From a virus, in the IMG/VR virus record IMGVR_UViG_3300020180_000064, positions 1-35,456 of that record: a DNA stretch of 35,456 bases. One strand, 5' to 3'. Position 1 is the stretch's first letter. The number at the start of each line of letters is the position of its first letter. Below the pieces are notes generated by a model. It was not told the DNA's origin, did no database searches, and saw only the letters and a list, made by a program, of their open reading frames with translations. Below, piece by piece: positions 1-35,456 of this stretch. Both the position numbers and the translations under genes were made by a program.

Positions 1-71
1 GTAGTGAAGAGTTAGTTCAAGGGGCTCCGCAATTCCGACCAAGAAGCGATCGCCGAAAAAAAAGCCCGTGA
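1..71 (+). CDS. 3' end of a small gene upstream of terminase (partial)
   Basis: Reading frame 3 is open from the window edge and ends at TGA 69-71. The residues end in a basic tail (SEELVQGAPQFRPRSD then RRKKSP). The stop overlaps the GTG start of the large terminase in a GTGA arrangement, which is typical of translationally coupled phage genes. Position suggests a small terminase subunit or a leader gene, but too little is present to tell. If the window is circular, this is the C-terminus of the frame that starts at 35411, and the whole protein would be only 38 residues. Confidence 0.5.
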   Translation, partial: SEELVQGAPQFRPRSDRRKKSP

Positions 72-2215
72 AAAATGCGGCGGCGAATGACCTCGTGCCG
101 ACTCCACAAGCCACGTCATCCGCCTCGGGTTACGAGAGGTATCGCGAAAAGCAGGCTAACATCTCGCGCGAGCGCTCGAAGTCGGGGAGGGACATTGGTC
201 CGCTCCCAGCTGTCGTTGACCCGCAGCGTAAGGACCGTGGTAGACGAGACCTGCGGACGTTTTGCGAAACCTATCTGCGGCAGCGGTTCCCGCTGGCGTG
301 GTCGGCCGATCATCTGGTGTGTATCGCGAAGATGCAGGCCGCGATTATCGACGGCGGTCAGTTCGCGTTCGCGATGCCTCGTGGCTCCGGTAAGACGTCG
401 CTCGCCGAGGCCGGGGCGATTTTCGCTTTGGTGTACGGTCACCGTAAGTTTGTCGCGTTGGTCGGTGCCAGCGAGGACGCCGCCAAGGAAATGTTGCTCT
501 CAATCAAGACGGAGTTTGAGGGGAACGATTTGATCGCCGACGACTTCCCCGAAGTGTGTCACCCGATCCGGATGCTGGAGGGGATCAACAACCGGGCTGG
601 CGGTCAGACGCTTGACGGCAAGCGGACTCAGGTCGCGTGGACCGACACCCGCGCGTGTCTCCCGACAGTTCCCACGTCGCCGGCATCGGGGTCGCGATTG
701 CGCGTGGCGGGTATCACTGGTCGCGTGCGGGGGATGAAAGCGACCACAGCAGACGGCGACAGCATTCGGCCGGACCTGGCAATTGTGGACGATCCTCAGA
801 CGGACGACTCCGCAACTTCGCCTCGCCAATCTGAGAAGCGGGAGGCGATCTTGAATGGTGCGATCCTTGGCCTGCCCGGCCCAAAGAAGAAGATCGCGGC
901 GTTTGTTCCTTGCACAGTTATTGCGCCGGGGGATATGGCGGACCGAACGTTAGACCGGCAGCGGAATCCGGTCTGGCAGGGCGAGCGGTCCAGGATGGTA
1001 GTAGCGTGGCCGGTCAATCAGGATTTGTGGGACCGATACTCCGACATGCGGAAGACCTCGCAGCGGCACGGCGGCAAGGGCGAAGACGCCTCGGCTTTCT
1101 ACGTTTTGAACCGTTCCGCGATGGACGCCGGGGCTAAGGTCAGTTGGGAAGAACGGTATGACGCGGATGAAATTTCCGCGATCCAGAACGCCATGAACCT
1201 CCGGTGCGACCGTGGGAGTCGAGCATTCCAGGCTGAGTTCCAGAACGACCCGGAGCCAGAGCAGGTTGCCGGGCTGTGTGAGGATATCGACGCTGACATG
1301 GTCGGAGAGAAGGTCAATCGGTGCCCGCGGGGCGTGGTGCCGATGGACTGCACGCGCCTGACCGCTTTTATCGACGTGGGTGGATCGGTGATTTACTACG
1401 CGGTCGTTGGATGGAACGAGACGTTTGGCGGTGCGGTCGTTGATTACGGGACGTGCCCGCGTCAGAACCGAGCATACTTCGCGGCGGTCGATGCCCGGCC
1501 CAGCCTCGCGGACGTGTTCAAGAAGCATGACGACACTGCTCGTGTGTACGCCGGATTGAAAGCCACGGTCGATGCTGTTGTTGCTCGCAGTTATCCGCGT
1601 CAGGGCGGTGGAGAGTTGCGGATCGGGATGTGTATGGTGGACACCGGTTGGCTCCCCGACACGGTTTACTCGTTCTGCCGAGAGCATTTGCTATCACCGC
1701 TTCTCATGCCCGGCCGTGGGTACGGGATCGGCGCCAGCTCCAACCCTATGGCGACCTGGGTTGAGCGACCTGGCGAAAAGGCCGGTTGGTTCTGGAAGAA
1801 AAGCCCCACGACCGGTGGCAAGCGCGGGACGCATGTGATCTACGACACGAACCATTGGAAGAGTTTCGTCGTCGGGCGGCTGATCACCCCGACCGGCGGC
1901 GTGGGCTGCCTGAACCTGTTCGGCGAGAAGGGGACTCACCACCTGTTCGCCGACCACATGACAAGCGAGTACCGGATTCGCACGAGGGGTCACGGACGCG
2001 AGGTTGACGAGTGGAAAGTGAAGGTCGGGAAACCGGATAACCACTGGTTCGATTGTCTGACGGGTGCGACGGTCGCGGCCTCGGTGCTCGGCCTAACGTG
2101 GTCGGCAGCCGGCGCACTCGGTCAACCCGTTGTGCAAAGGCCACCTCGACAGAGAGTGAGCATGAAAGAGATGCGCGAGAAGCAGATCACGAAGAAAAGG
2201 AAGTCGGGAAGTTGA
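68..2215 (+). CDS. terL: phage terminase large subunit
   Basis: This is the ATPase-nuclease motor that packages DNA into the procapsid. The 715-residue product has a Walker A motif at about residues 104-111 (PRGSGKTS) and a Walker B at about 236-242 (DLAIVDD). A FQAEFQNDP segment near 386-394 is typical of terminases just before the nuclease domain. The C-terminal RNase H-like nuclease begins at about residue 430 (LTAFIDVGG), with Asp435 the likely first metal ligand and MVDTG further on a second. The GTG start at 68 overlaps the stop of the preceding frame, which supports it; the frame is open slightly further upstream but has no better start. Length is somewhat above the usual 450-650 residues, with an extended N-terminus and an insertion between Walker A and B. 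The portal gene downstream fits the standard packaging-head order. Confidence 0.93.
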   Translation: MKNAAANDLVPTPQATSSASGYERYREKQANISRERSKSGRDIGPLPAVVDPQRKDRGRRDLRTFCETYLRQRFPLAWSADHLVCIAKMQAAIIDGGQFAFAMPRGSGKTSLAEAGAIFALVYGHRKFVALVGASEDAAKEMLLSIKTEFEGNDLIADDFPEVCHPIRMLEGINNRAGGQTLDGKRTQVAWTDTRACLPTVPTSPASGSRLRVAGITGRVRGMKATTADGDSIRPDLAIVDDPQTDDSATSPRQSEKREAILNGAILGLPGPKKKIAAFVPCTVIAPGDMADRTLDRQRNPVWQGERSRMVVAWPVNQDLWDRYSDMRKTSQRHGGKGEDASAFYVLNRSAMDAGAKVSWEERYDADEISAIQNAMNLRCDRGSRAFQAEFQNDPEPEQVAGLCEDIDADMVGEKVNRCPRGVVPMDCTRLTAFIDVGGSVIYYAVVGWNETFGGAVVDYGTCPRQNRAYFAAVDARPSLADVFKKHDDTARVYAGLKATVDAVVARSYPRQGGGELRIGMCMVDTGWLPDTVYSFCREHLLSPLLMPGRGYGIGASSNPMATWVERPGEKAGWFWKKSPTTGGKRGTHVIYDTNHWKSFVVGRLITPTGGVGCLNLFGEKGTHHLFADHMTSEYRIRTRGHGREVDEWKVKVGKPDNHWFDCLTGATVAASVLGLTWSAAGALGQPVVQRPPRQRVSMKEMREKQITKKRKSGS

Positions 2216-2258
2216 TATTGGTCTTCGGAGTTCGGTATCCACCAGGCCGGGAGATCCA

Positions 2259-2438
2259 TTGCCAGAATCGCCCAACCCTCGGGGGTTGTATTGCCCCAAC
2301 TGTCGCGGTCACCGGCTCACGGTGATCGCCACTAAAATGCCCTGTCCGGGCGTTCGGGTCAGGTATCGGAAGTGCTCGACGTGCGGGCTCAAGATCAAGA
2401 CCAAAGAGGTGGTTGTTTCCGTCGCGAAAGGACCGTGA
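2259..2438 (+). CDS. small zinc-ribbon protein
   Basis: A 59-residue frame starts with TTG at 2259, eight bases after a GGGAG ribosome site. It encodes two CxxC knuckles: YCPNCRGH near the N-terminus and KCSTCGLKIKTKE near the C-terminus. This is a classic zinc-ribbon layout, as in small phage transcription regulators of the Ogr/Delta type and in NrdR-like N-termini. It lies 43 bases after the terminase stop. The stop codon lies within the 5' arm of a strong hairpin. A role in DNA or RNA binding is an inference; no catalytic domain is present. The rare start codon is the main uncertainty. Confidence 0.65.
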   Translation: MPESPNPRGLYCPNCRGHRLTVIATKMPCPGVRVRYRKCSTCGLKIKTKEVVVSVAKGP

Positions 2439-2454
2439 GGATTCCTCACGGTCC
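2430..2454 (+). terminator. perfect 11-bp hairpin at end of zinc-ribbon gene
   Basis: GGACCGTGAGG (2430-2440) and CCTCACGGTCC (2444-2454) pair perfectly around a three-base loop. The 5' arm contains the TGA of the zinc-ribbon gene. No T-tract follows, so this is a weak intrinsic terminator or an mRNA-processing or stability hairpin between the terminase and portal blocks. Confidence 0.5.
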
Positions 2455-2566
2455 ACCGGCAGCACACCAATTCGGATTCACCCACTTCCTCACTTCCTTT
2501 CCGCTCACCGCGTGCGAAATTTATCTCATCAGCCCACCGATTTTCCTGTGTTCGCACTGGTGACCC

Positions 2567-2788
2567 GTGGCATTGACGCCCGAGAGCATTGCTGAGGCAG
2601 CGACCCAACCCGCGTCGGCGTCGGTTGACGGCCGCAGCGCCGCAGCCGTTTCGATCCCCGACCAGATCACCGCAGCCAAGTTCGAGGGTGCATCTACCGC
2701 ACTCACCGGCGTCAACGAAAACGGCGGTCCAAAGTCTTCATGGGGGCGGACCCGAACCGCACGCGCCAGAAACAACGGAGCGGTATGA
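2567..2788 (+). CDS. small head protein upstream of portal (connector position)
   Basis: This 73-residue protein opens with LTPESIAEAATQPASASVDG. Short proteins with that kind of opening are common between terminase and portal genes in lambda-like phages of Proteobacteria and Planctomycetes, in the slot lambda uses for the head-completion protein gpW. The fold cannot be established from the sequence. The stop overlaps the preferred portal start in an ATGA tetranucleotide (2785-2788), which supports expression from the same message. The C-terminus is Arg/Asn-rich (RTRTARARNNG). I treat it as a probable structural or assembly protein of unknown mechanism. Confidence 0.65.
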   Translation: MALTPESIAEAATQPASASVDGRSAAAVSIPDQITAAKFEGASTALTGVNENGGPKSSWGRTRTARARNNGAV

Positions 2789-4440
2789 ACGCGCTGGCGC
2801 GAACGCTCGGCCGAATCGTGAAGACGGTTACCCATGCCGCCGGACGCGTGCTCACGCCAAAAGTCAAGCCGTCCAAGGTTCGCGGCAGCTACGATGCAGC
2901 GCAATACGGCACGGACAGTGACAACCATTGGAGTTGGGCAGACAGTCTAAACGCGAACGCTTCCAACGACCCGCAGACCCGCAAGACTCTCCGCGAAAGA
3001 GCACGTTACGAGGCTGCGAACAACGGCTATTGCGGTGGTCTAATCAAGAAAACTGGCAACGATCTGATCGGTACGCGGCCGCGAATCCAACTTGTGATCC
3101 CCGGCACCGACCGCAAGGCGTCGCGCCGGATCGAGAAGGCTTTCGGCAAGTGGGCTCGAAAGGCCCGGCTCGGCCGCAAACTCAGACTGCTCGACAACAT
3201 GGCCCTCCGAGACGGTGAGGGATTCGCGATCCTGGTTCGCAACCCGCACATGCCGGCCGGTGGCGTCCAACTCGATCTACGGCTCTACGAGACAGACCAG
3301 GTTGACACTCCGTTCCTGGACTGGTCCGACCCGCTGGCGTTCCCGGGTGGCAGGTTGGACCCGCAGGGCAACATTACCGAGTGGCATTTCCTCAAGGTTC
3401 ACCCGGGCTCGAACGTTTGGTGGACGGACTACCTGAACTACGACACTGTCGGATCACGGGCTGTGATCCACTGGATGAGCCCGTCTCGCGCCGGCCAACT
3501 CCGGGGCGTACCAGAGATCCTGTCGAGCCTGACACTGTACGCCTACCTGCGGCGCTACACGCTCGCGACGGTCGCTGCCGCGGAGACGGCCTCGAACATT
3601 GCGGGGGTGATGAAAACCAACACGGTCGCGCCGGACGGCGATGGGCCGGATTTCACTGCGATGGAAGACGTTCCTCTGCCACGCGGCAGCCTTCTGACAC
3701 TCCCCGAAGGATGGGACGCGAGCCAGTTCAAAGCCGAGCAACCGGTGACCGCCTACGGCGCATTCAAGACCGAGATCCTGACAGAGGCCGGTACATCGGT
3801 TGGAGCGCCGCAGAACATCAGTACCGGATCTAGCGCGTTGTACAACTACTCAAGCGGTCGTTTGGATTTAGGAATCTATCAACGCGGGATCGACGTCCGG
3901 CGCGACGATGTGGTTGAGCCGGCCCTGGACCAGATTTTCGCGGAGTGGCTCGACGAGGCGTCTTTGATTCCGGGTCTGATCCCGGACGGGTTACCGCTTA
4001 GGTCGGAGTGGACCTGGCAGTGGTACTACGACGGGTTCGCGGCGATCGATCCGCAGAAGGAAGCAACGGGGAACAAGATCCGGCTGGAGAACGGCGAAAC
4101 AACTCTCGCGAAAATCTGCGCCGAGAACGGCGACGACTGGGAAGAGATCCTTGAACAGTCGGCGGTCGAGTTCAGCCGTCGCGCCGAACTGCGACAGGTC
4201 AACCGGCCGGGTGCAGATCCGACGGCGACCGCGGGGCCGAAAACTCCGGGCTCGCCGGCTGCCCCGGTCGGCCTGTCCGACTCACAGGTATCGACCATCC
4301 TGAAGATTCTGGACTCGGTCGCGGGGAAGAAGCTCAACCCCGATGCCGCAGTGTCCCTGATTCGGACTGCATTCCCGATGATCCCCGAGGACCGGGCTCG
4401 GGCATTCGTTGGAGCGAAGGAGCCAGCCAATGCCGCGTAA
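2785..4440 (+). CDS. phage portal protein, lambda family
   Basis: This is the dodecameric DNA-entry ring at one capsid vertex and the docking site for terminase. The 551-residue product carries the lambda-type portal signature near the N-terminus (RARYEAANNGYCGGLIKKT, then DLIGTRPRIQL). The middle contains VDTPFLDWSDP and the conserved AVIHWMSPSRAGQLRGVPEI stretch. The C-terminus is Pro/Ala-rich. I chose ATG 2785 over the longer ATG 2740 because 2785 forms an ATGA overlap with the upstream gene and has GGAG six bases before it. The 3' end overlaps the protease-capsid gene by 11 bases. Confidence 0.93.
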   Translation: MNALARTLGRIVKTVTHAAGRVLTPKVKPSKVRGSYDAAQYGTDSDNHWSWADSLNANASNDPQTRKTLRERARYEAANNGYCGGLIKKTGNDLIGTRPRIQLVIPGTDRKASRRIEKAFGKWARKARLGRKLRLLDNMALRDGEGFAILVRNPHMPAGGVQLDLRLYETDQVDTPFLDWSDPLAFPGGRLDPQGNITEWHFLKVHPGSNVWWTDYLNYDTVGSRAVIHWMSPSRAGQLRGVPEILSSLTLYAYLRRYTLATVAAAETASNIAGVMKTNTVAPDGDGPDFTAMEDVPLPRGSLLTLPEGWDASQFKAEQPVTAYGAFKTEILTEAGTSVGAPQNISTGSSALYNYSSGRLDLGIYQRGIDVRRDDVVEPALDQIFAEWLDEASLIPGLIPDGLPLRSEWTWQWYYDGFAAIDPQKEATGNKIRLENGETTLAKICAENGDDWEEILEQSAVEFSRRAELRQVNRPGADPTATAGPKTPGSPAAPVGLSDSQVSTILKILDSVAGKKLNPDAAVSLIRTAFPMIPEDRARAFVGAKEPANAA

Positions 4441-6769
4441 TTCCGCACTCCGAGGCCGCGCCCGCGTCTCACTGCGCGGTCGCGTCGATGTGGCGAAGGT
4501 GGACACCGCTGACTCGACCAAGCCGCGGACATTTCGCATGGTGGCTAACACCGGCGAACCAATGAGCATCTATCCCTACGACATGCCTGTTGTGGTGGAC
4601 ATGGACACTATCGACTGTTCGGGACTACCAGTCCCGGCACTCTACGACCACAGCACATTCGGCGTTGAGAACATTGTTGGACTGGTCGAGTCTGCTGGTT
4701 TGGTCGGAGGCGAGTTTGTCGCCTCCGGTCGTTTCACTCCGACCGATGACGAGCACGACAAGTCGAGACAGGTGCTCGCCAAGGCCGACGCTGGGCACAT
4801 CTGGCAGACGTCCATCGGCGGCAACCCGACCTCGGTTGAAGAGATCAAGGCGGGCAACTCGGTCGTCGTGAACGGCCGGACCTACGCCGGGCCAATCTGT
4901 GTAGCTCGGGGCGTCGTGCTCCGGGAGATCAGTTTCGTCGTCCTTGGAGGTGATCGGCGGACCAGTGCGGTCGTCGCCCGGCACCGCCGCCTACGCCTAC
5001 GCCTCAAAGGGAGCGCCGCCATGAGTTTTGAAGAATGGCTCGTCAGCATGGGGTTCGACTCGGAAGCCCAGAAGTCCATGACCGAGATCCAGACCGCGAA
5101 CATGCAGAAGATGTACGCCGACGAGGTCGGCGACGACGTTGATTCCGCCGGCGACCCATCCGACGCCGAAACACCGCCGACCAACGCGGAAGACGCGACT
5201 CCTCCTGAGGAGGAGGTCGAAGCGGGAGACGACATGACCGAAGAGGAAGTTCCGGCCCCGTCCAACGCGGCTGCGAAGCCGGTGAGGGTCAAGGCGTCCA
5301 CCCAGCCATCGAAGATGGAGGCAGCGGAGATCGCTGCCCAGGCGAAGAAGGAAGAGCGGACGCGGGTCAGCGAGATCACAAAACTTTGTGGCGAACACAG
5401 CAACCCGAAAGTCAAAGCCGGTGGCAAAAAGCTGAGTTTGGCGTCTCACGCCGTTACCTCCGGGTGGAGTGTAAACCAAGTGAAAAGCAAGCTCCTCGAC
5501 ATCAAGCGTTCGGGCCGGCCGACCGGCCCGAACGTGATCGTAAAATCGCACGACAAGGACTGCAACCTGCAAGCCCTTCAGGGCGCAATGATCCTCCGAT
5601 TCGGTGGGAGGCTCAACGCGAAGGCTTACCAGAGCCAGAGCGCCGTCGCCCTGGGAGTCCCGGCGTGGCTTCGAGCCGGCGTCAACGACGCGAACAAAAA
5701 CAAGATCATGGAGGCGAGCTACAAGTACGCCGACATGAGCGCGGTGGATCTCTGCCGCGAGGCGTGCCGGATCGACGGGAAGCAACCGGGTCACGGTCGC
5801 AACGAAACCATTCGAGCCGCATTCTCAGGGTCGAGCCTCAGCAACGTATTCACGACCAACGTCAACGCGATCCTGCTCAGTAGCTATTTCGAGGTTGGCG
5901 ATACCACGGTTGGCTGGGTGACGGAAAACGACGTCGCCGACTATCAGCTTCAGGAGCGTCCACGGGTGGTAATCGGGCCTGGGCTGACCAAGCTCCCACG
6001 AGGCGGCACGGCTGACCATGCGTCGTACAGTGATACGAGCGAGAGTTACAAGGTTGCTCGATACTCACAAATGTTTGAACTTGATGAGATGGACATCATC
6101 AACGATCGGCTCGGGGCGCTGGGTGAAACTCCGATGAAAATGGGTCAGGCCGCCGCGTGGTTGAGGCCCGATCTGGTCTACGCTCATTTGCTCGCCAACC
6201 CGACTTTGGCTCAGACTTCCCGCTCGCTGTTCAACTCGACCGACGCGAACCTGCTCACCGCGGCGGCGCTATCGGCCGCGAAACTCAAGTCTGCGGTTTC
6301 TGCCCAATCCCTGTTCCGTGAGAACAACCGCAATTTGAACTTGAAGACAACGCACCTGATCGTTCCTTCGACCCTGATCTACACGGCCCGGGAACTGGTG
6401 ACGTCGGCTCAGATCCTGATCACTGGCACCTCGGGGCCGGACGCGTCGAGCACGTACAACGTGACGGAGCGCGGTTCCGAAAACACCCTGCGAGCCGACA
6501 ATCTGACGATTATCTCGGACGCCCGTCTGGATAACGGCGTGGTCGATCCGGACACCGGCACGACATACGCGGGTTCGGCGTCGAGCTGGTACGTAGCCTC
6601 GATCTTTGCCCAGACGATTGAAGTCGGCTACCTGCGGGGAGCGGGTCGCGCTCCACAGGTCCGACCGTTCGTGCTGGACAAGGGCCGATACGGGATCGGC
6701 TGGGACGTCCAACACGCGCTTGGCGTCAAGGCACTCGACTGGCGTGGCCTGGTCAAGAACACGGCATGA
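4430..6769 (+). CDS. prohead serine protease fused to major capsid protein
   Basis: One 779-residue frame encodes three usually separate functions. Residues about 30-180 resemble the assemblin-type prohead protease: catalytic His74 in ALYDHSTFG, Ser128 in WQTSIGG, and the REISFVVLG strand. Residues about 200-330 are acidic and then Lys-rich and helical (EEEVEAGDDMTEEE, then AAQAKKEERTRVSEI), as in delta or scaffold regions. Residues about 400-779 form the capsid subunit, with NVFTTNVNAILLSSY and MFELDEMDIINDRLGALGE, like the Mu gpT group. ATG 4430 is preferred over ATG 4409 because GGAG precedes it by nine bases. An in-frame ATG at 5021 has its own GGGAG and could start a scaffold-capsid product. 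Processing presumably releases mature capsid protein. Confidence 0.88.
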   Translation: MPRNSALRGRARVSLRGRVDVAKVDTADSTKPRTFRMVANTGEPMSIYPYDMPVVVDMDTIDCSGLPVPALYDHSTFGVENIVGLVESAGLVGGEFVASGRFTPTDDEHDKSRQVLAKADAGHIWQTSIGGNPTSVEEIKAGNSVVVNGRTYAGPICVARGVVLREISFVVLGGDRRTSAVVARHRRLRLRLKGSAAMSFEEWLVSMGFDSEAQKSMTEIQTANMQKMYADEVGDDVDSAGDPSDAETPPTNAEDATPPEEEVEAGDDMTEEEVPAPSNAAAKPVRVKASTQPSKMEAAEIAAQAKKEERTRVSEITKLCGEHSNPKVKAGGKKLSLASHAVTSGWSVNQVKSKLLDIKRSGRPTGPNVIVKSHDKDCNLQALQGAMILRFGGRLNAKAYQSQSAVALGVPAWLRAGVNDANKNKIMEASYKYADMSAVDLCREACRIDGKQPGHGRNETIRAAFSGSSLSNVFTTNVNAILLSSYFEVGDTTVGWVTENDVADYQLQERPRVVIGPGLTKLPRGGTADHASYSDTSESYKVARYSQMFELDEMDIINDRLGALGETPMKMGQAAAWLRPDLVYAHLLANPTLAQTSRSLFNSTDANLLTAAALSAAKLKSAVSAQSLFRENNRNLNLKTTHLIVPSTLIYTARELVTSAQILITGTSGPDASSTYNVTERGSENTLRADNLTIISDARLDNGVVDPDTGTTYAGSASSWYVASIFAQTIEVGYLRGAGRAPQVRPFVLDKGRYGIGWDVQHALGVKALDWRGLVKNTA
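5006..5023 (+). promoter_or_regulatory. internal ribosome site and start inside protease-capsid gene
   Basis: AAAGGGAGCGCCGCC precedes an in-frame ATG at 5021 (codon 198). The next residues, MSFEEWLVSMGFD, look like a natural N-terminus and lie exactly between the protease domain and the acidic linker. Lambda Nu3 is the known precedent for a nested scaffold start within a protease gene. Use of this site is inferred, not shown. Confidence 0.5.
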
Positions 6770-6823
6770 GTCGTCGGCACCGTGGCGTGAGTCGATCCCC
6801 GAACCGAATTGCAGAGGCCGACG

Positions 6824-7183
6824 ATGAGCCAGAAGTACCAGTTCACCCGCACCGTCAACGTGGACGGAACTCTCCACAGTTCTGGCGACGTCATCTGTGC
6901 GGGCGACGTCGCCCCTGGATACTTCGAGTCGTGCATCCGTGTCGGCCATCTGGTGGCTGTCTCGGACCAACCCGACCCGGCGGAGGTGTTCGCCGCGACG
7001 ATGGGTGTGGCACCGGTCGCCGGTGAACCACTGATCGAAGAATTGTTAATTCCCGATCCGCCGGCGACCGCGCCGGCCTCTGAACCAGTCCCGTCCGGTT
7101 CGCTTGTGGGACCGCCGGGCGAAACGACCGCCGATCCGAAGCCGGCCGACTCGAAGCATAACAACAAGCACAAGGGCCGCTGA
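6824..7183 (+). CDS. small head-region protein
   Basis: The 119-residue product begins SQKYQFTRTVNVDGTLH and ends in a Pro-rich, then Lys/Asn-rich hydrophilic tail (KHNNKHKGR). It lies directly after the capsid gene and before the decoration gene, so it is probably a head accessory protein. I chose ATG 6824, with GAGG eight bases before it, rather than the ATG at 6809. The N-terminal 60 residues look like a compact beta domain (GDVICAGDVAPGYFES). No known catalytic motif is visible. The family is not recognised. Confidence 0.6.
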   Translation: MSQKYQFTRTVNVDGTLHSSGDVICAGDVAPGYFESCIRVGHLVAVSDQPDPAEVFAATMGVAPVAGEPLIEELLIPDPPATAPASEPVPSGSLVGPPGETTADPKPADSKHNNKHKGR

Positions 7184-7269
7184 CCGCGCTGACCGCGAAA
7201 AAGTGACTTCCCTAACCGTCACAGCGGCCCCAACATCGGGCAACCGCCGTGGAACCCAAAGGTGAGAAA

Positions 7270-8253
7270 ATGGCTGAGGCAACTTACATCCGCGACCGCC
7301 ACGACAACCGAGTCACCGCACTGGCTGCGATCGCCAGTGGCGAAGTCTTCCAGCTCAAGGATGGCCGAGCGGCCGTCAAGACCGGCCTTGAAGCGGCAGC
7401 GATCAACGACCGCGTGAACTTCAACACGAAGGGGAAGTTCACCGTAACCAAGACGGCCGGATTCGTCGGGCTCGACGGGGGCCGCGCATTTTGGGACGTT
7501 TCTGCCAGTGCGGTTAATTACAAGAAGGTTAACGACCGCGACTTTTACCTTGGACGATTCGTCGGTGACGCCGCCAGTGCGGATATCACTTGCGCGGTCG
7601 ATATCAATGTTGACCTCCGATATGACATCGACCTCCACAACGATCCCGCAAACTCGATTTTGGTAGGCACGCCGGCGGCTCTGGCGGGGTCGCTGAACTA
7701 CCCACGGCGGATGGGTGGGTCAAACTACTACCACTTGAGCGCGACCAGCGAAGCCCAAAAGGTCGATCTTGTCTCGACGGACGGGTTCCAAAAAGCGGCG
7801 AACGCGATTGTTGAGTTCGCTTTCCGCGTGCCGGTCGGCGGGAGCGGCAGCGCGTCGGACTACTCGCTCGGTATCGCGAACGCGACCCATGCCAGTGACG
7901 CCGACACGATCGCGGACAGTGTGTTCATTCACCTCGATGGTGGAGCCCTGGACATCTTTGCCGAGTCGGACGACGGCACCACGGAGGTCGCGGCCACCGA
8001 CACCACGATCAACTTCGTAGCGGGCTTAACGGTCGCCGAGCGGGTCGAAGTGTGGTTCGACATGCGTGACCCGGCGGACGTGCAAATTTATATCAACGGC
8101 TCGCTGGTGCTCCCGGCAACCGTGTTCAATGTCGATGCCTACACGGGTCATTGGTTCCTGATGACTCACCTTGAAAAGACGACCGGGACCGAAACTGCGG
8201 ACTTGGTTGTTGATTGGATGCGGGCTCGGTTCTCCGAGCAGAACGCCAGCTAA
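7270..8253 (+). CDS. capsid decoration protein with C-terminal jelly-roll-like domain
   Basis: The N-terminal ~105 residues match the DUF2190 style of capsid-stabilising or decoration proteins: AIASGEVFQLKDGRAAVKTG, FWDVSASAVNYK and FYLGRFVGDA. The remaining ~220 residues form a separate beta-rich domain. Alternating strands such as VEFAFRVPVG, VFIHLDGGALDIFAES, VEVWFDMRDPADVQIYINGS and TGHWFLMTHLEK resemble a concanavalin/LamG-like sandwich that would be displayed on the capsid surface. Typical DUF2190 proteins are only about 110 residues, so the extra domain is notable. ATG 7270 is preferred over 7249 because GGTGAG sits just upstream. Confidence 0.72.
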   Translation: MAEATYIRDRHDNRVTALAAIASGEVFQLKDGRAAVKTGLEAAAINDRVNFNTKGKFTVTKTAGFVGLDGGRAFWDVSASAVNYKKVNDRDFYLGRFVGDAASADITCAVDINVDLRYDIDLHNDPANSILVGTPAALAGSLNYPRRMGGSNYYHLSATSEAQKVDLVSTDGFQKAANAIVEFAFRVPVGGSGSASDYSLGIANATHASDADTIADSVFIHLDGGALDIFAESDDGTTEVAATDTTINFVAGLTVAERVEVWFDMRDPADVQIYINGSLVLPATVFNVDAYTGHWFLMTHLEKTTGTETADLVVDWMRARFSEQNAS

Positions 8254-8334
8254 ACAAACCCGTGTTCAGGGCCGGGCGGGTGCCCGCTTTGCGTGGTTCG
8301 ACTCCACGGCTCTGACCTCCTCTGAGGGCGAACA

Positions 8335-8589
8335 ATGAACGACGATTTGGCAGCAGCTGCAGCGGCAATCCGGGCATCGATCGCGGACATGCCTCGCGGC
8401 TCATACGCCGCGGTTAAGGCGCTCGACGTGGCGACCGTGGGGGCCGCGATTGCGGAGGGGAAGGGAACCCCTGTCACGACAGCCCTGGTGATGGGTGCGG
8501 CGGGTGCGAACCCGAAGGCCGACCCTGACATGCTTGTCCACCAGTACGCGCACCATCTGGCCCAACTTCTGACCTCTGCCGGGGTGTGA
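8335..8589 (+). CDS. small structural-region protein
   Basis: The 84-residue product starts at ATG 8335 after GAGG and is helical and Ala-rich. It contains AAAAAAIRASIADMPRGSYAA and a C-terminal QYAHHLAQLLTS helix. Its stop overlaps the next GTG start in a GTGA arrangement. Placement between decoration and neck proteins suggests a head-completion role. I do not recognise the family. Confidence 0.6.
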   Translation: MNDDLAAAAAAIRASIADMPRGSYAAVKALDVATVGAAIAEGKGTPVTTALVMGAAGANPKADPDMLVHQYAHHLAQLLTSAGV

Positions 8590-8948
8590 CCGTGTCGAAT
8601 CTGTTCTCCAAGGCATCGACCTGGCTTCCCGGAATGCTCGCCTCGGCGGACGGCGCTGACGTGACATACACACGGGGTGCGACTTCACGAACTGTCCCGG
8701 CCGTTGCCGGCCAAACTCTCAGTGGGTCCAACTCCGAAGGGCCGGTGAGGACGGAAGTCGGCGACGGTGATTACCTGATCCTGGCGAGCGACCTGGCGGC
8801 GTTCGGCACGCCTCAGATTGGCGACCGGATCACGGACGCGGTCGGCCTGGTGTTCGAGATCCAGGACACAAACACTGGTGACCCGGCGTGGAGATACACG
8901 GACACGACCCGGATCGAGTACCGGATTCACACGAAACGAGTGGCGTGA
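8586..8948 (+). CDS. probable head-tail joining (neck) protein
   Basis: The 120-residue product has a short N-terminal segment (NLFSKASTWLPGMLASADG) and then beta-rich sequence: VTYTRGATSRTVPAVAGQT, DYLILASDLAAFGTPQIGD, RIEYRIHTKRVA. The LASDLA..GTPQ.GDRI pattern is like that in small head-closure or adaptor proteins at this genomic place. GTG 8586 overlaps the upstream stop; GTG 8592 is an alternative two codons on. It presumably sits at the portal-tail interface, an inference from synteny rather than from a recognised domain. Confidence 0.6.
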   Translation: MTVSNLFSKASTWLPGMLASADGADVTYTRGATSRTVPAVAGQTLSGSNSEGPVRTEVGDGDYLILASDLAAFGTPQIGDRITDAVGLVFEIQDTNTGDPAWRYTDTTRIEYRIHTKRVA

Positions 8949-8951
8949 CCC

Positions 8952-9434
8952 GTGGCCAGCACCCCGACACTCACACTCTGCGACGGCCTGGTTACGGCGC
9001 TGCTCGCGGCCTGGACTGATGCCGCGATTATCGACGGCGTAACACGTTGTTACTTCAAGCGGATCGGCGACAGCGACCGGCCTGAGACGAAGTTGGGGGG
9101 ACGTCAGGTATACGTTTTCCCAACGGATTACGACAACGGGCCGGCAACGCGGGGTGAAGACGAATTTATTCACAATGTTTCAGTCCTTGTTGTCGAGCGA
9201 TACACGGATGCGGGCGACCCGCCGACAGCATGGATCGATACGCGGGTAGATTTTGTTTACGAACAGATTGTTCAGGGGTTCGATTTCTCGCACGACGGGC
9301 CGGCGAGCTGGAACAAAAAGCTGACCACGCTAAGCGCGGACGTGGCTGTCTGTGATGTCGAGAAACTGACCGGCGGCGGCAAGCTGTTTTATTCCATGAC
9401 AGAACTGGCGTTCTCCGAGATTCGGGACGCCTGA
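8952..9434 (+). CDS. probable tail terminator protein
   Basis: The 160-residue product lies between the neck protein and the tail tube, where siphophages encode the tail terminator that caps the tube. The sequence has an N-terminal helix (LCDGLVTALLAAW), a central strand region (GRQVYVFPTDYD) followed by FIHNVSVLVVERYTD, and a late helix-strand end (KLFYSMTELAFSEIRDA). This alpha/beta layout fits gpU or gp10-like terminators but is not diagnostic. The start is GTG 8952, just after the preceding stop, without a strong ribosome site. Confidence 0.55.
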   Translation: MASTPTLTLCDGLVTALLAAWTDAAIIDGVTRCYFKRIGDSDRPETKLGGRQVYVFPTDYDNGPATRGEDEFIHNVSVLVVERYTDAGDPPTAWIDTRVDFVYEQIVQGFDFSHDGPASWNKKLTTLSADVAVCDVEKLTGGGKLFYSMTELAFSEIRDA

Positions 9435-9447
9435 TAGGAGTGCTCAA

Positions 9448-9933
9448 ATGGCAGCGGCATCAGCGGTCAAAGTGGGCGTCGCGGGCGTTGTATACCGCAA
9501 CACCGGCACTTACGGAACACCAACGTGGGGGGGGATGGGGCTCGTGAAGGACGTCACCCCGTCGATGCCCTGGGACATGGTCGAAGCTGGCGCGCGTGAG
9601 ACTCGCGCGAAGTTGTACGCCAAGGCCAGGGCCGACCTGAGCGTCTCGATGACCATGCGTGCCGACGACGCGGACACCGCGTTTAATGCGATCGCCAACG
9701 CGTCACTCTCGCCGACGACTTTGGTGGATCTCATGTTTTTGGATGCGGCGATCTCGGTCGAAGGCGCTCGCGGGTTCCGCGCAGAATGGCTGATCAACAT
9801 GACCGGGCAACCGCAAGAAATCGACGGATCGATTTACGACTCCTTCGATTGTAAACCGGGTTGGTCGAGCAGCGGCTACCCGAAGACGGTAGTCATGGGC
9901 GCGAGTTCGGCCCCGACCTTCACCACCCTGTGA
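9448..9933 (+). CDS. tail tube (major tail) protein
   Basis: The 161-residue product begins after a good AGGAG ribosome site. It shows the tail-tube pattern: an N-terminal KVGVAGVVYRNTGTYGTP strand pair, GLVKDVTPSMPWDMVEAGAR, SVSMTMRADDADTAFNAI, and a final strand region. Similar 150-170 residue proteins form the hexameric rings of non-contractile tails. It sits directly upstream of the gp10-like and chaperone genes, as expected. The absence of a sheath gene nearby supports a non-contractile tail. Confidence 0.68.
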   Translation: MAAASAVKVGVAGVVYRNTGTYGTPTWGGMGLVKDVTPSMPWDMVEAGARETRAKLYAKARADLSVSMTMRADDADTAFNAIANASLSPTTLVDLMFLDAAISVEGARGFRAEWLINMTGQPQEIDGSIYDSFDCKPGWSSSGYPKTVVMGASSAPTFTTL

Positions 9934-9936
9934 CCG

Positions 9937-10362
9937 ATGCAATTCAACTTGAAACAGGCCAAGTCCGCGTTCTTTGACCGCAAGGCGGTTACTGACGCGA
10001 TTGACGCCGGAACCAGGAAGGTGCTCAGTAAGTTCGGCGCGTTCGTCCGCACGCGGGCCAGGTCATCGATCCGCACCCGGAAGAAATCAAGCCCGCCAGG
10101 GCAGCCGCCGAGTTCCCACGCCGGCGACTTGAAGCGGCTGATTTTCTTCGCCTACGACGCGGTGAGCAAGTCGCTCATCGTCGGGCCGATTCCGTTTCGC
10201 AAGGGCGAAGCGCCCCGACTGCTGGAGCACGGCGGGACAACGACTGTGAAGACCCGGTCGGGATCTAAGGTCAAGCACTATCGCGGCAACCCGTTCATGG
10301 AACCGGCGGCGAAGGCCGAGTTGCCAGGGTTCCGCGACCTGTTACGAGGGATGGTGAACTGA
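9937..10362 (+). CDS. HK97-gp10-like tail completion/minor tail protein
   Basis: The 141-residue basic protein contains FVRTRARSSIRTRKKSSPPG, PPSSHAGDLKRLIFFAYD and PRLLEHGGTTTVKTRSG. It ends with a NPFMEPA.....LPGFRDL stretch. The H..G.L...I.Y and RNPFMxPA elements are the hallmark of the HK97 gp10 group, which acts in tail completion. The stop overlaps the next start (TGATG at 10360-10364), so the two are coupled. Confidence 0.75.
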   Translation: MQFNLKQAKSAFFDRKAVTDAIDAGTRKVLSKFGAFVRTRARSSIRTRKKSSPPGQPPSSHAGDLKRLIFFAYDAVSKSLIVGPIPFRKGEAPRLLEHGGTTTVKTRSGSKVKHYRGNPFMEPAAKAELPGFRDLLRGMVN

Positions 10363-10832
10363 TGGCGACTTTTAGAGACAGTGTCGGCCGCGAGTGGCTT
10401 GTCTCCATCGAAACCCTGCAACTTCGCCGCGTGCGTGAGGCGACTGGATTCGAGTTGGCGAAGCTTCTCGACGACAAGATGCGCCGGCTGCACGAACTGG
10501 CAGCCGATCCTGAGTTGCTTTGCCGAGTCCTGTTCGCGCTCTGCTCGAAACAACACGCCGAGGTGACCGAGGACCAGTTGTTCGCGGCGATGGGCGGCGA
10601 CCAGCTCGAACCGGCTTTCGATGCGTTCATCCGGGCCTACGCGGATTTCTGCCCGAGCCAGCGGCGGGCGCTCCTGCTGACGCTGGTCGCGAAGGAGAAG
10701 GAGCTGGCGACGGCTGTGACGGCGAAGGGGCTGGCGGAACTGGAAGCACTCGACGTGGGGGAAGTGATGGCGACGTTGAACAAACCTGTTGGCGTCTCGC
10801 CGGAATCCTCGGAGTTGACCCCTCCGGGATGA
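10362..10832 (+). CDS. tail assembly chaperone, upstream (G-type) product
   Basis: The 156-residue, helix-rich protein (TFRDSVGREWLVSIETLQLR, then FELAKLLDDKMRRLHEL) precedes the tape measure gene. That is the place of lambda G-type chaperones, which coat the tape measure during assembly. A -1 relative frame is open from at least 10520 through 11059 and encodes a conserved-looking extension. This suggests a second, longer GT-type product made by ribosomal frameshifting near the end of this gene. The final residues (PVGVSPESSELTPPG) look like unconstrained tail sequence, as expected after a slip site. Confidence 0.7.
   Translation: MATFRDSVGREWLVSIETLQLRRVREATGFELAKLLDDKMRRLHELAADPELLCRVLFALCSKQHAEVTEDQLFAAMGGDQLEPAFDAFIRAYADFCPSQRRALLLTLVAKEKELATAVTAKGLAELEALDVGEVMATLNKPVGVSPESSELTPPG
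10757..10763 (+). promoter_or_regulatory. candidate -1 frameshift site
   Basis: The heptamer GGGGGAA is in the phase G GGG GAA relative to the chaperone frame. It is the only near-slippery heptamer that I found in correct phase inside the overlap. P-site re-pairing would be perfect, but the A-site GAA-to-GGA shift has a middle-position mismatch, so it is not an ideal site. Confidence 0.3.
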
Positions 10833-11059
10833 CGCTTCGGCAACTGGTGTGGGCGGCGGCGGGGCGGAGCGGATTCGAGGGTGAGTTGGTGGCATGGTTG
10901 ATTCGGTGCATCCCGGCCGCGATCTGGGCACCGAAGGAACTGCCGAAGGAGTTGAACCCGTTCCGGGAAGCGGAACCGCCAAGCGAGGCGATGAAAAAGC
11001 ACCTGGCAAGTTGGGCGGCGCGGCGGTGGCGGTCGGTGGTGGGCTCCGCAGGGGGATGA
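10829..11059 (+). CDS. tail assembly chaperone extension (T-type frame)
   Basis: Read from ATG 10829 this is 76 residues, but the conserved-looking part begins earlier. The in-frame residues RLAGILGVDPSG lie directly before MTLRQLVWAAAGR. Together they resemble the G.DP...TLREL..MA.GR and NPF pattern of T-domain products in other phages, here with ELNPFREAE near the end. No start codon with a ribosome site lies before RLAGILG, and the frame is -1 to the G-type gene. It is therefore most likely expressed as a G-T fusion by -1 frameshifting. ATG 10829 overlaps the upstream TGA (ATGA) and could allow a shorter separate product. It lies two bases upstream of the tape measure start. Confidence 0.6.
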   Translation: MTLRQLVWAAAGRSGFEGELVAWLIRCIPAAIWAPKELPKELNPFREAEPPSEAMKKHLASWAARRWRSVVGSAGG

Positions 11060-11060
11060 C

Positions 11061-12437
11061 ATGGGAACTCAGAAACCGAGCGGGGGCGGCGGCAAGGGCG
11101 GCGAAATCCGCGCCGGCGGCGGCTTTTGGGAACTCAACCTTCGAGACAATCTCACCAAAGCCCTGGACAAGATCCAGGCCAAGGTGAGGTCGTTCGGGTC
11201 GATGCTCTCGAAGGTCGGAGGCGGCATGATGGGCGGCGGTGCCGCCCTCGGTGCCGGTCCCCTCGGTTTACTGTTCGGTGGTGGTTCACGTCTCGCGGAG
11301 ACTGCCCAACTCGCCCGACAATTCCAAGTCCCGATCAAGCTCATGGGGGCGTTTCAACACGCTGCCGAACGCGCCGGCGTGTCAGTCGGAGAGGTGATGG
11401 ACGACACGCGCGGCCGGTTCAAGGATTTGCTCGGTTCCGCGCCGCTCGTGAATCCGAAGGAAGCGGAAGCTGCACTCAAGATCCAAAACGATTTCAAGGA
11501 CTCGATCCGCTCACTCCAAGACGCACTCACGCCGATCCTCCAGATTCTCGCGCCGATCGTCAGTAAGGTCGCCGAGTTCGTGAAGGTTAACTCTGGCGGG
11601 GTGCGGGTACTCGGTGCGGTCGCTATCGCTATCACGGGAATCGGGGTCGCCGCGAAACTCACGGGTTTATCAGTCGTGGGGATGTTTGCCGCGATCACGT
11701 CTCCGGTCGGCATTGCCGTGATAGCGATCGCAGGGCTCACGGCATTGTTCGTCACCAACACGGAAGCCGGGAAAGAGATGGCTTCTACCATCGGCGAATC
11801 CTTCCGGGGGCTCGGCGAGATCTTCGGAGAAACTTGGGGCGGGCTGGTCGAGGCGGTCAAGGCCGGTGATCTGGAAGGGGCGTTCGAGGTGATGGCGAAC
11901 GGCGTCCGGGCGATCTGGTTTGAATTGCTAGTTCAATTGGGGAAGGGCTGGAACGCATTCGTCTCCTCCATCGCCAAAATCATCAAGGACAATCCGGCAC
12001 TTGCTCCCGCGCTCGGCGGCGGCATCGGCCTTGTTACCGCTGGACCGGTCGGGGCACTGATCGGGATCGCCGGCGGTGCCGGTGTGAGCGCGCTCGATCT
12101 CGAATCGATGCTCTCGGTGGACACCACGGCGGCGGTTGGCCGGGCCAGGCTTGGCCGCGATCGGCTCAAAAAAGCGATCTCGGCAATCAAGCAAGGTGCA
12201 CCCGGAATGGGAGACGAGGAAGCCAAGCGGTTCGCGGATTACGGGATGATGGGCGGTCGACTGAATGCCGGTTTCGCTGCGGTAAAGGGTGGGTTCAACG
12301 CAAGCTCATCCCTGGGACAGTTCGGGTACGGCGACAAGGTGTCCGTGGAAACTGAGATTCAAAAAGCTATTCGCGAGAACACGAAAAAGACGGCCGTTGA
12401 GCTGGCGAACCTGGTGGTGGCACTCCAACTGAGGTGA
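11061..12437 (+). CDS. tail tape measure protein (short)
   Basis: The 458-residue protein sets tail length. It has a Gly-rich start, a small helical head (LTKALDKIQAKVRSFGSML), the QFQVPIKLMGAFQHAAERAG element typical of tape measures, and two hydrophobic stretches. The stretches are about 190-230 (VLGAVAIAITGIGVAAKLTG and following) and 315-345 (ALGGGIGLVTAGPVGALIG). By the usual rule of about 0.15 nm per residue, the tail would be short, near 70 nm. The start follows a GGGGG tract. Its position directly after the chaperone pair is diagnostic. Confidence 0.85.
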   Translation: MGTQKPSGGGGKGGEIRAGGGFWELNLRDNLTKALDKIQAKVRSFGSMLSKVGGGMMGGGAALGAGPLGLLFGGGSRLAETAQLARQFQVPIKLMGAFQHAAERAGVSVGEVMDDTRGRFKDLLGSAPLVNPKEAEAALKIQNDFKDSIRSLQDALTPILQILAPIVSKVAEFVKVNSGGVRVLGAVAIAITGIGVAAKLTGLSVVGMFAAITSPVGIAVIAIAGLTALFVTNTEAGKEMASTIGESFRGLGEIFGETWGGLVEAVKAGDLEGAFEVMANGVRAIWFELLVQLGKGWNAFVSSIAKIIKDNPALAPALGGGIGLVTAGPVGALIGIAGGAGVSALDLESMLSVDTTAAVGRARLGRDRLKKAISAIKQGAPGMGDEEAKRFADYGMMGGRLNAGFAAVKGGFNASSSLGQFGYGDKVSVETEIQKAIRENTKKTAVELANLVVALQLR

Positions 12438-12441
12438 CAAA

Positions 12442-13032
12442 ATGGCTAGCATTTTGGACGGCGACGACGCCACGCAGGGATACAAAAACGACGCGGCTGT
12501 CACCAACCCGGCGACAAGCGCGAGCATGGTTTCTCTGCTCAAGGGCCTGTTGACACAAATCGGTGCCAGCTACTGCGCGAAAGTTTCGGTCACCCGACCT
12601 GCGAACACGACTGCGTATACCGCAGGCGATGTGGTCGGCGCGACTCTGGCGGCGTGGGAGTTCCCGCTGATCGGTGCAAGTGGCGGGCACATCATTATCA
12701 CGGGTGTGGATCACCGTATCGACGTGGCCGCGATCCCAGCGGGAATGAGTTCATTCCGGCTCCACCTGTACGACGCGACTCCGCCATCGGCTCTCGCCGA
12801 CAACGCACCCTGGGATTTACCTGCGGGCGACCGCGCTAGCTACCTCGGCTTTATTGATGTCGGCTCGCCGGTGGATATGGGCTCGACATTGTTCGTGCAG
12901 GCGGACCAGATCAACAAAAAGGTGAAGCTCAACGCAAGCACTTCACTGTTTGGCTACCTCGTGACCAACGGCGGATTCACTCCAACCCTGTCAGCGGTGA
13001 AGACCCTCCGAATCCACTCGCTGGGGGTGTGA
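12442..13032 (+). CDS. distal tail protein (beta-rich)
   Basis: This 196-residue beta-rich protein lies directly after the tape measure, where the distal tail or baseplate proteins sit. It contains VSVTRPANTTAYTAGDVVG, AWEFPLIGASGGHIIITGV, a F-R-L-H-L-Y-D strand and GSTLFVQADQINKKVKL. Proteins with the SVTRPANTTAYTAGDVVG pattern occur widely as phage structural proteins. The exact role (distal tail ring or fibre base) is not known. The start is ATG 12442, after GAGG. Confidence 0.65.
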   Translation: MASILDGDDATQGYKNDAAVTNPATSASMVSLLKGLLTQIGASYCAKVSVTRPANTTAYTAGDVVGATLAAWEFPLIGASGGHIIITGVDHRIDVAAIPAGMSSFRLHLYDATPPSALADNAPWDLPAGDRASYLGFIDVGSPVDMGSTLFVQADQINKKVKLNASTSLFGYLVTNGGFTPTLSAVKTLRIHSLGV

Positions 13033-13033
13033 T

Positions 13034-14233
13034 ATGCTCACCCGTACACTGCTCCCGATCGTTCTTGCGCGACCTTCGCGACCGTTCACGCTGACCGTGG
13101 ACACCACGAAGGCCGGGAGCGCGTCAGACACGTTCGTCCTGCCGTTGCCGTCGTCTGGAACCTACAACTACTCGGTTGATTGGGGCGACGGTGTTATCGA
13201 GTCATACACCACCAACACGTCAAAGACGCACGTCTACGCGGTCGCTGGCGTCAAGACAATTCGTATCACCGGCACGTTCCCGCGAATCTTTTTCAACAAC
13301 GCAGGTGATCGGCTCAAATTGACGGGGGTGGCGCTCGGGAGCATTGTTTGGGGTAGTTTTGATAGCGCATTCTGGGGGTGCTCGAACCTAGTGACTTTTG
13401 ATGCGACTGGCTCGAATACCGCGTCCGTCACGAACATGTTCTCCATGTTCCGTGAATGCACCGCGTTCAACCAGAGCGTATCGAGCTTCAATACCGCAGC
13501 AGTTACGTTGATGTCGGGTGTGTTCTATGGCTGCTCCGCATTCAACCAGAGTGTATCGAACTTCAATACCGCTGCCGTTACGAACATGGATTCCATGTTC
13601 CTCGGCTGCACCGTGTTTAACCAGTCCGTATCAAACTTTAATACAGCCTCGGTCACGAACATGGGGGGCATGTTCCAGGGTTGCACTGCGTTCAATCAAT
13701 CGGTAAGCAACCTCAACACTTCTGCTGTCACGACGATGGGATCCATGTTCTTCGGATGCACCGCGTTTAACCAGTCCGTATCAAACTTTAATACCGCCTC
13801 AGTCACAAACATGGCGGGTGTGTTCTACGGATGCGCTGCGTTCAATCAATCGGTAAGCAATCTCAACACTGCTGCCGTTACGAACATGGATTCCATGTTC
13901 CTCGGCTGCACCGTGTTTAACCAGTCCGTATCAAACTTTAATACCGCCTCGGTCACGAACATGGCGGGCATGTTCCAGGGTTGCACTGCGTTCAATCAGG
14001 ACGTATCCGGGTGGTCGATTGTTGCAATGACGAACGCCACTTTAATGTTCACCAACTCCGGGTTTGCCAAAGCAAACTACGACCTTTTGCTCCCCGCGTG
14101 GGAGGCTCAGGTCGAGCGGCCGAACGTCACGTTCTCGGCAGGTTCGGCACGATATTCCGCAGGTGCCCCAACTACGGCGAGGGCAGCGCTGGTATCGTCT
14201 GGGTGGATTATCACTGACGGCGGCACACCGTAA
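13034..14233 (+). CDS. tail-associated BspA/DUF285 repeat protein with PKD-like domain
   Basis: The 399-residue protein has an N-terminal PKD-like beta domain ([30 protein letters not shown]). Eight 25-residue repeats of the BspA/DUF285 leucine-rich type follow, consensus [25 protein letters not shown], and a capping unit ([15 protein letters not shown]). Such repeats are known in surface adhesins of Bacteroidetes, mycoplasmas and protists. In this place the protein is probably a receptor-binding or tail-tip adhesin. There is no signal peptide, which fits a virion protein rather than an exported one. Units 3-4 and 7-8 are nearly identical in DNA, showing recent internal duplication. Confidence 0.8.
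13571..13998 (+). repeat. 75-bp coding repeats with recent 300-bp-spaced duplication
   Basis: Segments 13571-13698 and 13871-13998 differ at only two of 128 positions (13645 and 13664 against their partners), at a spacing of exactly four 75-bp units. Other units diverge more, so this copy was made or homogenised recently. The period keeps the reading frame, so unit number can change without breaking the protein. Confidence 0.9.
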
Positions 14234-14324
14234 CGCGCGTCATAAACGACCAATAACTTTTAGATGGCTTCTGATGGATCTTTCCGTAACGAAACCGATT
14301 TCTCAAAGCCGAGTGCGGGGCGCC

Positions 14325-14999
14325 GTGACCACCCGGCCCGCCGCCACACTAATTGAATTGCTCGTCGTCATCGCAATCATTGCCATCCTGGTCGGCCTGC
14401 TCCTGCCTGCCGTGCAGAAGGTGCGGGAAGCGGCGGCGCGGCTGAAGTGCCAGAACAACCTGAAGCAACTCGCCCTCGCCTGCCACGGCCACCTGACCGC
14501 CATGGACCGGTGGCCGGCCGACCCGTCGGCGTACCCGGCACCCGGGGGTTGGCGGGTGGTGACGCAGCCGTGGTGGGAGGACGTTCGACTTATCACCTGC
14601 CCATCACGACTGAGTGTCGGGTTCGCCGACTACCACGCCGCGTATGTCGCGTCCCACTCGCCGGGCGACGGACTCATCGTGCCGGGGCAGCGTGGTGTGC
14701 CTGCGGCGTGGTCCGGCCGTGGGCTGTCGGAGACGGTTCTGGTCGGGCACAGCAGCACAACCGGCGGCTCCATGTTCATGGCGTGCTGTGGGAGGAACTG
14801 GTGGACCGCCGGTCACGATGTCCGCGCCACAGTCCGCAGTACGGGCAAAACCCCGGCCCCGGACGCGATACCCTACAACGGTGACTCGGGGTTCGGAGGC
14901 CCGCACACCGGCTGCCCGGTGGCGATGGGTGACGGGAGCGTGCGTGTGGTCGCCTGGGGTGTGGACCCGGCACTCTGGCGTGAGATGGGTCAGCGATGA
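14325..14999 (+). CDS. DUF1559-type prepilin-like protein
   Basis: The N-terminus is a class III/type IV pilin-like signal: [20 protein letters not shown], then [20 protein letters not shown]. This is the hallmark of the large DUF1559 family of planctomycete pseudopilins. The C-terminus has the processing-associated His-to-DG motif ([17 protein letters not shown]), with eight residues between His and Asp where nine are usual. GTG 14325 gives 224 residues and a short leader; the longer in-frame ATG at 14274 is possible. The Gly-Phe normally at the peptidase cleavage site is replaced by Ala-Ala. The gene is visibly more GC-rich than its neighbours and splits tail genes, so it looks like an acquired host gene. 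It would be membrane-inserted or exported in the host. Confidence 0.85.
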
Positions 15000-15037
15000 T
15001 TTACGATTAAGGATGCCGCGGACACCGAGTGACACCA

Positions 15038-15910
15038 ATGCCGAACATCTACGAACGTCATCAATCCCGCGTGTTCACAATCGATGCAAAAACAGCATCG
15101 CTTACGCGGGAGTACGTTGTCACCGGCACGAACGACGAGACTGAAACATACGAACTTGCCATCCTTTCCACCCCGCGAATCTACGATAATCTGGTTCGCA
15201 AATCGGTGAGGGCCGACCCCCAGGGTGGCGGAATCTGGTATGTGATGGTCGAGTACGCGACCATCGACACACAGGAGGCGGTCGGCGAAACACCAGAGAA
15301 CCCCGAAGGACCGGACGCCGGCGGCGACGGCCCGGTTCAACTGGGGCCGAACATCAGTTGGGATACGACCGGCGGAAACGTCCACATCACACAGAGCCGC
15401 GAGTCTCGGGTTAACCCCGCGACGGGGGTCCCAGGATGGCGGGTTGGGGGTGCCGCAGCGCCGAACAACAAACAAGCGATCGGCGTCACGACCGACGAGG
15501 TGAAGGGGTGCGACATCATCACCCCCGCGTTCAACTGGCAGATTGACGTGAAACGCGCGTCATGCACTTTCGCGTACATGACCAGGGTGTGGGAACTCAC
15601 GGGGAAAGTGAACTACGCGAAGAAGTTCTATGGGTTTCCGCCCGGGACCGTGCTCTACCTCGGCGCGTCCGCGCGACACACATATGGGGAACAGTGGGAG
15701 ATCACCCACAAGTTCAGTTGCCAGCGCAACGAGGTGAATCTCGCCATCGGCAACGGGATCATCGTCACCACCAAGCTCGGTTGGGATTATATTTGGGTTG
15801 GCTACAAGTCGAAGGCCGACGCGAATCAGATCCTCCAGGTTCCCGAAGCTGCTTATGTCGAGCGGGTGTATGAAAGCGGGAACTTCGACCTTCTAGAAAT
15901 AGGGAACTGA
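15038..15910 (+). CDS. tail-region structural protein of unknown family
   Basis: The 290-residue product opens with IYERHQSRVFTIDAKTASLT and TGTNDETETYELAILSTPR. It has a central stretch about trimming to native coordinates (QSRESRVNPATGVPGWRVGG) and ends YKSKADANQILQVPEAAYVE. It is beta-rich, has no signal peptide or membrane segment, and lies between distal tail genes and the fibre, so a baseplate or hub role is likely. ATG 15038 is chosen (GAGTG six bases before it); a GTG at 15029 is in frame. I do not recognise the family. Confidence 0.65.
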   Translation: MPNIYERHQSRVFTIDAKTASLTREYVVTGTNDETETYELAILSTPRIYDNLVRKSVRADPQGGGIWYVMVEYATIDTQEAVGETPENPEGPDAGGDGPVQLGPNISWDTTGGNVHITQSRESRVNPATGVPGWRVGGAAAPNNKQAIGVTTDEVKGCDIITPAFNWQIDVKRASCTFAYMTRVWELTGKVNYAKKFYGFPPGTVLYLGASARHTYGEQWEITHKFSCQRNEVNLAIGNGIIVTTKLGWDYIWVGYKSKADANQILQVPEAAYVERVYESGNFDLLEIGN

Positions 15911-15913
15911 TCC

Positions 15914-17395
15914 GTGCCTGATCCGCTCGCCGACGCTTCCGCCGGCTCACCATCGCCGTTCATCAACAAGCTCGACACCGTCAACGCGGTGCTCGAAGCG
16001 GCGAGGCGCGAACGCGCACGCCGCAACGACCTGGCCGGCGAGAACGGCCGCGACGTGCTGACGCCAGCGTGCCGGGTTCTCGTCCGCAACGACACCGGCG
16101 GCACGCTCCCGGCGTTCTCCGTGCTCGCCCTCGGAACCCCGATCATCTCGGCGGTTGACTACCCGTATGACGTGCGACGCGACCCTCTTTTCCCGGGGAC
16201 TGCGCCGGCGGCGGAGACGGACGTATTCGCAATCACAATCGAGCCGCTGACGTATGGCGACACCGGACGCGCGGTCGTCATGGGTACGGCAGTTTGTGAT
16301 ATCAGCGTGAGCGATGCGACTCACACGTTCGCGGTCCCGGCCGTCGCGACGACTGCGACTCTCGCCAGCGCGATGGACGGGCCTGCTCGAATCATCTGGA
16401 AGGAGACGGGGACAGGAACGAAGCGGGCGGTGATTCTCCTCGGGCCTCCTTCGGCCGCGACCACCGGCGGCGGGTTCTTTGCTCGCCTCACGACTTCATC
16501 AGTGGGCTTGTGGAAGTGGGTCGCGCTAACCACGAGTAGCGGAGCGGCAGTTGACGACGGAAGCGAATCGGCGACGTACAACGCCCGTCCGCTACAAATT
16601 GACGGTTCCAACCTATCCAACCCTGTCGCTGGCATGCGCGTGATGATGAAGCCGAGCAAGGAGGCTGGCTATTATGAATTTATCCCGATTGGGTTTGCCA
16701 GCACGAGCTACCCAGGATTAGTGAGTATAACAACACAGAGCCTAGTCGGTGTAAAGACATGGACTAATGACGCGCTTTTCCAGGGCAATGTTACAGTCGA
16801 TTCGGCAGCATCAAACGACTTCGGTTTGTATGTTAAGGGGTTAGGCACCAGCAACAAAAATCCAGAAAACGTAATACTATGCGGCAATGATGGGACACGC
16901 CTAAGCCCATATGTTGCAATTGGGAATTGCTATGTATCAAACAGCGCATACGATGACGCAGCATTGCTTGTTCCAAAGTTTAATACGCCGTATCCTACTA
17001 CTCCCGGTTACGGTGTTCCGCTTTCCGTATCTGGACCGATCAGCACGCCAATACTACGGGTTTACAGTTCCGACGACGCAGGCGCGTTCAATAGTTTCGC
17101 ATGGCTGGGCGCGAGCCTTGACCCATTGGCACCCGCTGACGGAATGGCGATCTTTTCTATCAACGGGCGCGACGAGTGGCCGTCCGTATCCGAGACGGCA
17201 TCAGTCTACACATGCCTTTCTTCCACCTGGGTGAGAGTTCCGCCGGCCGGAACCTTTCGAGTATCTAAAGCGTATGGAGAGGACTATGTAGGAGTCACAA
17301 CTGTAAAAACGATCAACTCGGAAGATTACCATTTCAAAGGTGGCATACTTGTGGGGGTTACTGCCGTTGGCGAACCTGCGCCTTATACCACTTGA
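15914..17395 (+). CDS. tail fibre-like protein
   Basis: The 493-residue protein starts at GTG 15914, four bases after the preceding stop. Residues about 20-40 form a helix (DTVNAVLEAARRERARRND). Residues about 50-180 are beta-rich: CRVLVRNDTGGTLPAFSVLA is an oligomerisation-type module that I have seen as common in phage fibre stems. The distal half carries repeating short strands (SLVGVKTWTNDALFQGNVTV) of the kind found in trimeric fibres. From about 16690 the base composition becomes clearly more AT-rich, marking a domain swap. Distal position in the tail module and modular build support a host-recognition role. Confidence 0.7.
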   Translation: MPDPLADASAGSPSPFINKLDTVNAVLEAARRERARRNDLAGENGRDVLTPACRVLVRNDTGGTLPAFSVLALGTPIISAVDYPYDVRRDPLFPGTAPAAETDVFAITIEPLTYGDTGRAVVMGTAVCDISVSDATHTFAVPAVATTATLASAMDGPARIIWKETGTGTKRAVILLGPPSAATTGGGFFARLTTSSVGLWKWVALTTSSGAAVDDGSESATYNARPLQIDGSNLSNPVAGMRVMMKPSKEAGYYEFIPIGFASTSYPGLVSITTQSLVGVKTWTNDALFQGNVTVDSAASNDFGLYVKGLGTSNKNPENVILCGNDGTRLSPYVAIGNCYVSNSAYDDAALLVPKFNTPYPTTPGYGVPLSVSGPISTPILRVYSSDDAGAFNSFAWLGASLDPLAPADGMAIFSINGRDEWPSVSETASVYTCLSSTWVRVPPAGTFRVSKAYGEDYVGVTTVKTINSEDYHFKGGILVGVTAVGEPAPYTT

Positions 17396-17463
17396 TAATC
17401 TAAAGAGACGAAGACTGTGATAAACTGACCCTACCTATCTGAATGATTTTCGGAGGATTGCAA

Positions 17464-18171
17464 ATGCGATCACCGCTGTTTTTAATGACCCTCTTCGCGT
17501 TCACCATGCCCGTCCCGTTTGTACTCTCCGCGCCTCCGACTGTTGTCGAAGTTCCGCGCGGCGACCCCGCGAAGTGGCTGGAGGTGCGGGCGCCGAAGGG
17601 CCGAATCCTGCGGCTCTCCGCGGAGCCTGCTTCGAAGTGGCTGCTGATTGACGAGGAAAAAGCAGACCTGTTCCCCTGCGACGCGGGGAAGTTCGCCGAC
17701 TTCGCGAGCGACGAGTCAGGCCGCTACAAGGTGATTGTGACATCGCCCGAAGGGACATCTGCGAGGGTGGTTATCGTGGTCGGAGACGGTGGACCATTGC
17801 CGCCCGGACCTCTGCCTCCAGTCGATCTGCTTGCCGACCGGCTCAAGGCTGCCTACGACTCTGACCCCGAAAAGATCGTCATCAAAAGACAGTCGCACGC
17901 CAAGGATCTGGCCAGCGTTTACCGCCTCGTCGCCAAATCCGCTGGTGATCCCACCTTCTCAACCGCAGGCGATTTCATCGCGTTCGCTCGCAAGTCCGCA
18001 GCCGAGATGGTGGACGCCGCGAAAGGGCCGCGGTGTCTGTCCGGTGTGCGTGACGAAGTGTCGCGGGAACTGGGCACGATCTTCCCCGCTGATGGGCCGC
18101 TGACCGACGACCAGCGGAAGCGATCGGCGGCACTGTTCTTACACCTCGCAACGATCCTGGAGGCGTTCTAA
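17464..18171 (+). CDS. secreted protein with Ig-like and helical domains
   Basis: A clear signal peptide (MRSPLFLMTLFAFTMPVPF, then VLSA) precedes a beta-rich domain, residues about 25-115: WLEVRAPKGRILRLSAEP, ASKWLLIDEEKADLFPCD, GRYKVIVTSPEGTSARVVIV. A Pro-rich hinge (GGPLPPGPLPP) and a helical C-terminal half follow. ATG 17464 follows a perfect GGAGG site and is preferred over 17443. The stop overlaps the protease gene start (TAATG). It opens a run of five exported or membrane genes, and I infer an envelope-directed function. No enzymatic motif is visible. Confidence 0.65.
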   Translation: MRSPLFLMTLFAFTMPVPFVLSAPPTVVEVPRGDPAKWLEVRAPKGRILRLSAEPASKWLLIDEEKADLFPCDAGKFADFASDESGRYKVIVTSPEGTSARVVIVVGDGGPLPPGPLPPVDLLADRLKAAYDSDPEKIVIKRQSHAKDLASVYRLVAKSAGDPTFSTAGDFIAFARKSAAEMVDAAKGPRCLSGVRDEVSRELGTIFPADGPLTDDQRKRSAALFLHLATILEAF

Positions 18172-19340
18172 TGGGTCGCGCTACAGATTGGGATGGACGT
18201 TTCAAGTCCTTACTTTTTGGTGGAGGTGTCGGGCTCGTCGTGGCCGTGGTATTGCTTGGAGTAAGGTCCAAGCCGCCCATCGCCCCGATCGCGGAGCCGC
18301 TCCCACCAGAGCCGGAACTGCTAATCACGACCGGTTGGTTTCCGGACGCGGAAGCGAACGAAGTCGATCTGGCCACGGCCCGGTTCCAGTCGTTTGCTGA
18401 CACACCGGCCGCTCAGGTTGTGATGGGCGAGTTGCCGAAGGAAGTGTTCCTTTGGAAGGCGATCGAAAAACTCACAGGTAAACCGACGCCGCTCAAGGAT
18501 CAGAACCCAACCGGAGCGTGTGTCGGGTTTGGGACTGTGAGCGCGGTCGAGCGAACCTTGGCAACCGAGATCCTGAGCCGTGGCGGCGACGAGAGCGAGT
18601 TCGCGTTTTACTCTGAGGAAGTGGCGTACGCCGGGGCAAAGGTGCAGGGGTTCAGAAGCCTCGGTGGTTCGGTCAGTCGATTTGACGGTGCTTCGGATGT
18701 CGGCGCGGCCGCGTGGCTAACAAAGGTCGGTGGGCTGGTTCCGAAGGGAAAATACGGGCGTTGGGATCTGACGGAGTACGACCCGACCCGCGCCCGGTCA
18801 TGGAACCTCTCGGGCGTTCCGGAAGAGCTGATCGAGATCGCCCGGCGGTTTCCGGTCAAGGACAGTGTGCGAGTCATGAACTGGTTGCAGTGCAAGCAGT
18901 CACTCGCCAGCGGGTATTCCGTGGCTGCGTGTGCGACCTGGAAATACAGCGAACGGCGCGACGCAAACGGCGTGGCCGCTGACCTCGTCAGCGGTTGGAA
19001 CCACTGCATGGCGATTGATGGATACTACGTCGCCGCGGACGGCCGAGAGTATGGGCACGTCGAGAACAGTTGGTCCAACGTCCCGGACAAAAAAGGCGTC
19101 CGCACCGGCCAGGCGTATCACACTGGTCCGGTTGGATGGGGAAACCCAACCACGGCGGGCTTCTGGGCTACGGCTGAGAGTCTGGACCGTGCACTGCGCC
19201 AGGGTGGCAGTCGGGCATATTCCGGTGTCACCGGGTTCCCGGCTCGCAAGCTCCCCTGGAATCTTTTTATCCTCGCCCCGAAGCGAGACCGAACCCCGTT
19301 CGCCCTGTTTGCAAAGGAGATCCCATGCCTCGCTTTCTGA
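18171..19340 (+). CDS. membrane-anchored papain-like cysteine protease
   Basis: The 389-residue product has an N-terminal membrane anchor (about residues 14-31, LLFGGGVGLVVAVVLLGV) and a Pro-rich linker. A papain-fold (C1-like) peptidase domain follows: Gln111 and Cys117 in QNPTGACVGFG, His278 in SGWNHCMAIDG, and Asn299 in GHVENSWSN. All four active-site residues are present in the right order and spacing. The catalytic domain would face the periplasm. No peptidoglycan hydrolase is visible elsewhere, so it may act in envelope disruption at lysis or in processing a surface protein; this is inference. It starts at TAATG with GGAGG upstream and overlaps the next gene by 16 bases. Confidence 0.82.
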   Translation: MGRATDWDGRFKSLLFGGGVGLVVAVVLLGVRSKPPIAPIAEPLPPEPELLITTGWFPDAEANEVDLATARFQSFADTPAAQVVMGELPKEVFLWKAIEKLTGKPTPLKDQNPTGACVGFGTVSAVERTLATEILSRGGDESEFAFYSEEVAYAGAKVQGFRSLGGSVSRFDGASDVGAAAWLTKVGGLVPKGKYGRWDLTEYDPTRARSWNLSGVPEELIEIARRFPVKDSVRVMNWLQCKQSLASGYSVAACATWKYSERRDANGVAADLVSGWNHCMAIDGYYVAADGREYGHVENSWSNVPDKKGVRTGQAYHTGPVGWGNPTTAGFWATAESLDRALRQGGSRAYSGVTGFPARKLPWNLFILAPKRDRTPFALFAKEIPCLAF

Positions 19341-19996
19341 TCAACAGCCTCCTCGTCATCGTCGCAATCATCGGGATCGCGGGACTCGCGTCCGGCGATG
19401 ACAAGGCCGACCGCGACCGTCGAGCGAAGGCCGCAGTCGCCGTGGCCAAAGCGATCGGAGATCACTCGCCGAAGGTGGTCGTAGCCCCAGCGCCGCGCAA
19501 GACCGAACCGAAAAGTTACGCGACCGGCGGCAAGGAGGCGATCCTCGACCAGTCACCGCTCGTGGTCTACGTGTCGTGCGAGGGGCCGAAGGTGGAAGGT
19601 GCGATCACGTGTTTCGTGTCGGCCAAAACATTCGGCGAAGTGACCGGGCCAGCTGTGGTGATCGGCTACCCGGTCGGAGATCGATTGTTGATTGAGAAGA
19701 CCCTGCCGTGCCCCGTGCCCGCGGCTGATCTGAGGAAGGCTGTCGATGCTGCTGCGAAGAAAATCCGCGGCACTGAACCCAAGGCTATGCCGTCGGGACT
19801 GCCGAAGCCTCTCGATACGCAGGTCAAGAAGACTGGTTGCATTTGCGGTCAGTCGTGCCAGTGCCCCGAGGGGAGATGCCCGGGTCAGTGCCCTGTCGCC
19901 ACCAAGCCCGATCCTGTTGTGGTCGGGTACCGATACCAGAAGGTCTGCAACGGAAATGGGACGTGCCAGATTGTCACGGTCCCGATCTACCGCTGA
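19325..19996 (+). CDS. secreted Cys-rich protein
   Basis: A signal peptide or N-terminal anchor (MPRFLINSLLVIVAIIGIAG, cleavage probably near LASG-D) leads a 223-residue product. The middle (SPLVVYVSCEGPKVEGAI) carries a Cys pair. A cluster of six cysteines at about 172-189 (CICGQSCQCPEGRCPGQC) and two more near 208 and 214 suggest disulfide knots or metal binding in the periplasm. AAGGAGA lies six bases before the ATG. It starts inside the protease gene, so expression is coupled. I do not recognise the family. Confidence 0.65.
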   Translation: MPRFLINSLLVIVAIIGIAGLASGDDKADRDRRAKAAVAVAKAIGDHSPKVVVAPAPRKTEPKSYATGGKEAILDQSPLVVYVSCEGPKVEGAITCFVSAKTFGEVTGPAVVIGYPVGDRLLIEKTLPCPVPAADLRKAVDAAAKKIRGTEPKAMPSGLPKPLDTQVKKTGCICGQSCQCPEGRCPGQCPVATKPDPVVVGYRYQKVCNGNGTCQIVTVPIYR

Positions 19997-20008
19997 ACGA
20001 GGTGATCC

Positions 20009-20491
20009 GTGTGCGCACTCGTCGTCATCTTCGTGATTGCTCCTGACGTTGGCCGTCTCGGTGCCGACGATTTTGGTGTTCGCGAAAGGGCCGAGGAGCG
20101 TTTGAAGAAACTCGGCCCGCTTGCGTGGGGCGCTCTGCTCCACGCGGAGAGGTCGGGAGATGCCGAGTCGCGATTTCGCGCAAGGCGTCTGCTCAGACCG
20201 TACCGGTCGCATGTCCAGGATGTGCGAGTCGCTGTCCTGGTGCGAAGCCGCTGGCCGCCCACCGAATCGCAAATGGCGGAATTGTTCCTCGACGACGAGT
20301 TTCGCAGGCGGGTTTATTTGCGAATGATCGAGGCCGGATGCACCGATCACGAAGCGTGGTATCTTCTGCCGGAACGCCTCGAGGCGAACTGGTGGGGGAA
20401 TATCCCGCCGATTCTCCTGATGTGCGCTTCGCTGTCCGGTTGCCGCGCACGACTCGGATACCACAAGGTGGGATGGCCGTTTACCAATTGA
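20009..20491 (+). CDS. exported HEAT-like protein of planctomycete type
   Basis: The 160-residue product starts at GTG 20009 after GAGG. A short hydrophobic N-terminus (CALVVIFVIAPDVGRLGA) may be a weak signal. It is followed by DDFGVRERAEERLKKLGPLA and RFRARRLLRPYR, which match the single HEAT-like unit frequent in exported Gemmata and Pirellula proteins (D-F-x-V-R-E-x-A-E-x-x-L-x-x-L-G). The rest has Trp-rich segments (EAWYLLPERLEANWWGNIPP). In the host, such units are thought to be protein-interaction modules. Its place between the Cys-rich protein and the holin-like protein ties it to the envelope module. Confidence 0.55.
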   Translation: MCALVVIFVIAPDVGRLGADDFGVRERAEERLKKLGPLAWGALLHAERSGDAESRFRARRLLRPYRSHVQDVRVAVLVRSRWPPTESQMAELFLDDEFRRRVYLRMIEAGCTDHEAWYLLPERLEANWWGNIPPILLMCASLSGCRARLGYHKVGWPFTN

Positions 20492-20521
20492 TAACAATGT
20501 TCGTTTAACAAAGAGGTAGCA

Positions 20522-21178
20522 ATGTCTGATTTGACACCGAACACGCTTGGCGACAAAACTGTTGGTGATGCTGCTCCGATCCCAACCCGAGTCCCACCAC
20601 CGACGCCGAAAGCGGAGCCGTCGGGGGCAAGCTGGATACGCGATGAATATCAGCTTCTCCCGGATTGGGCGAAGACAATCGCGATTTTGATGATCCTCGC
20701 GCTGGTGATCTACGGCAGGTTGAACAAGCCAGATTCGCAGCCGGCGGTGGTGGTAAACCTCCCGGCAGCAGGGCAGTCGTCAGGGTCGCAGGATTGGACG
20801 CCGGTAACGAGTGCTCAGCCCGTGGCGGCGGCAGTTCGCGAACGCCCAGGCAAACGACTGTTCGCGAAACTGATTCGCGCCCGGCTTGCTACGAGGCTCC
20901 AGAAAGACGGGTTCGCGCTCGTCGGTGGCAACTCCAAGCCGATCAGTGAGGAAAAGGCGTGGGAGTTGGTCGAGCAACTCGACGATGATACCGTGGTTGC
21001 TGCGGCGGTGCAGTCGAAAGCGGAAGGGCTTGGTGACGGCACTTTGCTCGACAAACTTGGGAACGTGATCCAATGGATCATAGACCACAAGGAACAAATC
21101 CTTGCCATCATCAAGGTTCTGATGACGCTGCTTGCATTGTTCGCCGACGATGTCAGCGGAACAGGGAACCGAATGTAA
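20522..21178 (+). CDS. holin-like membrane protein
   Basis: The 218-residue protein has a Pro-rich cytoplasmic N-terminus and one strong membrane segment at about 48-66 (WAKTIAILMILALVIYGRL). A soluble helical middle (LFAKLIRARLATRLQKDGF) and a hydrophobic C-terminal helix (EQILAIIKVLMTLLALFAD) follow. Size and topology are not those of a textbook holin, but it is the last gene of the late operon and directly follows exported and protease genes. AGAGG precedes the ATG. It could be a holin or spanin analogue, or a protease partner. Confidence 0.5.
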   Translation: MSDLTPNTLGDKTVGDAAPIPTRVPPPTPKAEPSGASWIRDEYQLLPDWAKTIAILMILALVIYGRLNKPDSQPAVVVNLPAAGQSSGSQDWTPVTSAQPVAAAVRERPGKRLFAKLIRARLATRLQKDGFALVGGNSKPISEEKAWELVEQLDDDTVVAAAVQSKAEGLGDGTLLDKLGNVIQWIIDHKEQILAIIKVLMTLLALFADDVSGTGNRM

Positions 21179-21204
21179 GTTGCCTTATGGCAGTATCGTT
21201 AGCC

Positions 21205-21696
21205 TTAGCAGCGGGCATTGGGCACCGCCTTCTCGGGGTTGGCCGCGGCCCGCAGATTTTCTATCTCGCGCGTCAGGTCGGATGGGCTGGTCTGATCCCA
21301 CTCCAGACCCAAGGCCGCAACAGCGGACCTGGCCAGATGGTGGCAGTGGTCGGCAAGTCCTCTGTTGTGGCTCCAGTCCGGCTGCTTCAGTGGTGCGTTC
21401 GTCGCAACGGGGGGTGGATTGGGCTCCGCCTTTCCAGCGACGGGAGCGCCGTCGGCAGCTTCGAGCCAATCGATGATGTTCTGCCCGAGCAACAGCACTC
21501 GCCGTCCGACAGAGGTAAATCGAAGCCCCCCAGCCCGACGTGCTCGGGTCAGGGCGGCCAGGGGCACACCCAGATGCAATGCGATTGTGGTGTCGTCGTA
21601 GATCGTCGTCGGTGATATGTGTAATCCCAGTTTCCGCGCTTGCCCGCATTGCGGGCAAACCGGCATCTCGGTCGATCGGTGGTCGATAGGTTCCAC
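21205..21696 (-). CDS. HTH DNA-binding protein with N-terminal zinc knuckle
   Basis: The 163-residue product begins with CPQCGQARKLG (one CxxC). An excisionase/MerR-like winged helix follows at about 35-80: TTIALHLGVPLAALTRARRA, then GGLRFTSVGRRVLLLGQNII. A Pro-rich linker and a helical end complete it. The start is GTG 21696 with GGAG eight bases upstream. It is the last gene of the leftward operon and converges with the late genes. It may regulate late transcription; with no integrase visible, a role as excisionase is not supported. Confidence 0.68.
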   Translation of the reverse strand: MEPIDHRSTEMPVCPQCGQARKLGLHISPTTIYDDTTIALHLGVPLAALTRARRAGGLRFTSVGRRVLLLGQNIIDWLEAADGAPVAGKAEPNPPPVATNAPLKQPDWSHNRGLADHCHHLARSAVAALGLEWDQTSPSDLTREIENLRAAANPEKAVPNARC

Positions 21697-21720
21697 GGGG
21701 GTTCTCCGGTGAGGGGGTCG

Positions 21721-21882
21721 TTAGGTTTTGGTGATCGTCTTTGCCCGCGACTGCGCCAGCGCAGTCCGGAGCATGTCCCACTCAATGTCGGTGATCCTGA
21801 ACGACCGCGTTCGTGTAACTCCGAGCCGCCGAATCCGGCCCGTGCGAGGCCGGTGTTCGGATTTGGGTTTTGGTTTGGTCAC
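21721..21882 (-). CDS. small basic protein
   Basis: The 53-residue frame starts at GTG 21882, right after GGGGGAG in the shared leader. It is strikingly basic (KPKPKSEHRPRTGRIRR) and ends with a short helix (DIEWDMLRTALAQSRAKT). It could bind nucleic acid; no family recognised. The chosen start is set by the leader repeat rather than by the longer ATG frame from 22005. Confidence 0.55.
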   Translation of the reverse strand: MTKPKPKSEHRPRTGRIRRLGVTRTRSFRITDIEWDMLRTALAQSRAKTITKT

Positions 21883-21915
21883 CGGCTCCCCCGTTCGTGT
21901 TGTGGATTCCGTCGT
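21883..21915 (-). repeat. shared leader, copy F
   Basis: Reading leftward: ATCCACAACACGAACGGGGG, then AGCCG and GTG. This is the most divergent copy of the leader found before six early genes; it provides the ribosome site. Confidence 0.7.
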
Positions 21916-21922
21916 CCAGGGG

Positions 21923-22147
21923 TCAGGAATAAATAACTTCGGCGTTTCCGAACGCCGCCGCCAATGACTCGCCCAGGCCGATTTTCTCGTCGATGCCGAA
22001 ATCATCGACAGCGACCGGGAACCATATTTTCATCGAGTCGTCGACCAGGCGGTCGTCTGCGAATGTCTCGCAGTACCAGCCCGATGGGACACCCCACTGA
22101 TCGTCCCATCGGTAGGTGACGCGGGTGATATCGGATGCGTTGCTCAT
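21923..22147 (-). CDS. small acidic protein
   Basis: The 74-residue product is Trp- and Asp-rich (RVTYRWDDQWGVPSGWYCET, then FADDRLVDDSMKIWFPVAVD). It ends GLGESLAAAFGNAEVIYS. ATG 22147 follows GGGAG in the shared leader. Small acidic phage early proteins often inhibit host nucleic-acid binding proteins, but that is only a possibility here. Family not recognised. Confidence 0.6.
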   Translation of the reverse strand: MSNASDITRVTYRWDDQWGVPSGWYCETFADDRLVDDSMKIWFPVAVDDFGIDEKIGLGESLAAAFGNAEVIYS

Positions 22148-22186
22148 GACTCAGGTCTCCCGTTCGTGTTGTGGGTTCTGTCTCGG
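22148..22186 (-). repeat. shared leader, copy E
   Basis: Reading leftward: GAGACAGAACCCACAACACG, then AACGGGAGACCTGAGTC and ATG. It shares the AACCACA.ACGAACGGGAGAC core with the other copies. Confidence 0.75.
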
Positions 22187-22189
22187 TAG

Positions 22190-22213
22190 GGGCGGCTCGA
22201 AGTTGAGCCGCCC
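22190..22213 (-). terminator. 9-bp intercistronic hairpin
   Basis: GGGCGGCTC (22190-22198) pairs perfectly with GAGCCGCCC (22205-22213) around a six-base loop. It lies after the 64-residue gene and before the next leader in the leftward operon. No T-tract follows in the leftward direction, so it may attenuate or protect the message rather than stop it. Confidence 0.5.
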
Positions 22214-22228
22214 GTGAAACCGGGGTGG

Positions 22229-22423
22229 TCACAGCAGTTCAACTAAATTCTCGGGCAGGCGGTCGAGGAACTCGCGGAAGTCTTCACCCCAGGCCGGACA
22301 GCCCTCCTTAGTGCGGATCGCGTCCACAAGGGTATCTAGGTCCGCCTCGGTTCGTCCTTCCCAGGTCGCGGTATCAACCCAGTTCCGCAGGTCGTTGACC
22401 GTTGTCATGATTTTCATTCGCAT
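22229..22423 (-). CDS. small helical protein
   Basis: The 64-residue acidic product begins MRMKIMTTVNDLRNWVDTAT and continues with two predicted helices (EADLDTLVDAIRTKEG, EDFREFLDRLPENLVELL). ATG 22423 lies eight bases after GGGAG of the shared leader; internal ATGs at codons 3 and 6 are alternatives. No known domain. It belongs to the leader-linked set of tiny early genes. Confidence 0.6.
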   Translation of the reverse strand: MRMKIMTTVNDLRNWVDTATWEGRTEADLDTLVDAIRTKEGCPAWGEDFREFLDRLPENLVELL

Positions 22424-22460
22424 CTCAGTCTCCCGTTCGTGTGTGTGGTTCTGTTTCGGT
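22424..22460 (-). repeat. shared leader, copy D
   Basis: Reading leftward: CCGAAACAGAACCACACACA, then CGAACGGGAGACTGAG and ATG. From AACGGGAGACTGAG onward it is identical to copy A. Confidence 0.75.
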
Positions 22461-22463
22461 CAG

Positions 22464-22493
22464 CGACGCCCGGATAAAGTTGCCCGGGCGTCG
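22464..22493. terminator. 10-bp hairpin between leftward genes
   Basis: CGACGCCCGG (22464-22473) pairs with CCGGGCGTCG (22484-22493) around a ten-base loop. TTTT follows on the + strand, so it would act best on rightward (antisense) transcripts; leftward it is an intercistronic hairpin just downstream of the 67-residue gene. Confidence 0.5.
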
Positions 22494-22500
22494 TTTTGGG

Positions 22501-22704
22501 TTAAGCGAAGCGGCCGCAGTCCGCGCCTGCCGACGAGGCTGGCATGGTAATCCCCGCCAGATCGTCCTCATGCCACCGCTCCAGAATTTTCAGGATACGG
22601 CCGTCAGGCGCATGGCGTGTCCAGAATGTTGAGGTGTGCCACACCCCGTCATCGCTTTGACTGTTCACCGCGACGACATGGATTTCCGGCAGATTCGCGT
22701 GCAT
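22501..22704 (-). CDS. small protein of leader-linked set
   Basis: The 67-residue product begins MHANLPEIHVVAVNSQSDDG and contains VWHTSTFWTRHAPDGRILKI and a C-terminal Cys near the end. The start at ATG 22704 is fixed by the shared leader directly upstream; the frame is open much further upstream, but that part is opposite-phase read-through of the next gene. It has its own promoter-like elements at 22747-22774. Function unknown. Confidence 0.6.
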   Translation of the reverse strand: MHANLPEIHVVAVNSQSDDGVWHTSTFWTRHAPDGRILKILERWHEDDLAGITMPASSAGADCGRFA

Positions 22705-22746
22705 CTCAGTCTCCCGTTCGTGTGTGGTTCCCGTCTCGACACTGGT

Positions 22747-22774
22747 AATATAACCTGCTCCCCGAGATTTGCAA
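22747..22774 (-). promoter_or_regulatory. leftward promoter with shared leader, copy A
   Basis: Reading leftward: TTGCAA (-35), 16-base spacer, TATATT (-10), then ACCAGTGTCGAGACGG and the leader AACCACACACGAACGGGAG (22705-22739). An inverted repeat (CCCCGAGA 22760-22767, TCTCGGGG 22781-22788) flanks the -35 and could be an operator. The -10 through leader matches the promoter before the 140-residue gene. Confidence 0.55.
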
Positions 22775-22802
22775 TACGTTTCTCGGGGAATGTGGGAAAT
22801 AG

Positions 22803-23225
22803 TTACAGCGACACTCGGAAGGTCTGGGCAGATCGGCCCCACTTCCCCCCGCTCGACTGCCGGTAGTAGAGTATTGGGCCGTTGCCGACCTGTCGCAAGC
22901 CGGTCTTGGTGATGGCGGCGTCGGCGTAAATTACCACTTGTACCGCGTCGCCGCGGCCCAGGTGCCTCTCCGCTGTCCGGGCCGCGTGACCCTTCGCGGC
23001 CATCGCCGTGCCGAGGGTGAATACCTGATCTTCGCGGAGCCACACCTTTGCGGTCAGGATCGCCGCCCGCAGTGCAAGGGCTTCCGCTTCGCGGCGAATT
23101 TCGACCGCACCAACCTCGTCGCCGGTTTCCTGGACCGCGTCGGCCAGGGCCAGCCGAGCGGTAATGTCGGCGGGGTTTTCCTCGACGGCTGCAGACATCG
23201 CGGTGACATTGTTTTGAGCAAGCAT
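22803..23225 (-). CDS. TIGR02996-like protein
   Basis: The 140-residue product starts at ATG 23225 (AAGGA upstream). Residues 9-44 (SAAVEENPADITARLALADA, then VQETGDEVGAVEIRRE) resemble the TIGR02996 repeat-companion domain (ILxxPxDDxxRLxxADWLxExGD). That domain is abundant in Gemmataceae and Myxococcus, and its function is not established. The C-terminal half is beta-rich (VQVVIYADAAITKTGLRQVG, ILYYRQSSGGKWGR) and not recognised. It is transcribed leftward from the promoter at 23265-23292. Confidence 0.6.
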   Translation of the reverse strand: MLAQNNVTAMSAAVEENPADITARLALADAVQETGDEVGAVEIRREAEALALRAAILTAKVWLREDQVFTLGTAMAAKGHAARTAERHLGRGDAVQVVIYADAAITKTGLRQVGNGPILYYRQSSGGKWGRSAQTFRVSL

Positions 23226-23264
23226 TGGTAATCCTTCGTGTGTGGTTTCCGTCTCGACACTGGT

Positions 23265-23292
23265 AATATACACCGAGTCTAGCACACGTCAA
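23265..23292 (-). promoter_or_regulatory. leftward promoter with GCTAGACT box and shared leader, copy B
   Basis: Reading leftward: TTGACG (23292-23287), 16-base spacer containing GCTAGACT, TATATT (23270-23265), then ACCAGTGTCGAGACGG and leader AACCACACACGAAGGAT. The -35 overlaps the stop of the RHH gene. The spacer box matches those in the two neighbouring promoters. Confidence 0.65.
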
Positions 23293-23480
23293 GTCGGTTT
23301 GATGAATTTCTTTTCCAACTCGATCATCCCTAGTCGGAACAAATCCGACTGAGAGACGACAAGGCCCAGCGCCGCGCTCACTGCCGGGAGCAGCTTCGCG
23401 ACCCTCTCGCCAGTGTCCGCGTCATACCGGACGTTCAATTGGGTTCGGTCTGCCTTCCTCTTTGCTTTCTCGCGGGGCAT
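23289..23480 (-). CDS. ribbon-helix-helix-like repressor candidate
   Basis: The 63-residue product has a basic N-terminal arm (MPREKAKRKADR), a short strand (TQLNVRYD) and two helices (GERVAKLLPAVSAALGL, SQSDLFRLGMIELEKKF). This is the layout of Arc/CopG-type RHH repressors. ATG 23480 is eight bases after AAAGGAGG, better than the upstream ATG 23504. It is the first gene of the leftward operon, next to three GCTAGACT boxes, so it is the natural candidate for the switch repressor. Binding is inferred. Confidence 0.65.
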   Translation of the reverse strand: MPREKAKRKADRTQLNVRYDADTGERVAKLLPAVSAALGLVVSQSDLFRLGMIELEKKFIKPT

Positions 23481-23504
23481 GAATTGTGCCTCCTTTCTAC
23501 ACAC

Positions 23505-23533
23505 AGTCTAGCTCAGTAGTGTCGGTTTAGCAA
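23505..23533 (-). promoter_or_regulatory. leftward promoter of RHH gene with operator-like box
   Basis: Reading leftward: TTGCTA (23533-23528), 17-base spacer, TAGACT (23510-23505). The -10 lies inside GCTAGACT (23512-23505), consistent with autorepression. Both hexamers are only 4/6 matches. Confidence 0.45.
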
Positions 23534-23558
23534 GTGTAAATAATTCCTGGAATCATCC

Positions 23559-23586
23559 TTGACATATGCTAGACTGATGGTATTAT
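23559..23586 (+). promoter_or_regulatory. rightward early promoter with operator-like boxes
   Basis: TTGACA (23559-23564), 16-base spacer with GCTAGACT (23569-23576), TATTAT (23581-23586). A perfect palindrome TGGTAT-T-ATACCA (23578-23590) covers the -10. Downstream is CAGTGTAGTCGAAACGAACC and a leader (23593-23629) of the shared type. This is the strongest sigma70-like promoter in the window. Confidence 0.75.
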
Positions 23587-23629
23587 ACCAGTGTAGTCGA
23601 AACGAACCACACGCACACGGGAGCCAAGC

Positions 23630-23761
23630 ATGTTCGGATTCATCTTCAACGGGATTGGTGGGGTCGCGGTGATCGCAGCCGGGATGCCCCTTACGGGCTG
23701 CGTCATGCTGGCTTTCGCTGGATTGTGGCTGATGCTCCGCAACGTCGGCAACGACGACTGA
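23630..23761 (+). CDS. small membrane protein
   Basis: The 43-residue frame is too short for most gene callers but starts with ATG just after CGGGAG in the shared leader. It encodes MFGFIFNGIGGVAVIAAGMP followed by a second hydrophobic stretch (CVMLAFAGLWLMLRN). One or two membrane spans are likely. It is the first gene behind the rightward promoter, a place often used for superinfection-exclusion or host-takeover membrane peptides; this is inference. Confidence 0.6.
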   Translation: MFGFIFNGIGGVAVIAAGMPLTGCVMLAFAGLWLMLRNVGNDD

Positions 23762-23829
23762 GCGACAACAACCACTACTCCCCCTGGCACTTCGCCCGGG
23801 GATTCCTTCACCACGATTGAGGACCGACT

Positions 23830-24054
23830 ATGAACCCGTTTACCTGGATTCGCCGCAAGGCAGCGGAAGCCGTTGTTCTGGGAACCGCCGACGGCTTGCG
23901 AGCCATTACGCCCGATGGTGAGACGCCGCCGGCCGACCTCGCAGAGCTTCGCGGGATGCTCGCCACGATCGTGATTGACACGAAAGCGATTGCAGGCCCG
24001 GAGCCGGAGCCAGAACCGGAAGCAGTGGCGACCACAAAACGCAAGACGCGATAA
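23830..24054 (+). CDS. small early protein with EP-repeat tail
   Basis: The 74-residue product starts MNPFTWIRRKAAEAVVLGTA and has a helix (DLAELRGMLATIVID). A PEPEPEPE run and a basic tail (TTKRKTR) follow. GAGG lies nine bases before the ATG. The N-terminus is amphipathic and could touch the membrane. No family recognised. The next frame (XRE) begins near its end in the -1 phase. Confidence 0.55.
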   Translation: MNPFTWIRRKAAEAVVLGTADGLRAITPDGETPPADLAELRGMLATIVIDTKAIAGPEPEPEPEAVATTKRKTR

Positions 24055-24089
24055 GGCCGACCCCAACAACCGCAACAACCGAGGCCGCG

Positions 24090-24374
24090 CTGCACTCTCG
24101 CCGAACTGCGGCCGGGTTGAGCCTCGCGGCGCTTGCCGCCGCGTCAGGAACCCACTTCACCACAATTTCCAAACTTGAGCGCAACCAGCGCGCACCGAGT
24201 TTGCGGCTGGCCGCCGCTCTCGCCGAGGCATTGGGTGTGACGATTGATGTTTTACAAGCCGCCTGCTTTAGCTGGCGGTTATTGACGCAAGTGTTCATGC
24301 TGTCACCCTGTTACGCGTACACAGTATTCACCTATATGTGGGTTCGCTTCACGCTTCCAATTATTTTTGCTTGA
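24090..24374 (+). CDS. XRE-family HTH regulator with unclear start
   Basis: The frame encodes a clear Cro/CI-type HTH: RRTAAGLSLAALAAASGTHF, then TTISKLERNQRAPSLRLAAA. No ATG or GTG precedes the domain. TTG 24117 would cut helix 1; a CTG at 24090 with GAGG five bases upstream keeps the domain whole and is used here with low certainty. After the domain (ALGVTIDVLQ) the frame runs into an unusual hydrophobic Cys/Phe/Tyr-rich tail, which could be a membrane anchor or read-through past an older end. It may be a decayed or frameshifted regulator. Confidence 0.5.
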   Translation: MHSRRTAAGLSLAALAAASGTHFTTISKLERNQRAPSLRLAAALAEALGVTIDVLQAACFSWRLLTQVFMLSPCYAYTVFTYMWVRFTLPIIFA

Positions 24375-24399
24375 CGTGTCACGCCTGTCGATGTATACA
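24371..24399 (+). promoter_or_regulatory. rightward promoter
   Basis: TTGACG (24371-24376), 17-base spacer, TATACA (24394-24399), followed by a 55-base leader and the RHH-like gene. The -35 overlaps the stop of the XRE frame. This lets the downstream genes be expressed apart from the main rightward promoter. Confidence 0.6.
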
Positions 24400-24454
24400 C
24401 TTCGTAGTGGTAACACGCCCCGCTTTAACGCGGACACAGTTTGGGAGAGCAACC

Positions 24455-24700
24455 ATGTCCAGACCATCAGGGCGACCGCCCGGGGAACACCGAACGCGAC
24501 TCATCCGCGTTCGAGAAGACCTTGCCGAAATGTTGGCTTGGGTCGCGGATCTTTCCGGTGACACCATCGCAGACATCACGGGATCGATTCTTCGTCCCGA
24601 AGTCGAGCGCCGCTACGACATCATCGAATCGCGCGTCAAAATTATCAAAGCCGCGAAGGCCGGACCGGTCATGGTTCCCGACCTCGGCGGGGAGAGCTGA
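24455..24700 (+). CDS. small regulator, RHH-like
   Basis: The 81-residue product starts at ATG 24455 after GGGAG. A basic N-terminus (SRPSGRPPGEHRTRLIRVRE) leads two helices (DLAEMLAWVADLSG, DTIADITGSILRPEVERRYD) and a Lys-rich helix. The RLIRVREDLAEML start resembles the strand-helix of CopG/RHH proteins found on plasmids and integrative elements. It precedes an excisionase-like gene by three bases. DNA binding is likely; target unknown. Confidence 0.6.
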   Translation: MSRPSGRPPGEHRTRLIRVREDLAEMLAWVADLSGDTIADITGSILRPEVERRYDIIESRVKIIKAAKAGPVMVPDLGGES

Positions 24701-24703
24701 GCC

Positions 24704-24988
24704 ATGCCCGGCCTTCTCGAAATCATTACCGACCGGCTCGACCGGCTCGAACACGAGTTGGACGTGCTGCGAACCGTGCCGACCGACCCCAGCCAGATCT
24801 GGGGCGACGGCGCCATGCGGCTGGTGGACGCCGCCAGATTCAGCGGGATAAGCCGCAGCGAACTTTACCTGAGGATGAACCGCGGCGAACTGCCGTTCTC
24901 CTGCACCGGTCGGCATCGACTTGTTCCGAGGCGGTGGTTGGTGCAGTGGTTGCAGAGGACTAGCGAGAGTCACGAGGAATTATCATGA
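24704..24988 (+). CDS. excisionase-like HTH protein
   Basis: The 94-residue product has an N-terminal leucine-zipper-like helix (LLEIITDRLDRLEHELDVLR) and a helix_turn_helix_17-type winged helix at about 45-90: MRLVDAARFSGISRSELYLR, NRGELPFSCTGRHRLVPRRW, LVQWLQR. This fold binds DNA in excisionases and many phage regulators. The stop overlaps the next ATG in ATGA. With no integrase present, it is better called a regulator. Confidence 0.72.
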   Translation: MPGLLEIITDRLDRLEHELDVLRTVPTDPSQIWGDGAMRLVDAARFSGISRSELYLRMNRGELPFSCTGRHRLVPRRWLVQWLQRTSESHEELS

Positions 24989-25131
24989 CCGCCGAAGTGC
25001 TGTTTGTCTCAATAACCGGATTTCTACTCTCGTTTATGGCTTGTGCGTTTTGGCCAGACCGAAATCGTCGGGAGTGCGACCACGGTGACCACGGCGATGG
25101 GCAGTGTTCGTGTGGCAGGAGGAGTCGATGA
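24985..25131 (+). CDS. tiny membrane protein with Cys/His tail
   Basis: The 48-residue frame starts in an ATGA overlap with the excisionase-like gene, with GAGG before it. It has one membrane span (EVLFVSITGFLLSFMACAFW). A tail rich in Cys and His follows (CDHGDHGDGQCSCG), which could bind metal. The stop overlaps the next start (ATGA 25128-25131). Coupling on both sides supports it as real. Function unknown. Confidence 0.6.
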   Translation: MTAEVLFVSITGFLLSFMACAFWPDRNRRECDHGDHGDGQCSCGRRSR

Positions 25132-25355
25132 CCGCGCTTACCCTCGACGGTGAGACGCTCGAAATCGACTTTGCGATGTTTGACCTGGAACCAAAGGAGG
25201 AACCAATCCGTGAACAAGAAGAGGCTCAAAACAGCAGCACCAAAACTGGTCCGCTGCGAGAACCGGCCGATTTGCCAGAACACTTTCCCACCCAGATTTG
25301 TGGGACAGAAAACTGGCGGGTGCGACGTGTGCAACGATCTGCGACTGAGACTTAA
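25128..25355 (+). CDS. small acidic protein overlapping zinc-ribbon gene
   Basis: The 75-residue frame starts in ATGA after AGGAGG. Residues 1-27 (TALTLDGETLEIDFAMFDLE) look like genuine acidic protein; the rest overlaps the next gene by 146 bases in another frame and reads like low-constraint sequence. Either a true nested pair or a gene whose 3' part is a by-product of a frameshift. Function unknown. Confidence 0.5.
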   Translation: MTALTLDGETLEIDFAMFDLEPKEEPIREQEEAQNSSTKTGPLREPADLPEHFPTQICGTENWRVRRVQRSATET

Positions 25356-25455
25356 AGTCATGCGAGCCGAGGAGCGAAAACAGGGTCGGTCAAGGACATC
25401 CGAAGAGATGGCGCAGGAGCGAGAGGATCGGATGCGCTGCCGAATCGGGCACTGA
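25210..25455 (+). CDS. small zinc-ribbon protein
   Basis: The 81-residue product starts at GTG 25210, eight bases after AAGGAGG. It contains CENRPICQNTFPP and GGCDVCND, a four-Cys zinc site, followed by a highly charged helix (RLRLKVMRAEERKQGRSRTS). It lies in +1 phase inside the 3' part of the preceding frame. Such single-ribbon proteins are common phage regulators or partners of polymerase; this is inference. Confidence 0.62.
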   Translation: MNKKRLKTAAPKLVRCENRPICQNTFPPRFVGQKTGGCDVCNDLRLRLKVMRAEERKQGRSRTSEEMAQEREDRMRCRIGH

Positions 25456-25678
25456 TCTGAACCACACGGGGAGGCGGGGCGGGGCTGGGCTCGGCTCGGC
25501 AGGGCCTGGCACGGCACGGCCTGGCAAGGCAAGGGCACCAAAGGTGCGTTCGCCGGATGGGCGTATCGTGGATCATTCCCACGACGGTGAAGTGGGCCAG
25601 GCCAGGCGTGGCAAGGCTAGGCACGGCAGGGCTTGGCATGGGCACCAAAGGTGCAAGTTTTAACAAAGGGGTCTAATC
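25456..25678 (+). repeat. GGC-rich short-period repeats and duplicated 15-base motif
   Basis: This 223-base intergenic stretch has two blocks (about 25470-25530 and 25592-25650) built of GGCNN pentamers such as GGCAC, GGCAA, GGCAG and GGCTC. Each block ends in the same GGGCACCAAAGGTGC motif, whose GCACC/GGTGC arms form a small hairpin. No convincing gene: minus-strand frames here only translate the repeats (Pro-Cys-Gln-Ala-type). Confidence 0.75.
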
Positions 25679-25879
25679 GTGGTCAAACTCGAATTCATCG
25701 ACCGGGACAATTCGTTTGCCTTGTCGAGGTGCGGGCGGTTCGATTTGATCCGCAGTTTTACGTTGGAATACTGGCAAGGGTTCGATTGGGACACGGGCCG
25801 ATCGGTGCGTGGGACCAGAGGAGAGTGTGAGCAGTGGTGTGGCGGACAGCTTCAATCTGTGGAGATCGAACGTGTTTGA
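25679..25879 (+). CDS. small hypothetical protein
   Basis: The 66-residue product starts at GTG 25679, after AAGGGG, just past the repeat block. It is rich in aromatic residues (MVKLEFIDRDNSFALSRCGR, then FDLIRSFTLEYWQGFDWD) with two late Cys. The 3' end overlaps the next gene by eight bases. Family not recognised. Confidence 0.5.
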   Translation: MVKLEFIDRDNSFALSRCGRFDLIRSFTLEYWQGFDWDTGRSVRGTRGECEQWCGGQLQSVEIERV

Positions 25880-26264
25880 GAAATGGAAATGGGCATGGAG
25901 AGATGGGTTTGCCCCAGCGCTCTCCACCGAAAATCTCGAAGCGCTTGCCGAGGCGCTGCGGTCCGACGACCCCCGATTATTGCAGGGCAGCACGACCACA
26001 CCGCCACCCCTTATGTGCGTGCAGGACTGGCCAGTCGAAGCGGCCTGTGCTCTCGGGTACTGCGGATGGCAGACCGACGATTTGAAAACGGTCGGTCAGG
26101 TGGAAATGTTCTTCGCCCGCCTTTGCTTCGAGGCTGATCAGCGTCTCGGCGGGTTCGCCGAGTGCCGGGTGTTTCTGAACTGGTTCGACAACACCCCCCG
26201 GGCCGAGATGCTGTCGGCGCTGTTGGAAGAAGTCGAATTGACTCTGGCATCGCGGGCGGCGTGA
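25872..26264 (+). CDS. hypothetical early protein
   Basis: The 130-residue product starts at GTG 25872, with GGAG eight bases upstream; the frame is open further but lacks a better start. It is helical: MFEKWKWAWRDGFAPALSTE, ALAEALRSDDPRLLQ, and a C-terminal RVFLNWFDNTPRAEMLSALL stretch ending in a charged helix. Similar F-x-N-W-x-D-x-T-P-R endings occur in small phage proteins upstream of replication genes. The exact role is unknown. Confidence 0.6.
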   Translation: MFEKWKWAWRDGFAPALSTENLEALAEALRSDDPRLLQGSTTTPPPLMCVQDWPVEAACALGYCGWQTDDLKTVGQVEMFFARLCFEADQRLGGFAECRVFLNWFDNTPRAEMLSALLEEVELTLASRAA

Positions 26265-26307
26265 GGCGTGATTTGGTGTACCTGACGAGCAGTGGAGACA
26301 ACCTGGC

Positions 26308-28329
26308 ATGTCAGTTCAGACTTTACACAGCATCGCGACCAGATACGTGAGGGTCGGGTTGTCCGTGATACCGATCCGGGCGGATGGGTCCAAGGCTCCG
26401 GCGTTAGCTAAAGGTGATGTCGAGCAGTACCGCGAACGGTTTCCAACTGTCGATGAACTGTCCCACTGGTTCGACAACGAGAGGGCTGTTGGGCTGGCGA
26501 TTGTCTGCGGGAAGGTCAGCGGAAACCTTTCCGTGATCGACTTCGAGAGTCAGCAGGCGTGGTCGAATTGGGTGAAGCGGATTGAGGAACTTGGGCTGAC
26601 CAGCATTTACGCGGGCTTCCCAATTGTCCAAACTCCGAAAGGTGGTCGGCATCTCTATTGCCGAATTCGTGAGGGTGCAACTTCCGGCTTGAAATTGGCG
26701 ATGCGGTCGAAGACGGAAACGCTCATCGAGATCCGGGGGCAGGGCCATTACGTTCTCGCGCCGGGGTGCCCACCAGCCTGTCATGAGTTGAATCGGATAT
26801 ACGAGATCGAGTCCGATGGATGGCTGGACAGCGGTGACGCCGACGTACAGATTTCCCTCGAAGACTACGAGGCGTTCGTCAACGTCGCGAAGGAGTCCAA
26901 CGAGTATGTTCCACACGAGCGGTTTAAGTCCCCTGCTCCTGCCCAGTCCGATGCTCACGGCGACCGACCGGGGGATGAATTTAACCGTCGCGGCTCGTGG
27001 CTAGACATCCTTGAACCGCACGGCTGGAGGGTTGACCGCACATCGGGAGACGTGACTTATTGGACACGACCAGGGAAGTCCCGTGGCGTGAGTGCGACAA
27101 CCGGGAAGTGCCACACGGAAGGTTCGGGCGATCTGCTTTATGTTTTCACGGGTAATAGTGAGTTTGAACAAGACGCCGCGTACAGCAAGTTCGCGGCCTA
27201 CGCGATTCTGAACCATGCTGGCGACTGGTCTGCGGCGGCAGGGGCTTTGGTTGACGCCGGGTATGGCAGGCACGAACCGACATTGGTGTTCCCACCGATC
27301 GCGGCTGTACCCGCAGAAGGTGGTCTTCCTGACGATGGTATCGTCCCCGATTATACGTTCGCGACGAACGCGGATCTCAAACAATACGACCTCGGCATCA
27401 AGTGGGTTTGGGAAAGGTGGTTCCAGAAATCAACCGTTAATTTACTCTCCGCAGAGGGTGGGGCGGGCAAGACGAGGTTCATGCTCGATTTGTGCCGCCG
27501 CGTACACCTCGGTTTGCCCTGGCCGGACGGAACGCCAACGACACCGTGGGAAAACCCATATCTGGCGATGTGGGTCGCCGGCGACAGGAACCACGGCGAA
27601 CTGCTCGACAACTCCCAGGCTTTTGGGTTCGGCGATCGCATCTCTTACAGCGGTTCCAAAAAAGACCCGCTCGGCGGGATCACCCTGAACACCCGCGAGG
27701 ATTTCGCCACGCTTTACCGCCGGGTGAAGGCAGCCAAGCCGATGTTTTTGGTCGTGGACACGGCGGGCGGGACGACATCCTACAACCTTGCGAAGCAAGA
27801 GGAGGCCCGGACGTTCTTCGCTCCGCTCAGCGACATGTCGATGCGGCTTGGGTTGTGCGTTGTGGTCATCACCCACTTGAACGCGTCAAAAAACACCTAC
27901 GGAAAGCGCGCCGAGGAGCGGGTGCGAACGGTCATACGAATCACCTCGGAGAACCGCGAGGCGGAGACCAAGCGGCGGATAGAAGTCCAGAAGTCGAACG
28001 CACTATTTCCGGAACCTCTCGGGATGACGTTGCAGTCCGACCGGTGTGATTACGACACGTCTCCGCCAGACGCCCCACGAGGGTTCGGAGACCAGGCAGA
28101 AAAGAGCCCGAGCGATGGTCCACCGACCCAGGTGAAATTGTGCATGGATTGGTTAACGGAAAGGCTCGCCGACGCTCCAGTTCGAGAGAGTGTTTTGCGA
28201 TCAGAAATCGACCGCGAATCCAAATTTACGACCGACGTATTCTACAAAGCTACGAAGAAGATGAGTATAATCAAAACTACGTCGCAAGGCTTTCATTTCA
28301 TGGGACTTAGGAAGGAAGTTATAGCTTAG
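26308..28329 (+). CDS. primase-polymerase fused to RepA-like helicase
   Basis: This 673-residue protein is the likely replication initiator. The N-terminal ~190 residues are an AEP-type bifunctional primase-polymerase domain: SVIPIRADGSKAPAL, acidic VIDFES near 75-80, GGRHLYCR near 111-118, and IEIRGQGHYVLAPG. A RecA-like AAA domain (AAA_25/RepA type) follows, with Walker A SAEGGAGKT (about 380-388), Walker B FLVVDTAG (about 479-486) and VVVITHLN. A small C-terminal winged-helix-like tail may bind origin DNA. The usual DxD of the primase appears as DFE, a variant worth noting. It would let the phage prime and unwind its own DNA. SSB-like and RusA genes follow. Confidence 0.87.
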   Translation: MSVQTLHSIATRYVRVGLSVIPIRADGSKAPALAKGDVEQYRERFPTVDELSHWFDNERAVGLAIVCGKVSGNLSVIDFESQQAWSNWVKRIEELGLTSIYAGFPIVQTPKGGRHLYCRIREGATSGLKLAMRSKTETLIEIRGQGHYVLAPGCPPACHELNRIYEIESDGWLDSGDADVQISLEDYEAFVNVAKESNEYVPHERFKSPAPAQSDAHGDRPGDEFNRRGSWLDILEPHGWRVDRTSGDVTYWTRPGKSRGVSATTGKCHTEGSGDLLYVFTGNSEFEQDAAYSKFAAYAILNHAGDWSAAAGALVDAGYGRHEPTLVFPPIAAVPAEGGLPDDGIVPDYTFATNADLKQYDLGIKWVWERWFQKSTVNLLSAEGGAGKTRFMLDLCRRVHLGLPWPDGTPTTPWENPYLAMWVAGDRNHGELLDNSQAFGFGDRISYSGSKKDPLGGITLNTREDFATLYRRVKAAKPMFLVVDTAGGTTSYNLAKQEEARTFFAPLSDMSMRLGLCVVVITHLNASKNTYGKRAEERVRTVIRITSENREAETKRRIEVQKSNALFPEPLGMTLQSDRCDYDTSPPDAPRGFGDQAEKSPSDGPPTQVKLCMDWLTERLADAPVRESVLRSEIDRESKFTTDVFYKATKKMSIIKTTSQGFHFMGLRKEVIA

Positions 28330-28592
28330 GTTTGATGTTTCCGCCAACTTCGCACTACGGTTTTCCCTATGTGCGAGCGGCGGCGTGAATATAAGACGGC
28401 GGATAGAATAACTGGTTGCATGTGGGGTGTTTTTGGTGGTCTACTTTCTTGAATTATTCATCGGGGTTTGATCCCCGTTAACGAGCCAATCCGGCGGGTG
28501 TTCCGCTGGGTGGATGTGGAAGGTGCTACGGCACCTGTGGAAGGTGCTACGGCACCTGTGGAAGGTGCTACGGCACCTGTGGAGAATTAATT
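28330..28592 (+). repeat. intergenic region with 21-bp tandem repeats (possible origin)
   Basis: This 263-base gap after the primase-helicase gene has an AT-richer left half, an inverted repeat (CGGGG 28462-28466, CCCCG 28473-28477), and three perfect copies of a 21-base unit at 28515-28577 plus six bases of a fourth. Each unit, TGTGGAAGGTGCTACGGCAC plus C, holds a six-base stem (AGGTGC/GCACCT). The last partial copy supplies the GTGGAG ribosome site of the next gene. Iteron-like origin or regulatory array; no gene seen. Confidence 0.85.
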
Positions 28593-29252
28593 ATGGCGAT
28601 GACTTTGAAGCAGACCAAGGGCGGCGGCGGCGGGCATGAGAAAGCTCCTCCGGGTAATCACCTGGCGGTCCTGGTTGGGATCTTCGACATGGGCACTCAG
28701 GAGAACGAGTTTGGCGGCAAGGTGAAAGTTCAACACCGCGCGTATTTCGCGTGGGAGCTGACCGGTGAAAAGATCGCGGGCACCACAAAAAACCACGTGA
28801 TCGGGACTGACCTTACGTTCAGTCTGAACGAGAAGGCGACCTTGAGAAAGTGGATCGAGTCGAGGACCGGGAAGACAATTCCGGAAGACGGTGCCGACTT
28901 CGACATCTCTTCCGAGTTGGGTCAGCCGTGCATGTTGTCGGTGGTCATGAACGGTGAGTATCCCAAGATCGCGGGGATGGCGGCGGTTCCCGCTATCTTC
29001 CTCAAGTCCGTCCCAAAGCCAACTTACCCTATCACTCTCGTTGAACTCGATCAATTTAAGGCTGGCACGCCGATCCCGGAGTGGTGTCCGTGGCTGTACG
29101 GCAACGAGCTGTCGGATCACATCAAGGCTTGCCAGGAGCTTGGCGGAGTGAAGCCGAAGCCGAAGAAACGCGAAGACGGAATCCAGTCGGCACCAGTGGG
29201 GGGTAACCCCGATGGCTCGCCGGCAAAGACCGGCGACATGATTCCGTTCTGA
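28593..29252 (+). CDS. single-stranded DNA-binding-like protein
   Basis: The 219-residue product has a beta-rich core: HLAVLVGIFDMGTQENEFGG, KVKVQHRAYFAWELTG, LGQPCMLSVVMNGEYPK. A charged, flexible C-terminus ends in GDMIPF. An acidic-aromatic DxIPF tip is the hallmark of SSB tails that recruit replication proteins. Position directly after the primase-helicase supports a replication role. ATG 28593 follows GGAG. Family assignment is by pattern only. Confidence 0.7.
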   Translation: MAMTLKQTKGGGGGHEKAPPGNHLAVLVGIFDMGTQENEFGGKVKVQHRAYFAWELTGEKIAGTTKNHVIGTDLTFSLNEKATLRKWIESRTGKTIPEDGADFDISSELGQPCMLSVVMNGEYPKIAGMAAVPAIFLKSVPKPTYPITLVELDQFKAGTPIPEWCPWLYGNELSDHIKACQELGGVKPKPKKREDGIQSAPVGGNPDGSPAKTGDMIPF

Positions 29253-29282
29253 TCTCCTCTTTATTTAATCGTAACCTCCAAT

Positions 29283-29310
29283 GAGCAGAGGGTTTATTTA
29301 CCCTCTGCTC
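29283..29310 (+). terminator. perfect 11-bp hairpin
   Basis: GAGCAGAGGGT (29283-29293) pairs with ACCCTCTGCTC (29300-29310) around TTATTT. It lies between the SSB-like gene and the next gene, 13 bases before its start. No T-tract follows; it may attenuate transcription or modulate translation of the downstream gene. Confidence 0.55.
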
Positions 29311-29322
29311 GTCTGGGCATCC

Positions 29323-29544
29323 ATGAAAACAATCGAGAGTTTGTTGGTTGAGATCATCGCGGTTCTCGACTCCCCAGCATCGCGAAACCTGGCTCTTGAC
29401 GCCTGGCGTGTTGGGCAGTTGAAGGGCGAGGCAGAAGGCGTTGCCTTCGCGGAGATGGTCTTGGCCGGTGTGACGCGGTTCGTGGCTCACGGCCCTGGTG
29501 GCGGTGGTGCGGTTGCATCAACGGAACACGGGAGTCCCACGTGA
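29323..29544 (+). CDS. small helical protein
   Basis: The 73-residue product begins MKTIESLLVEIIAVLDSPAS and is helical with a Gly-rich end (AHGPGGGGAVAS). ATG 29323 is chosen because the longer ATG 29281 lies in the hairpin. The stop overlaps the next GTG start (GTGA). Function unknown. Confidence 0.5.
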   Translation: MKTIESLLVEIIAVLDSPASRNLALDAWRVGQLKGEAEGVAFAEMVLAGVTRFVAHGPGGGGAVASTEHGSPT

Positions 29545-30269
29545 ATTTCCTTGAACGCTACATGCTTCGCCCGCCGCAGCGATACCAGATTACAGAGTCG
29601 ATCCAGACTCACGGCGAGTGGAAGTACGTCACTGATTCCACGTCTATCCTGGGGGTCAGGACGGGTGATCGGGCCGTGCAGCTAAGCGAAAACAAGGTCA
29701 AGTATCAATCCGTCGTCGAGAGATTCCTTGACGAGCCGGTTCCCGATACTGCCCTGCTCGGCACGCTGCCCGACCTGTGGAGGTTCCTTGACCACATCGT
29801 CCGCCTTCCTTGCACACCGTGCGGGGGGCGGGGTGTGTACGCGTCCTGGGAAACTGGTGAGATGGTCGAGGGGACCGAGTTTACCTGCGCCGACTGCGAT
29901 GGTCGGGGGTGGGACTTCGGGACTCCATTTGCCGATCCAGACTTGGTGTCGATCGCCGGCCTACCAATCGACCACAGCCGCCTCGCCTACTGGCTGCCCA
30001 CTGAACTCGCTGACATGGGGGAATCTTGTCGGGTATTTGCGTCGTCCATCCTGCCCGCAGTCGTTGTGACCAGCGATCGATGGCGGGTTGTGTGCATGGG
30101 TGTTGCCCGAGACTTAGCTCCCGCGCGATACCGGTCGTACCTCCCGGGCAGTGGTGTATGGAACTCTTATCGCCACGACCCTGACGCACGGGCGGCAGGC
30201 ACAGATTGGGCGATCGAGCATGGCGCGGACGGCTTCGATGTTTTTGGTCCGCGAGTGTGGGAGGAGTGA
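29541..30269 (+). CDS. protein with DnaJ-type zinc fingers
   Basis: The 242-residue product has two CxxCxGxG-like motifs (CTPCGGRG at about 91-98 and CADCDGRG at about 115-122), which together form a DnaJ-type zinc module. The flanking parts (TSILGVRTGDRAVQLSENKV, AVVVTSDRWRVVCMGVARDL) are beta-alpha-rich and might be a clamp-like fold, but this is uncertain. It lies in the replication block between SSB-like and RusA genes. GTG 29541 is coupled to the upstream stop. Confidence 0.62.
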   Translation: MNFLERYMLRPPQRYQITESIQTHGEWKYVTDSTSILGVRTGDRAVQLSENKVKYQSVVERFLDEPVPDTALLGTLPDLWRFLDHIVRLPCTPCGGRGVYASWETGEMVEGTEFTCADCDGRGWDFGTPFADPDLVSIAGLPIDHSRLAYWLPTELADMGESCRVFASSILPAVVVTSDRWRVVCMGVARDLAPARYRSYLPGSGVWNSYRHDPDARAAGTDWAIEHGADGFDVFGPRVWEE

Positions 30270-30271
30270 AC

Positions 30272-30778
30272 GTGGGAATGAAGCTCTCACCTGAAATGAC
30301 TCGGTTGGTGCTCGCCGCGTCGGGCGAAGAACCTTCCGCACGTAAACGAAAACCGCCGTGCGTCCGGATCAAGCGGGCCGGGCAGTGGTTGATAACTCTG
30401 ACCCTGAGTTGCCGGGTGAAAAGTGAAGCGAATTCCAGGGACCATTGGACCGTAAAGCGGCGTCGTGCAGAGATCCAAAGTGATGCACTCTATTTCGCAC
30501 TCGCAGGGTCGGGGCTGACCAGCCACCAACCGCCGTTGCCGGTGGTTGTGACTTGGCGGCGGATCGGGTGGCAGGAGATGGACGACGACAATTTACGCAG
30601 CGCGTTCAAGGCTCTCCGGGACGCGATTGCGAAATGGTTGGGCTGCGACGACGGGGACAAAACCGCGGTCGAGTGGTGCTACGAGGATGTGATGGGCGAA
30701 CCAGGTGTGGTGGTCACGGTACAGAGCAGGGGGGTGTCAGATGGCGTTCGGGTCCAGGTGCTCAGCGTGCGGCCGTGA
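30272..30778 (+). CDS. rusA: RusA-like Holliday junction resolvase
   Basis: The 168-residue protein matches RusA in its core: VKSEANSRDHWTVKRRRAEI, a VVVTWRRIGWQEMDDDNLRS stretch, FKALRDAIAKWLGCDDGDK, then a strand with VVVTVQS. The Asp cluster in MDDDN and CDDGD would coordinate metal in the active site. It resolves branched DNA during replication or recombination and before packaging. GTG 30272 follows GGAGG by seven bases and is preferred over the longer ATG frame at 30206 and ATG 30278. It overlaps the next small gene by 38 bases. Confidence 0.83.
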   Translation: MGMKLSPEMTRLVLAASGEEPSARKRKPPCVRIKRAGQWLITLTLSCRVKSEANSRDHWTVKRRRAEIQSDALYFALAGSGLTSHQPPLPVVVTWRRIGWQEMDDDNLRSAFKALRDAIAKWLGCDDGDKTAVEWCYEDVMGEPGVVVTVQSRGVSDGVRVQVLSVRP

Positions 30779-30920
30779 TTTTCACACGACGAATCTGCAA
30801 CCGTATCTTCTGCCGACCCTTGAGCGTGAGTCTCGTGAAGCGTGCGCGTTCATGTTCGGCATTGCAGTCGGTGTGCTAGTCGCGGTGTTGTTCGGTGCTG
30901 CTGTGGTGTTGATTTACTGA
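30741..30920 (+). CDS. tiny zinc-knuckle membrane protein
   Basis: The 59-residue product starts at ATG 30741 after GGGGGG. A CSACGRDF knuckle (an incomplete zinc site) leads a linker and a C-terminal membrane span (FMFGIAVGVLVAVLFGAAVV). It resembles in layout the small membrane protein at 24985 with the order reversed. Function unknown. Confidence 0.55.
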   Translation: MAFGSRCSACGRDFHTTNLQPYLLPTLERESREACAFMFGIAVGVLVAVLFGAAVVLIY

Positions 30921-30939
30921 CGAACAATCAGGGGAGACG

Positions 30940-31764
30940 ATGGATATTCATGAGGCAGCGGGGTTGATGCCGCTCGATGAGGAAAACATTCCAAAACTCG
31001 CGGAGGATATCAAAGCGAATGGGTTGATAGACCCTATCGAGCTGTTTGAAGGGAAGGTGATTGACGGCAGGCGGCGACTACAGGCATGCGAATCGGCGGG
31101 GGTTGAACCACGGTTCAAAACCATCACAACGGCCGACCCGGTTACTTACGTTCTCTCGAAGCAGAACCGCCGTGATCTAACACCGTCACAGCGGTCAATG
31201 ATCGGGGCCAGGGCAACGACGTTGCGAGAGAAGTTGGTGGAGGAAGCGAAGGATCGGCAGCGATTATCTGGGGGAGATCGCAAAAGCCCCCATGCGAAAT
31301 CGGTTCCGGTCACGGGACCGGAACCGATTTCCGACCCCATGGTCGGGGAGACGCGCGATCAGATCGGCAGGCTCGTAGGCGTATCGGGGAGTTCGATCAA
31401 GCGAGCAACTAGGGTGATTGAGAAGGGAATACCGGAGCTGGCCAAGGCGGTTGATGAGGGGAGGATTGCTGTCTCGACGGCGGCCTTTCTCGCCGGTGAA
31501 CCCGAAGAAGTACAGCGAGCGGGGATCGAGAACCCGAAGGTGACGCGGCGAGAGGCAAGGAAGCCTCAGACGGAGCCAGAGAAGCCTAATCCGCAGTGGG
31601 CGGAGGTGGCCACACAACTTGCCAACGTTGCGACATTGCTTGTAAGCGTTGGTGCAACAAACGAAAAGGTAGAAGAACCATGGAAGCTAGTCGAGTCGAT
31701 GGAAAACACTGCGGCGATGCTGTTGCAAGCTGCAAGGTTAATGCGCCGCAGGCATCACTTGTAA
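30940..31764 (+). CDS. ParB-like nuclease-domain protein
   Basis: The 274-residue product carries a ParB/Srx-type domain in its N-terminal third: DIKANGLIDPIELFEGKVID, GRRRLQACESAGVEP, LSKQNRRDLTPSQRSMIGAR. An HTH-like segment follows (RDQIGRLVGVSGSSIKRATR). This is the ParB build of an NTP-binding N-domain plus DNA-binding middle. Phage ParB-like proteins act in partition, gene regulation or modification. A 16-bp perfect inverted repeat lies inside the gene between the two domains. The 3' end overlaps the next gene by 85 bases. Confidence 0.8.
   Translation: MDIHEAAGLMPLDEENIPKLAEDIKANGLIDPIELFEGKVIDGRRRLQACESAGVEPRFKTITTADPVTYVLSKQNRRDLTPSQRSMIGARATTLREKLVEEAKDRQRLSGGDRKSPHAKSVPVTGPEPISDPMVGETRDQIGRLVGVSGSSIKRATRVIEKGIPELAKAVDEGRIAVSTAAFLAGEPEEVQRAGIENPKVTRREARKPQTEPEKPNPQWAEVATQLANVATLLVSVGATNEKVEEPWKLVESMENTAAMLLQAARLMRRRHHL
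31296..31331 (+). repeat. 16-bp perfect inverted repeat inside parB-like gene
   Basis: Arms GAAATCGGTTCCGGTC (31296-31311) and GACCGGAACCGATTTC (31316-31331) pair without mismatch around ACGG. It is the longest perfect palindrome that I noticed in the window. It could be a binding site for the ParB-like protein or an mRNA hairpin. Confidence 0.9.
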
Positions 31765-32750
31765 ACACCAGCAGCGTCTTGAGGTTCCCCGGTCAGGCAC
31801 CGCCAGAAAGCGTGCTGCTCCCGCTCATTGGATCGCTTCCACACGATATGGAGCCAGCGTACCGAGCGATTGCGGAGCAAGCCATTCGTACCCTGCGGTG
31901 GGGTTACTGGTCACCGACGGGGCAAGAGGCGCGCGAAATGTTGGAGGCGACAAACACCGAGAAGGAGGGGCGAAGAAACCGCATACCAAGATCGTTTAAG
32001 AAGATTATGGTTACACTGAACCGACTTGGTTTTATGGTCAACGGTGATACCGTCGGGTGGGACAATACGGCTCGGCTCGCGAACGGCCAAAACCGTTTGA
32101 TGGGAATTGCCGAGACTGGTAAAAGCGTGCTGCTCGCTTGCCTGTGGGGGATAGATTGCAATGCTTTTGAAACAATCGACCAACACGCCAAACGGTCAGG
32201 CGGTGACGTGCTGGCTATTGCGGGGTTCTCGCACACAAAAGACCTGGCAGCAGCACTGAGTTGGCAAGTGGCCTACGATTCACAGTCGGCATCTAACGGA
32301 TCGGCAACAATTTCGAACGATCAAATCGTAAAGATCGCTCAGCAAAACCCGGAAATCATCGCGGCAGACAATGCTATACGGGGAGTCTATAACGTCGCGA
32401 AGGTTATCCCATATGGGTTGGCTGTTTTCCTATGGTCGCAGTTTTCACAACGCGACACCGATCTATGCAAGCAACTGTTTGATAGGGTTTTTAAATCCAT
32501 TGGGCTGATTGAGCATTCCCATGAATACAGGCTCATGAAGCGTCTGAAGTCCAATCCCGAAGACCCTGACGAAACCGACTCCCAACGCAAGGGTAGGACG
32601 CGCAAGATCGAGAAATCGAACCTGTCGCGACAAGAGCGCGCAGCCATTATTATCAAGACCTGGAACCGAATGCGCGAGGGCGCACCGCCACCAGGACGCC
32701 ATTCCACTTTGATGTGGAAGAACATCGAGGCATTCCCAACAATCGTTTGA
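31680..32750 (+). CDS. second ParB-fold protein
   Basis: The 356-residue product has WDNTARLANGQNRLMGIAET, then GIDCNAFETIDQHAKRSGGD. This is the DGQHRL...AF.TID...KR..GDVLA pattern of a phage-common relative of ParB nuclease domains. The C-terminal half is helical and basic (RKGRTRKIEKSNLSRQERAA). It directly follows and overlaps the first ParB-like gene. ATG 31680 is preferred over 31596, which would lie deeper in that gene. The gene is visibly more AT-rich than its neighbours. Confidence 0.72.
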   Translation: MEASRVDGKHCGDAVASCKVNAPQASLVNTSSVLRFPGQAPPESVLLPLIGSLPHDMEPAYRAIAEQAIRTLRWGYWSPTGQEAREMLEATNTEKEGRRNRIPRSFKKIMVTLNRLGFMVNGDTVGWDNTARLANGQNRLMGIAETGKSVLLACLWGIDCNAFETIDQHAKRSGGDVLAIAGFSHTKDLAAALSWQVAYDSQSASNGSATISNDQIVKIAQQNPEIIAADNAIRGVYNVAKVIPYGLAVFLWSQFSQRDTDLCKQLFDRVFKSIGLIEHSHEYRLMKRLKSNPEDPDETDSQRKGRTRKIEKSNLSRQERAAIIIKTWNRMREGAPPPGRHSTLMWKNIEAFPTIV

Positions 32751-32773
32751 CCACGAACCGAGGATCGACATAG

Positions 32774-32799
32774 CCGGGCCAGGTCGTTTCCTGGCCCGG
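32774..32799 (+). terminator. 10-bp GC-rich hairpin after second ParB-fold gene
   Basis: CCGGGCCAGG (32774-32783) pairs perfectly with CCTGGCCCGG (32790-32799) around TCGTTT, 23 bases after the stop. No T-tract directly follows. It probably ends or slows the replication operon. Confidence 0.6.
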
Positions 32800-32839
32800 T
32801 GTTCGAAGCCAAACCAAAAAAAGGCGGTGGAGCGTGGCT

Positions 32840-33199
32840 ATGACGAAAGCGAAGAAACACCAGATGGTGTTTGTCCCGGGGACTCGCAGCCCCTTTGCGT
32901 CGATGGGTTGCGAACGGATTGATGTGGACACCACACCGATCACACCGGCGGCACACGATGTGTTCACAGAAGTCGAACTCGATGCTCGCATCGAGCGGAT
33001 GCGCGTGGCAGCGGAGGAGGCTGAACCGAAGCGTCAAACGCGCTCGCAGTGTTGGGCTTGTGACAGCTATTGCGAATCAGGGAATCTGGTTGCGTCGGCG
33101 GGCTGGTATTCGCGAAAACTGTCAGGAACTTACGCGGCCGTGCGAGAGGTTTATTGTCCAACTTGTTTCAGTCAGTGGGGGTGGGGTGATGCCCGTTAA
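32840..33199 (+). CDS. zinc-finger protein
   Basis: The 119-residue product has a soluble N-terminus (KHQMVFVPGTRSPFASMG) and a four-Cys motif split as CWACDSYCE and YCPTCF near the C-terminus, likely binding zinc. ATG 32840 is nine bases after GGAG; GTG 32834 is possible. The 3' end overlaps the next gene by 11 bases. Function unknown. Confidence 0.55.
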   Translation: MTKAKKHQMVFVPGTRSPFASMGCERIDVDTTPITPAAHDVFTEVELDARIERMRVAAEEAEPKRQTRSQCWACDSYCESGNLVASAGWYSRKLSGTYAAVREVYCPTCFSQWGWGDAR

Positions 33200-33587
33200 A
33201 CAGCCGACACGCCAGGAGCTTCTTGATCGGATCGGTGAACTGGAGCGTTTGACGGCATCGCTTGCCGAACGGGTAGCGGGGCAGAGTGGACTCTTAACCC
33301 AACGTGCCATGAAGGAAGCCGACCATGACGCTACTGGAATTGATCGAGGAACTAAGCCAGGTTCCGATCCTGGATTTTCCGAACGCAACCACGCTCCAAC
33401 TGGCGACGGCACTCGTGAAGAAGTTTCAGGAGCCGAGGCAGCCACCACCGGTGGTGGTCTCCACCCCCACGGCTCCGATCGATCCACCGAAGAGGAAGCG
33501 GGGCAGGCCGCTCGGTTCGACGGCTGCACGCCGATGATGTCCACCGTGGCCGGTTGGCGATCGAAGACCGGTAACAGCGTTGAATGA
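33189..33587 (+). CDS. coiled-coil protein overlapping AT-hook gene
   Basis: The 132-residue frame starts at ATG 33189. Its first ~45 residues form a coiled coil (RQELLDRIGELERLTASLAE), but from about residue 46 it overlaps the next gene in another frame, where it reads as Gly/Thr/Glu-rich low-constraint sequence. Either a nested pair or a short real gene whose stop has been lost. No domain recognised. Confidence 0.45.
   Translation: MPVKQPTRQELLDRIGELERLTASLAERVAGQSGLLTQRAMKEADHDATGIDRGTKPGSDPGFSERNHAPTGDGTREEVSGAEAATTGGGLHPHGSDRSTEEEAGQAARFDGCTPMMSTVAGWRSKTGNSVE
33325..33537 (+). CDS. small AT-hook protein
   Basis: The 70-residue product starts at ATG 33325, after AAGGA. It has an amphipathic N-terminal helix (TLLELIEELSQVPILDFP), a second helix (TTLQLATALVKKFQE) and a C-terminal AT-hook (PKRKRGRPLGS), the minor-groove binding motif with its RGRP core. 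It lies in +1 phase inside the preceding frame. A DNA-architectural role is likely by motif. Confidence 0.6.
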   Translation: MTLLELIEELSQVPILDFPNATTLQLATALVKKFQEPRQPPPVVVSTPTAPIDPPKRKRGRPLGSTAARR

Positions 33588-33623
33588 TCATCACAACTCA
33601 CGAACGTACTAACGGAGACTGGT

Positions 33624-34349
33624 ATGATCGCATTTCATGGCGACGTGGCCGTTAAAGACAAATACCTTTCACGAGTCCGCGCCCATGCGGCGGCGGATGA
33701 AATTGTGAAGGGGAAATATTGGCAAGGGGGAAAGGGTTGCGCTGTCGGCTGCACAATCCATAGCGACAATCACGCGGCGTACCAGATCGAGTTGGGGCTA
33801 CCGGAATGGCTGGCTCGACTTGAAGACACGCTATTCGAGAACCTACCGAACGACTTGGCAAAAACATTCCCGGCGCGGTTCCTGAACGCGATTCCGGTCG
33901 GCAAAGACGTGGAGTCTGTCAGGTGGAGATTTTCTTTGTATTTGCTTGAGGAAAACACTTTGCTTGTCAAGTCTTTGCGGATTGATGTTGGTGTGAAGAC
34001 ACAGGTGCTCGCAGCGATTGGGGAGGTGATGGAGGCGAACCGGAACGCGATCGCAAGCGGCGTGTGGAATGCGGAGGTGGCGGCGAGGCTGATAGAGGTG
34101 GCGCGGGCGGCGGAATCTGCGGCGCGGGCTGCGGCGCGGGCTGCGGCGCGGGCTGCGGCGTGGGCTGCGGAAGCGGCGACGTGGGCTGCGGCGCAGGCGG
34201 CGAGGGTTGCGGGGTGTTCGGTGGTGCATGCGGCGTGTTCGGTGTCGCGGGCGGCGGAAGCGGCGCGGACTGCGGCGTGGTGGGCTGATGGGTCGTCGAC
34301 GGCGTACATCCGGTACTCGGAGAAGCTGCTGGAACTTCTGGCAGACTGA
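33624..34349 (+). CDS. phage protein with Ala-rich repeat domain
   Basis: The 241-residue product has an N-terminal domain, KDKYLSRVRAHAAADEIVKG and GCAVGCTIHSDNHAAYQIEL, then GLPEWLARLEDTLFENLPND. This is a recognisable family of phage and bacterial proteins with H-x-H/Cys-rich signature but no known function. A long Ala-rich helix at about 160-225 (ARAAARAAARAAAWAAEAAT) follows. The DNA there is built of near-perfect 12-base GCGGCGCGGGCT units, prone to in-frame slippage. ATG 33624 follows ACGGAG. Confidence 0.7.
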   Translation: MIAFHGDVAVKDKYLSRVRAHAAADEIVKGKYWQGGKGCAVGCTIHSDNHAAYQIELGLPEWLARLEDTLFENLPNDLAKTFPARFLNAIPVGKDVESVRWRFSLYLLEENTLLVKSLRIDVGVKTQVLAAIGEVMEANRNAIASGVWNAEVAARLIEVARAAESAARAAARAAARAAAWAAEAATWAAAQAARVAGCSVVHAACSVSRAAEAARTAAWWADGSSTAYIRYSEKLLELLAD

Positions 34350-34378
34350 TTCGGCAACCGCCAAACGGAGGGTGATAC

Positions 34379-34510
34379 GTGACCACCGACAAACAACTCC
34401 TGTCCGCTATCATCGCAGACCCAGAGGACGATACTGTCCGGCTGGTGTATGCCGACTGGTTGGAGGAGAACGGCCAGCCCGGTAGGACGCAAAAGGTCGG
34501 GTGGGAGTAG
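34379..34510 (+). CDS. minimal TIGR02996 domain protein
   Basis: This 43-residue frame starts at GTG 34379, after ACGGAGG. It encodes LLSAIIADPEDDTVRLVYAD, then WLEENGQPGR. This is an almost exact copy of the TIGR02996 repeat-companion core, otherwise found at the N-terminus of longer Gemmataceae proteins. Here it ends right after the core, so it is either a minimal domain or a truncated gene. It shows phage-host gene exchange. Function unknown. Confidence 0.65.
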   Translation: MTTDKQLLSAIIADPEDDTVRLVYADWLEENGQPGRTQKVGWE

Positions 34511-34515
34511 TCCCC

Positions 34516-34544
34516 TTGCGCAAAGACCTTGCTTAGTGTACACT
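34516..34544 (+). promoter_or_regulatory. rightward promoter candidate
   Basis: TTGCGC (34516-34521), 17-base spacer, TACACT (34539-34544). AGTGTACACT, a 10-base perfect palindrome, covers the -10. It lies in the 224-base gap 34511-34734 after the TIGR02996 gene, which has no clear complete gene. Confidence 0.4.
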
Positions 34545-34627
34545 GTCGTATTCAGATCATATCCCAACCATAAGACCTCCTAGGGAGAGTCGGAGGGGGG
34601 GATACGTACTAAACGGAGTTGGAGTGA

Positions 34628-34929
34628 AACCAGTGGGGCACTCCTGAGATCGGCCGTACCTGGCATGGTGCGAAGATCTGGGCGGTTCGCTTCCGCATCC
34701 TGGGCCACCGGGACATCTACCTGCGCCTCTCCACATGCTCGGAATCGGCAAGGGGAAGGCTCTCGTCGAACACCACGGCAACCTAGTCGTGGTCGATGCA
34801 TCCACCCTTTACGAAACTGAGCAAGAGTGCTACCGCGGCGCGTGGCTCGACGCGATGGATCGTGCCGGGAAGCTGATGGCAAAGGCCAGCGAGTACCGGG
34901 CGCGGTCCGAAAAACTGGCGAAGGATTGA
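34628..34929 (+). pseudogene. possible frameshifted small gene
   Basis: In one frame 34628-34789 reads plausible protein with no start codon (GRTWHGAKIWAVRFRILGHR, then DIYLRLSTCSES). From about 34735 the -1 frame reads GKGKALVEHHGNLVVVDAST and on to an AKASEYRARSEKLAKD end at 34929. Spliced at about 34745-34760 the two halves would make one ~100-residue protein. As it stands, only the 64-residue frame from ATG 34735 is complete, and it lacks a ribosome site. A decayed gene, a frameshifted gene or a base-call error are all possible. Confidence 0.4.
34735..34929 (+). CDS. small protein, 3' half of the possible broken gene
   Basis: The 64-residue frame MLGIGKGKALVEHHGNLVVV continues to a helical end (WLDAMDRAGKLMAKASEYRA). 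There is no Shine-Dalgarno site before the ATG, which makes independent translation doubtful. The stop is three bases before the next ATG. Confidence 0.45.
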   Translation: MLGIGKGKALVEHHGNLVVVDASTLYETEQECYRGAWLDAMDRAGKLMAKASEYRARSEKLAKD

Positions 34930-34932
34930 ACC

Positions 34933-35115
34933 ATGCAAGATGACATGGAATCAACGGGCGAATCAGTGACCCAGCAGCAGGACGAGGAGAACTTCCTTGA
35001 CCCCTTGGTCTTCAATTGGGATGAGGAAAAATTCATCGTCTCTGAAGCAGTCCGGTGCTATGTGGCGCAATTCGATGCCGACCATCAGCCCTGTGATGAT
35101 GTGGCCGACGACTGA
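34933..35115 (+). CDS. small acidic protein
   Basis: The 60-residue, strongly acidic product (ESTGESVTQQQDEENFLDPL, then ending HQPCDDVADD) starts at ATG 34933 after AAGGA. DNA-mimic and decoy proteins have such composition, but so do many small phage proteins, so no role is assigned. Confidence 0.55.
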   Translation: MQDDMESTGESVTQQQDEENFLDPLVFNWDEEKFIVSEAVRCYVAQFDADHQPCDDVADD

Positions 35116-35136
35116 TCCTTACTACCCGAGGTGCCG

Positions 35137-35388
35137 ATGCCCGATCTGACCCCACCATCTGCCGCTCTACTTCCACCCGCTCCGCTCGAACTGCGGGATA
35201 CGGAGATCATACTCCCCGACGACGACCACATCCGCGCCGCGATCGAGGTGGCGGACGAGCGAGCCCGCCTGCTGCGACGCCTACTGCGACTGTCGATGCG
35301 TCTGCGTCTGCATCTCACCACTGCCGACCGTCTGCCTGCCCCCAAAAAACCAAATGGTGGCATCGATCGCAAGCCCGACAGAACCTGA
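35137..35388 (+). CDS. small protein before terminase (if circular)
   Basis: The 83-residue product starts at ATG 35137 after GAGG; GTG 35131 is an alternative. A Pro-rich start (LTPPSAALLPPAPLELRD) leads a long Arg/Leu-rich helix (ERARLLRRLLRLSMRLRLHL) and a basic end. If the window is circular, it lies shortly upstream of the large terminase, in the place of a small terminase subunit. The sequence alone does not show that function. Confidence 0.5.
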   Translation: MPDLTPPSAALLPPAPLELRDTEIILPDDDHIRAAIEVADERARLLRRLLRLSMRLRLHLTTADRLPAPKKPNGGIDRKPDRT

Positions 35389-35410
35389 TGACACACAGAC
35401 GACTGACACA

Positions 35411-35456
35411 ATGACGCCTGTCCAAGAACCGCGGGTCCCTCCTGGCACTAATGAAC
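35411..35456 (+). CDS. partial frame at window end
   Basis: ATG 35411 opens a frame (TPVQEPRVPPGTNE) that runs off the edge. Joined to position 1 it continues in the phase of the partial frame ending at 71 with no stop between. No ribosome site is obvious. Confidence 0.35.
   Translation, partial: MTPVQEPRVPPGTNE

Follow-up and report, generated by a model that had tools for sequence, protein, structure and literature searches.

I propose that five consecutive genes of a tailed phage probably serve in lysis of the host, as an envelope-breaching cassette that has a protease of papain fold in place of the murein endolysin and a disulfide-linked protein wall as its target. The window analysed is a whole IMG/VR virus record of 35,456 bases, linear and of unproven completeness, and its genes for a terminase, a portal and a protease-capsid fusion identify it as coming from a tailed phage. 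The argument draws on the order of the genes, the fold and catalytic residues of the protease, the recurrence of the cassette, the host in which it is found, its linkage to thioredoxins, and the absence from the searched set of any hydrolase over cut-off.

The run occupies positions 17464-21178, tightly spaced on the + strand and directly after the tail genes. Its features, with the residues of the protease that matter here, are:

17464..18171, + strand: exported partner protein; ATG at 17464, alternative ATG at 17443; signal peptide
18171..19340, + strand: membrane-anchored cysteine protease of predicted papain fold, 389 aa; start overlaps the previous stop
18198-18266, + strand: protease anchor, residues ~10-32, a membrane segment
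18501-18503, + strand: Gln111, predicted catalytic residue
18519-18521, + strand: Cys117, predicted catalytic residue
19002-19004, + strand: His278, predicted catalytic residue
19065-19067, + strand: Asn299, predicted catalytic residue
19325..19996, + strand: exported Cys-rich protein, 223 aa; 16-base overlap with the protease gene
20009..20491, + strand: small exported protein, 160 aa; GTG start, hydrophobic N terminus
20522..21178, + strand: 218-aa membrane protein with hydrophobic segments at ~45-63 and ~193-211

In codon-position GC all five genes resemble the structural genes, and every start has a purine-rich stretch 5' of it. The first-pass annotation had placed five consecutive genes here, and coordinates, overlaps and codon-position GC agree with that placement. 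Two of its labels fared worse: the last protein, described as one-span, has two hydrophobic segments instead, and the product of 20009-20491, described as HEAT-like, lacks support from Pfam, a scan of which gives no family match.

In the product of the second gene, Gln111, Cys117, His278 and Asn299, already reported as intact, proved invariant in an alignment of six homologues and again in one of 71, sequences whose overall identity is low; this is far beyond chance, and Ser300 and Trp301 are likewise identical in all 71. The window protease scores 18.9 bits (E 0.0018) against Pfam PF00112 (Peptidase_C1), whose cut-off is 20.7, and cassette proteins of two related genomes (G033 and G001) score over it. 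An AlphaFold model of the protease (pTM 0.68) matches xylellain at a Foldseek E of 2.7e-9 and papain-family structures with VIA Z up to 17.7 over ~200 residues. As modelled, the protein has the peptidase C1 (papain) fold, and it is predicted to be proteolytic. It shares that fold, and the order Gln/Cys/His/Asn, with papain, the cathepsins, xylellain (3ois) and Clostridium Cwp84 (4d59), but its family is phage-encoded, mostly anchored at the N terminus and set within a conserved cassette, with 15-21% identity over the structural alignments. Cwp84 processes the S-layer, so a C1 enzyme that acts on a protein surface layer is known. Papain-fold phage proteins are also known already: three from uncultured Caudovirales in BFVD (A0A6J5TCZ4, A0A6J7XQB9 and A0A6J5QDM8), compared by fold only and given there with no host or function, have the fold too.

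An N-terminal anchor is present in 49 of the 71 proteases of the family, leaving a minority of relatives with none. Judged by the positive-inside rule, from hydropathy and charge only, the N terminus of the anchored proteases is predicted to lie inside in 39 and outside in 0, with no decision for the remaining 10. Since the count is 39 to 0, their catalytic domains should face outside the cytoplasm. Near the unanchored proteases (those of L098-L105 and of large phages) there are mostly small membrane proteins.

Exit by hydrolysis of peptidoglycan is standard among bacterial double-stranded DNA phages. The first-pass annotation saw no lysozyme, amidase or other peptidoglycan hydrolase in the window, and indeed a search of 148 ORFs from all six frames against Pfam found none. 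The only candidate of a hydrolase kind among the 20 families of the window's Pfam table (E up to 0.01) is Peptidase_C1 itself, at E 0.0018. No peptidoglycan hydrolase was found among 108 ORFs of three homologous phages. In 47 related records of 25 to 142 kb, a search limited to six families gave zero matches to Phage_lysozyme, Amidase_2, SLT, M15_3 and M23 and one weak match, below cut-off, to NLPC_P60, many of these records being possibly fragments; bacterial control genomes gave matches for each of the six. Nor is one among the families listed for a phage-like chromosomal element described below. Within the families covered by each search, a recognisable endolysin over the Pfam cut-off is found in none of the window, the three phages, the 47 records and the element. 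The case for absence of a hydrolase in the searched set is strong but not complete.

The proteins that flank the protease are less easily placed. The product of the first gene (residues counted from the start at 17443) is modelled as an Ig-like beta sandwich at about 33-113, a Pro-rich linker and a five-helix bundle at 129-241, with pLDDT 75.5 and pTM 0.47. A fold search returned Ig-like matches only, phage tail Ig domains among them, including that of the lambda tail tube protein. The idea that this partner is a propeptide inhibitor was dropped, the fold search showing only the Ig-like domain. In L098-L105, L119, L148, L161, L163 and L178 the gene just before that of the protease encodes a homologue of it. 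A comparison by hhalign with the partner found in the larger clade did not support homology (probability 3.6%), and the two are treated as positional analogues. The protein encoded at 20522-21178, beside the protease, has two hydrophobic segments and no match to a holin family; it is a holin candidate by topology only. Among the membrane proteins of the cassettes generally there is no confident holin, the best PHROG holin match having an E of 0.019.

The product of 19325-19996 contains 11 cysteines, eight of them within 45 residues. Its N-terminal module, a hydrophobic segment followed by RAKAAVAVAKA, recurs in other cassettes, in their Cys-rich proteins as well as in their thioredoxins. The protein has no Pfam match to a thioredoxin domain, and no thioredoxin-type motif (CxxC) occurs in the window's cassette. 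Elsewhere, 9 of 53 cassettes have a gene for an exported thioredoxin-type protein close behind that of the protease, as against 0 of 1072 equal-sized background windows from these phages (Fisher 6e-13, indicative only, as the background windows are not all independent). A count of Cys clusters is left out of account here, since wrong-frame ORFs enter into it. Seven of the exported thioredoxin-type proteins were compared with Pfam: five exceed a cut-off for thioredoxin families, one falls below it and that of L229 has no match. The module, written as a hydrophobic segment and then RAxAAVxxA, occurs in 12 of 53 cassettes and 2 of 1072 background windows, one of the two being itself a cassette locus; the pattern was written after examples had been seen, and the count describes the family rather than serving as a blind test. 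One exported protein of L222 combines a Cys-rich stretch with a thioredoxin domain, and by eye L224 has the same arrangement. A profile of the thioredoxin set compared with the product of 19325-19996 gives a single-comparison E of 0.00068 but a probability of only 27%, so that common descent is no more than suggested. Thioredoxins are found in a minority of the cassettes, and the window's cassette is among those that have none.

How widespread is the arrangement? Scans with single proteins found no relatives, whether the window protease was compared with viral contigs and with genome contigs or the capsid protein with viral contigs. An alignment of two terminases, used in their place, led to 80 related phage records. 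Among 45 terminase-related records that were searched, a homologous protease is encoded in three, and another two encode a Peptidase_C1 protein of a different kind. No family protease was seen in ten terminase relatives, and in five protease-negative relatives (G002, G003, G022, G028 and G029) no endolysin replacing it was recognised in the slot by eye. A search with an alignment of four proteases showed that at least 500 IMG/VR stretches, a lower bound that is not dereplicated, encode a protease of the family, and a scan of genome contigs with the protease alignment gave at least two loci. The four have no relative among 50,697 GenBank phage records (tblastn, E 0.01), and the family is therefore almost wholly uncultured.

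In 35 non-redundant loci the usual order is an exported or anchored partner before the protease and a small membrane protein nearby, often with a Cys-rich or thioredoxin protein after the protease. Of 31 scorable loci, 26 have a small membrane protein no more than three genes upstream of the protease, as compared to 18% near random genes of the same loci and at most 36% in 2000 draws. The phages are very different from one another and include some of 76-142 kb. The cassette thus recurs in related phages, and it recurs in planctomycete chromosomes as well. Its place is less constant. The run had been described as ending a late operon, where siphophages keep lysis genes, and in the window it does follow the tail genes; among relatives its position varies: in L219-L221 it precedes the terminase, and in L226-L227 it separates the head genes from the tail genes.

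That planctomycetes host the cassette is an observation. In a 6.3-Mb MAG, the contig that carries the cassette also carries planctomycete genes for cytochrome PSCyt1/PSD1, DUF1501 and sulfatases, which supports the host named in the first-pass annotation. DUF1559 has 25 matches in this MAG and none in 14 control genomes; a protein of this family is encoded in the window too. The protease occurs in 13 of 392 genomes of the MAG's phylum, several times on contigs of 5-8 Mb. In G417, a closed chromosome of 6.43 Mb, a phage-like element of ~26 kb lies between host genes and contains, besides the cassette, genes for a terminase, portal, capsid, tail tube, minor tail protein and lectin-like protein. 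This is the element mentioned above: its complete PHROG table (24 families) has no lysis family and the best 25 of its 33 Pfam families no endolysin. Relatives and the DUF1559 protein point to a planctomycete as the probable host of the window phage as well.

The walls of planctomycetes were long described as protein; some species have since proved to contain peptidoglycan (PMC4432640). Most Planctomycetales lack genes for peptidoglycan synthesis, and Cys-rich YTV proteins occur in their wall preparations (PMC8567305). In P. limnophila the peptidoglycan-synthesis genes are mostly non-essential (PMC10632474). In the model I propose, the protease is anchored in the inner membrane and holds its catalytic domain on the outer side, where structural wall proteins would be its substrates. 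Disulfides of Cys-rich wall proteins would be attacked or exchanged by the exported Cys-rich protein, or by the thioredoxin in other cassettes. The exported Ig-helix protein may be a partner in assembly or control, and the membrane protein with two segments may be the holin. The topology, the substrate, lysis itself and the roles of all the genes other than the protease belong to the model. An outward-facing protease joined to Cys-rich or thiol proteins and membrane proteins, in a planctomycete setting and with no murein hydrolase over cut-off, fits a lysis cassette. Lysis or release by proteolysis had been suggested from the window before, and that reading now stands partly supported and much strengthened: the cassette recurs, no endolysin over cut-off was found with it in the searched set, and the anchor's predicted orientation and the repeated exported thioredoxins supply a possible mechanism, whereas the lysis slot holds for only part of the relatives and the last gene's topology had been misread. 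Several observations count against the model: the variable position, the lack of a confident holin, the weak NLPC_P60 match, the small share of cassettes that have a thioredoxin, the peptidoglycan of some planctomycetes (PMC4432640) and the related phages that have no protease. One reported planctomycete phage shows chronic release without lysis (PMC10945688).

Might the cassette serve instead to get the phage in? The protease and its partners could travel with the particle, or act in the processing of tail proteins, and so open the protein wall inward. A location next to the tail genes, directly after them here and between them and the head genes in L226-L227, would suit such a role, as would the resemblance of the partner's Ig-like domain to those of phage tails, including the lambda tail tube protein. 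It is an unlikely role all the same, given that N-terminal anchors or signal sequences, present in 49 of 71 proteases and in the neighbours, put these proteins into the envelope of the infected host. The presence of the cassette in elements integrated into planctomycete chromosomes brings up another view, that an anchored protease, predicted to face outward, cuts surface proteins of the host and so blocks superinfection or alters the lysogen, with no lysis at all. I consider this improbable in view of the broad conservation of the protease, which phages as different as those of 76-142 kb and the others still keep linked to small membrane proteins, and in view of the lack of any other lysis enzyme over cut-off in the searched genomes.

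A third view, that the papain-fold enzyme is an endolysin in disguise that cuts the peptide cross-links of planctomycete peptidoglycan, has some precedent. Cysteine peptidases of the NlpC/P60 and CHAP kinds act as lysins. PeiW and PeiP show cysteine peptidases serving as lysins in other viruses (PMC4592898), and papain-fold phage proteins in BFVD bear the names 'peptidoglycan binding-like' and 'N acetylmuramidase (fragment)'. Against it, the structures that match are those of C1 enzymes that cut proteins, and the Q/C/H/N set is complete; the Pfam scan finds no wall-binding domain in the window protease; and many planctomycetes lack peptidoglycan-synthesis genes (PMC8567305). I regard this possibility as very doubtful.

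The proposed protein-wall lysis cassette has known counterparts in principle. PeiW and PeiP of methanogen viruses are viral peptidases that lyse cells without murein hydrolase activity (PMC4592898). They cleave an isopeptide bond of archaeal pseudomurein and belong to family C71, which is absent from the window's 20 Pfam families (E up to 0.01). The lack of a C71 match rules out membership for the window protease, not a similar way of working, and the lack of C71 endoisopeptidases among the fold matches listed for it rules out nothing. Canonical holin-endolysin cassettes likewise set small membrane proteins beside an enzyme that attacks the wall; here no murein hydrolase domain passes its cut-off in the searched set, and a Cys-rich or thioredoxin protein and an exported Ig-helix partner are present. 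SAR endolysins are likewise anchored at the N terminus, but the domain that follows in the window is that of a papain-fold protease, not a murein hydrolase. No published account of such a cassette was found in the literature searched, and the words papain and planctomyc do not occur in a survey of viral lytic proteins. As far as that literature shows, planctomycete phages have not been described as having a cassette of this kind, with its Cys-rich or thioredoxin partners.

The wider proposition is that planctomycete phages and phage-derived elements, widespread and uncultured, have dropped murein hydrolases and turned protease and thiol chemistry against a disulfide-linked protein wall. I would put the chances of this at about even. 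If it is true, then there exists a lysis system of bacterial phages whose substrate is protein rather than peptidoglycan, and the phages would provide evidence of their own in a decades-old dispute over what bears the mechanical load in planctomycete envelopes. The dispute would become a question: do C117-dependent proteolysis and reduction open planctomycete cells? The cassette would also offer genetic handles for a phylum whose phages have hardly been cultured, and a marker gene by which such phages may be recognised in metagenomes.

Then there is the matter of where the records begin. In the window and in about 20 of the relatives found by terminase search (L002-L080), the large terminase gene is preceded by no more than about 150 bases. 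This shared start marks either a physical end of the genome or a point where assemblies repeatedly break. The lead-in of the window, and the other features taken up here, are as follows.

1-68 (window), sequence before the large terminase gene
13034-14233 (window), + strand, DUF285 (BspA-like) repeat protein, by Pfam
14064-14999 (window), + strand, DUF1559 (SBP_bac_10) pseudopilin-like protein, by Pfam
33624-34349 (window), + strand, long Ala-rich repeat protein
25470-26348 (G029, a terminase relative without the family protease; oriented), long Ala-rich repeat protein
11380-11847 (locus L093), + strand, candidate CAP/SCP-domain ORF, judged by eye

The DUF285 gene, whose repeats are near-identical, lies between tail genes, and its product, which has a relative in phage G034 (oriented 8724-9992), is a possible receptor-binding protein. 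The DUF1559 gene belongs to the late operon and probably starts near 14270 rather than 14064. DUF1559 proteins are a planctomycete hallmark, and this gene is possibly derived from the host. The Ala-rich repeat proteins are encoded at the early end of the genome in the window's phage and in G029. In G001 the candidate CAP/SCP-domain ORF follows the papain cassette at a distance of four to five genes.

The protease also occurs in AT-rich phages of 76-142 kb (L147-L149, L156, L159, L160), there in an unanchored form adjoining a signal-peptide protein. Those of them that were searched gave no match to any of six hydrolase families (Phage_lysozyme, Amidase_2, SLT, M15_3, M23 and NLPC_P60).

Planctomycete genomes themselves hold related arrangements. 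Inside a 6.43-Mb contig of one of them (G417; L231, L220), a compact element, about 26 kb long, carries packaging, head, tail and candidate lysis-cassette genes; no integrase or replication gene was recognised in it. Similar cassette regions occur in other planctomycete genomes (L219, L221, L178). A defective prophage is one possible identity of the G417 element, and an element resembling a gene transfer agent is another.
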